This document shows, piece after piece, positions 1-41,035 of a DNA stretch of 41,035 nucleotides (its first letter is position 1; each line of letters begins with the position of its first letter). The position numbers were made by a program, and so were the translations under genes. A model generated the notes under the pieces. It saw only the letters and a list, made by a program, of their open reading frames with translations. It was not told the DNA's origin and ran no database searches. This stretch comes from Sphingobacterium thalpophilum (GTDB taxonomy: Bacteria > Bacteroidota > Bacteroidia > B-17B0 > Aurantibacillaceae), in assembly GCA_943325195.2 (NCBI GenBank), contig CALPON020000008.1, positions 1 through 41,035 of the forward strand. The letters are read 5' to 3'.

Positions 1-84
1 ATTTTGATTCAAGGAGATAATCGGGAAAAGATCATTGCGCTCTTGCTGAAAGAGGGGTATAAAGCGAAAAAAGCAGGCGGATAA
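1..84 (+). CDS. C-terminal end of a SUI1/eIF1-family translation factor (YciH-like), partial
   Basis: The first 27 codons of the window are open in frame 1 and end in TAA. The peptide contains IQGDNREKIIALL and finishes KAKKAGG, which matches the C-terminus of bacterial SUI1/YciH proteins (QGD...LL...G.K.K.AGG). This family shares the eIF1 fold and is thought to act on translation initiation. Its beginning lies outside the window. A strong hairpin follows 22 bases after the stop. The call rests on one short conserved tail, so the family is likely but the exact orthologue is not certain. Confidence 0.7.
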   Translation: MLIQGDNREKIIALLLKEGYKAKKAGG

Positions 85-106
85 AACTAGTTCTGTCAAG
101 ACACAA

Positions 107-136
107 AAAAAGCCGGTCCTTTCAAACCGGCTTTTT
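107..136. terminator. Bidirectional rho-independent terminator between convergent genes
   Basis: An 11-bp perfect stem (AAAAAGCCGGT paired with ACCGGCTTTTT) encloses an 8-base loop. The A-run on one side and T-run on the other give a U-tract in both directions, so it can end both the SUI1-like gene (+) and the peroxiredoxin gene (-). It is the only convergent junction in the window with an obvious terminator. Confidence 0.85.
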
Positions 137-155
137 AATTTTAACAAGGGAAGGC

Positions 156-788
156 TTAGTGTTTGCTCAGGTATTCTGCAACACCCGCATGGGTATCTTT
201 CAGACCTTCGGCCCCTTTGGTCCAGTTGGCAGGACATACTTCGCCATTTTCTTCGAAGAACTGGAGTGCATCTACCATTCGAAGGGTTTCGTCAACATTT
301 CTTCCCAAAGGCAAGTCGTTAATGAGTTGGTGACGCACTAGACCTTTCTTATCGATTAAGTAGAGCCCGCGATAAGCGATCATCGGCCCGGTAGCCACCA
401 AATTGTTGTCGACATCCACATCATAATCGCCGAACAGGGTGCCATACGCCAGAGAAATGGTTTTGGTCGTGTCTGCCACAATCGGATAGGTTACCCCTTT
501 AATTCCGCCGGCTTTTTTCTCCATTTGTAACCATCCCCAGTGGCTTTCTTCCGTGTCTGTACTGCAAGCAACAACCGCACAGTTACGTGCTTCAAATTCC
601 TTTAACTTTTCTTGGAAAGCGTGGAGTTCGGTTGGACAAACAAACGTAAAATCCTTCGGGTAGAAGAAAAACACAACATATTTTTGACCGATGTATTGAT
701 CGAGGGAGAAATTCTCAATGATTTCGTGCCCATTTGCAACTGCTCCTGCACTAAAGTGCGGTGCTTTTTTTCCTACAAGACTTGACAT
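156..788 (-). CDS. Typical 2-Cys peroxiredoxin (AhpC/Prx1 family)
   Basis: This 210-residue cytoplasmic thiol peroxidase reduces H2O2 and organic peroxides. The peroxidatic cysteine is C51 in DFTFVCPTE and the resolving cysteine is about C185 in GEVCPANW, as in the Prx1/AhpC class where the disulfide forms between subunits. A GGIKG segment near residue 94 corresponds to the GGLG loop, and the C-terminus ends in EYLSKH, close to the YF-tail form linked in this class to sensitivity to over-oxidation (here YL). The length is normal for the family. It is divergent from a second, different peroxiredoxin across a 121-bp gap, so the two may answer to the same oxidative signal, although I see no clear operator. 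The reducing partner is not encoded here. Confidence 0.95.
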   Translation of the reverse strand: MSSLVGKKAPHFSAGAVANGHEIIENFSLDQYIGQKYVVFFFYPKDFTFVCPTELHAFQEKLKEFEARNCAVVACSTDTEESHWGWLQMEKKAGGIKGVTYPIVADTTKTISLAYGTLFGDYDVDVDNNLVATGPMIAYRGLYLIDKKGLVRHQLINDLPLGRNVDETLRMVDALQFFEENGEVCPANWTKGAEGLKDTHAGVAEYLSKH

Positions 789-844
789 ATTTTTCTGATT
801 TAATTTTCGTTATTAACTGTGTAAAAGTAGATAATTGTTCTTAA

Positions 845-874
845 TTGTACTCTACCGTCTAAACCGTATCTTTC
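845..874 (+). promoter_or_regulatory. Candidate Bacteroidota promoter for the second peroxiredoxin operon
   Basis: TTG at 845-847, a 19-base spacer, then TATCTTTC at 867-874, one base off the Bacteroidota -7 consensus TAnnTTTG. The start codon at 910 would follow a leader of about 30 bases. The AT-rich leader just before the ATG vaguely resembles a PerR box but is not a convincing match. Confidence 0.5.
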
Positions 875-909
875 GGTAAAATAATCACCTTAACAAAAAT
901 TATTATATT

Positions 910-1374
910 ATGAAACTTGAGTCAAACGCCCCTGATTTTACTTTATTTAATACCGATAAAAAAGAAGTTAGTCTTTCGGGACAGCGTGACGCCAATGTTC
1001 TTCTGCTTTTTTTTCCATTGGCCTTTACCAGCGTCTGTACGGTAGAATTATGCAGCATTCGTGATAATTATGCCATGTATAACCAGCTGAATGCAAGAGT
1101 CTTTGGTATTTCCGTGGATTCCTTGTTTGCTTTGGGGAAGTTCAAAGAAGAGCAGAACTTAAACTTTGATCTTCTGAGCGATTTTAATAAAACGGCTTCT
1201 GCGGCTTATGATTGTCTGTACCCCGCATTTGGCTTCGGCATGCAAGGTGTGAGCAAAAGGGCAGCCTTCATTATTGATAAGAACGGTGTTTTAAAATATT
1301 CGGAAGTCCTTGAAAATGCAGGCTTACTTCCGGATTTCGATGCCATAAATAAGACACTTGAAAGTCTGAAGTAA
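910..1374 (+). CDS. Peroxiredoxin, AhpE/PrxQ-like (redoxin domain)
   Basis: A 154-residue AhpC/TSA-fold protein. The active site reads [15 protein letters not shown]43 is the expected peroxidatic cysteine, and a second cysteine five residues later (C48) has the spacing used by PrxQ/BCP enzymes to form an intramolecular disulfide. The FPLAF.SVCT context is closer to AhpE-type proteins, so sub-class assignment is open. The N-terminus (APDFTL) is the normal family start and there is no signal peptide, so it should act in the cytoplasm. The stop codon is five bases before the rnhB start, which suggests one transcript with rnhB and the following large gene. Confidence 0.9.
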
Positions 1375-1379
1375 CAGCG

Positions 1380-1994
1380 GTGCTAAAGCGTTTCTTTCTC
1401 CATAAGAACGCCGTTGAGGCAGGTTGTGATGAGGCGGGCCGCGGTTGTCTGGCTGGTCCTGTCTACGCTGCATCTGTTGTTTTGCCTCCGGGATACCGCA
1501 ACAAATGGCTAAATGACAGTAAAAAATTATCGGAGAAGGACCGTTATGAGTTACGGCCTGAAATTGAAGAGAAAGCCATAAGTTCAGCTGTAGGAGTGGT
1601 GTCAGAAAAAGAAATTGATGCGATTAATATTTTAAATGCGTCCTTTCTTGCTATGCATCGCGCCATTGGGCAGCTGAAAATAATGCCAGAATTATTGTTG
1701 ATTGATGGTAACCGTTTTAATCCCTACCCCAGCATCGATCACCGCTGCATTATTGGCGGGGATGCTAAATTTATGAGCATTGCGGCTGCAAGTATATTAG
1801 CAAAGACTTACCGCGACGATTTTATGAAAGAGGCGGCGACAAAATATCCACATTACGGCTGGCAGACCAATATGGGTTATGGGACAAAATCGCACCGCAA
1901 AGCGATACAACTTCATGGTCCCTGCGATCTCCACCGCATGAGTTTTAGACTGCTGGAAGATCAGCTTGAATTAGCCTTGGAGCCGGAAGAATAA
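1380..1994 (+). CDS. rnhB: Ribonuclease HII
   Basis: A 204-residue nuclease that cuts the RNA strand of RNA/DNA hybrids, including single ribonucleotides in DNA. The four metal-binding acids are visible: D17 and E18 in CDEAGRG, D109 in LLIDG and D128 in GGDAK, followed by the conserved [14 protein letters not shown] helix. The C-terminal segment HRMSFR is also typical. The start is GTG, five bases after the preceding stop. No downstream start would keep the usual 10-15 residues before CDEAGRG. It probably shares a transcript with the peroxiredoxin upstream. Confidence 0.95.
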
Positions 1995-2027
1995 AGTGAT
2001 ACCTATCTGCAGTCAGCGTCAATCAAC

Positions 2028-4592
2028 ATGAGCAAAACAAAAGTTATCATTTTCTGGGTCTTTTCACTTCTTGCTCTTTCTGCTGGTATCGCTGGCTACT
2101 TTGAACTTCGAAATACTAAAAAGCCGCAGACCGATGCTATTCAGGCGCTACCCGACAGTTGTATTCTTTACCTCAGCACCGCCAATCTTCATGATCTTGA
2201 GAATAAAATTAACCAGCGGAATCTGATTACCGATCAGCTGCGGCTACTACCTCAAGCTGCAGAACTTTTTAAAGCACTTCATGTCACCGATAGTCTGCTC
2301 AGCGAGGAAAAAGAATTAAATGATCAGCTGCTGGACAGTCGCTTTCATCTCGCTATCTATCCGCGTTCTGAATGGTTGCTCTGCTTTACGATTCGTGAAT
2401 TAGGACATGAAACGGCTACCCGTAAAGCACTTTCCGAAAAATTAAAAGCAGTCAGTAAAGAGGCGTATCTGCAGTTTTCTTTTTTGAATCAGAATCTCTA
2501 TTGCAGTCTGCAGAAGGGGCTGATTCGCATCTCCCCGAGTCTACCATTACTAAAACGCAGCGAAAACCAAAAACGGGGCCTGAATTCGAATCCTGATTTT
2601 CAACAATTTCTTTCCACGCTGACGGAAAATAAATTATTAACGGTCTACTCCAATCAATCGCTGCTTACCGCACAAGATGGAAAGCCAGCTCTGGCACTAA
2701 ACCGCATTGTACACCAGGGGTTTTTCGCGGCAGCGGCAGAAGCAACGCCTTCCGAATTACGCATTAATGGCTTTCAATCCGTTGATAGCACAGAAGCCTT
2801 ATACCTGCTTCTGCAGCAGGAGAAAGGCCAAAGAGAAGATGTATTTTCAAACCTTCCCCTAAATACAGCCTGGTTTGAAGCGTTCGGCTGCCATGAATTT
2901 AGAAATATACCATGGGAAGAAAGCCAGACGGGTAAAGACTGGTGGCGCATCGTCAATGAGCAGGCTTTGTTCAATGTCCACAAACAATTTTATGAAAGTT
3001 GCAGTGATCTTCTGGTTCGCTTTGAAACCCAGACAAAGCAACTGATTACCTGCGTGCTGCTGCAAGATACAGTGCAGGCTCAGGAGGCCTTGCAGCTGAT
3101 GTCGGACAGTTTATTGAATAAGGAATCACTCCCCTTCTTCCGCTTGTCCTCTGCAGAAGGGCTCCCGCTCTTTAATCCCTTTGTGCAGGATCACTTTCGC
3201 TTTGCCATGCGATTCGGTGCCGCGCTCTATCTCAGTGATGATGCCGCGACACTATCTGGCCTTGGCAGTAACTTACTTAGTAATTACCGCTTGAATGCCA
3301 ATGAAGATTTACTCGCATACAGTCAGCAAAACCTGCCAGAGTCCTTTCATTACTTGGTTTATACATCACCGCTGCAAGCGGTCACCATACCTGGCGCATT
3401 CCTCCATGCAACCGGTACCAAAGGCGCTTACGACAATTTCAGGCATTTATCTTTCTCCCTTGTTGGTGAAAAAAATTATTTTAAACTGCGTTTTCACCTC
3501 ATGCTACAAATGGGAGATTCGGAACAAAAGGTGCTGTGGACCACAAGACTGGACACGACCTGCAGCAGTAAGCCCTTTTCATTCGTTAATCATAACACCA
3601 ACGAAAATGAAATCCTAATTCAGGACGATGCCAATACCTTGTATCTGATGAATGCAAAAGGACAAATCCTCTGGCGTAAAAAAATGGAGGAGAAAATTAT
3701 TTCTGATATTCAGCGCGTTGATATTTATAAAAACGGAAAATTTCAATTACTTTTTAATACCCGCACAGGCCTTCAGCTCCTGGACCGCAATGGCAAGGAA
3801 TTACCCAACTTTCCACTTCGTCTACCTGGCGCCACCGCTGGCTTAAGTTTGTTTGATTATGACAATACGCGCGATTACCGTGTCATGATACCCTGCGCAG
3901 ATAAAACCATTTACAACTTTACATTAGAAGGTAAAAAGCTGGAAGGTTTTGCGCCTGTAAAAACAGAAGATCTCGTGGATTTACCGGTGCAATATGTGGC
4001 CGTGGGTCCAAGTCAGTACCTAGTTGCCGTCGATCGCTCTGGTCACATTTACACCTTCAGCCGAAAAGGACTACCGCGGATTGGTCTAAAAAACAAAACC
4101 ACGGCTGGCTGCAAAAGCTTTTATACGGATGCGGGCAGTAATACGCTCAATACACATCTTGTTTTTCTGGATGAGCAATCTGGTATGCTCAACAAAATCA
4201 GTTTCGCGGATGTGCAACATCTTTCTCATCTGGACATGGAAACTGCGGACGCCTCTTTGCAGTTCACACAAATAGACGAAAACCGCAGTGTGGACCTGCT
4301 AATTGCTTCCGGACAGCAAGTGGCAGCGTATGATTTTTCAGGCTCACTGATCTTTGAGAAGAATATAGAAGACCCCGTCACTAGTGCAGTCTATTTGGCG
4401 GATGAAAGCCATAACCTCGTTTTACTATACAGCAAGGAAAAAGGCTCCCTGAAAGTACTCGATCTGTTAAGACATACAGAAAAAACACAAAAGGCTTCGG
4501 CACCAGGTATGGCTATGGATTTGTTTAAAGACCGTCATTATTATCTGTTGTTGCCCAACAGCCGAGAATTAAGTTGTATTCCCTTGAAATAA
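2028..4592 (+). CDS. Large membrane-anchored protein, possible DUF3352-like N-half and beta-propeller C-half
   Basis: I do not recognise this 854-residue protein with certainty. Residues about 5-25 form one hydrophobic segment (VIIFWVFSLLALSAGIAGYF) that should anchor it in the inner membrane or act as a signal. The following ALPDSCILYLSTANLHDL resembles the opening of DUF3352 proteins, but this is a weak match by eye. From about residue 520 onward, blade-like units repeat (EILIQDDANTLYLMNAKGQI, LLFNTRTGLQLLDRNGKEL, LVAVDRSGHIYTFSRKG), as in PQQ/WD-type propellers. No catalytic motif is evident. It starts 33 bases after rnhB and ends seven bases from the convergent purM stop. It is probably an envelope protein with a binding or scaffolding role, which is inference only. 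Confidence 0.7.
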   Translation: MSKTKVIIFWVFSLLALSAGIAGYFELRNTKKPQTDAIQALPDSCILYLSTANLHDLENKINQRNLITDQLRLLPQAAELFKALHVTDSLLSEEKELNDQLLDSRFHLAIYPRSEWLLCFTIRELGHETATRKALSEKLKAVSKEAYLQFSFLNQNLYCSLQKGLIRISPSLPLLKRSENQKRGLNSNPDFQQFLSTLTENKLLTVYSNQSLLTAQDGKPALALNRIVHQGFFAAAAEATPSELRINGFQSVDSTEALYLLLQQEKGQREDVFSNLPLNTAWFEAFGCHEFRNIPWEESQTGKDWWRIVNEQALFNVHKQFYESCSDLLVRFETQTKQLITCVLLQDTVQAQEALQLMSDSLLNKESLPFFRLSSAEGLPLFNPFVQDHFRFAMRFGAALYLSDDAATLSGLGSNLLSNYRLNANEDLLAYSQQNLPESFHYLVYTSPLQAVTIPGAFLHATGTKGAYDNFRHLSFSLVGEKNYFKLRFHLMLQMGDSEQKVLWTTRLDTTCSSKPFSFVNHNTNENEILIQDDANTLYLMNAKGQILWRKKMEEKIISDIQRVDIYKNGKFQLLFNTRTGLQLLDRNGKELPNFPLRLPGATAGLSLFDYDNTRDYRVMIPCADKTIYNFTLEGKKLEGFAPVKTEDLVDLPVQYVAVGPSQYLVAVDRSGHIYTFSRKGLPRIGLKNKTTAGCKSFYTDAGSNTLNTHLVFLDEQSGMLNKISFADVQHLSHLDMETADASLQFTQIDENRSVDLLIASGQQVAAYDFSGSLIFEKNIEDPVTSAVYLADESHNLVLLYSKEKGSLKVLDLLRHTEKTQKASAPGMAMDLFKDRHYYLLLPNSRELSCIPLK

Positions 4593-4599
4593 AAACAAA

Positions 4600-5808
4600 C
4601 TAGCCTTTGTAATGAAAGGACCCGGCGGTGGACTGCACAGTCACGGATTTACCGCTTCCCTTTTCCACACGCCCAATGATCTGCGCATCAATATTAAAAC
4701 CTCTACTGATGGCTATAATATCTGCCGCCGCTGCAGGATCGACATAAAGCTCCATCCGGTGTCCCATATTAAATACTTTATGCATTTCATGGTAATCGGT
4801 ATGGCTCTGTTCCTGAATCATTTTAAAAAGTGGAGGAATGTCAAAGAGTTGGTCCTTCACCACATGAAGTTCGTCCCGTAGGAAGTGTAATACTTTTGTT
4901 TGCGCACCACCACTGCAATGCACCATTCCGAAAACCCCGGCTGCCGCTTCATTCAGTACTTTGCGAATAACGGGTGCGTAGGTCCGCGTTGGAGAAAGCA
5001 CGAGGCGGCCGGCATCTATTTTTTCGTTCTTTAACGTACCATCTGGTGAGGTGTAGCTCACTGCCACTTTATCGGTTAGCTGCATTCCGCCTGTATAGAC
5101 CACTTCCTGTGGAAGAGCGGGGTCAAAACTCTGCGGATAGCTTGTCGCCAATAATTTACTAAAGACATCGTGTCGTGCGGAAGTGAGGCCGTTACTGCCC
5201 ATGCCGCCATTATAGGCTGTTTCATAGCTTGCCTGCCCGGAACTGCTGAGGCCAACAATGACCTGACCTGCCGCAATTCGGTCGTTACTGATCACCTGAT
5301 CTCTGCGCATGCGGCAAACTACGGTGCTGTCCACAATAACGGTCCGCACCAAATCCCCCACATCAGCAGTTTCGCCGCCTGTGCTATGAATGCTGATGCC
5401 GTTATCTCTCAGACTTTGGAGAACCTCTTCCGTACCATTAATAATTGCAGAAATCACCTCACCTGGTACCAGATTTTTATTGCGACCGATGGTGCTAGAG
5501 AGGACAATGTTTTCAAGCGCACCGACACAAATAAGGTCGTCCAGATTCATAATCACCGCATCCTGAGCAATACCTTTCCAGACATCGAGGTCACCTGTTT
5601 CTTTCCAGTACATCCAGGCCAGAGCACTCTTGGTTCCTGCACCATCGGCATGCATGACCAGACAATGCTCCTCACTGCCACTGAGCAGGTCAGGCACAAT
5701 CTTGCAAAATGCTTTCGGAAAAAGTCCTTTATCTAGTTTTGCTATTGCCGCATGAACATCTTCCTTGCCTGCGGAGACACCTCTCATCTGGTATTTATTA
5801 TCGCTCAT
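4600..5808 (-). CDS. purM: Phosphoribosylformylglycinamidine cyclo-ligase (AIR synthetase), Bacteroidota long form
   Basis: This enzyme uses ATP to close FGAM to AIR, the fifth step of purine synthesis. The 402-residue protein opens YQMRGVSAGKEDVHAA and has the HADGAGTKSALAWMYW, MNLDDLICVGA and STGGETADVGDLVRT segments characteristic of the longer PurM of Bacteroidota (about 390 residues against about 345 in E. coli). The ORF track begins at a GTG three codons upstream, but that GTG overlaps the last base of a TATCTTTG promoter element, so I place the start at the ATG at 5808. The gene is divergent from mqnA and converges on the large anchored protein. Confidence 0.93.
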   Translation of the reverse strand: MSDNKYQMRGVSAGKEDVHAAIAKLDKGLFPKAFCKIVPDLLSGSEEHCLVMHADGAGTKSALAWMYWKETGDLDVWKGIAQDAVIMNLDDLICVGALENIVLSSTIGRNKNLVPGEVISAIINGTEEVLQSLRDNGISIHSTGGETADVGDLVRTVIVDSTVVCRMRRDQVISNDRIAAGQVIVGLSSSGQASYETAYNGGMGSNGLTSARHDVFSKLLATSYPQSFDPALPQEVVYTGGMQLTDKVAVSYTSPDGTLKNEKIDAGRLVLSPTRTYAPVIRKVLNEAAAGVFGMVHCSGGAQTKVLHFLRDELHVVKDQLFDIPPLFKMIQEQSHTDYHEMHKVFNMGHRMELYVDPAAAADIIAISRGFNIDAQIIGRVEKGSGKSVTVQSTAGSFHYKG

Positions 5809-5816
5809 CTCAGACA

Positions 5817-5824
5817 CAAAGATA
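5817..5824 (-). promoter_or_regulatory. -7 promoter element of purM
   Basis: TATCTTTG on the minus strand is an exact match to TAnnTTTG. It ends 8 bases before the chosen ATG, so transcription would begin almost at the start codon. This decides against the upstream GTG start. Confidence 0.6.
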
Positions 5825-5848
5825 ATTATTTGTTTTTGTTGCAGCTTC

Positions 5849-5880
5849 TTGGGACCTAGCGCAGGATATCCTTATTTTTG
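5849..5880 (+). promoter_or_regulatory. Candidate promoter of mqnA
   Basis: TTG at 5849-5851, a 21-base spacer, then TATTTTTG at 5873-5880, an exact -7 match. The GTG start at 5894 follows 13 bases later. It lies back to back with the purM promoter in a shared 85-bp divergent region. Confidence 0.55.
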
Positions 5881-5893
5881 CGCTGTTTTACGC

Positions 5894-6640
5894 GTGGTCA
5901 GAATCTCAATCGTCAACTATACCAATACACTTCCCTTTAAATGGGCACTGCGCCGGCATTCGCTGCTGTCGGAGATTAATTTGCAGGAGGACATCCCTAG
6001 CATCTGTGCACAGAAGCTGAAATACGGACAGGTAGACCTCGCTCTGGTACCCGTGGCCCTGTTGCCTGAACTCGAGCACTACTTTATTGAGACGGACTTC
6101 TGTATTGGCGCTGTCGGTGCGGTAGAAAGCGTCAAATTATACAGCAGGGTGCCTTTAGAGGACATTCGGCAAGTGGTGCTAGACTATCAGTCCCGATCCT
6201 CCATCGCGCTCACACGGGTTCTCTTTCGTTTTTTCTGGCAAAAAGAGGTGCGTTTTGTGGAAGCCCTGCCCGGCTTTGAAGATCAGATTGACGGGGATAG
6301 TGCGGCGGTTGTGATCGGGGACCGGACTTTTGCGCTCAATGGCGCTTATCCTTTCGAATACGATTTAGCAGAAGAGTGGCAGAAATTCACGGGACTTCCC
6401 TTTGTGTTCGCCGCCTGGGTGAGTACAAAAAAACTGAATCCTGAATTCATTGAACGCTTTAATGACGTTCTTAAATCGGGGGTCCTGCAGATTCCACTCG
6501 CTATTCGTGAAGATTTTATACCAGGTCTGCTGAGTCCCGAAAAAACACTGGATTACCTCAGTAATAAAATCAGTTATCAACTGGATTCAGAAAAAAGAAA
6601 GGGCTTGCAACTTTTTCTGGATTATATCAAGAAGCTTTAA
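5894..6640 (+). CDS. mqnA: Menaquinone biosynthesis protein MqnA (chorismate dehydratase)
   Basis: MqnA dehydrates chorismate to 3-enolpyruvylbenzoate, the first committed step of the futalosine route to menaquinone. The 248-residue product opens VRISIVNYTNTLPFKWAL, the usual SxxNxxPF start of the MqnA/MqnD periplasmic-binding-fold family. It continues with the family's YGQVDLALVPVALL segment and a VVIGDRTF segment. I chose the GTG at 5894 because the track start (5765) would read through the promoter and into purM. MqnD (same fold, different step) is the main alternative, and the N-terminal wording favours MqnA. No other mqn genes lie in the window. The 3' end overlaps the convergent kinase gene by 14 bases. 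Confidence 0.85.
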   Translation: MVRISIVNYTNTLPFKWALRRHSLLSEINLQEDIPSICAQKLKYGQVDLALVPVALLPELEHYFIETDFCIGAVGAVESVKLYSRVPLEDIRQVVLDYQSRSSIALTRVLFRFFWQKEVRFVEALPGFEDQIDGDSAAVVIGDRTFALNGAYPFEYDLAEEWQKFTGLPFVFAAWVSTKKLNPEFIERFNDVLKSGVLQIPLAIREDFIPGLLSPEKTLDYLSNKISYQLDSEKRKGLQLFLDYIKKL

Positions 6641-7517
6641 ACGCCTCACCTAAGCGGACCTTCAGACTGGCAGGCTGCATTTCAAATACCAATTTAGCAT
6701 CTTCCAAAACAGGCTCGCCGTCAAAATGCACACTCTCTTCTGCTTCCCGTTCAATGCGGAGCGCATCGCAGACCAAGGTCTCAATGCAGCAAGAGCGGTA
6801 GGCTTTGCGGCGGATAATATGGCTGAGCAGTCCCGGTAATTTAAAAACATTAAAAGGATGAAGAATAACGACATGGAATTTACCATCGCAGAGACTGGCC
6901 TGCGGTGCGATGTAAAAGTCGTTACCATACTGCCCAGCGTTAGCGACTGTAATCAGGAAAGCTTTGCGGCGCAGCGTCATCCCATTCAAATGCAGAACAT
7001 ACGTACGGGCCTTATAACGTAGAATTTCACGGGCAATAATCTGCACATAACTGCGGAATCCCCGCCGGAGAGAAGAGGCAAATAAATGACCAATATGCGC
7101 ATCAAATCCCGTTCCTGCCGTGCAAAAAAAAGCATGTCCGTTGACGGTGCCAGAATCAATAAGAGCAGACCGGCCGCTAATAATTTGTTGAAGGCACTGC
7201 TTGACGTTCATGGATAAAGCGAGAGAACGCGCCAGTCCATTGCCAGAGCCAAGCGGAATAATGCCTAGGCAAATGCCGGTACCTATCAATTCCTGCGCTA
7301 CTCGGTTAACCGTTCCATCGCCACCTGCAGCCACCACATCAGAAAAATCGCGACTTTTAATGCGACTGCTGATCTCAGAAAAATCATCTTTATTTTTCCA
7401 GATTAGGACTTCATACTTTAGATCAGAAGGCAATTCCGCATGAATCAAATCAATGATGACCTCAGACTTTTTTTTTCCCGCATTGGGATTCACAATAAAT
7501 AGAATTCGGCGCTGCAT
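6627..7517 (-). CDS. Diacylglycerol/lipid kinase family protein (YegS-like)
   Basis: A 296-residue member of the DAGK catalytic-domain family, which transfers phosphate from ATP to lipid hydroxyl groups at the inner face of the membrane. The nucleotide-binding GGDGTVN is at residues 65-71, preceded by IVNPNAGKK and followed by IPLGSGNGLARSL, all hallmark motifs. The C-half carries FHVVILHP and VHFDGEPV, as in YegS-type proteins. The start is the ATG at 7517 and not the track start at 7562, because a near-perfect promoter occupies 7528-7557. The lipid substrate cannot be inferred. It converges on and overlaps mqnA. Confidence 0.9.
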   Translation of the reverse strand: MQRRILFIVNPNAGKKKSEVIIDLIHAELPSDLKYEVLIWKNKDDFSEISSRIKSRDFSDVVAAGGDGTVNRVAQELIGTGICLGIIPLGSGNGLARSLALSMNVKQCLQQIISGRSALIDSGTVNGHAFFCTAGTGFDAHIGHLFASSLRRGFRSYVQIIAREILRYKARTYVLHLNGMTLRRKAFLITVANAGQYGNDFYIAPQASLCDGKFHVVILHPFNVFKLPGLLSHIIRRKAYRSCCIETLVCDALRIEREAEESVHFDGEPVLEDAKLVFEMQPASLKVRLGEAFKAS

Positions 7518-7527
7518 GTGGTGTTCA

Positions 7528-7557
7528 CAAAAGTAGAAAAATACACCTGCCCGGCAA
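7528..7557 (-). promoter_or_regulatory. Near-perfect Bacteroidota promoter of the lipid kinase gene
   Basis: On the minus strand: TTG (7557-7555), exactly 19 bases, then TACTTTTG (7535-7528), matching TTG-N19-TAnnTTTG. The ATG at 7517 follows 10 bases later. This is one of the two best promoter matches in the window. Confidence 0.75.
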
Positions 7558-7600
7558 GCCAAGCAGCACGAAACAGCTTAAAAAACCAGCAAAATAATCG

Positions 7601-7608
7601 TAGCTTTG
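7601..7608 (+). promoter_or_regulatory. -7 promoter element of the ALDH7 gene
   Basis: TAGCTTTG matches TAnnTTTG exactly and lies 17 bases before the ATG at 7626. A clear -33 TTG is missing (TTA at the right distance). Confidence 0.5.
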
Positions 7609-7625
7609 TTCTTTAACAAGTTCAC

Positions 7626-9152
7626 ATGGAAAAAACGCTCAAAGCCTTAGGCATTAAAGATAGCAATGAAGGATGTTCAACTGGCAGCACCTGGTTTTCC
7701 AGTGGTACTGAATTAACCTCCTACAGTCCAGTCGACGGCAAAGCCATCGCAAAAGTAAAGACTGCTACCCGCGCAGATTTTGATAAAGTTTTGGCGACGG
7801 CAAAAGAAGCTTTTTTGTTCTGGCGCGACATTCCGGCTCCGCGTCGTGGCGAATACATTCGTCAGTTTGGCGATAAACTTCGTGCAAAAAAAGCGGAACT
7901 TGGGCGTTTGGTTTCCTACGAAATGGGTAAATCCCTGCAGGAAGGTCTCGGCGAGGTACAGGAGATGATTGATATTTGTGATTTTGCGGTTGGACAAAGC
8001 CGTCAATTATATGGCTTGCAGATGCACAGCGAACGCAGCAATCACCGCATGATGGAACAATGGCATCCATTGGGAGTGGTTGGAATTATAAGTGCTTTTA
8101 ATTTTCCGGTGGCGGTATGGAGCTGGAACACAGCCCTGGCTTGGATTGCTGGTGATGTTTGTATTTGGAAACCATCGGAAAAAGCGCCCCTCTGCTCTAT
8201 TGCCTGTCAGAATATCTGGAATGAAGTAGCGAGAGAAAATAGTTTACCGGATGGCATTTCCTGCATCATTAATGGTGACTACAACATTGGTGAGTATCTA
8301 ACGACATCAACAGATGTTCCGCTCATCAGTGCGACTGGTTCCACGCGTATGGGAAGAATTGTAGGTTCAAAAGTTGCGGAACGTTTTGGTAAAAGTATAT
8401 TGGAACTCGGCGGTAATAATGCCATTATAATCACGGAGCATGCGGACCTGAATATGACCATTGTCGGTGCCGTATTTGGCGCTGTGGGTACAGCGGGACA
8501 GCGTTGCACCAGCACACGCCGTCTCATTATTCATGAGAGCATTTATACCAAGGTAAAAGAAAGTCTGGTGAGGGCCTATGGCCAGTTAAAAATCGGTAAT
8601 CCACTGGATGAAAATATGCATGTGGGTCCCTTAATTGACACCGACGCCGTGAAGACCTATCTGGCCGCTCTAGAAAAAATAAAGGCAGAAGGCGGACAGC
8701 TCGTGGTGGAAGGCGGCGTCCTGCAGGGCGCGGGCTTTGAAAGTGGATGTTATGTAAAGCCAGCAATTGCTGAAGCGCGCAATGATATGGCGATTGTTCA
8801 GCACGAAACTTTTGCGCCAATTCTTTACCTCATCAAATATAAAACGCTAGAAGAAGCTATTGCGCTTCAAAATGGTGTCCCTCAAGGTTTATCGAGTGCC
8901 ATCATGACCTTAAATATGCGTGAGGCTGAGTTATTTCTCAGTGCAAAGGGAAGCGATTGTGGTATTGCGAATGTGAATATCGGTACAAGTGGTGCTGAAA
9001 TTGGCGGGGCATTTGGCGGAGAAAAGGAAACTGGTGGTGGTCGCGAGAGTGGTTCTGATTCTTGGAAAGCGTATATGCGCAGACAGACAAATACACTGAA
9101 CTACGGCAACAATCTGCCATTGGCACAGGGTATTAAATTTGATCTGAGTTAA
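7626..9152 (+). CDS. Aldehyde dehydrogenase, ALDH7 (antiquitin / aminoadipate-semialdehyde dehydrogenase) family
   Basis: A 508-residue NAD-dependent enzyme. Catalytic residues are C294 (GTAGQRCTSTRR), E260 (LELGGNN) and N159 (SAFNFPVAVWSWN). The ELGGNNAII, SGAEIGGAFGGEKETGGGRE and NYGNNLPLAQGIKF segments are diagnostic of ALDH7, whose members oxidise alpha-aminoadipate semialdehyde (in equilibrium with piperideine-6-carboxylate) in lysine breakdown and some other aldehydes. The full length is present. There are no other lysine catabolic genes beside it, so the in vivo substrate is inferred from the family only. Its TAA shares bases with the stop of the convergent acyltransferase gene. Confidence 0.92.
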   Translation: MEKTLKALGIKDSNEGCSTGSTWFSSGTELTSYSPVDGKAIAKVKTATRADFDKVLATAKEAFLFWRDIPAPRRGEYIRQFGDKLRAKKAELGRLVSYEMGKSLQEGLGEVQEMIDICDFAVGQSRQLYGLQMHSERSNHRMMEQWHPLGVVGIISAFNFPVAVWSWNTALAWIAGDVCIWKPSEKAPLCSIACQNIWNEVARENSLPDGISCIINGDYNIGEYLTTSTDVPLISATGSTRMGRIVGSKVAERFGKSILELGGNNAIIITEHADLNMTIVGAVFGAVGTAGQRCTSTRRLIIHESIYTKVKESLVRAYGQLKIGNPLDENMHVGPLIDTDAVKTYLAALEKIKAEGGQLVVEGGVLQGAGFESGCYVKPAIAEARNDMAIVQHETFAPILYLIKYKTLEEAIALQNGVPQGLSSAIMTLNMREAELFLSAKGSDCGIANVNIGTSGAEIGGAFGGEKETGGGRESGSDSWKAYMRRQTNTLNYGNNLPLAQGIKFDLS

Positions 9153-10429
9153 AGGTCTGCAGAGATTTCTTTATCTACCTGCACCACCGGATTTTCATCT
9201 CGGAAAGGATTTCTCGGAATCCATTCTCCAGGCTGAAGGAAAGAGATGAAGGGCTTTTGAATTATTTTGGAAATGGTGTTTTGCGGTTTGATATAGCAAA
9301 TGAGATCCACCGGCTTCGCCCCAACAGTGGTCTTGATTTCCGAAGCAGTGCGACCCAGATTCACGCGATCACATCCATGAAGCAGTCCTTCGTTAATCAT
9401 ACACAATAAAATATTCTGATACAAACAGTATTCCGCATTGAAGTTGTAATCCATGCCAATGTAATGCGCTTCAAGGGACTTGTCCGGCATCACAAAAGCA
9501 CTTGCAAAGGCCATTAAAGTGCCTTCTTTGTAAAACGCTTTCACAACAAATTGCTCGCCAAACAAGCGCTTGACACTGCTGAAATAATCGGCTGGCAATT
9601 TGATCAGCTTAAATTTTGCCTTATTAAATATCTGCGTGTAAAGCGCAAATAATGCGGCTTCTTGCTCTAAAATGGCACTCAGGGGGAGATAGCGCTGCTC
9701 CAGTTGCGAACACGCTTTTATGACACTTCTGGAGCGGTTTCGGTATTTTTTCGAGAATAATTCAAGATACTGTGGCAGTGTTGTCACATTCGCTGGCAGC
9801 GTGACGACCAGATTGGGCTCCACTTTAAAATCATTGTAACGCTTCTGCCTGAAAGCAAGCGCCGGCTGCAAAGGCTCGTGAAAATCTTTAATGAGTACGG
9901 CTGAAATCCCTCCCTTTAATTTATCTTCTTTGGCAATCAAATCCGTCAATTCGAGAAGTAGCGCCGAAGCAATTTCAGGTTCAATGTCCGGCATATGAAA
10001 TCCATAAGGACCGCTGACTAGATTATTTCCGCAGGTCACCAGACGCATGAAGGTTTCATTGCGGTTACTGTCAACATACTTCTCAAATATGCTGAGGCGA
10101 CGACTCGTGTTTTTTTCCACCTGCTTATTAAAGAGGTCCCCGAAAATTCCAGCTTTAAAATCAATCACCTGAAAATATAAAATACCACGGGGCTGCTGAG
10201 CTTCATACAAAATAACGTATCGGCATTGCATTTTACTGAAACTGCCACGCTCAAGAATAGAAAGATAAGCGAGGTTAAAGAAAAGATGGCTGGTTCCTAC
10301 CACTTTTTCCCAATCCTGGGCAGGAACTTCGCTAGCATTTTCAAAAAGAGAAAAATTATAGCTTTTATCGAGTGCCCGGTGAGGCAAAAAACGTTTACGG
10401 GAATAAGCGGGCTTACAAAACAGAAACAT
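9149..10429 (-). CDS. Acyl-CoA N-acyltransferase-fold protein (FemAB/BioF2-like GNAT)
   Basis: A 426-residue soluble protein without signal peptide. The C-terminal half (about 230-390) has the appearance of a GNAT/FemAB acyltransferase domain: a basic segment KYRNRSRSVIKACSQL, then FASAFVMPDKSLEAHYIGMDYNFNAEYCLYQNILLCMINEGLLHGCDRVNLGRTASEIK. That last stretch resembles the acceptor and CoA-site end of uncharacterised Bacteroidota 'peptidoglycan biosynthesis/GNAT' proteins. The N-terminal half could be a diverged second copy of the fold. The substrate is unknown; an amino-acyl or acetyl transfer to an envelope component is only a guess. It converges on ALDH7 with a shared TTAA stop overlap. 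Confidence 0.65.
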   Translation of the reverse strand: MFLFCKPAYSRKRFLPHRALDKSYNFSLFENASEVPAQDWEKVVGTSHLFFNLAYLSILERGSFSKMQCRYVILYEAQQPRGILYFQVIDFKAGIFGDLFNKQVEKNTSRRLSIFEKYVDSNRNETFMRLVTCGNNLVSGPYGFHMPDIEPEIASALLLELTDLIAKEDKLKGGISAVLIKDFHEPLQPALAFRQKRYNDFKVEPNLVVTLPANVTTLPQYLELFSKKYRNRSRSVIKACSQLEQRYLPLSAILEQEAALFALYTQIFNKAKFKLIKLPADYFSSVKRLFGEQFVVKAFYKEGTLMAFASAFVMPDKSLEAHYIGMDYNFNAEYCLYQNILLCMINEGLLHGCDRVNLGRTASEIKTTVGAKPVDLICYIKPQNTISKIIQKPFISFLQPGEWIPRNPFRDENPVVQVDKEISADL

Positions 10430-10521
10430 GCGCAGCTAAAAGTATACAAATAAAATGGGGGCCACTAGGTGCGATTTATTAAAAATGCCTAAAATCAGAG
10501 CGTATCGAGTATCTTAGTGGC

Positions 10522-11415
10522 ATGAACTGGAAGCAACAGATCAAGGCCATTGATCAAAGTGGTTTAGAGGACCGTGTGCGCCGTTTTCAATCGCGCAGTG
10601 TGAAAGGGGAGGCAAAGATCACCGCTCTGCATCTGGCGCTGAGTATGATCGATCTTACAACACTCGAAGGGAAAGACACGGAAGGAAAAATAACTCAGCT
10701 CTGCCACAAAGCACTTTTTCCATGTCCCGACTTGCCGGATCTCCCCTGCGTTGCAGCGGTCTGCGTCTATCCAAATCATGTTGCACAGGCTAAAAAACAA
10801 TTGTCTCTCACATCTGTGAAAATCGCCTCCGTTGCCACTGCTTTCCCTTCAGGAAACAGCGACAGGAATCAGAAGCTACAGGAAGTCCGCCTGGCAATTG
10901 ATGCAGGAGCTGACGAGGTAGACATGGTCATCAGCCGGGGTAAATTTCTGCAAGGTGAATACGCCTTCGTAGAAGATGAAATTGCGGCGGTCAAGGCGGC
11001 TTGTGGCGAGAGCCGTCTCAAAGTAATTTTAGAAACAGGTGAGATAGGTCCACTTGAAAAAATTCGTCTCGCTGCCGACATAGCCATGGCCGCGGGAGCT
11101 GATTTTATTAAGACATCTACCGGAAAAATTCAGCCAGCTGCGACCTTACCGGTCACGCTGGTCATGCTGGATGCCATTGCTGATTATCACCGCAAAAGCG
11201 GAAGGATGGTGGGTATGAAACCAGCAGGCGGCATTTCAACTGCGAAAACAGCTTTGCACTATTTAGTTATGTTACAGGAAACCCTGGGCGGGGCTTGGAT
11301 GCAGCCGGATTGGTTCCGTTTTGGTGCCAGCAGTCTGGTGAATGACATCGTGCTTCAATTATTAAAACAAAGTCAGGGCGCATACGCTAGTAAGGATTAT
11401 ATAAGTATTGACTAA
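10522..11415 (+). CDS. deoC: Deoxyribose-phosphate aldolase
   Basis: This class I aldolase cleaves 2-deoxyribose-5-phosphate to glyceraldehyde-3-phosphate and acetaldehyde during deoxynucleoside salvage. The Schiff-base lysine is K197 in DFIKTSTGK. The proton-relay residues correspond to K233 (GMKPAGGIST) and D134 (ADEVDMVI). At 297 residues it is longer than E. coli DeoC (259), through an N-terminal extension of about 40 residues and a C-terminal tail. This longer type is also found in animals and many Bacteroidota. Its stop overlaps the start of an aldehyde dehydrogenase (TAATG), which would dispose of the acetaldehyde product. Confidence 0.95.
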   Translation: MNWKQQIKAIDQSGLEDRVRRFQSRSVKGEAKITALHLALSMIDLTTLEGKDTEGKITQLCHKALFPCPDLPDLPCVAAVCVYPNHVAQAKKQLSLTSVKIASVATAFPSGNSDRNQKLQEVRLAIDAGADEVDMVISRGKFLQGEYAFVEDEIAAVKAACGESRLKVILETGEIGPLEKIRLAADIAMAAGADFIKTSTGKIQPAATLPVTLVMLDAIADYHRKSGRMVGMKPAGGISTAKTALHYLVMLQETLGGAWMQPDWFRFGASSLVNDIVLQLLKQSQGAYASKDYISID

Positions 11416-12866
11416 TGAAAAAAGATAACACTTCTCCCTTTCATATCCCCTATTCAGCTGCGCGGGAAAAAACCGAATTTAAAGCGCGCTACGGCCTCTT
11501 TATCAACGGCGCTTTTCGTGCACCCTTATCGAGAAAGTATTTCTCCTCCATTAATCCCGCTACGAAAGAAATTTTAAGTCAGGTCGCTGAGGCTGGCGCT
11601 GCGGATGTTTCCCTCGCGGTCACTTCCGCGCAGACCTGTTACAAAAATACCTGGAGTAAGCTGCCTGGCGCTGAGCGGGGTAAATACCTCTTTCGAATTG
11701 CTCGCCTGATTCAGGAACGCAGCAAAGAACTGGCACTGGCAGAGAGTCTCGACGGAGGCAAACCCATTCGCGAAAGCAGAGACTTTGATCTACCACTTGC
11801 AGCGCAGCATTTTTTCTATTACGCCGGCTGGGCTGATAAAACGGAGTACGCTTTTCCCGGCAAAAAAGTAAAGCCCCTCGGTGTGGCCGCGCAGATTATT
11901 CCCTGGAACTTTCCACTGCTCATGGCGGCTTGGAAAATTGCCCCAGCACTCGCAACTGGCAATACGGTGGTTTTAAAACCGGCAGAAAGCACCAGCCTTT
12001 CTGCTCTTTTGCTTGCAGATATTCTGAGGGATAGCGGACTGCCACCGGGAGCCGTTAACATTATCACTGGCGGAAAAAAAACCGGCGAACAACTTGCTAT
12101 CCATCCTTTAGTAAGCAAACTAGCCTTTACCGGCAGCACCGCAACGGGCAAGCACTTACAGAATTTACTGTCGGGGACGGAGAAAAAAATGAGTTTAGAA
12201 CTCGGTGGGAAATCCGCTCATGTCCTTTTAGAAGATGCCGCTATTAATGAAGCCGTGGAAGGAATCATTCAAGCCATCTTTTTTAATCAGGGGCATGTGT
12301 GCTCTGCTGGCTCCCGTTTATTTGTGCAGGAATCCATTGCGGAAGAAGTGATTTATAAACTGAAAAAACGAATGGAAACGCTCATCATTGGAGACCCAAT
12401 GGATAAGAATACCGATATAGGTGCCATCAACAATGAACAACAATTCAAAAAAATAAATTCCTATTTACAAGAGGTTCGCGCAGAAGGTCTAGAAGTCTTT
12501 GACTGCGGTCAAGCGCTGCCACCACAGGGCTATTACTGCCGCCCGACTCTGGTCATCGGAGCAGGACAGAGTCACCGCATCGTTCAGGAAGAGATTTTTG
12601 GTCCCGTGCTGAGCGTGCAGACGTTTAGGACGGTGGACGAAGCGATTGAGAAAGCCAACGCGACGCCGTATGGACTTGCTGCGGGCATATGGACCGATAA
12701 AGGTGCACGCGCGCTTGGCCTTGCAAGGCGCATGAATGCGGGTACCGTGTGGATTAATGGGTACAATAAGTTTGATCCGACCGCTGCATTTGGTGGTTTT
12801 AAAGAAAGTGGCTTTGGGCGGGAAGGCGGCATTGCTGGTTTACTTCCTTACATTCAATGGGCTTAG
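11415..12866 (+). CDS. Aldehyde dehydrogenase, probably acetaldehyde-oxidising
   Basis: A 483-residue NAD(P)-dependent dehydrogenase of the ALDH superfamily. Catalytic C296 lies in NQGHVCSAGSR, E262 in LELGGKS and N165 in IPWNFPLLMAAWK. The general sequence is ALDH1/2-like and unlike the ALDH7 protein 2.3 kb upstream. It starts with ATG inside the deoC stop (TAATG), implying coupled translation. Oxidation of the acetaldehyde released by DeoC to acetate is the natural reading of this arrangement. A similar deoC plus ALDH pairing occurs elsewhere, and the fate of acetate could connect to acs at 21-23 kb. Substrate choice is inferred from context only. Confidence 0.88.
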   Translation: MKKDNTSPFHIPYSAAREKTEFKARYGLFINGAFRAPLSRKYFSSINPATKEILSQVAEAGAADVSLAVTSAQTCYKNTWSKLPGAERGKYLFRIARLIQERSKELALAESLDGGKPIRESRDFDLPLAAQHFFYYAGWADKTEYAFPGKKVKPLGVAAQIIPWNFPLLMAAWKIAPALATGNTVVLKPAESTSLSALLLADILRDSGLPPGAVNIITGGKKTGEQLAIHPLVSKLAFTGSTATGKHLQNLLSGTEKKMSLELGGKSAHVLLEDAAINEAVEGIIQAIFFNQGHVCSAGSRLFVQESIAEEVIYKLKKRMETLIIGDPMDKNTDIGAINNEQQFKKINSYLQEVRAEGLEVFDCGQALPPQGYYCRPTLVIGAGQSHRIVQEEIFGPVLSVQTFRTVDEAIEKANATPYGLAAGIWTDKGARALGLARRMNAGTVWINGYNKFDPTAAFGGFKESGFGREGGIAGLLPYIQWA

Positions 12867-12893
12867 ACCATATTTTTAATTATTTTTACAAGG

Positions 12894-14786
12894 ATGTACA
12901 GACTCTTTAACTTGTTCTGGCAATATAATTTACCGCGCTGGTCGATTCTTATTATCGATACGCTGGTATGCGCTTTTGCCCTGAGCCTGGCCTTTTTAAT
13001 TCGTTTCGATTTTAACAGTATGCCAGCCGCGGATGCTGAAAATCTGAAAATGGATTACGTCATCATCCTCTCTATTCGCTTTTTATCGTTCGCTCTATCA
13101 AAAACCTACAAAGGCGTGGTACGCTATACCAGTTCGCGCGATACGGTCCGTATTTTCGCTGTCATTCTCTCAGGGACCTTCACGGTTATTCTTATCAATC
13201 AAATCTGGTTTGTCTTCAAGGAAAGTTACTTTATTTCGAATGCGGTGATTATCATCGATGGACTGGTGAGTTTGTTTTTAATGGTCAGTTCAAGGCTTGC
13301 GGTCAAAGCTCTGTATTCGGAGTTAAAGAATCCTGCAAAGGACAAGCTGAATGTGCTGATATTTGGCGCAGGAGAAAGCGGCATCATCACGAAGCGGACA
13401 CTGGACAGAGATGCCGCCATTAAGTATCGGGTTATTGGCTTTATAGATGACGATCAGAAAAAACACGGGCGCTCTTTTGAAGGTGTTTTCGTTTATTCAC
13501 TAGATAAACTCCCTGCATTGAGCAGAGAGTATAATATTGAGTTTGTCATTATTTCGATTCAGAAACTTTCCATTAGAAAGAAAAATGAACTTACCGACCA
13601 GTGCTTAGCTGAAAATGTTCGTGTTCTAAATGTACCTCCTGCTGCTAAGTGGATCAATGGCGAATTAAGTTTTAATCAAATTAAAAGTATTCGTATTGAA
13701 GATTTACTGGAGAGAGATCCGATCCGTCTTGACGAAGCACAAATTGGTGAGCACCTGCGCGGTAAAGTGGTATTGATAACTGGCGCGGCGGGCAGTATTG
13801 GTTCAGAACTGGCGCGACAGTGCCTGCGTTTTAATCCTAAGAAATTATACCTGCTCGATCAGGCTGAATCGCCATTGCATGAGCTGGACCTTGAGTTTTC
13901 AGACCGTACAGATCGTCCCGCATACGAAGTAGTCATGGCCGATGTTCGCAATGAAGACCGAATGCGGAATGTTTTTAAAACGTTTTGCCCCCACATTGTC
14001 TTTCATGCTGCCGCCTACAAGCATGTACCCATGATGGAAAATAATCCCAGTGAATCCTTGCTGACGAACGTGCTGGGGACAAAAATTGTAGCTGACCTTT
14101 CCGATGAATTTCGTGTTGAACGCTTTGTTTTTGTTAGCACCGATAAAGCGGTGAATCCAACCAATGTAATGGGAGCCAGCAAACGTATAGCAGAGATTTA
14201 TATTCAAAGCCTTGGCAAAAAAAGTAGTACGAAATTCATCACGACCCGTTTTGGCAACGTACTAGGCTCTAATGGTTCCGTCATTCCCCGTTTTAAAAAA
14301 CAGATTGAAGCAGGAGGGCCTATTACCATTACTGATCCTGAGATAACCCGCTATTTTATGACCATTCCAGAGGCCAGTCAGCTGGTGCTGGAAGCTGCAT
14401 CAATGGGCAATGGGGGCGAGATATTTGTCTTTGATATGGGGGAATCAATCCGCATTGTAGACCTGGCAAAAAAAATGATTCAGTTGGTAGGACTTAAAGA
14501 GGGGAAAGATATCCGAATTATCTACACGGGACTTCGACCCGGTGAAAAGTTGTATGAGGAGCTGCTTGCCAATGCAGAGAATACCCTGCCAACACATCAT
14601 GCACAAATATTGATTGGCAAGGTGCGTGAATACGCCTATGAAGAAGTAAAGGTCATTATCGAGCACCTCATCGAGTCCTTCGACACCCAAAATAATGAAC
14701 TCATTGTGCAGCGGATGAAAGAACTGGTCCCTGAATTTAAAAGCAACAATTCGATATTTCAAAAGTTAGATAATAAACAAGCCTGA
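12894..14786 (+). CDS. Membrane nucleotide-sugar 4,6-dehydratase/epimerase (CapD/WbpM/PglF family)
   Basis: This 630-residue protein has four predicted transmembrane segments in residues 1-135, a first Rossmann-like domain (VLIFGAGESGIITKRTL, about 155) and a second NAD-binding domain (VVLITGAAGSIGSELARQ, about 290). The catalytic region STDKAVNPTNVMGASKR has methionine where short SDR enzymes have tyrosine, as in the large WbpM-type UDP-GlcNAc 4,6-dehydratases. These enzymes make UDP-4-keto-6-deoxy sugars for surface glycans or protein glycosylation. The start is 27 bases after the ALDH gene, and the stop overlaps the next start (TGATG). The exact sugar substrate is not visible in the sequence. 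Confidence 0.9.
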   Translation: MYRLFNLFWQYNLPRWSILIIDTLVCAFALSLAFLIRFDFNSMPAADAENLKMDYVIILSIRFLSFALSKTYKGVVRYTSSRDTVRIFAVILSGTFTVILINQIWFVFKESYFISNAVIIIDGLVSLFLMVSSRLAVKALYSELKNPAKDKLNVLIFGAGESGIITKRTLDRDAAIKYRVIGFIDDDQKKHGRSFEGVFVYSLDKLPALSREYNIEFVIISIQKLSIRKKNELTDQCLAENVRVLNVPPAAKWINGELSFNQIKSIRIEDLLERDPIRLDEAQIGEHLRGKVVLITGAAGSIGSELARQCLRFNPKKLYLLDQAESPLHELDLEFSDRTDRPAYEVVMADVRNEDRMRNVFKTFCPHIVFHAAAYKHVPMMENNPSESLLTNVLGTKIVADLSDEFRVERFVFVSTDKAVNPTNVMGASKRIAEIYIQSLGKKSSTKFITTRFGNVLGSNGSVIPRFKKQIEAGGPITITDPEITRYFMTIPEASQLVLEAASMGNGGEIFVFDMGESIRIVDLAKKMIQLVGLKEGKDIRIIYTGLRPGEKLYEELLANAENTLPTHHAQILIGKVREYAYEEVKVIIEHLIESFDTQNNELIVQRMKELVPEFKSNNSIFQKLDNKQA

Positions 14787-16399
14787 TGAGAAAATTACTC
14801 CTGCTCCTTATTCTAGTACCCGCTTATTTAAGCAGCCAGAGTAAAAAACCAAGACTAGTGGTGAGCATCGTCGTGGACCAAATGCGCAACGACTACATCT
14901 ATCGCTACTGGAGTCGATTTTCAGACGGGGGGTTTAAGCGCCTCGTGACAGAAGGGACCCATTTCAGGAACGCCCATTACAATTACATTCCCACCTACAC
15001 AGGTCCGGGCCACGCAAGTATCTACACAGGCACCACACCCCGACACCATGGCATTATAGGAAATGACTGGTACGATAAGCGGCGTAAAATCTGGACCAGT
15101 TGTGTCAAGGATGAAACCGAGCAAAGCATCGGAACTGTTAATGAAAATGGTAAAGCATCCCCGAAAAAATTACTAGCCAGCACCATTGGAGACGAATTAA
15201 AGCTGAGTACAAATGGAAAAGCAAAAGTCTTCAGTTTAGCCCTGAAAGACCGAAGCGCTATTCTTCCCGCCGGGCATGCGGCAGACGCTGCCTTCTGGCT
15301 GGATGAAGCCAGTGGTAATTTTATTTCTTCCACAGCCTATCTCAGTGCACTGCCCAAGTGGCTGGAGCAATTTAATTCAGAAAAAAAAGCGGAAAAATAC
15401 CTCACAACCGGCTGGCAGACTTTATATCCGATTGCCAGCTACACAGCATCCCTTCCGGATGACAATAAGTACGAAGCCCATCCTTTCTCTGAAAAACCTG
15501 TCTTTCCCTACTCCTTTCAATCGTATTTAAATAAAAAAAATACCGGCATCATCAGAGGCACACCCTTTGGAAATAGCCTGACGAAGGACCTCGCAATCGC
15601 CTGCCTCAAAAACGAAAGTCTGGGTAAAGACGACATCAGCGATTTGTTCTGTATTAGTTTCTCCAGCACAGACATTGTAGGCCATTCTTATGGCCCCCGT
15701 TCCGTTGAAATTGAGGATGTTTATTTGCGATTAGACCGTGACCTCGCTGAACTACTGCAGGCTTTAGATCAGGAAGTCGGCAAAGACAATTACGTCTTGA
15801 TGCTCACTGCTGACCATGGCGGGGCTGAAGTACCGGCACACTTGCAAGATTTAAAAATGAGTGGTGGCTATTTGCGTGATAAGGAACTTTCCAAAACTAT
15901 TAAACAGTTTTTATGGGAGAACTATGGCGACAGTACCTGGATGGAAAGTCTCAGTAATGCACAGATTTTTCTGAACGAACAGAAAATCAATGAGAAAAAG
16001 GCAAACGTGCAGGAAGTCGAAGCCCGGCTCTGTCGCTTTTTGACGGGCATCAACGGCGTCGCTGAAGCCTATTCTTCGGCGGTTATGAGGGATGCTGCAT
16101 TTGGCCTTAGCGATATCCGGAATTTACTTCAAAATGGCTATAACCATCAGCGTAGCGGAAATATCTGCTATGTTTATCAACCCGCCTGGATGGACTATGA
16201 AGAGAAAGGGACCACGCATGGGGCAGGTTATTCGTATGATACGCATGTGCCTGTCATTTTTTACGGTAGCAGTATCGTCCGATCTGAACGACTGGATTAC
16301 ATGAGCATTACCCAAATTGCACCGACACTCTGCGAACTGCTTCGCATCTCACAACCCAACGCCTGTTCTTCTGCTCCCTTACTGAATGTCACCAAATGA
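14786..16399 (+). CDS. PafA-like alkaline phosphatase (type I phosphodiesterase/AP superfamily)
   Basis: A 537-residue exported phosphatase with signal peptide RKLLLLLILVPAYLSSQ. Metal ligand D31 (VVDQM), nucleophile T72 (PTYTGPGH), N93 (GNDWYD) and the K154/R156 pair (LKDR) follow the order and near-spacing of the Flavobacterium/Elizabethkingia PafA active site, so phosphate monoester hydrolysis in the periplasm is likely. Later metal ligands appear in SSTDIVGHSYGP, TADHGG and GTTHGAGYSYD. It overlaps the upstream dehydratase gene by one base (TGATG) and the following lipoprotein gene by four (ATGA), so translation is probably coupled. Confidence 0.9.
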   Translation: MRKLLLLLILVPAYLSSQSKKPRLVVSIVVDQMRNDYIYRYWSRFSDGGFKRLVTEGTHFRNAHYNYIPTYTGPGHASIYTGTTPRHHGIIGNDWYDKRRKIWTSCVKDETEQSIGTVNENGKASPKKLLASTIGDELKLSTNGKAKVFSLALKDRSAILPAGHAADAAFWLDEASGNFISSTAYLSALPKWLEQFNSEKKAEKYLTTGWQTLYPIASYTASLPDDNKYEAHPFSEKPVFPYSFQSYLNKKNTGIIRGTPFGNSLTKDLAIACLKNESLGKDDISDLFCISFSSTDIVGHSYGPRSVEIEDVYLRLDRDLAELLQALDQEVGKDNYVLMLTADHGGAEVPAHLQDLKMSGGYLRDKELSKTIKQFLWENYGDSTWMESLSNAQIFLNEQKINEKKANVQEVEARLCRFLTGINGVAEAYSSAVMRDAAFGLSDIRNLLQNGYNHQRSGNICYVYQPAWMDYEEKGTTHGAGYSYDTHVPVIFYGSSIVRSERLDYMSITQIAPTLCELLRISQPNACSSAPLLNVTK

Positions 16400-17589
16400 A
16401 AAAAACAATCACCATCACGCTGACTTTGATTGTGCTTTTCAGTTCCTGTCATGTTGGCCGCTTTTTCATCTATAACTTTTCAGATATAAGAGATTATAAA
16501 AAATTTCCCTACCGACCATTGAAACCGGCACCAGAGCCGTTTTACTTTAAGCCGAAAACTAATCAAACTATTCAGGTAAATCCTAAAGATAAAAAGGGTC
16601 GCGAACATAATTTTGAGGAAGTATTACAAAAAAACGGCACTGTTAGTTTTCTGGTCATCAGAAACGACAGTATCATTTATGACTGGACAAGGAACACGTA
16701 TGATTCCGCAAGTATCATTCCTTCTTTTAGCATGGCAAAATCGTTTGTCTCGGCTTTGGTAGGAATTGCTATTGGAGAAGGAAGCATTAAAAGTACGGCG
16801 GAACCCATCACGAACTATCTTGCGCTTCCTGCCAATAAAGGATTTGAAAAGATTACGATTCAGCATCTGCTGGACATGCAGTCGGGTATTCACTTCATTG
16901 AAAATTATTATAATCCCTTCGGAGATGTCGCCAAATTCTATTATGGCAATCACCTGCGTAAATACGTCAAACACCTTCGAATCGCCAAACCCCCAGGATC
17001 CGAATTTGAATACCTAAGTCTCAACACCGAACTCCTGGCCATGATTGTAGAAAAGGCAAGTGGTAAAACCTGTACTGCATACCTTCAGGAAAAGCTGTGG
17101 ACGCCAATCGGAATGCAGTTTTCCGCTAGCTGGAGCATTGACAGCAAGAAAGGTGACATGGAAAAAGCGTTTTGCTGTATCAATGCGCGCACCATCGACT
17201 TTGCAAAATTAGGTAGATTGTATTTAAAAAAAGGCGAGTGGAATGGTCAGCAATTAATTCCCCGCAGTTGGGTGGAAGCCTCGGTTTATGATAGCTCCGA
17301 CCGTAATGATTTTATGTATACAAATATGTGGTGGCATACGCGTCTTTATTCGGAAATCTCAGATACCGTAAAAATAAAAACCGCCTACCGCATTGCATAC
17401 ATAAAAGGCAATAAGGATAAGCCCTACGTCGTGTCACCGGCAGGAGATTTTTTTGCGCAGGGTCACCTAGGACAGTTCATCTATGTGTATCCGAAAAGCA
17501 ATATAGTAATTGTGCGCCTCGGGAAAAATGAAGGCAAAATCTACTGGCCTCAACTGATGCGCAGTATCGCCATCAAAAACACTTTATAA
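16396..17589 (+). CDS. Lipoprotein serine hydrolase (beta-lactamase/class C family)
   Basis: A 397-residue PF00144-type protein. The lipobox LFSSC places the lipidated cysteine at C18, so it is exported and membrane-anchored. The nucleophile motif is S112-M-A-K115 in PSFSMAKSF, and the second motif begins at Y206 in FEYLSLNTE (the YxN/YxS position). Members of this family are esterases, peptidases or beta-lactamases, and the sequence does not tell which. It is the last gene of the deoC-ALDH-CapD-PafA run. Its end overlaps the convergent AsmA-like gene by six bases. Confidence 0.88.
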   Translation: MKKTITITLTLIVLFSSCHVGRFFIYNFSDIRDYKKFPYRPLKPAPEPFYFKPKTNQTIQVNPKDKKGREHNFEEVLQKNGTVSFLVIRNDSIIYDWTRNTYDSASIIPSFSMAKSFVSALVGIAIGEGSIKSTAEPITNYLALPANKGFEKITIQHLLDMQSGIHFIENYYNPFGDVAKFYYGNHLRKYVKHLRIAKPPGSEFEYLSLNTELLAMIVEKASGKTCTAYLQEKLWTPIGMQFSASWSIDSKKGDMEKAFCCINARTIDFAKLGRLYLKKGEWNGQQLIPRSWVEASVYDSSDRNDFMYTNMWWHTRLYSEISDTVKIKTAYRIAYIKGNKDKPYVVSPAGDFFAQGHLGQFIYVYPKSNIVIVRLGKNEGKIYWPQLMRSIAIKNTL

Positions 17590-20055
17590 ACCCGCTGAAG
17601 ATTTATGTCCAAAGCTGATGCGCATGTTTTTCGTCGGGCCGCGGTAATTTAATTTAAGACCCTTAATATTTCCTGCATTTTCCCCGGAGGACTTCGGTAT
17701 ATAATTTTTACTACGTTTTCTTAAATTACTCCAGGGCACAAGCAGATTGATGTTCGAAACCCCTTTGAAGTTGTATAAGCCATCGACGACAAAAAAATTG
17801 AAAACGCTGCTGGCCACTTCCAATTCATCAATACGCATTCGGTACCCTTCAAAATGAAAATTCTCACTCAGCTCGGAAAATGAAATATCATTAAAGTCCC
17901 TGTTTCTGAGCAAGAGCGTTGCCAAATTTTGCAAGGGTTCGAAATTCAGAAGATGCCCTTCCCTTAGTTTCAGGCGGACATCACTTTTAAGCGTGCTAGA
18001 AATAATTTCAAATTTTTCGTCCAGCTCCGTCAGAACTTTTGCTTCACAACTCAGAACACCTTTGATATTATCGGCAGTCACCGCATCCTGTCGGAAATTT
18101 TCGAACTGCGAAAATAATTTGGTAACGTTGACATTGGAAAGAGAAAGATCGGCGCGCAACAGCGTAAAATCGGACAGAGTGCCATGGGCCAAGATGCGGC
18201 CTTCACAGGCATTTACAGCAATAGACTTGATGTTTAAGAAGTCGTTTTTGTAAAAAAGATCTGCATTGGCGTATTCAGCGACTACTTTGCGAATAAGCAT
18301 TTTACGTGCAAACAACTGCACATTAAATTCGAAGTGACTGAGGCCAGCATCGCTGAGTTTTTCAATTCCGGATTTTTCTGCCTTTTTATTTTTATTCTCT
18401 GCAGGTCCACTCGAGGAGTTAACTCTACTGACTGCCCGCTCTTTTTCTGCAAAAAGCGGATTCAAATCGAGCACATCAGCATGAGCGGCGACCTTCGCTT
18501 TAAAGCCACTGCAGTGTCCAAACAGATAGGGTGTAAAATCGTCCGCTTTTCCTTTTAGCAGGGCAGTACCGACAATGGTTTTTAGTCTGAGCGAATCAAA
18601 CTCCAAATCGCGATTGTTCAATGTCGCCACACCATTTATGACATAGTTGAAAGGCCGGTTAAATTCCCTGTAGCTCAACTCCTTAAACAACAGCCGAGCG
18701 CGCAGCCGCATGGGCTTATCTAGAAACTCATGTTCATTTAATTTTACTGCAGGTCCGGAATAGGCGATAGTAGCCCTCACTTTTCCCTTCAATAAAAAAT
18801 CCCGAGCGACTTTAAAATCTACATCCTCAGCTTTGATGTCGAGTTGCCCGCCAAAGGACAGAAAGGGTTCTGCAAGGTTGCTGACCTTAAGGCGTCCCGA
18901 AAAAGGAAAATTATAGACATACCCCTTTAAGGGATATATCATCAGTGTAGCCTTGGCCATATCGCCTTTGGTCTTCGTGCTATCAATCGAACGCAGACGC
19001 GCCTTAAAATTGACATGCGAATAGGGTACTTTGCTATGGCCCATGGTCAAGCTCTGATCTTTTCCTTCAAAGTCCAGAATAAAAGCTGGTTCCTGTCGCT
19101 GCCCGGGATTGGTGACCAGAAGCAGAGAAGCTCGGAGTGTTTTTCGGATATTAAAATTATCCATCACGCGTTGAATGCCCGGCGGAAGCAGTTCCGCAAT
19201 TTTATTGTAATTAGCCTGCAACAGACTGGTGGAGAAGGCCAAACGTTGCTCATCTTTTTTTTCAAATAACAACCAGAATGGATAGCTTTCTTTGTCAATA
19301 ACCGCAAGGGAGCCCGGCATAGCGAAAAATGATTTAAGCTCCTTGTTCCAAACCAGGCGCGTATCCAGTTGCACCTCTTTATCGTGCAGAAAAGAACCTC
19401 GGCGGGAATTAAAGATTAGGTCGACGACTTTGACCTTCCCTTTCACGGTCGCAATCAAACCTTCCTCGTAATTCTGAATGCGCAGATCCTGCTGTTTGAT
19501 GACGACATTAAAATCCTGTCGTCTACCTTTGTCCTGATAATGAACCTGGCAGTTTTTTAAATGAATAGTGCGTAATTCAAAATTTATTTTTTGTTTCTCC
19601 TGCTCTGCTTCGCTTCCAAGTGCATTGGCTGAGGTGTGGACTAAGGTGTCGCGCTCTTTAAAAATGAAATTAGATGCTCCATCCGTCTCTTTACGCAAGG
19701 CTATTACCGCGTCGTTGATGGCAATGTGCCGGACCACAACCTGTCCCTTCCGTAACTGTCTTAAATCAAACGCAAAGGCCAGACTGCGGGCACTCAGCGC
19801 AGGGGGACTTGTGGCTGGTGCATAAGCACTGCGAACAAGTACGTCATTAAAATCAACTGAAGCATGCGGCCAATTATCAAAAAAGGAAATTTGTACATCT
19901 TTCATCTGAAGTACGATACCATGGCGTTCTTCTAGCTCTTTAATTAGACGATCACTCAGATCTTTCTTATAAAAAGCAAGTAATAAAAACGCGACAATCA
20001 TTAGCAGCACAACTGTAATGATTAGGCCAAGGAGTATCCACTTAATAACTTTCAT
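17584..20055 (-). CDS. AsmA-like envelope protein
   Basis: An 823-residue protein with a single N-terminal transmembrane helix (about residues 4-30, WILLGLIITVVLLMIVAFLLLAF). A typical AsmA opening follows: LERHGIVLQMKDVQISFFDNWPHASVDFNDV. The long body is rich in beta-strands, with a C-terminal AsmA-like segment (VLSCEAKVLTELDEKFEIISSTLKSDVRLKLREG). AsmA/TamB-like proteins are bridge-like periplasmic proteins implicated in lipid or outer-membrane protein homeostasis. The polar stretch near residue 560 (SSSGPAENKNKKAEKSG) looks like a linker. It is transcribed alone on the minus strand and starts beside a 384-bp stretch without a clear gene. Confidence 0.85.
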   Translation of the reverse strand: MKVIKWILLGLIITVVLLMIVAFLLLAFYKKDLSDRLIKELEERHGIVLQMKDVQISFFDNWPHASVDFNDVLVRSAYAPATSPPALSARSLAFAFDLRQLRKGQVVVRHIAINDAVIALRKETDGASNFIFKERDTLVHTSANALGSEAEQEKQKINFELRTIHLKNCQVHYQDKGRRQDFNVVIKQQDLRIQNYEEGLIATVKGKVKVVDLIFNSRRGSFLHDKEVQLDTRLVWNKELKSFFAMPGSLAVIDKESYPFWLLFEKKDEQRLAFSTSLLQANYNKIAELLPPGIQRVMDNFNIRKTLRASLLLVTNPGQRQEPAFILDFEGKDQSLTMGHSKVPYSHVNFKARLRSIDSTKTKGDMAKATLMIYPLKGYVYNFPFSGRLKVSNLAEPFLSFGGQLDIKAEDVDFKVARDFLLKGKVRATIAYSGPAVKLNEHEFLDKPMRLRARLLFKELSYREFNRPFNYVINGVATLNNRDLEFDSLRLKTIVGTALLKGKADDFTPYLFGHCSGFKAKVAAHADVLDLNPLFAEKERAVSRVNSSSGPAENKNKKAEKSGIEKLSDAGLSHFEFNVQLFARKMLIRKVVAEYANADLFYKNDFLNIKSIAVNACEGRILAHGTLSDFTLLRADLSLSNVNVTKLFSQFENFRQDAVTADNIKGVLSCEAKVLTELDEKFEIISSTLKSDVRLKLREGHLLNFEPLQNLATLLLRNRDFNDISFSELSENFHFEGYRMRIDELEVASSVFNFFVVDGLYNFKGVSNINLLVPWSNLRKRSKNYIPKSSGENAGNIKGLKLNYRGPTKNMRISFGHKSSAGL

Positions 20056-20439
20056 GTAAGCCGGCGGCGTACTAAGTTACTAAAAGAAAAAAGAAAAAGA
20101 GGAAGGACTGACCGACCCAAAAGTGCCACTGAAAGTCCAAATAATAAAATGTGACAGGAAGAACCGAAATTTCTTAGCCAAGCATCAACTGGTAGGCAGC
20201 CCCTCGACGATTTTTTTTGATGGACTCTTCTACACAAGAGCCGCTCGCCTCCCTCAATACACCTTATTCTATGAGCGAAGGCATCTTGCTACTAAATTTT
20301 AAGAAATGGCCAGTTTCTTGTAAGGTTTTTATACGCTCCAAAAAGCGCGCGTTCTATTTCAGAAAACCCTTTATTTTTGGCGTTCCGCCCAAGCAAAAAA
20401 GACTGTTTTTCAACTATTTTTAAAATACGAAACCCCGCC
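20056..20439. other. Intergenic stretch without a convincing gene
   Basis: This lies between the AsmA-like start and the pentapeptide gene stop. Two short ORFs compete. One runs on the plus strand from an ATG at 20220 to 20423 (67 codons, rich in K/F). The other runs on the minus strand from 20237 to 20052 (61 codons) and ends in an ATGA overlap with the AsmA start. Neither resembles a family I know, and both look like chance ORFs. A small hairpin (TTGGCG-TTC-CGCC) lies near 20379-20394 but has no U-tract on the strand where a terminator would be needed. Confidence 0.4.
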
Positions 20440-20991
20440 TCAGTCAATCCGCAAGGCATATTTCCCTAACAATCCAGCCAGACCATCTGTCGAAAAACGA
20501 GCTCCTTTTACTTTATTTAATTCGGGGTCCAGTCCAAAGTTAACTGCAGTCCGGAAGTCCGCATTGATTAAACTACTTCGTTCAAAAACAGTGGATTGCA
20601 AATCGCAATGATCAAAACATACTTTATCCGCTAGGGCCTCAGTAAAATCCGCTTCCCTTATTTTGCAATTCTGAAAATAGGTGCCAGGCATTTTGACTTT
20701 ATAAAAAACCACGTGATCCATGGCGCAATTTTCAAAGCGAAATGAGAGAGCAAAGGCACTGCACTTATCGAACTGCAATCCCAATAATTTAGAGCTACGA
20801 AACACAACATCCTGAAAGGAAGACTGACGGAGTTGCGCCATACTTAAATCACAGTCTGTAAAAACACAGTCAATGAATTTGCAGGAAGATAAATTAGCAT
20901 TTGAAAAATTACAGGCAGCAAACTCCACGCTTTCATATTGTTTCTCCTCGGGTGCCCTTCCCGAGTAATTGATTTTACTGATTGTCTCCAC
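20440..20991 (-). CDS. Pentapeptide-repeat protein (Qnr/McbG-like)
   Basis: A 183-residue protein built from A(D/N)LxX-type pentapeptides. Visible repeats include CNFSNANLSSCKFIDCVFTD, CDLSMAQLRQSSFQ, CDLQSTVFERSSLINADF. Such proteins form a right-handed quadrilateral beta-helix, and the Qnr/McbG subgroup binds DNA gyrase as a DNA mimic. The C-terminal segment NFGLDPELNKVKGARFS followed by a hydrophobic helix (LAGLLGKYALRID) is the usual end of this chromosomal subgroup. It sits 39 bases downstream of acs on the same strand and is probably co-transcribed. A quinolone-protection role is possible but cannot be told from sequence. Confidence 0.9.
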   Translation of the reverse strand: METISKINYSGRAPEEKQYESVEFAACNFSNANLSSCKFIDCVFTDCDLSMAQLRQSSFQDVVFRSSKLLGLQFDKCSAFALSFRFENCAMDHVVFYKVKMPGTYFQNCKIREADFTEALADKVCFDHCDLQSTVFERSSLINADFRTAVNFGLDPELNKVKGARFSTDGLAGLLGKYALRID

Positions 20992-21030
20992 CTTTCTGTT
21001 GTATACTACTTAGTTCATAAAGTTTTATTA

Positions 21031-22944
21031 TTATTCTTTTCCGCTGATAATGCTGTCCAACAGCGAGGGATCAAGCAGGGTAGTCACATCGCCAAGGTTG
21101 TCAATATCACCTTCTGCAATTTTTCGCAAAATACGACGCATAATTTTCCCGCTCCGTGTTTTTGGCAAACCGGTCACTAATTGAATCCTGTCGGGCTTTG
21201 CAATAGGCCCAATAAGGCGGCTAACGGTCTGTAAAATGTCCTGTTTTATCAATGCGGTATCGCCTTGACTGCCATCGTGAATCACATAGGCATAAATACC
21301 TTGTCCCTTAATAGCATGTGGGTAGCCTACCACAGCGCTTTCAATCACGCCGGAGTGGCTATTGATGGCATTCTCCACTTCGGCTGTGCCGATGCGGTGT
21401 CCGCTCACATTCAACACATCATCAACGCGTCCCGTAATTCGGTAGTTTCCATTTGCGTCCCGGAGACAACCATCGCCTGTAAAATAATAACCGGGATACG
21501 TCGAGAAATAAGTGCTTTGACAGCGGGCGTGATCACGATAGGTACTGCGAATGATGCCCGGCCAAGGTGCTTTTATACAAAGGTTCCCCGACCCTACTAC
21601 TTCGGTAATTTCTTTTCCGCTTTCATCCATGAGGCAAGGTTGAATGCCTGGTAATGGCAAGGTCGCATAAGATGGAATAGCCGGCGTGACCTTGGCAAGA
21701 TTCGAAATTAGAATTCCACCAGTTTCTGTCTGCCACCAAGTATCTACAATTGGACAGCGACCCTTACCAATGTTTTTATCGAACCACTGCCAGGCTTCTT
21801 CATTAATAGGTTCCCCCACCGATCCCAATGTCTTCAGGCTATCCAGACTTTTATCCTTAATGTAGTCTGTCCCAAAGGCCATCAGACTGCGAATTGCTGT
21901 TGGCGCTGTATAGAGAATGTTTACTTTAAGTTTATCCACAATGTCCCATAACCTGCCTGCATCTGGCCATGTGGGAATACCTTCAAACATCACGCTGGTG
22001 GCACCTGCACTTAAGGGGCCATACAAAATATAGGAATGCCCTGTAATCCACCCAATGTCCGCGGTGCAAAAATGTACCTGTCCTGGTTCATACTGAAAGA
22101 CATTCACAAAAGTGTAGTTGGTCCACACCATATAACCGGCTGTCGTATGCACCACGCCTTTTGGTTTACCAGTTGAACCGGAAGTATAAAGTATAAAGAG
22201 TAAGTCCTCGGCGTCCATCTCTTCCGCAGGAAAGGGTGGATTTCCCAGTTTTTCAACTTTACGAATTTCTTCTTCCCACCAAACATCACGCCCTTTTATC
22301 ATGGAAACAGGTATTCGGGTCCGCGTGCACACAATGACCCGTTTCACCAACGTGTTGCCGATCAGTGCATCATCAATCACAGGCTTTAATGGGATATCCT
22401 TGGCGCCACGAAAAGCGCCGTCACAGGTCACGATAAATTCCGCCTGTGCATCTTCAAGCCGATCTGCAATGGCCTGGGCAGAAAAGCCACCGAATATTAC
22501 TGAATGAACAGCTCCTATGCGCGCGCAGGCCAAAACAGCAATGGCCAGTTCAGGTATCATGCCCATATAAATACAGACCCTATCGCCTTTTTTTACGCCG
22601 TTGTTTTTAAGGACATGACTAAATTGCTGTACCTTAACATGAAGCTCCGTGTAAGTCAAAATCCGATGCTTATCCTTAGGATCATTTGGTTCCCAAATGA
22701 GTGCCGGCGTGTCCCCGTTTTTTTCGAGATGCCGGTCTAGACAATTTTCTGTGATATTTAGCCGGGCACCACCAAACCATTTTATTGAAGGCTCTGTAAA
22801 ATTCCATTCAAGAACCTCATCCCATTTTTTCTTCCACTGAAAATGTTCGGCAACCTCCGACCAGAAGGCAGCGGGATCGTTTATGCTTTTCGTATAGGCT
22901 TCGTGATAGGCGGCAAGAGAACGAATCTGATAGGATGTACTCAT
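21031..22944 (-). CDS. acs: Acetyl-CoA synthetase (AMP-forming)
   Basis: A full-length (637-residue) enzyme that activates acetate to acetyl-CoA through acetyl-AMP. The P-loop-like motif FILYTSGSTGKPKGVVHTT, the acetate-pocket region DIGWITGHSYILYGPL, WWQTETGG, the hinge TGRVDDVLNVSGHRIGTAE and the C-terminal catalytic lysine in KTRSGKIMRR are all present. That lysine is the site of reversible acetylation in known Acs proteins. The length is as expected for Acs (about 650). Its promoter is probably the TACATTCG element 17 bases upstream. It could use acetate from the deoC/ALDH route. Confidence 0.96.
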   Translation of the reverse strand: MSTSYQIRSLAAYHEAYTKSINDPAAFWSEVAEHFQWKKKWDEVLEWNFTEPSIKWFGGARLNITENCLDRHLEKNGDTPALIWEPNDPKDKHRILTYTELHVKVQQFSHVLKNNGVKKGDRVCIYMGMIPELAIAVLACARIGAVHSVIFGGFSAQAIADRLEDAQAEFIVTCDGAFRGAKDIPLKPVIDDALIGNTLVKRVIVCTRTRIPVSMIKGRDVWWEEEIRKVEKLGNPPFPAEEMDAEDLLFILYTSGSTGKPKGVVHTTAGYMVWTNYTFVNVFQYEPGQVHFCTADIGWITGHSYILYGPLSAGATSVMFEGIPTWPDAGRLWDIVDKLKVNILYTAPTAIRSLMAFGTDYIKDKSLDSLKTLGSVGEPINEEAWQWFDKNIGKGRCPIVDTWWQTETGGILISNLAKVTPAIPSYATLPLPGIQPCLMDESGKEITEVVGSGNLCIKAPWPGIIRSTYRDHARCQSTYFSTYPGYYFTGDGCLRDANGNYRITGRVDDVLNVSGHRIGTAEVENAINSHSGVIESAVVGYPHAIKGQGIYAYVIHDGSQGDTALIKQDILQTVSRLIGPIAKPDRIQLVTGLPKTRSGKIMRRILRKIAEGDIDNLGDVTTLLDPSLLDSIISGKE

Positions 22945-22961
22945 TTAAAATTGCTTTGTCA

Positions 22962-22969
22962 CGAATGTA
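22962..22969 (-). promoter_or_regulatory. Candidate -7 element of acs
   Basis: TACATTCG on the minus strand is one base off TAnnTTTG and lies 17 bases before the acs ATG. The identical octamer precedes the MBL hydrolase gene at 25064-25071. No good -33 TTG is seen. Confidence 0.35.
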
Positions 22970-23018
22970 AAAAAAATAAGACCAGCGTCGCTTGTTTTAT
23001 TCAGTTTATGCCCCTAGT

Positions 23019-24200
23019 TTACAGATACCTCAGCCAAGATTTTTGAGGATGGGCGCGTCGGTATAGATCATACCAGTAACAAAGGGGATACAGGGCCACA
23101 GCAATGCCAAGCCAAACTAAGTATACCCCGCCTAAAGAAAAGCCCTCCCCTGCAACAACAAATAAAAAGGGAGAATTCTGGGACAAGCTACTTGCCTCGC
23201 TAAAAGAATGGCCCCTGCTAAAGTAAAAAACCATGGCAACAGTATGTACCAAAAGAATATGAAGAACATAAAAGAAAAAAGCCGTGCGACCATAAACAGA
23301 AAGCACCTTACTAAACCAACTGTTACTCTTTTCAAGCAAAGGCAAGATGAAAAATGCAGGACCAAGTGTCAAACAGATATATAGCAAAGAAGGTGGGTAT
23401 TTGCAGACATCAAAAAAAGAATAGAGGGTCTGGCTAAACTGACCATAGGACCGCCAGTCCTGCTTATCACCATACAAGTGCGAAACACGCAAGGCAAAAA
23501 AGACACTGACAAAGACTGCGGATATTTCCCACATGAGTTTTCTTCTTGCCGCTTCACCATAAGCGCTGCTGAAGACCCCTCCCATACCGATTCCCATCAG
23601 CATCACCCCAGTCCATGGCAAAAACGGATAGACAATGACGACCACGCGGTTCTGAAGATAGTGATAAGCAGTGAAACCACCTCGGTGCAGCAAATCAATC
23701 AACAGACCAGACTGTGCTTTTTCCCAGGTATCGAGTAAATTATGTAGGACAATAATAACAAGTCCCAGTACCAGCAGCGATCGCACCTTCAATCCTGCGA
23801 ATAACAGCAACCCGCAGATCAGCATACTAATTCCGATAGCCCAGATGACTTGAAATGGAATGAAGTGAAGAAGGGGGTCAAACGTCCATGCAAACGCAAC
23901 AACCGTGCACTCCATTATAATCAACCAGAGTCCGCGTTTTACCAAAAACCTTGCGGTGCTACTCGCTCCGTATTTCTGAATCTGTAAAAAAGCTGAAACG
24001 CCACTTAGGAAAATAAAGACGGGTGCGCAAAAATGCGTGATCCATCGGGTCAGGTATAGCGCCGGATAGGTCTCCGTTGCCTCCATCGGATCAATGGCGC
24101 TATTATGAAAAAAATCGCGAACATGATCCAGCAGCATAATAATCATGACTGCACCCCGAAGAACATCAATATAGATTTTTCGTTGTTGCGGAGCGTACAT
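23019..24200 (-). CDS. DUF1624 / heparan-alpha-glucosaminide acetyltransferase-like membrane protein
   Basis: A 393-residue polytopic membrane protein with about ten hydrophobic segments. It opens RKIYIDVLRGAVMIIMLLDHVRDFF, the characteristic R-x-D-x-x-RG-...-D-H start of the DUF1624/HGSNAT and acyltransferase-3-like superfamily, and continues with HFCAPVFIFLSGVSAF. Members carry acyl groups across the membrane to sugars. The acceptor here is unknown. The start lies three bases after the stop of the MBL hydrolase gene, so the two are very likely co-transcribed. Confidence 0.85.
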   Translation of the reverse strand: MYAPQQRKIYIDVLRGAVMIIMLLDHVRDFFHNSAIDPMEATETYPALYLTRWITHFCAPVFIFLSGVSAFLQIQKYGASSTARFLVKRGLWLIIMECTVVAFAWTFDPLLHFIPFQVIWAIGISMLICGLLLFAGLKVRSLLVLGLVIIVLHNLLDTWEKAQSGLLIDLLHRGGFTAYHYLQNRVVVIVYPFLPWTGVMLMGIGMGGVFSSAYGEAARRKLMWEISAVFVSVFFALRVSHLYGDKQDWRSYGQFSQTLYSFFDVCKYPPSLLYICLTLGPAFFILPLLEKSNSWFSKVLSVYGRTAFFFYVLHILLVHTVAMVFYFSRGHSFSEASSLSQNSPFLFVVAGEGFSLGGVYLVWLGIAVALYPLCYWYDLYRRAHPQKSWLRYL

Positions 24201-24203
24201 GAT

Positions 24204-25055
24204 TTATTTTTTTGCTTGCAGTGTTTTCTCAAAATGAGAAATAGTAGCGCCGGTGGACATCACAAAAGGAATCTGACGCCAGCCCGCATATTTTTGTTCC
24301 ACCTCTTTTTTTCGGGCTGGGGCAATAGCAGCCATTTTCACATCCTCAAAAAACCACAAAAAATCAGTAATGACTTCAGGCCCTCCAATAGCACCATGTC
24401 CCGGCACTACTGTTCGGACTTCCATGCGTGCACAATCCGCTAAAGCTTCGATGTACCCCTCACCACTTGCATTACCGAGAAGAATCGGACAAGTTTTGTT
24501 TAAGATCACATCCCCACCAAAAAGTACTTTTCTCTTCTTAAGATAGACCATCAGGTCACCAGGCGTGTGTACAGGACCTCCGAGGTCGTAGATGAGCAAA
24601 GTATCATCTTTCATGGGAATCAGCATCGGTGACTTTAGCCAGCGGCCGGGCAGACTCTCGGCATCATTTTCTTTTTTCCATTCCGATTCCAAATACCGTC
24701 CACTAGCCAGTATGTTTTTTTGATCGTAAAAATGATTGCCACCAACATGATCTGGGTGCCAGTGGGTATTGATCACGAGAATTTGACGCGTGCCCGCCAT
24801 TTTTTTCACTTCCTCTGCCAAGGTTTCTGCAAACTCATCCATCTTCGTATCGACCAGCACCAAGAGACTATCCGATAAAATGATTCCCGAATTACCACCA
24901 CCACCCGTAATAATCACCAGATTAGAATCAATCTGAATCCGCTCCACCTTTTTCATGTTCTGCATAAACGGTCGCAGATAAATCAGATACAAGGTAAAAC
25001 CAGTAAGTGCGAGCAGCAGGATCAAGAGTCCAGCCCATTTTAAAAATTTCTTCAT
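24204..25055 (-). CDS. Membrane-anchored metallo-beta-lactamase-fold hydrolase
   Basis: A 283-residue protein. After an N-terminal transmembrane segment (FLKWAGLLILLLALTGFTLYLIY) comes an MBL-fold domain with H98-x-H100-x-D102-H103 in NTHWHPDHVGGN. Further metal-site candidates follow in GGPVHTPGDLMVY and VVPGHGAIGG. It should be exposed on the outer face of the inner membrane. I use the ATG at 25055 and not the track start at 25124, because a TACATTCG promoter element lies 8 bases upstream and the product then begins directly with the membrane segment. The substrate is unknown; the general sequence is closest to the B3/QuiP-like or SoxH-like hydrolases. Confidence 0.88.
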   Translation of the reverse strand: MKKFLKWAGLLILLLALTGFTLYLIYLRPFMQNMKKVERIQIDSNLVIITGGGGNSGIILSDSLLVLVDTKMDEFAETLAEEVKKMAGTRQILVINTHWHPDHVGGNHFYDQKNILASGRYLESEWKKENDAESLPGRWLKSPMLIPMKDDTLLIYDLGGPVHTPGDLMVYLKKRKVLFGGDVILNKTCPILLGNASGEGYIEALADCARMEVRTVVPGHGAIGGPEVITDFLWFFEDVKMAAIAPARKKEVEQKYAGWRQIPFVMSTGATISHFEKTLQAKK

Positions 25056-25063
25056 AGCAGTCT

Positions 25064-25071
25064 CGAATGTA
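25064..25071 (-). promoter_or_regulatory. -7 element of the MBL/DUF1624 operon
   Basis: TACATTCG (minus strand) ends 8 bases before the ATG at 25055, giving a near-leaderless transcript. It is the same octamer as upstream of acs. Confidence 0.4.
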
Positions 25072-25122
25072 CTAAAATATACAATGTGAAGTGCCGAGCA
25101 ATCGCCAAAAGAAGAAGAGCGC

Positions 25123-25266
25123 ATGTCAGACCACCCTTTTTTATTAAAGAAAATGGAGGGGGCAAAAGGCCTTACCCAGGAGCATTTAACAGCCTTAAAA
25201 CAAAGTAGTACAATCTATTTAGGAAGAGACAAAAAGAAATACTGCACTTCGAACAGTGATAAATAA
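25123..25266 (+). CDS. Candidate 47-residue small protein, below the ORF-track cutoff
   Basis: ATG at 25123 opens a 47-codon frame ending TAA at 25266. The product begins MSDHPFLLKKMEGAKGLTQE and ends KKKYCTSNSDK: soluble, basic, one cysteine, no membrane segment. A purine-rich stretch (GAAGAAGAG) precedes the ATG. The frame fills the gap between the divergent MBL gene and the convergent cytochrome gene, ending three bases before the latter's stop, which suits the compact packing here. I recognise no family. It may be a chance ORF. Confidence 0.35.
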   Translation: MSDHPFLLKKMEGAKGLTQEHLTALKQSSTIYLGRDKKKYCTSNSDK

Positions 25267-25269
25267 CTA

Positions 25270-25671
25270 CTACTTGCTCTTCAACGCCTTCACCGAAAGC
25301 ACATACTTCAGGATGGCGTCACTCTGCGCTGAGTTCAGATGACAGCGCATACTCATTTCACCGACAATTCTAGGCCACTGACTTTCTGCGCGATTATAAA
25401 TGTTTTTTGGCTCATGGCAACTGGTACATTCACCTGTATACAATTTGTATCCCTGCATCAGTTCTTCCTGTGTGGTGCCCTTAAACTGCGCTTGAATGGC
25501 TATTACTTCCTCGGGTCCCGGCGCATAAATGCCATTTGAAGGCCGCTCCGTTTTTGTCTCCATCAACACTAATGGTGGAGCGTCTACTGTTACCGCATTT
25601 TTTTGTTTGCTTTTACAGGCTACCGCCAAAACGAGTAGGAGGCAGGATGCGAGGATAATATTTGTTTTCAT
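25270..25671 (-). CDS. c-type cytochrome lipoprotein
   Basis: A 133-residue lipoprotein with lipobox LAVAC (C19) and one heme-binding site, C82-T-S-C85-H86 (CTSCHEPKN). Methionines in GEMSMRC (M105/M107) could supply the distal heme ligand. After the lipidated cysteine there is a proline-rich linker, and the cytochrome domain follows from about residue 65. It would shuttle electrons at the outer face of the membrane, but no partner oxidase or dehydrogenase lies nearby. The ATG start at 25671 gives a clean signal peptide. Confidence 0.88.
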   Translation of the reverse strand: MKTNIILASCLLLVLAVACKSKQKNAVTVDAPPLVLMETKTERPSNGIYAPGPEEVIAIQAQFKGTTQEELMQGYKLYTGECTSCHEPKNIYNRAESQWPRIVGEMSMRCHLNSAQSDAILKYVLSVKALKSK

Positions 25672-25976
25672 TTCGAAACTTGAGACACTAATTTACAAGA
25701 AAACCCTGAAATGCTCGGTCCTAAATTTCTATTTTATGAACTTTTGGCCCTTGTTTTATTTGTAGATGAATTCGGGCAAGGACACAAACGGGTTCCGATT
25801 AATGCCGTCGCATTCAATATTTGTTCCTGCTTTAGACCCGCATTGTCCATTTGAAATAAACGCATCAGAGGAGCTGGCGAAAAACAGTGCACTTTCTTTT
25901 CTGATACCAAACATCAGCATAGGGGTACTTGCGTGAAAAACGTGAAAGCAGGAAAGTAAAAAGGATAAGAAAAAAC
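25672..25976. other. Gap with overlapping short ORFs on both strands
   Basis: A 305-bp gap between the cytochrome and VOC genes. The minus strand carries a 78-codon ORF (GTG at 25992, stop 25756) with a signal-peptide-like start (LSFFLSFLLSCFHVFHA) and a distinctive tail (SNGQCGSKAGTNIECDG). The plus strand over the same bases is open from an ATG at 25765 for 56 codons. I recognise neither, and at most one can be real. The minus ORF fits the local gene direction but overlaps the VOC 3' end by 16 bases and uses GTG. Confidence 0.3.
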
Positions 25977-26360
25977 TCAGGCGGGCTCCCACAATTCGAT
26001 CTTATTGCCCTCCGGATCGAGCAGGTGAATGAATTTTCCGTATGCATGGGATTCTATTTCATCCAGAAAAATTATTCCTTCGTTACGAAGTGTGGCGACC
26101 AGCGCTTCCAGATCAGCCACACGGTAATTAATCATGAATTCTTTCTTAGACGGCTCAAAATATGGTGTGTTGTCTGGGAAAGGACTCCATTGGGTCGATC
26201 CCTTGTCCTCAGGTATATCCAGAGCGCGCCACTCAAAGCTCGCTCCATACTCCGTTACCGGTATGCCCAGGTGGTTTTTGTACCAGGTATTTAATTGCTG
26301 CGGATCGCGACTTTTAAAAAATATTCCGCCTAGACCTGTGACACGTTTTTTATTTTCCAT
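25977..26360 (-). CDS. VOC-family (glyoxalase/bleomycin-resistance-like) protein
   Basis: A 127-residue two-module VOC protein. The first module reads GLGGIFFKSRDPQQLNTWYKNHLG, the usual start in which a beta-strand leads to a W/Y-containing helix, and the second ends HLLDPEGNKIELWEP, the standard VOC end with metal-ligand position E near the C-terminus. The family includes glyoxalase I, dioxygenases and drug-binding proteins, and the sequence does not separate them. It is transcribed away from DUF3050 with a 104-bp gap and a weak TAAATCTG promoter-like octamer before the ATG. Confidence 0.85.
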   Translation of the reverse strand: MENKKRVTGLGGIFFKSRDPQQLNTWYKNHLGIPVTEYGASFEWRALDIPEDKGSTQWSPFPDNTPYFEPSKKEFMINYRVADLEALVATLRNEGIIFLDEIESHAYGKFIHLLDPEGNKIELWEPA

Positions 26361-26464
26361 CTGCTCAGATTTAAAAGGTTCGACTACAGGCCTTCAGCGA
26401 GTGAAGAAAGGCTCAGCACCTTCTAAAATTACTACTTTTTAAAAGGAATTGAGCGGAACAGCCA

Positions 26465-27238
26465 TTAAGCCTGTTTTAGAACGCGGCACACACCATCCCA
26501 CAAACCTTTACGTTTTTGAAGTGAGCGCAGAACCACTTCTTCCGCTTCTTCCCAACGCGCCGCCTCTTGGCCACAAAGTTGTTCTGTCATATCCAGTGCC
26601 AACTGTCCATGATGTCCACCGTCTACTTCAATGTGTCGTTCAATATAATATTTAAACGCAGCTAACTGATCAGGAAAATTTTTATGCACCTCCTCAATCA
26701 TGGAGATAAACATGCCCGGTATCAAATCCTCACGGCCAAAGGTAAAAATAGCGGATTGTAAATAAGCTTTATCGGAGGCGATGATTTCAAAAGTGAAATC
26801 TACAAATTCTTTTGCTTCCCTAGGCGTGTGGGAATTGGCATGGGCATCAGCAAAAGAACCGGAGGCTTGAAGGGTGCTGATAAACTTTGTAATAGACTCC
26901 GTATCTGCACCCGCCTGCTGCATGGCATCGAGGTACATTTCGAAATGACTTTTGCGAATTCCCTGCAAATCAACATCACTCTCTTCACCGACAACAATTT
27001 CATTAATTAAGTACCGGGTATTTGCTGTCCCAACGGGAAACCAAGGCACAGTGGTGCAGGTCAGATTGTTTTGTAAAGTTTTAAGGAGGGACATGAAATC
27101 CCAGACCGCGTAGACATGAAAGGCCATGAATACGTTGAGATCCTCGACTGTCTTTATGAGTGAATAAACCTCATGATGGATAATTTGTTGCCGAATTGGT
27201 TCAATGCGCGCGCGCAGGTGCTCGATGTGCTGATTCAT
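26465..27238 (-). CDS. DUF3050 protein, probable heme-oxygenase-like diiron enzyme
   Basis: A 257-residue, all-helical protein of the DUF3050 family: HHEVYSLIKTVEDL, FMAFHVYAVWDFMSLLKTLQ, VPWFPVG, RYLINEIVVGEESD. The C-half shows H202-x3-D206-x2-H209 in RHIEVDGGHHG, and E170 in FGRED lies 32 residues before H202. As I recall them, the ligands of chlamydial CADD (E142, H174, D178, H181) have exactly the same spacing, which is the signature of heme-oxygenase-like diiron oxidases. H98 with E85 or E86 could complete the site. No signal peptide. Its substrate is unknown and the neighbours give no hint. The family name is fairly sure; the enzymatic class is inference. Confidence 0.82.
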   Translation of the reverse strand: MNQHIEHLRARIEPIRQQIIHHEVYSLIKTVEDLNVFMAFHVYAVWDFMSLLKTLQNNLTCTTVPWFPVGTANTRYLINEIVVGEESDVDLQGIRKSHFEMYLDAMQQAGADTESITKFISTLQASGSFADAHANSHTPREAKEFVDFTFEIIASDKAYLQSAIFTFGREDLIPGMFISMIEEVHKNFPDQLAAFKYYIERHIEVDGGHHGQLALDMTEQLCGQEAARWEEAEEVVLRSLQKRKGLWDGVCRVLKQA

Positions 27239-27571
27239 GGTCTGTATAACTTACTTATTTCGTGTCTAAGACGTTTCCGCCACATTAATTTTGTTTGGAA
27301 ATTGCCCTGTTATCCTCTGCCTTAATTGCTGCAGAAAGGAACAGAATTCACTTCTTAGACTGATAGACAAACGAGGCAAAGAAAAGTTTTTAAAAAAAGC
27401 TGGAATAACCCTAGCCAGCTCGTCTTTGGAAGCGTCTGCGGGCAATGTAGATTTGAGAGATAGGAAGGCGTCCAGTGCAGTTTCAGGGTGGCTATTATCA
27501 CAGTACCGCTAGCGACCAAGACCCGCTTAATAGCTTGCATCAACTGTGTTTTAAATTTATTTTGAGAGGGG
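27239..27571. other. Intergenic stretch between DUF3050 and the tRNA terminator
   Basis: No convincing gene. A TAATTTTG octamer at 27286-27293 (+) matches the -7 consensus but lacks a -33 element. A 73-codon plus-strand ORF (TTG at 27291, to 27512) has no recognisable content. The 108-codon minus ORF of the track runs through the tRNA and is an artefact. Confidence 0.4.
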
Positions 27572-27603
27572 AAAAAGGACTGAGGAATAAAGATCCTCAG
27601 TCC
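27572..27603 (-). terminator. Rho-independent terminator of tRNA-Gln
   Basis: A perfect 10-bp stem (GGACTGAGGA with TCCTCAGTCC) around a 7-base loop, followed on the minus strand by TTTTT. It begins seven bases after the tRNA 3' end. Confidence 0.88.
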
Positions 27604-27609
27604 TGAAAG

Positions 27610-27680
27610 TTGCCCGAGCTGGATTCGAACCAACATAGTCAGAACCAAAAACTGAAGTCCTGCCTTTAGACGATCGGGCA
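27610..27680 (-). tRNA. tRNA-Gln (anticodon UUG)
   Basis: Minus strand. The acceptor stem UGCCCGA pairs fully with UCGGGCA, including the U1-A72 pair typical of bacterial tRNA-Gln. The D-stem is GUCU/GGAC, the T-arm GUUGG-UUCGAAU-CCAGC. The anticodon loop UUUUGGU has UUG at positions 34-36, and its stem (UCAGU/UCUGA) has a U-U mismatch at the loop end. The discriminator is A and the CCA end is not encoded. It is a single-gene transcript with its own promoter and terminator. Confidence 0.95.
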
Positions 27681-27697
27681 ATTTTACTAATAGGTCG

Positions 27698-27727
27698 CAA
27701 ATTTACGAAATTTTTATTTCAGACAAA
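27698..27727 (-). promoter_or_regulatory. Strong promoter of tRNA-Gln
   Basis: On the minus strand: TTTG (27727-27724), 18 bases, TAAATTTG (27705-27698), both exact matches to the Bacteroidota -33 and -7 consensus. The mature tRNA begins 17 bases downstream. Confidence 0.78.
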
Positions 27728-27788
27728 TATTTTTTTTGAAAAAAGAACAAGGTCAGCAGAGGACTGGCGGCTTAACCACTTAAAATAG

Positions 27789-27796
27789 TATCTTCG
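27789..27796 (+). promoter_or_regulatory. Candidate -7 element of the DUF2723 gene
   Basis: TATCTTCG, one base off TAnnTTTG, lies 18 bases before the ATG at 27815. No clear -33 TTG. Confidence 0.35.
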
Positions 27797-27814
27797 CAGA
27801 CATTACTTTTTTTT

Positions 27815-30800
27815 ATGATGACGAAAGAATTCAGCAAACTGAATAACCTCCTTGGCTGGTTGGTTTGGGCCATTGCCTCCGTGGCTTATTGCATGACCAT
27901 TGAACCGACTGCCAGTTTCTGGGATTGCGGGGAATATATAGCCTGTGCGTTTAAACTGGAAGTGGGACACCCACCCGGGGCGCCGTTTTTCTTGATTATT
28001 GGGCGGTTTTTTACTCTTTTCGCCGGAAATGACCCTGCTAATGCCGCCATGATGGTCAATGTCATGAGCGCTTTATCAACTTCGTTTACCGTGTTATTTC
28101 TATTCTGGACCATCACCCGTCTGGGCATTCGTGTCTATGGAAAAACAGCAGCTGATCTGACGAAAGGTCAGCAATGGGCAGTCCTCGGCGCTAGTATCGT
28201 GGGCTCCCTCGCCTGTACGTTTACCGATACGTTTTGGTTCAGCGCTGTAGAAGGTGAGGTTTATGCCATGTCCTCTCTCTTTACCGCCATCGTGTTCTGG
28301 GCTATTCTTAAATGGGACGAAGAAGACACCGTTAATCCTGCTGGTGCCATGCGCTGGCTGGTCCTGATCAGTTACCTCATTGGTATTTCGATTGGTGTCC
28401 ATCTCCTTAGCTTACTCGCTATCCCGGCCATCTGCTTCATTGTCTACTTCAAAAAATATCCGTTTAGCTGGAAAGGCTTTGTCATTGCGGGTATCACCTC
28501 TGTTTTTCTTCTTGGATTTGTGCAAAACCTCATCATTCCAAAAGTGGTAAAATTTGTCGCGGACTATGAAGTGTTCTTCACGAATAAATTGCACCTTGGT
28601 TTTAGTACCGGTACCATTTTTTACTTTGCGCTTTTAATTCTATCGCTGACAACCTTTATTATGTACACCGTTCGTAAAGACGAGAGGCTGTACAAAATCG
28701 GTCTGTATTCTGCGATTGTCCTCTCCGTTTTCGCCATCATTGCCGCTCCCGGTGCTTCCGGTAAATTCCTGCGCTTAATCACGCTGGGAGGTATTTTATA
28801 TGCCATTAATCAATACAAAACAAAAACAGTCCCCCTCAATGCGATCTTCCTGAGCTTTGCTACAATGCTGATTGGTTACTCTACCTTTTTTATCCTCGTT
28901 ATCCGCTCGCAGGCTAATCCGCCAATGGATGAAAATGATCCTGAAAATGCACCTAACATGTTGTCGTACTTATTACGTGAACAGTATGGTGACTGGCCAA
29001 TTCTGTATGGACAATATTACAATGCCCCTTCCCGTCCCCGCTCTGAATATGGCAGCGGCGATCCTATTTACGCGAAAGATAAGGTCAACGAAAATTACAA
29101 GGTGATTGATTCACGTAAAAATTCAATCCCTACCTACGAAAAAGAATTCTCTACGATCTTTCCGCGGATGTACAGCAGTCAAAGTCATCACAAATCCGGT
29201 TACCAGTATTGGGGTAATGTGGACGAGCACCACCGTACCATCACGGCGCGTGGAAATGATGACGAGCCTTCCAGCGTGGAGATACCCACCTTTGCTGCCA
29301 ATATGACTTATTTTATGAGGTATCAGGTGGGTTATATGTACCTGCGCTATTTCGCATGGAATTTTATCGGTCGCCAAAATGACGTGCAGGGTTCCACTGG
29401 AAATAATATGGAAGGCAACTGGATCACAGGCATCCAGGCGATTGACGACTTCCGTCTGGATTACGATACATCAGAACCCATTTATCGCGATAAAAATAAT
29501 TTTGCTCACAACAGTTATTATGCATTGCCTTTTCTGCTCGGACTACTCGGCATGTATTTTCATTACAAGAGACACCGCAATTATGCATGGGTCGTGTTGG
29601 CGTTTTTTCTTCTAACCGGACTGGCCATTGTGGTCTTCCTGAACCAGACACCTTATCAACCAAGAGAACGGGACTATGCCTATCCTGGAAGTTTTTATGC
29701 CTTCGCCATCTGGATTGGTTTTGGCGTTTTGTTTATTTACGATTTGTTAAGTAAAAAAACACAAGGCACTGGCATTGCCGTCGCCAGCACGATTATTGGT
29801 CTTATTGTTCCCGCTTTAATGGCGGCTCAAAATTGGGATGATCATGACCGGTCGATGCGGACACTTTCACGCGACTGTGCCATTGACTATTTACAAAGCT
29901 GTGCGCCGAATGCGATTTTATTTACAAATGGTGACAACGATACTTTCCCGCTCTGGTATGCCCAGGAAGTAGAAGGCATACGGACAGATGTTCGGGTGGT
30001 GAACCTAAGTTTATTGCAGACGGACTGGTACATCAAACAAATGCGTCGCGCAGCCTATGACAGTCCCCCTGTGCCATTTACCATCCCAGAAGAAAAACTG
30101 GAGGCAGAAAAGTTATCTTACCTGATTGTCGATAGTCGCGAAACCAAAGCGATGAATCTTAAAAAAGCACTTGAGTTTGCCACAAGCACTGACCCGAATA
30201 CCAAGTTTGAAAATGGCGGTGATCTGTTGGATGTTTTGCCAGTAGGCAACCTCTATATTCCAGTAGATAGTATGCAGGTGATGCGTAAAAAAGTTATTAG
30301 TGTGAAAGATACAGCGCGTCTGGTAAAGCGCATTTCGATTGACATTAGTGATCGCCGTTACATCACAAAAAATGACGTGCTCGTGCTTGATCTAGTTGCC
30401 AATAACAATTGGGAACGTCCAATTTATTTCGCTGTAACAACCGGTGACGACGCTTATGTTGGCTTAAAACGTTACTTCCAATTGGAAGGTCTTGCTTACC
30501 GCTTGGTACCCATCCGTCAAACGGAAATGGAAGAAGCGCAGGGCGGACGCGTGGCAACCGACATTATGTATGACAACATTATGAATAAATTCCTCTGGGG
30601 TGGAATGGACAAACCGGGAATTAATATGGATGAAAACTGTACGCGCATGACCAGCAATCTCCGCATGCAGATGAGTATTCTCGCCAATTCACTGATCAAT
30701 GAAGGAAAAAAATCGAAAGCCGAAAAAGTTCTGGACAAAAGTCTGGAAGTCATGCCGGATGCGAACGTTCCTTTTGACGCCACAGTCTTTACCATGGTCG

Positions 30801-31078
30801 GCGCCTATTATGACCTGGGCCGAAAAGAAAAAGCAAACAAGCTCGCCAAGAAATTGTTTGAAATTTTTGAGCACGATCTGCGTATTTACAATACTCAGAA
30901 ACCGATGCGTCGTGCCGCCTATTCACGTGATATGGCGCAATGTAAGGAATTACTAAAACGCTTGACGGGCCTCGCGCAACAATACCACGAAGATGTGCTT
31001 GCGAAGGAATTCATGGATCGCCTAGGAAACCTCCTGACACCTGAAGAATTGATGCCTGCAGAGCCACAAATGAAGTAA
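27815..31078 (+). CDS. DUF2723 membrane protein (GT-C / TMEM260-like glycosyltransferase candidate)
   Basis: A 1087-residue polytopic protein, the largest in the window. The N-terminus LGWLVWAIASVAYCMTIEPTASFWDCGEYIACAFKLEVGHPPGAP is the hallmark of DUF2723. The acidic WDCGEY lies in the first external loop, where GT-C glycosyltransferases keep their catalytic acid. About a dozen membrane helices lie in residues 10-670. From about 690 there is a soluble region (ILFTNGDNDTFPLWYAQE) and a C-terminal helical, TPR-like tail. The human homologue TMEM260 is a protein O-mannosyltransferase, so O-glycosylation of exported proteins is a fair inference. The start may be the second Met. NodB follows after eight bases. 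Confidence 0.88.
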   Translation: MMTKEFSKLNNLLGWLVWAIASVAYCMTIEPTASFWDCGEYIACAFKLEVGHPPGAPFFLIIGRFFTLFAGNDPANAAMMVNVMSALSTSFTVLFLFWTITRLGIRVYGKTAADLTKGQQWAVLGASIVGSLACTFTDTFWFSAVEGEVYAMSSLFTAIVFWAILKWDEEDTVNPAGAMRWLVLISYLIGISIGVHLLSLLAIPAICFIVYFKKYPFSWKGFVIAGITSVFLLGFVQNLIIPKVVKFVADYEVFFTNKLHLGFSTGTIFYFALLILSLTTFIMYTVRKDERLYKIGLYSAIVLSVFAIIAAPGASGKFLRLITLGGILYAINQYKTKTVPLNAIFLSFATMLIGYSTFFILVIRSQANPPMDENDPENAPNMLSYLLREQYGDWPILYGQYYNAPSRPRSEYGSGDPIYAKDKVNENYKVIDSRKNSIPTYEKEFSTIFPRMYSSQSHHKSGYQYWGNVDEHHRTITARGNDDEPSSVEIPTFAANMTYFMRYQVGYMYLRYFAWNFIGRQNDVQGSTGNNMEGNWITGIQAIDDFRLDYDTSEPIYRDKNNFAHNSYYALPFLLGLLGMYFHYKRHRNYAWVVLAFFLLTGLAIVVFLNQTPYQPRERDYAYPGSFYAFAIWIGFGVLFIYDLLSKKTQGTGIAVASTIIGLIVPALMAAQNWDDHDRSMRTLSRDCAIDYLQSCAPNAILFTNGDNDTFPLWYAQEVEGIRTDVRVVNLSLLQTDWYIKQMRRAAYDSPPVPFTIPEEKLEAEKLSYLIVDSRETKAMNLKKALEFATSTDPNTKFENGGDLLDVLPVGNLYIPVDSMQVMRKKVISVKDTARLVKRISIDISDRRYITKNDVLVLDLVANNNWERPIYFAVTTGDDAYVGLKRYFQLEGLAYRLVPIRQTEMEEAQGGRVATDIMYDNIMNKFLWGGMDKPGINMDENCTRMTSNLRMQMSILANSLINEGKKSKAEKVLDKSLEVMPDANVPFDATVFTMVGAYYDLGRKEKANKLAKKLFEIFEHDLRIYNTQKPMRRAAYSRDMAQCKELLKRLTGLAQQYHEDVLAKEFMDRLGNLLTPEELMPAEPQMK

Positions 31079-31086
31079 AGCGTATT

Positions 31087-31746
31087 TTGAAAAGCAGAAG
31101 CTGGAAGACTATACGCGCTAAAACACTTTTACTGCAGCCGAATCGTTTGCTTCAGCGCCTTTATCCGCGTGCAGTTTGGCGCTTTGCCTCCCGTGAAAAA
31201 AACATCTATCTAACATTTGATGATGGTCCAGTGCCACTTACCGCGTGGGTGCTGGACCAGCTTCTTTTGCATGACGCAAAAGCGACCTTTTTTTGTGTGG
31301 GTGATAACATCCTCCGTCACCCGGAAATCGTTGAACGCACGAAAACCGAAGGTCATTTTATTGCAAACCATACCATGCACCATGTAAAGGGATTTCGGCT
31401 CACGACACGTGAGTACTTGGAGGAAGTGGAGGCTTGCGAAAAATTAACTGGCACTAAGTTTTTTCGTCCCCCTTATGGGCAACTCAGAGCGTCGCAGTAC
31501 CGTGCTTTATTAAAACGCAACTACCGCATTGTGATGTGGGATGTCATTAGTTATGATTATGAAAGCATAACACCGCAACAGTGCTTGGCCAATGTCCTCC
31601 GCAATGCCCGCGAAGGCAGTATTATTCTTTTTCATGACAACAGCAAGGCGGAAAATAATTTAAAAATGACCCTTCCCCAAGTCCTCCAGCATTTTAAGCA
31701 AAGGGGCTTTCAATTTAAAACCTTGAATAGCAGCGAAAAAAATTAA
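31087..31746 (+). CDS. Polysaccharide deacetylase (NodB domain)
   Basis: A 219-residue carbohydrate esterase family 4 protein that removes N-acetyl groups from glycans such as peptidoglycan or chitin-like polymers. Motif 1 is TFDDGP (D45, D46), motif 2 is H95-T-x-x-H99 in NHTMHH, motif 3 is FRPPYGQLR, motif 4 is MWDVISYDY and motif 5 is IILFHDN, so the metal site is complete. The start is TTG, eight bases after the DUF2723 stop. There is no clear signal peptide, and the basic N-terminus may be membrane-associated. It ends in a TTAA overlap with the convergent DUF2480 gene. Confidence 0.92.
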   Translation: MKSRSWKTIRAKTLLLQPNRLLQRLYPRAVWRFASREKNIYLTFDDGPVPLTAWVLDQLLLHDAKATFFCVGDNILRHPEIVERTKTEGHFIANHTMHHVKGFRLTTREYLEEVEACEKLTGTKFFRPPYGQLRASQYRALLKRNYRIVMWDVISYDYESITPQQCLANVLRNAREGSIILFHDNSKAENNLKMTLPQVLQHFKQRGFQFKTLNSSEKN

Positions 31747-32246
31747 CGTGCTTTATAAAGTGGCACCGTACTGCAGGGTTCCCCGTACATCATGCTCTTA
31801 ACCACAGGCCGAAGAAGACGAGCGATCTGAATGTAGGCATTCACTGGGACCGGTATGTCACCGCAGCCTTTGATGACCACTTTCTGATCTTTGTAATCCT
31901 GGGGATTTAGGCGACTGATTTGCTCCACAAAAAGGTATTCCTCCATTTCTGCAAGGCTCCCGAAGAACACCTTCTCAGCAAACGGCTCCAAGGCAATGGC
32001 AATGAGCATATAGGCCCAAGTCGGCACAACGGCATCTGCACTGCAGGTGATAGCGACAAGTTTTCCGGTGTAGACGGACCAGTCGTTCGTCTTCACGAAT
32101 TCGCGAAAGTCCTTTTCTTTCAAAATTAGTTCCTGAAACAAGTGCGGCCGAAGGTCAAAAACAATCCGCTCACCCCTTTGGTAAAAATCTTCCAGATTAA
32201 TGGTCTGCAAACCACTGAGGGCAACTTTATTGACGATTTCTTCCAT
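31743..32246 (-). CDS. DUF2480 family protein
   Basis: A 167-residue soluble protein of a family almost confined to Bacteroidota. The recognisable parts are EIVNKVALSGLQTINLEDFY near the start, WAYMLIAIALEPFA in the middle, and VVIKGCGDIPVPVNAYIQI and MYGEPCSTVPLYK at the end. The two conserved cysteines in the last motifs (KGCGD, EPCST) stand out as possible metal or thiol sites. No function is known to me. It is transcribed alone toward NodB. Confidence 0.85.
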   Translation of the reverse strand: MEEIVNKVALSGLQTINLEDFYQRGERIVFDLRPHLFQELILKEKDFREFVKTNDWSVYTGKLVAITCSADAVVPTWAYMLIAIALEPFAEKVFFGSLAEMEEYLFVEQISRLNPQDYKDQKVVIKGCGDIPVPVNAYIQIARLLRPVVKSMMYGEPCSTVPLYKAR

Positions 32247-32364
32247 AACGCTAAGGCAAAGCCCTTCCTCGAAGTTAGGAAAAGCACCTGAGGTCCAAAT
32301 GTGAAGAAATTATAAATTCATGCTGCCTTAAGATTATCGTCAGTTAGTCCCCGAAAAATAGGGC

Positions 32365-32395
32365 TTGTACGGCAAAATAATTTTTGGTAACTTAG
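32365..32395 (+). promoter_or_regulatory. Candidate promoter of the solute-binding protein gene
   Basis: TTG at 32365-32367, a 20-base spacer, then TAACTTAG at 32388-32395 (one base off TAnnTTTG). The ATG follows 7 bases later. Confidence 0.45.
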
Positions 32396-32402
32396 GTAGG
32401 CA

Positions 32403-33245
32403 ATGCTCGTACAAAAACCCCCCAGATTAATCGATGGAGTTCTATGCCTACTCCTCACCTTATCAGGGTTTAACAGTAGTGGTCAATCCGATACACTACT
32501 GGTCTGTTACTATAACCAAAATCCCTACGCCTATAAAGAGGGTTCTGCCATCAAAGGCGTTGAGATCGAGATTATCCAAGAGTTCGTGCTTTGGCTGCAT
32601 GAGAAAAAGGGGGGGAAACTAGAACTTAAGTACAGCGCTTACGATTCGTTTGAAGATTTTTATTTCAGTTTTAAGCGGGTGGCAACTGCCAACCGAATCG
32701 GACTTGGCTCAGTCATCATTAATCCGGAGCGCACGAAGGACATTGATTTTACGGTCCCTTACCTCAGCGCTGTCAGCTTTTTGATCACCAACGGACTTTG
32801 CCCAGATATCAAAACGAAAAGTCCCACCGCTATCCTGCAAGCGCTGGGTAGCATGACTGCTGTGACGATGAAGAATACCTCTCTGCACAAATACGTCCTC
32901 GCCCTCAAAAAAGACTATCTAAAAACCCTAGCGATTGCTTTTGAAAAGGATGAAAACACGATTCTGGATGATATCACTAAAAACCCGCTGCACTTTGGCT
33001 ATGTGAACTCCCTCACCTTTTGGTATTACCTGCGGAAATATCCCCAGAAGTTCCTAAAAATGCAGAAGGCCCTCAATCAAGCAACTCAGCAACTGGGTTT
33101 TATACTGCCGAAGGAAAGTCCCCACAAAGCGCTCTTTGACGAGTTTTTCGCTGCACCGGGGGGCTTTAAATTCAGTCCTCAATACAAAGCCCTACTCGAA
33201 AAACACCTAGGTGCTTTTATGGCAGAAGGTAGTGCCGTGAAATAA
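32403..33245 (+). CDS. Exported solute-binding protein (SBP family 3), without transporter partners
   Basis: A 280-residue protein with signal peptide LIDGVLCLLLTLSGFNSSGQ and a family 3 periplasmic-binding domain. LLVCYYNQNPYAYKEGSAIKGVEIEIIQEF is the usual opening in which an aromatic and an acidic residue line the ligand pocket, and IINPERTKDIDFTVPYLSAVSFLI is the hallmark TxxRxxxxDFTxPY segment. It probably binds an amino acid or similar small molecule. No ABC permease or ATPase is adjacent, so it may be a stand-alone sensor or binding protein. Confidence 0.85.
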   Translation: MLVQKPPRLIDGVLCLLLTLSGFNSSGQSDTLLVCYYNQNPYAYKEGSAIKGVEIEIIQEFVLWLHEKKGGKLELKYSAYDSFEDFYFSFKRVATANRIGLGSVIINPERTKDIDFTVPYLSAVSFLITNGLCPDIKTKSPTAILQALGSMTAVTMKNTSLHKYVLALKKDYLKTLAIAFEKDENTILDDITKNPLHFGYVNSLTFWYYLRKYPQKFLKMQKALNQATQQLGFILPKESPHKALFDEFFAAPGGFKFSPQYKALLEKHLGAFMAEGSAVK

Positions 33246-33275
33246 ACGGAGCGCGGTGGATTGCCGGCTTATCCT

Positions 33276-33283
33276 TATCTTTG
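33276..33283 (+). promoter_or_regulatory. -7 element of the DUF3109 gene
   Basis: TATCTTTG, an exact match, lies 7 bases before the ATG at 33291. It falls inside the longer ORF of the track and so supports the internal ATG as the true start. Confidence 0.5.
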
Positions 33284-33290
33284 TCTCCGA

Positions 33291-33872
33291 ATGATTGCCA
33301 TAGATAATACGCTGATCAGCGAAGATGTAATTGACAAAAAATTTGTCTGCGATTTGCAGGCCTGTAAAGGGGCCTGTTGTGTTGCTGGCGACAGCGGTGC
33401 GCCGCTGGATAAGGACGAGTTAAAAATACTGGACAAGGTGCTGGACAAGGTTAAACCTTACATGGTGCCAAAAGGTATTAAGGCAGTCGAAAAACATGGC
33501 ACTTATGTTGTGGATGAGGATGGTGATTACACAACCACACTGGTTAGTCCCAAAGCCGAATGCGCGTTTGTTTATTTTGATGAGAAAAAAACAGCGCTGT
33601 GCGCCATCGAAAAAGCATACTTAGAAGGAAAAATTGATTGGAAAAAACCGATTAGCTGTCACCTGTACCCGATTCGTATTACCCAATTAAAATCGCATGA
33701 AGCGGTCAACTATGATAAATGGGATATCTGCAAGCCAGCCTGCGCCTGCGGGAAAAAACTGGATGTCCCTGTCTATAAATTTTTGAAAGAACCGCTCATT
33801 CGTAAATACGGAAAAGAGTGGTTTAAAAAACTAGATAAAAGCGCACAGCTTTACTTAAAAGCCAAAGTATGA
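33291..33872 (+). CDS. DUF3109 cysteine-rich protein (YkgJ-like metal/Fe-S candidate)
   Basis: A 193-residue soluble protein with ten cysteines: C20-x4-C25-x3-C29-C30 in KFVCDLQACKGACC, then C91, C104, C123 (SCHLYPIR) and C147, C151, C153 (ICKPACACGKK). The CxxxxCxxxCC opening and the CHLYPIR motif place it in DUF3109, related to the YkgJ/UPF0153 zinc or iron-sulfur cluster proteins. The start is the ATG at 33291, because a TATCTTTG element lies just upstream and the family begins near this point. The stop overlaps the RmlD-like start by four bases (ATGA). Confidence 0.85.
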   Translation: MIAIDNTLISEDVIDKKFVCDLQACKGACCVAGDSGAPLDKDELKILDKVLDKVKPYMVPKGIKAVEKHGTYVVDEDGDYTTTLVSPKAECAFVYFDEKKTALCAIEKAYLEGKIDWKKPISCHLYPIRITQLKSHEAVNYDKWDICKPACACGKKLDVPVYKFLKEPLIRKYGKEWFKKLDKSAQLYLKAKV

Positions 33873-34795
33873 AAATTCTAATTACGGGATCTAACGGACT
33901 CCTTGGACAAAAATTGGTTTATAAACTCCGCGGACACGCAGAGCACCAATGTATTGCGACTGCAAGAGGAGAGAATCGGCTGGTGCAGAAAGAAGGTTAC
34001 ACCTATGTTTCCCTTGACATTACCAAGCGTGAAGAAGTAAAGGCGGTTTTTGAGGCGCAGATGCCCGACGTGGTGATTAATACGGCAGCCATGACGAATG
34101 TTGATGCCTGCGAGACCGACCGCGAAGGCGCTCTGCTGCTAAATGCACATTCTGTTACCTATCAGGTAGAAGCGCTGGAAGAACTTCAGAAAAAAAACAG
34201 CGCTTACCATCCGCAGTTTATCCACCTGAGCACAGACTTCATCTTCGATGGAAGCCATGGCCCGTTGGATGAATCTGAAAAGCCAAATCCACTGAGCTAT
34301 TACGGAGAGACCAAATTGATGGCCGAAGAAACGGTCATTCATTCTTCCCTTCACTGGGCAATAGCACGCACGGTTTTAGTGTTTGGGATTGTGGACAACA
34401 TGAGCAGAAGTAACATCGTGCTGTGGGTAAAAAATAACCTTGAACAGGGAAAAACTATTAACGTGGTGGATGATCAGTTTCGCACGCCGACACTGGCCGA
34501 AGACCTTGCGGATGGCTGTCTGTTGATGGCGTACAAAAAAGCACAAGGTATTTATAATATTTCCGGTAAAGATTTTTACAGCATCCTAGATCTGGCGCGG
34601 ACAGTGGCCGATTATTACGGACTAAATAAAGATCTGATTAAACCGAGTAAGAGCGCAGACATTAAGCAGCCGGCCAAACGCCCACCAACAACGGGCTTTA
34701 TTATCGAAAAGGCGAAGAATGATCTGGACTATGCACCACACAGTTTTAAAGAAGGCATACGGCTTCTGGAAGACCAACTGAAGGACATGTCCTGA
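33869..34795 (+). CDS. NAD(P)-dependent sugar reductase, RmlD-like (dTDP-4-dehydrorhamnose reductase family)
   Basis: A 308-residue extended SDR enzyme. The nucleotide-binding site is TGSNGLLGQK (residues 6-15), followed by VVINTAAMTNVDACE, the substrate-binding STDFIFDG, and catalytic Y-x3-K in SYYGETKLMAEE, the order found in RmlD. In dTDP-rhamnose synthesis RmlD reduces the 4-keto sugar. No rmlA, B or C is nearby, so another deoxysugar or a nucleotide-free substrate is possible. It is coupled to DUF3109 by an ATGA overlap. A flippase gene follows after 94 bases. Confidence 0.88.
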   Translation: MKILITGSNGLLGQKLVYKLRGHAEHQCIATARGENRLVQKEGYTYVSLDITKREEVKAVFEAQMPDVVINTAAMTNVDACETDREGALLLNAHSVTYQVEALEELQKKNSAYHPQFIHLSTDFIFDGSHGPLDESEKPNPLSYYGETKLMAEETVIHSSLHWAIARTVLVFGIVDNMSRSNIVLWVKNNLEQGKTINVVDDQFRTPTLAEDLADGCLLMAYKKAQGIYNISGKDFYSILDLARTVADYYGLNKDLIKPSKSADIKQPAKRPPTTGFIIEKAKNDLDYAPHSFKEGIRLLEDQLKDMS

Positions 34796-34889
34796 GTTCT
34801 GTTTTCTACAATCAGCCGTTAACATCTTACGATCCCTTACAACTGTGATCTGCCATTAATTCCTACATTTAGTAGCTAGGGAAAGAAGC

Positions 34890-36392
34890 GTGTCAAATCC
34901 ATTGAAAAAATTAGCGGGTCAAACCGTCGTGTATGGACTCGGCACTATTTTGCCGCGGTTTCTGAATTATTTTCTGACGCCTGTCCTCACCCGTGCGTTT
35001 ATGCCCGCTGAATACGGCATACACAGCGAACTTTACGCTTACATTTCCTTTCTCAATATTATCTTCGCCTATGGCATGGAGACGACGTTCTTCAGTTTTA
35101 ATAGCCGCCTCGAAAACAAGGATAGTGTTTTCAGAACAGCCTTCTTCACCATCGCCAGCAGCACCCTGCTCCTCAGTCTACTCCTCTTTAGTCTCAGCTC
35201 ATGGATAAGCGAGGCACTGTCCACCGAAAATGCACAGTATTCCTTTACCATCATCAGCTGGTGCATTGGCATTCTTGCAACCGACGCCCTTATGGCCATT
35301 CCCTTTGCCAGATTGCGCGCCCAAAACAAAGCCTTACAGTTTTCAATGATGAAACTGGCCAATGTTGTTATAAATTTCGGACTCACTTTGTTTTTTATAA
35401 AAGTCTGTAAGCCAGCCTACGATCAGCATGAGGATAATTTTTACGCCAGCCTCTACAATCCCCTCACCGGTATTGGTTTCTGCTTTCTAGCAAATCTATT
35501 GGCGAATACCTTTAGCCTACTTTTATTATCCGGACAATTTGCGCGCCTTCGTTTTCACATTGATCTGAATCTGCTGAAGGAGATGTTGCGCTACACTTGG
35601 CCACTCTTGATTCTTGGTTTTGCCGGCATGATTAATGAAACATTAGACCGTATTATTCTTAAAAAATTAATGGTGGATAAAGCGGAAGCGCAGATTGCAC
35701 AAGGCATTTACGGTGCCTGTTACAAGATCGCCATTTTGATGACGATTTTTATTCAAGCCTTTCGTTTTGCTGCTGAGCCCTTCTTCTTCAGTCGGGCCAA
35801 AGAAAAGGACAGTAAGAAGACCTATGCCTTGGTGATGAAGTACTTTGTTATTTTTTGTCTCATTTTATTTCTGGCGACCTTACTCAACCTCGACTGGATT
35901 AAGTATCTGATTGCAGAACCGTATTGGGAGGGGTTAAAAGTCGTCCCTATTCTTTTGCTTGCCAATCTCTGTCTTGGTGTTGTATACAATCTGAGTATCT
36001 GGTACAAACTAAGTTCACAAACTAAATTCGGAGCCGTCATTTCTATCACCGGGGCCGTGGTCACGGTCGTGATTAATGTGCTCTTTGTTCCCGCCTTTTC
36101 TTACCTCGCCTGCGCCTGGGCGACACTGGCAGCATACGGAAGTATGATGATCTTAAGTTATGTACTGGGACAAAAGTACTTTCCCGTTCGCTACAACCTG
36201 CGCGCCATTGGCGTTTATGTGGCATTGGGCTTCGTTTTATATCTCGCCTCTAAATTATTTGACAGTATTCCGTATACCATTGTCCGTATCTTCATGAATA
36301 ATTTGTTGATACTGGTCTTTGTATGGATCGTGTATAAATTAGAGATTAACAACCTGAAAAACCTAACTACCAATGTCAGCACTGAAAATTAA
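34890..36392 (+). CDS. Polysaccharide flippase (Wzx/MOP superfamily)
   Basis: A 500-residue membrane protein with about 14 hydrophobic helices. The N-terminus [39 protein letters not shown] is the standard opening of Wzx-type flippases, which move lipid-linked sugar units across the inner membrane. The charged tract [20 protein letters not shown] mid-protein is also usual. The start is GTG. A TACATTTA promoter-like octamer lies at 34864-34871. The 3' end overlaps dut by 20 bases in another frame. Confidence 0.9.
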
Positions 36393-36816
36393 AATCATCA
36401 ATCAATCCGGTCACGACTTGCCTGCCTATGCGACCGCCTTATCGGCAGGACTGGATTTACGGGCGGAACTGCAGAGCCCGGCATTGCTGCTGCCTTTGCA
36501 AAGACAATTAATTCCGACTGGACTTTTTATTGAACTGCCGGCCGGCTATGAAGCACAAATTCGTCCCCGCAGCGGTTTAGCCTTCAAGCAGGGAATCACT
36601 GTCTTAAATTCGCCTGGCACTATTGATGCAGATTATCGGGGGGAAATTAAGGTGCTTCTGGTGAACCTCAGCGATCAGGCATTTGAAATTAAGCACGGGG
36701 AACGTATCGCTCAGATGGTAGTTGCAAAGCACGAGACCGTGGAATGGGAATTAGTCGAACAGCTTAACGACAGTTCTCGTGGTGAAGGTGGTTTTGGTAG
36801 CACTGGAAAAAATTAA
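36373..36816 (+). CDS. dut: dUTP diphosphatase
   Basis: A 147-residue trimeric-type dUTPase that hydrolyses dUTP to dUMP and pyrophosphate. It keeps uracil out of DNA and feeds dTMP synthesis. All five motifs are visible: I SAGLDLRA (24-31), II RPRSGLA (64-70), [13 protein letters not shown] (83-92, catalytic D and uracil-binding Y), [11 protein letters not shown] (109-117) and [11 protein letters not shown] (136-145). The ATG at 36373 lies inside the flippase gene, an overlap of 20 bases. The stop abuts the stop of the convergent TPR gene with no bases between. Confidence 0.96.
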
Positions 36817-37512
36817 TCAGTGGCAATAGGTCTGCCGTAAATCCCCTGCCACTTGAGATCCTGCGGCTTCAGCCCGGTCAATGGCCTCACAGGCTTTGTC
36901 ATTATTTTTCTGAAGGCGGTAACAATTCGCGATTCCGAAATACGCGTCAAACAAGCGGGAATTTTTGCGGATGGCCATTTCATAATCGTTACCGGCTGCA
37001 TCTAGTTTACCATCCATTTCATGCCAGTAAGCTCGTGAATAATAATACATGGCCTGCTCGGGCTGCAGAGAAATACACGCACTCAAATCTTCAATAGCGG
37101 CTTTGTAATCTGCAAGAAGTCCTGCCACCAGTGCCCTGTTATATAAACTTTTGAGATGGGCTGGATTCTTTTTCAAAACGGCATTAAAACGATCGGTGCA
37201 TTTGCCATAATTTTCGCTCTCAAAATAATACAGGGCATAAGCATAGTCCTTCATATAAAAATCAGGATACTTCTTTTCCAGTAGGGCGATTTGCGTTTTT
37301 GCTTCCGCGAGTCGTCCTTTTTTTATTAAAAAGAGGCTATGGTAGTACAGGGCGCTGTCGGTCTGATAATTTTGTCGAAGACAACTATCGGCAAGGCTAA
37401 TGAGTTCCAAATTACCCTCATCCAGCGCTGCACGCAGCCGATCAAAAGGGGCCTGTGCCCGCATAAACGAGGCAGCTAAAATAAATATAAATATGTAGTT
37501 ATAGGTTTTCAA
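36817..37512 (-). CDS. Exported tetratricopeptide-repeat protein
   Basis: A 231-residue protein with a signal peptide (KTYNYIFIFILAASFMRAQA) followed by about five TPR-like helix pairs, for example AYALYYFESENYGKCTDRFNAVLKKNPAHLKSLYNRALVAGLLADYKAAIEDLSACISLQPEQAMYYYSRAYW. TPRs mediate protein contacts, and this one should act in the periplasm. The track starts at a TTG at 37530. I prefer the TTG at 37512, which overlaps the porP stop as TTGA and leaves a proper signal peptide. Both starts are non-ATG. It is the last gene of the pyk-pgeF-porP run and may assist the PorP/SprF protein. Confidence 0.8.
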   Translation of the reverse strand: MKTYNYIFIFILAASFMRAQAPFDRLRAALDEGNLELISLADSCLRQNYQTDSALYYHSLFLIKKGRLAEAKTQIALLEKKYPDFYMKDYAYALYYFESENYGKCTDRFNAVLKKNPAHLKSLYNRALVAGLLADYKAAIEDLSACISLQPEQAMYYYSRAYWHEMDGKLDAAGNDYEMAIRKNSRLFDAYFGIANCYRLQKNNDKACEAIDRAEAAGSQVAGDLRQTYCH

Positions 37513-38468
37513 TAGGCTAAAGTTGGACAACGAGCAACTGAAGAAATGCCGAAAAGTTTCTGGCTCATGCCATAGGGCACCACACCGATCATGATTTCAA
37601 AGCTGTTCCCAGCCACATAACGAGTCTGATTAATCGGATAGGAATAGGAAAAACCGGCGGTCATTGTTTCAAAGAGACGAATCTGTAATATGCCACTCAC
37701 GAAATTTGAATTTCTAATTGCAGCGCCAAGACCAAAGCGATGCATAAAATAAAATAACAAACTTCCATCCAGTGTGGGCGGCGAGAGAATCGGCAGACTT
37801 AAAGCTAGACTTGGCACCATCAGCACTTGTTCGGCGACTTCCACAGATTTGCCAAATTCGGCGTAGAGGGTGGGTTGCAGGAGTGAGGGACTGCCGATGC
37901 GGCGGTTTTTCCAGTTCTTTAAACTCGTAATCGTAATCTGACGCGCAGAGAGTCCCGCATAATATTTTTTAGTGGTATACCGAATGCCGGGGATCAGATC
38001 AGGATATACCCACAAAGAGGACTGTGATTTAGAAATGGCAGGGTCACGTAAATCGAAGGTACCAGTACTGCGGGTATAGAACCGCGCACCGCCCATCAGG
38101 CCCATAGACAGGATATTCTTTTTTTCGACTAACAAATGAAAAGTATAACTACCATAAATGCCGGATGAACCCATCAGGCCCGCCTGTACATCTTCAAAAT
38201 AGATGCCAGCATTCTGCCAATAGCGATAGCCGCGGGGTGGACGGATGGTGTAGGAGAAATTAACGAAACTGCTGCGTGGTGAATTCTCAAACGTTCCCCA
38301 GAGACGAGTTGTCCCAAAGATGAAATTTACTTTCTGTGTATTATCAAAGCCCCCGGCTGCAGGGTTTAATCCCGCAGGGTTAAACCCATGTTGAACATAA
38401 AGCGGGACTTGTTGCGCCCCAACGAACAATTGCAAAAGCAAACAGAAAAGTAAAGCCTGCTTTCTCAT
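37509..38468 (-). CDS. PorP/SprF-family type IX secretion outer-membrane protein
   Basis: A 319-residue protein with a signal peptide (KQALLFCLLLQLFVGAQQ) and the family opening YVQHGFNPAGLNPAAGGFD (the N-x-x-NPAxAG motif). It then shows alternating beta-strands such as YAGLSARQITI and MTAGFSYSYPIN, expected of a small outer-membrane barrel. PorP/SprF proteins attach to the type IX secretion/gliding apparatus and often serve particular surface adhesins. Such an adhesin is not in this window. The ATG at 38468 overlaps the pgeF stop (ATGA), and it replaces the track start seven codons upstream because the signal peptide then begins correctly. Confidence 0.88.
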   Translation of the reverse strand: MRKQALLFCLLLQLFVGAQQVPLYVQHGFNPAGLNPAAGGFDNTQKVNFIFGTTRLWGTFENSPRSSFVNFSYTIRPPRGYRYWQNAGIYFEDVQAGLMGSSGIYGSYTFHLLVEKKNILSMGLMGGARFYTRSTGTFDLRDPAISKSQSSLWVYPDLIPGIRYTTKKYYAGLSARQITITSLKNWKNRRIGSPSLLQPTLYAEFGKSVEVAEQVLMVPSLALSLPILSPPTLDGSLLFYFMHRFGLGAAIRNSNFVSGILQIRLFETMTAGFSYSYPINQTRYVAGNSFEIMIGVVPYGMSQKLFGISSVARCPTLAY

Positions 38469-39169
38469 ATACTGCTGATAAGGCCCCACATACGCCCTGT
38501 TATACCCCTGTCACGGCGATAACTAAAAAAATCATTTTCGAAGGTGCACCGTTGCATTGTCCAGATATTTTTACCTGCTATATCTGCCTGCAAAAGAACG
38601 TGTTTATTGCATGCAATCAGATCGATCCGGTTCTCTATTAAACAATTTGAGGGAAATCCCGCTTCCCGAAAGGCCTGACTGACTTCGGGGCCCACTTCAA
38701 AACGATTGGGACTTATCCCCTGTCCGATGGCAATCTGAATGTTTTTGCGTTCGGCTCCCTGCTGGCACATTTGCTCAATTGTGGCAGCTGCAATGCCGCC
38801 CAGAGTGCCCCGCCAGCCGGCATGTGCTGCTGCAATGACGCCATTTACAGCATCCTCAAACAATAGGGGATAACAATCCGCAATACTAACGGCCAAGACC
38901 AGATCTTTTTCCCCACTCACCAGCGCATCCCCTTCCTGAAAGCCAGGTCTGGCAGTGCATACTTTTGTGCCATGCACCTGGCGAAGCAGACACAATTGTT
39001 GCTCCCGTAAATTCAAGTCCGTTAAAGCACGCTGACGATTAATCGCAATCTGTTCGGGCAGGTCATCTGATCCCCCCAGATTCAAAGAGGCAAAAGCTCC
39101 GGATGATACGCCGCCATTACGAGTACTGAACCCGTGAACAGCACGAATATTCGGAGCCTTCAACCACAT
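38465..39169 (-). CDS. pgeF: Peptidoglycan editing factor / purine nucleoside phosphorylase (YfiH/LACC1 family)
   Basis: A 234-residue cytoplasmic enzyme. The zinc-binding set H66 (RQVHGTK), C99 (IADCYPLL) and H116 (AAHAGWRGTLGG) is intact, and GFSTRNGGVSSG near the start is typical. Members hydrolyse or phosphorolyse purine nucleosides, and in E. coli YfiH prevents misincorporation of serine for alanine in peptidoglycan precursors. The ATG overlaps the pyk stop by one base (TAATG) and its own stop overlaps the porP start, so all three are probably translated from one mRNA. Confidence 0.92.
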   Translation of the reverse strand: MWLKAPNIRAVHGFSTRNGGVSSGAFASLNLGGSDDLPEQIAINRQRALTDLNLREQQLCLLRQVHGTKVCTARPGFQEGDALVSGEKDLVLAVSIADCYPLLFEDAVNGVIAAAHAGWRGTLGGIAAATIEQMCQQGAERKNIQIAIGQGISPNRFEVGPEVSQAFREAGFPSNCLIENRIDLIACNKHVLLQADIAGKNIWTMQRCTFENDFFSYRRDRGITGRMWGLISSI

Positions 39170-40599
39170 TAACTGATGTAACTTAATTTCATCATGTTGG
39201 TCCGCCCCTTCTCTTTCATCGGCATGCTGGCAATATTGATGACCAGATCATCGTTTTTCACAATGCCTTCTCGTTTAATAATATCCTTCAGGTCATTAAT
39301 CGTCTGATCGGTACTTTCATACTTATCATAGTAATACCCGCGCACACCCCAGACTAAACTTAAAGTGGTAAGCAGACTCCGATTATCTGTAAAAATTAAA
39401 ATGGGAGCTTTAGGGCGGTGACTTGACAGTTTAAAAGCCGTATAACCTGAATTGGTCATGCTGATTAATGCCTTTGCTTGCGCGTGATGCGCCAGGGAGC
39501 AAGCATTGTAGCAAATACTATCGGTGATATAGGTAATCGTTCTAATTTGAGGTGTGTGTTCCTTGTGATAAATGGTATCCAGTTCCTCGACTTGTGTGAT
39601 GATTTTACGCATCATTTCAATCACTTTTACTGGATATTTTCCGACCGACGTTTCTGCACTCAGCATCACCGCATCGGCCCCATCCATCACGGCATTCGCC
39701 ACGTCGTTTACTTCTGCACGGGTAGGTGTATAACTTGTAATCATACTTTCCATCATCTGCGTGGCAATAATCACCGGCTTTCCAATCTCGATACATTTCT
39801 GAACGATCATTTTCTGAAGAAGTGGCACTTTTTCCATTGGTAATTCCACCCCCAAGTCACCCCGTGCCACCATGATACCATCAGTAATATCAATGATGTT
39901 ATCAATTTCGCGAATGGCTTCTGGTTTTTCAATTTTTGCAATAACCCGGGCGCGTTTGCCTTTAGATCGGATGATGTCTTTTAATTCCACGATATCCGTC
40001 ACACTGCGCACAAAGGAAAGACCTATCCAGTCAAAATCATGCGCGAGGGCAAAGTCCAGATCACGAATATCTTTTACAGTGAGACAAGGCAAAGAGATTT
40101 TTGTGTTCGGGAGGTTCACCCCTTTTTTTGAAGACAAATGGCCTCCCACCTTGATCAGACAGCGTACATTGTCTTTTCCGTTGGTGTCGATGACTTCGAG
40201 AAGAATTTTTCCATCGTCGATCAATACGGTCTCTCCCACTTTCACATCTTGAGGAAATTGCGGATAGGTAATGTAAATCATGGTCGAATTACCTTCCATT
40301 TCTTTGGTGGTGATGTCGATGATTTGTCCGGTAACCAATTCCGCACTATTATTTTGCACCACACCGATGCGTAGTTTTGGCCCCTGCAAATCGGCAAGAA
40401 TGCCGACATGGCGCTTTAATTTTTCGTTGAGAGTCCGAATGTTTTCTACCGTTTTGAGAACGGCATCATAATCCCCATGTGAAAAGTTGATCCTGCAAAT
40501 ATCAAGACCCTCCCGGTACATTTCCTCCAACACTTCAATATCCGCAGTGGCAGGTCCCATGGTGGCCACAATCTTTGTCCGGTTAAATGGTTTTTTCAT
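39169..40599 (-). CDS. pyk: Pyruvate kinase
   Basis: A 476-residue glycolytic enzyme converting phosphoenolpyruvate and ADP to pyruvate and ATP. It shows the N-terminal RTKIVATMGPATAD, the SHGDY region, the signature VIAKIEKPEAI around the catalytic lysine, MVARGDLGVELP, and ATQMMESMITSYTPTRAEVNDVANAVMDGADAVMLSAETSVGKYP. The C-terminal allosteric domain is present. The start is ATG at 40599. A -7-like octamer and a pair of direct repeats lie upstream, next to the palindrome block. It heads the pyk-pgeF-porP-TPR operon. Confidence 0.96.
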   Translation of the reverse strand: MKKPFNRTKIVATMGPATADIEVLEEMYREGLDICRINFSHGDYDAVLKTVENIRTLNEKLKRHVGILADLQGPKLRIGVVQNNSAELVTGQIIDITTKEMEGNSTMIYITYPQFPQDVKVGETVLIDDGKILLEVIDTNGKDNVRCLIKVGGHLSSKKGVNLPNTKISLPCLTVKDIRDLDFALAHDFDWIGLSFVRSVTDIVELKDIIRSKGKRARVIAKIEKPEAIREIDNIIDITDGIMVARGDLGVELPMEKVPLLQKMIVQKCIEIGKPVIIATQMMESMITSYTPTRAEVNDVANAVMDGADAVMLSAETSVGKYPVKVIEMMRKIITQVEELDTIYHKEHTPQIRTITYITDSICYNACSLAHHAQAKALISMTNSGYTAFKLSSHRPKAPILIFTDNRSLLTTLSLVWGVRGYYYDKYESTDQTINDLKDIIKREGIVKNDDLVINIASMPMKEKGRTNMMKLSYIS

Positions 40600-40632
40600 A
40601 AATAGTCTTAAATAAATTTAAACTCAAGACCT

Positions 40633-40674
40633 CTAAGGTATAAAATTGCGGGGAGGAATAAAAACATGCGGGGA
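40633..40674 (-). promoter_or_regulatory. Putative pyk promoter with two direct repeats
   Basis: On the minus strand TACCTTAG (40640-40633) is one base off TAnnTTTG, 33 bases before the pyk ATG. Upstream, TCCCCGCA occurs twice (40674-40667 and 40654-40647), the copies starting exactly 20 bases apart. The nearer copy overlaps where a -33 element would be, so a regulator bound there could control pyk. This is inferred from position only. Confidence 0.35.
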
Positions 40675-40726
40675 CCCCCCTAAACGCTGAGATGTATGGC
40701 TGTTATTAAACAAGGATTTACAAGTA

Positions 40727-40761
40727 GAGGCGATGGAAGCCGAAGGGCTTGAAGTCGCCTC
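40727..40761. repeat. Palindrome 1: nested stem with 5' GTAG
   Basis: Outer stem GAGGCGA (40727-40733) pairs with TCGCCTC (40755-40761). An inner stem AAGCC (40737-40741) pairs with GGCTT (40746-40750). GTAG (40724-40727) sits at the 5' foot, as in REP elements recognised by RAYT transposases. The inner stem is a one-base-deleted copy of palindrome 4. Confidence 0.7.
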
Positions 40762-40824
40762 GGTTAATCATTTAAAAAAAGTCCTCATCAATCTCAATAC
40801 CGTGTTCTTTATAAAGGTCGCAAA

Positions 40825-40841
40825 GAACTCCGAAGGAGTTC
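40825..40841. repeat. Palindrome 2: GAACTCC-GAA-GGAGTTC
   Basis: A perfect 7-bp stem with a GAA loop. Compared with palindrome 4 (AAGCCC-GAA-GGGCTT) the core differs at two positions on each arm, and both differences are compensated on the other arm. Confidence 0.8.
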
Positions 40842-40845
40842 AATA

Positions 40846-40878
40846 CCCCTTACCTGAGGCAACGCCTCAGGTAAGGGG
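40846..40878. repeat. Palindrome 3: perfect 15-bp stem, AAC loop
   Basis: Arm CCCCTTACCTGAGGC pairs without mismatch with GCCTCAGGTAAGGGG across a 3-base AAC loop. It has no U-tract on either side, so it is not a standard terminator. Confidence 0.9.
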
Positions 40879-40892
40879 GCACTCAGGTTTTA

Positions 40893-40909
40893 CAAGCCCG
40901 AAGGGCTTG
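40893..40909. repeat. Palindrome 4: CAAGCCC-GAA-GGGCTTG
   Basis: A perfect 7-bp stem with a GAA loop at the head of the second direct-repeat copy. Confidence 0.85.
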
Positions 40910-40975
40910 AAGGCGCCTCGGTTAATCGTTCAAAAATTACGCGCATCAATCTTCGTTAGAAATTTACTCAGTATT

Positions 40976-40992
40976 CAAGCCCTTCGGGCTTG
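40976..40992. repeat. Palindrome 5: CAAGCCC-TTC-GGGCTTG
   Basis: The exact reverse complement of palindrome 4, with 19 identical bases when two flanking bases are included, 66 bases from it and in the opposite orientation. Confidence 0.85.
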
Positions 40993-41012
40993 CTTTCCTG
41001 GTAAGTCTCCTT

Positions 41013-41035
41013 TACCACGGACTGCGTCCGCGGTA
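41013..41035. repeat. Palindrome 6 at window edge: 10-bp stem, TGC loop
   Basis: TACCACGGAC pairs with GTCCGCGGTA except for one A-C mismatch. It may extend past the window. Confidence 0.7.

Follow-up and report, generated by a model that had tools for sequence, protein, structure and literature searches.

The window, that is, the whole stretch of 41,035 nucleotides that was analysed, carries the gene pyk on the minus strand (39169-40599) and, upstream of it, a cluster of short palindromes. A search with the pattern AANNCCGAAGGNNTT revealed three exact copies, AACTCC-GAA-GGAGTT at 40826-40840 (+) and AAGCCC-GAA-GGGCTT at 40894-40908 (+) and 40977-40991 (-), together with a decayed copy with one mismatch at 40736-40750, in agreement with the form AAnnCC-GAA-GGnnTT and the position upstream of pyk given in an earlier note made from the sequence alone. 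When up to one mismatch was allowed the window contained eight matches against 1.23 expected, a number reached by none of 100 shuffled sequences. The full stems are 7 bp long (GAACTCC.. and CAAGCCC..). The two differences between the stems of copies 2 and 4 are, as the same note had observed, both compensated on the opposite arm, and copy 5 is indeed the exact reverse complement of copy 4, with arms of 19 nt that are 100% complementary. Copies 2 and 4 have a longer palindrome between them (40846-40878), and another, the sixth, reaches the end of the contig (41013-41035).

The four palindromes had been taken as members of one family, a grouping that was given up, as they are rather different hairpins, namely A', C', C and a decayed C', of an element that has six. 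The region 40825-41035 (minus strand) is a non-autonomous element with the hairpin order B-C-66 nt spacer-C'-B'-A', truncated by the contig end so that its hairpin A lies beyond it. The features, listed in the direction of the element, are:

41013-41035, minus strand: hairpin B of the left module, truncated at the contig end, TACCACGGAC-TGC-GTCCGCGGTA on the plus strand, with GCA as the loop of the element strand
40976-40992, minus strand: hairpin C (copy 5), CAAGCCC-GAA-GGGCTTG on the element strand
40910-40975, minus strand: spacer of 66 nt between C and C', the C'-proximal part of which matches the 3' end of the transposase gene tnpA
40893-40909, minus strand: hairpin C' (copy 4), CAAGCCC-GAA-GGGCTTG on the plus strand
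40846-40878, minus strand: hairpin B', stem of 15 bp, loop of 3 nt
40825-40841, minus strand: hairpin A' (copy 2), GAACTCC-GAA-GGAGTTC on the plus strand
40819-40915, minus strand: complete right module C'-B'-A', 70.8 bits with the covariance model R1
40772-40817, minus strand: 3' remnant of tnpA, 5'-truncated beside A', coding for LYKEHGIEIDEDFF-stop, 95% identity to positions 5971-6051 of contig C147
40736-40750, minus strand: decayed C' of an adjoining older element (copy 1), one mismatch, 55 nt at 84% to the C' region

Since A' adjoins a fragment of the TnpA C-terminus, with a decayed C' beyond it, the locus is read as a non-autonomous copy beside older remains that carried tnpA.

Uniqueness to this locus had been named as an observation that would speak against a maintained family, and when analysing the complete genome (2.91 Mb, 217 contigs) 28 exact matches to the pattern were found, 25 of them with complementary NN/NN positions, while the reversed pattern gave two. 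The matches are concentrated on few contigs and several lie at contig ends, as expected since repeats break assemblies. The genome harbours one intact Y1_Tnp gene of 150-151 aa, located on C147 exactly between C and C' in the order A-B-C-tnpA-C'-B'-A'. On its left side hairpin A is GAAGTCT-GAA-AGACTTC, B has a long stem and C is CAAGCCC-GAA-GGGCTTG, and on its right side C' is CAAGCCC-TTC-GGGCTTG, B' is CCCCTTACCTGAGGC... and A' is GAACTCC-TTC-GGAGTTC; no tnpB was seen in this tnpA locus. Hairpin B of the window has its counterpart upstream of this tnpA, and the window element corresponds to the C147 layout with a short spacer in place of the gene. The spacer measures 66-67 nt in all seven spacer copies of the genome and still carries the 3'-terminal sequence of tnpA. 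A DNA search revealed more copies on C147, C127, C175, C17, C128, C49, C39 and C19, and the covariance model detected 18 complete modules (E <1e-5). On C49 and C175 (loci L031 and L033) tandem decayed B-A pairs extend beyond the element as a unit of ~70 nt with TCTTTCAGACTTC.

To characterise the enzyme, 17 proteins were compared, in which the residues DHLH (D53, H54, H56), W94 and Y114---Q118--H121H122 are invariant. The motif around the tyrosine reads YVQRQEVHH and the C-terminal tail EHxIEFDEKYLL. The signature DHxH, W, Y---Q--HH is that of TnpA_Y1 subclass 1.2, known from Bacteroidetes and Cyanobacteria (Quentin et al. 2018, PMC6006769), with which the protein also shares a length of ~148 aa, a conserved C-terminal tail and a low copy number. 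An AlphaFold model (pLDDT 89) found its best PDB matches in the TnpA proteins of ISDra2 and IS608 bound to DNA hairpins (E ~1e-8), the match to the RAYT 4er8 being weaker. Judged by motifs and predicted fold, the transposase is assigned to the IS200-like TnpA_Y1 subclass 1.2 and not to the class 2 RAYTs. Of the encoded RAYT (Y1_Tnp) that the earlier note had proposed to look for, the Y1_Tnp gene flanked by palindromes was thus found, but not the RAYT class.

The palindromes could in principle be REP/REPIN sequences of the classical type that depend on a class 2 RAYT (TnpA_REP), a system that likewise combines inverted pairs and arrays with one palindrome-flanked transposase gene and whose sites would be mostly intergenic, many of them between convergent genes, as found here (see below). 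This is nevertheless improbable, as the protein has Y---Q--HH instead of the Y---NP of TnpA_REP, scores 21.4 bits with the RAYT model NF047646 (cut-off 80) against 53.6 bits with the IS200 model NF033573 (cut-off 55) and resembles ISDra2 and IS608 more closely than 4er8 in its fold, and no GTAG or GTGG foot was seen at the 5' side of the hairpins in the modules.

Relatives of TnpA at 41-59% identity were identified in 24 of the 396 genomes of the class, with one copy in 22 of these 24 and two in the other two (E<=1e-36). The protein of this genome is 59% and 57% identical to proteins from other families compared with 51% and 45% within its own genus, which is compatible with horizontal movement without proving it. 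The flanks of the relatives show a three-hairpin module of constant order and spacing whose stem sequences differ: C (17 nt), ~20 nt, B (17-33 nt), ~10 nt with the conserved linker TTATTCATATT, and A (15-17 nt), the conserved flanks being TATT-CAA.. and TTATTCATATT. A detector with fixed spacing found the module in 24 of 59 tnpA flanks, in 2 of 56 far-flank controls and in none of 30 dinucleotide-shuffled sets. With model R1 the module was found in 22 of the 24 tnpA-positive genomes and in 32 of the 372 others (Fisher p 2.6e-19), and among positive genomes outside the training of the model in seven of nine (p 2.2e-6). In 26 of 30 tnpA loci, about half of which had fed R1, a module lies within ~110 nt of a gene end, in 18 of them on both sides. 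The 32 genomes that bear modules without a close tnpA count against the explanation preferred below; in genome G178 the tnpA between the modules is broken, and some module-bearing genomes keep only such a gene.

Elsewhere the modules occur mostly as inverted pairs A-B-C/C'-B'-A' with a gap of mostly 0-55 nt, of which 18 were listed, or as arrays, which bears out the BIME-like arrangement suggested earlier. Among 20 sampled sites, 19 are outside long ORFs and ten between convergent genes (p 0.014 against one in four). Tandem arrays show periods of ~123, 133, 156 and 257 nt, leaving the exact element ends unfixed; in L111 (2228-2692), L124 (2163-2526) and L200 (1957-2504) they are head-to-tail arrays of single modules with periods of ~123, ~133 and ~156 nt, respectively. 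In L169 (1288-1505) a further inverted repeat, TTAAGGAAATA...TATTTCCTTAA, encloses the compact inverted unit from outside and is perhaps an element end, or due to chance.

The layout is that of a REPIN, with inverted palindromes, a short spacer and dispersal between genes. Inverted palindrome pairs, short spacers, arrays, intergenic location and a single transposase gene flanked by palindromes are shared with the REPIN/BIME/REPtron systems of the RAYTs of E. coli and Pseudomonas, whereas the class 1 transposase, the lack of a GTAG/GTGG tag, the perfect 7-bp stems with GNA triloops and the three-hairpin module set the present elements apart. As the whole unit forms an inverted repeat and non-autonomous copies exceed the single autonomous one, ordinary MITEs derived from a DDE transposon, with inverted repeats that merely resemble hairpin modules, were also considered. 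This reading is very unlikely, since the encoded enzyme is a Y1 and not a DDE transposase and since in the relatives left and right stems differ while each is still palindromic, which places the constraint within each hairpin and not between the two ends.

When 20 modules were aligned, 95.7% of the cells paired and 16 of 22 pairs showed change on both sides, with 95 double-sided cells against 29 in shuffled alignments and a single one-sided cell, so that changes do not fall at random with respect to pairing, the second observation that had been named as adverse. The covariation score was 0.564 and at most 0.091 when the partner was slid by one column. As these 20 modules had been chosen by complementarity, the pairing test was repeated with only the outer CAA/TTG fixed and the inner pairing free, which gave 362 Watson-Crick, 7 G-T and 27 other combinations among 396 inner cells, and perfect hairpins in 74 of 99 cases against none of five in the reversed control. 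The stems thus vary by compensatory double substitutions. That the folded hairpin is maintained had been argued from copies 2 and 4, and the idea is supported. These two copies, however, are the unlike hairpins A' and C' of the element, and it is the comparison of orthologous hairpins at separate loci that provides the actual evidence for covariation.

The loops follow a rule of their own. On the strand that forms the top strand to the left of tnpA, loops of the type GNA (GAA, GCA, GTA, GGA) were found in 69 of the C, 78 of the B and 81 of the A hairpins, out of ~91-99 hairpins each in 99 non-redundant modules, so that overall ~75-80% of the loops obey GNA on one strand. When stems were counted more strictly close to the ends of the gene, there were 42 GNA against 1 TNC on the left and 33 TNC against 2 GNA on the right. 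The right-hand hairpins B of this genome, with the loops GTT and GCT on the element strand, depart from the rule, which counts against the explanation preferred below. A passage of PMC4686876, with reference to Hirao 1994 and Yoshizawa 1997, describes extra-stable, nuclease-resistant DNA minihairpins of the type d(GCGAAGC), in which a G-C pair closes a GNA triloop, and gives GNA as a stability rule for DNA triloops. The likeness to the minihairpins described there extends to the closing context C-GAA-G and the free middle base, although those are synthetic oligonucleotides while the rule is here read from natural sequence variation. Energy models gave equal energies for the GNA and the TNC strand, evidently because their parameters hold no special bonus for GNA triloops, and the strand argument accordingly builds on the loop counts and on the asymmetry of G-T wobbles, which are more frequent on the GNA strand (50 against 26, p 0.008 with shared descent ignored) and give a weak indication of that strand. 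Together these features suggest that a DNA strand is under selection in its folded form.

A further explanation, that the hairpins are structures at the RNA level (bidirectional terminators or mRNA-stabilising intergenic hairpins) spread by recombination, has little probability. The hairpins would be stable as RNA too, and about half of the 20 sampled copies are between convergent genes. Against it, the region contains neither a terminator-like site nor an Rfam family, G-T cells are not enriched when the inner pairing is left free (7 against 27 other non-pairs), GNA is a stability rule of DNA triloops in the cited passage of PMC4686876, and the modules are linked to tnpA, flush with the gene ends.

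In G166 an inverted module pair is located between convergent genes that are 372 nt apart. Both flanking genes could be aligned at the orthologous site, where the genes are separated by ~12 nt in G419 and by almost nothing in G418, while G414 has an unrelated stretch instead. This is presence/absence of the element at one site, with approximate junctions, as the flanks of this one empty site are too diverged to place the exact element ends.

In PMC6006769 subclass 1.2 is entered as 'no' for REP and its members are described as generally without typical IS200 secondary structures. The close clade departs from this description, since conserved GNA-loop hairpins, arranged in modules, flank the gene ends and non-autonomous copies exist. 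The REP search of PMC6006769 demanded a GTAG or GTGG tag, which is absent here and may be why the hairpins were missed. The strict three-hairpin detector gave no hit near distant subclass 1.2 genes; a looser hairpin count registered 47 hairpins on the left and 73 on the right there, compared with 1.5 and 3.1 in shuffled sequences, with a weaker loop orientation rule. In L046-L060 and L197-L224, short hairpins with GNA loops and different stem types (GTCCC-GTA-GGGAC gatat, GCTCC-GTA-GGAGC gacctgt and ACCCC-GAA-GGGGT gacatt), each with its own 3' flank, lie beside distant tnpA genes, often ~50 nt apart on both sides. A literature search, outside the reach of which lay subscription journals and ISfinder, found no later paper on hairpins of subclass 1.2, and six of these palindromes had no match in the text of the literature searched.

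With the observed anatomy, covariation, GNA-loop rule, tnpA association and presence/absence at one site, the locus is probably a non-autonomous, REPIN/MITE-like element derived from one with a Y1 (HUH) transposase and three-hairpin ends, and would be moved as single-stranded DNA. This explanation is supported by the intact tnpA lying exactly between C and C', by spacers that retain the tnpA 3' end, and by a module that flanks tnpA, with covarying stems, GNA loops and an enzyme of predicted ISDra2/IS608-like fold. The hairpins would fold once their strand is exposed as single-stranded DNA, e.g. on the lagging-strand template, and would most likely be bound as end-recognition sites by TnpA, which with its HUH residues H54/H56 and Tyr114 (numbering of the 150-aa form) would cleave near them and transfer the unit as single-stranded DNA. 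Copies with the 66-nt spacer may have arisen by internal deletion of the tnpA-bearing form and would be passengers mobilised in trans by TnpA, and recognition as a folded DNA strand would select for paired stems and GNA loops.

The Y1 HUH transposase, its fold and the subterminal DNA hairpins are shared with the IS200/IS605 elements IS608 and ISDra2, from which the present elements differ by having three hairpins at each end where those have one, and by a low copy number. IS200/IS605 elements are excised as single strands and inserted 3' of a specific tetra- or pentanucleotide through base pairing. In IS608 and ISDra2 the hairpins of both ends act on the same strand, whereas here the loops are inverted between the two ends on one strand. 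As left and right hairpins are oppositely oriented in this way, the IS200 excision scheme is not transferable unchanged; the mirrored orientation resembles the REP/inverse-REP arrangement. That subclass 1.2 as a whole represents a distinct kind of single-stranded-DNA element, with several mirrored GNA-triloop hairpins per end, REPIN-like passengers and reading of the extra-stable strand, is put forward tentatively, as an idea somewhat short of probable.

A transposase subclass described without terminal hairpins thus appears to carry a conserved multi-hairpin module and passengers. The GNA loops would mark, in natural sequences, selection for folded single-stranded DNA and not for RNA, and one class of short palindromes, probably of Bacteroidota genomes, is given an origin.
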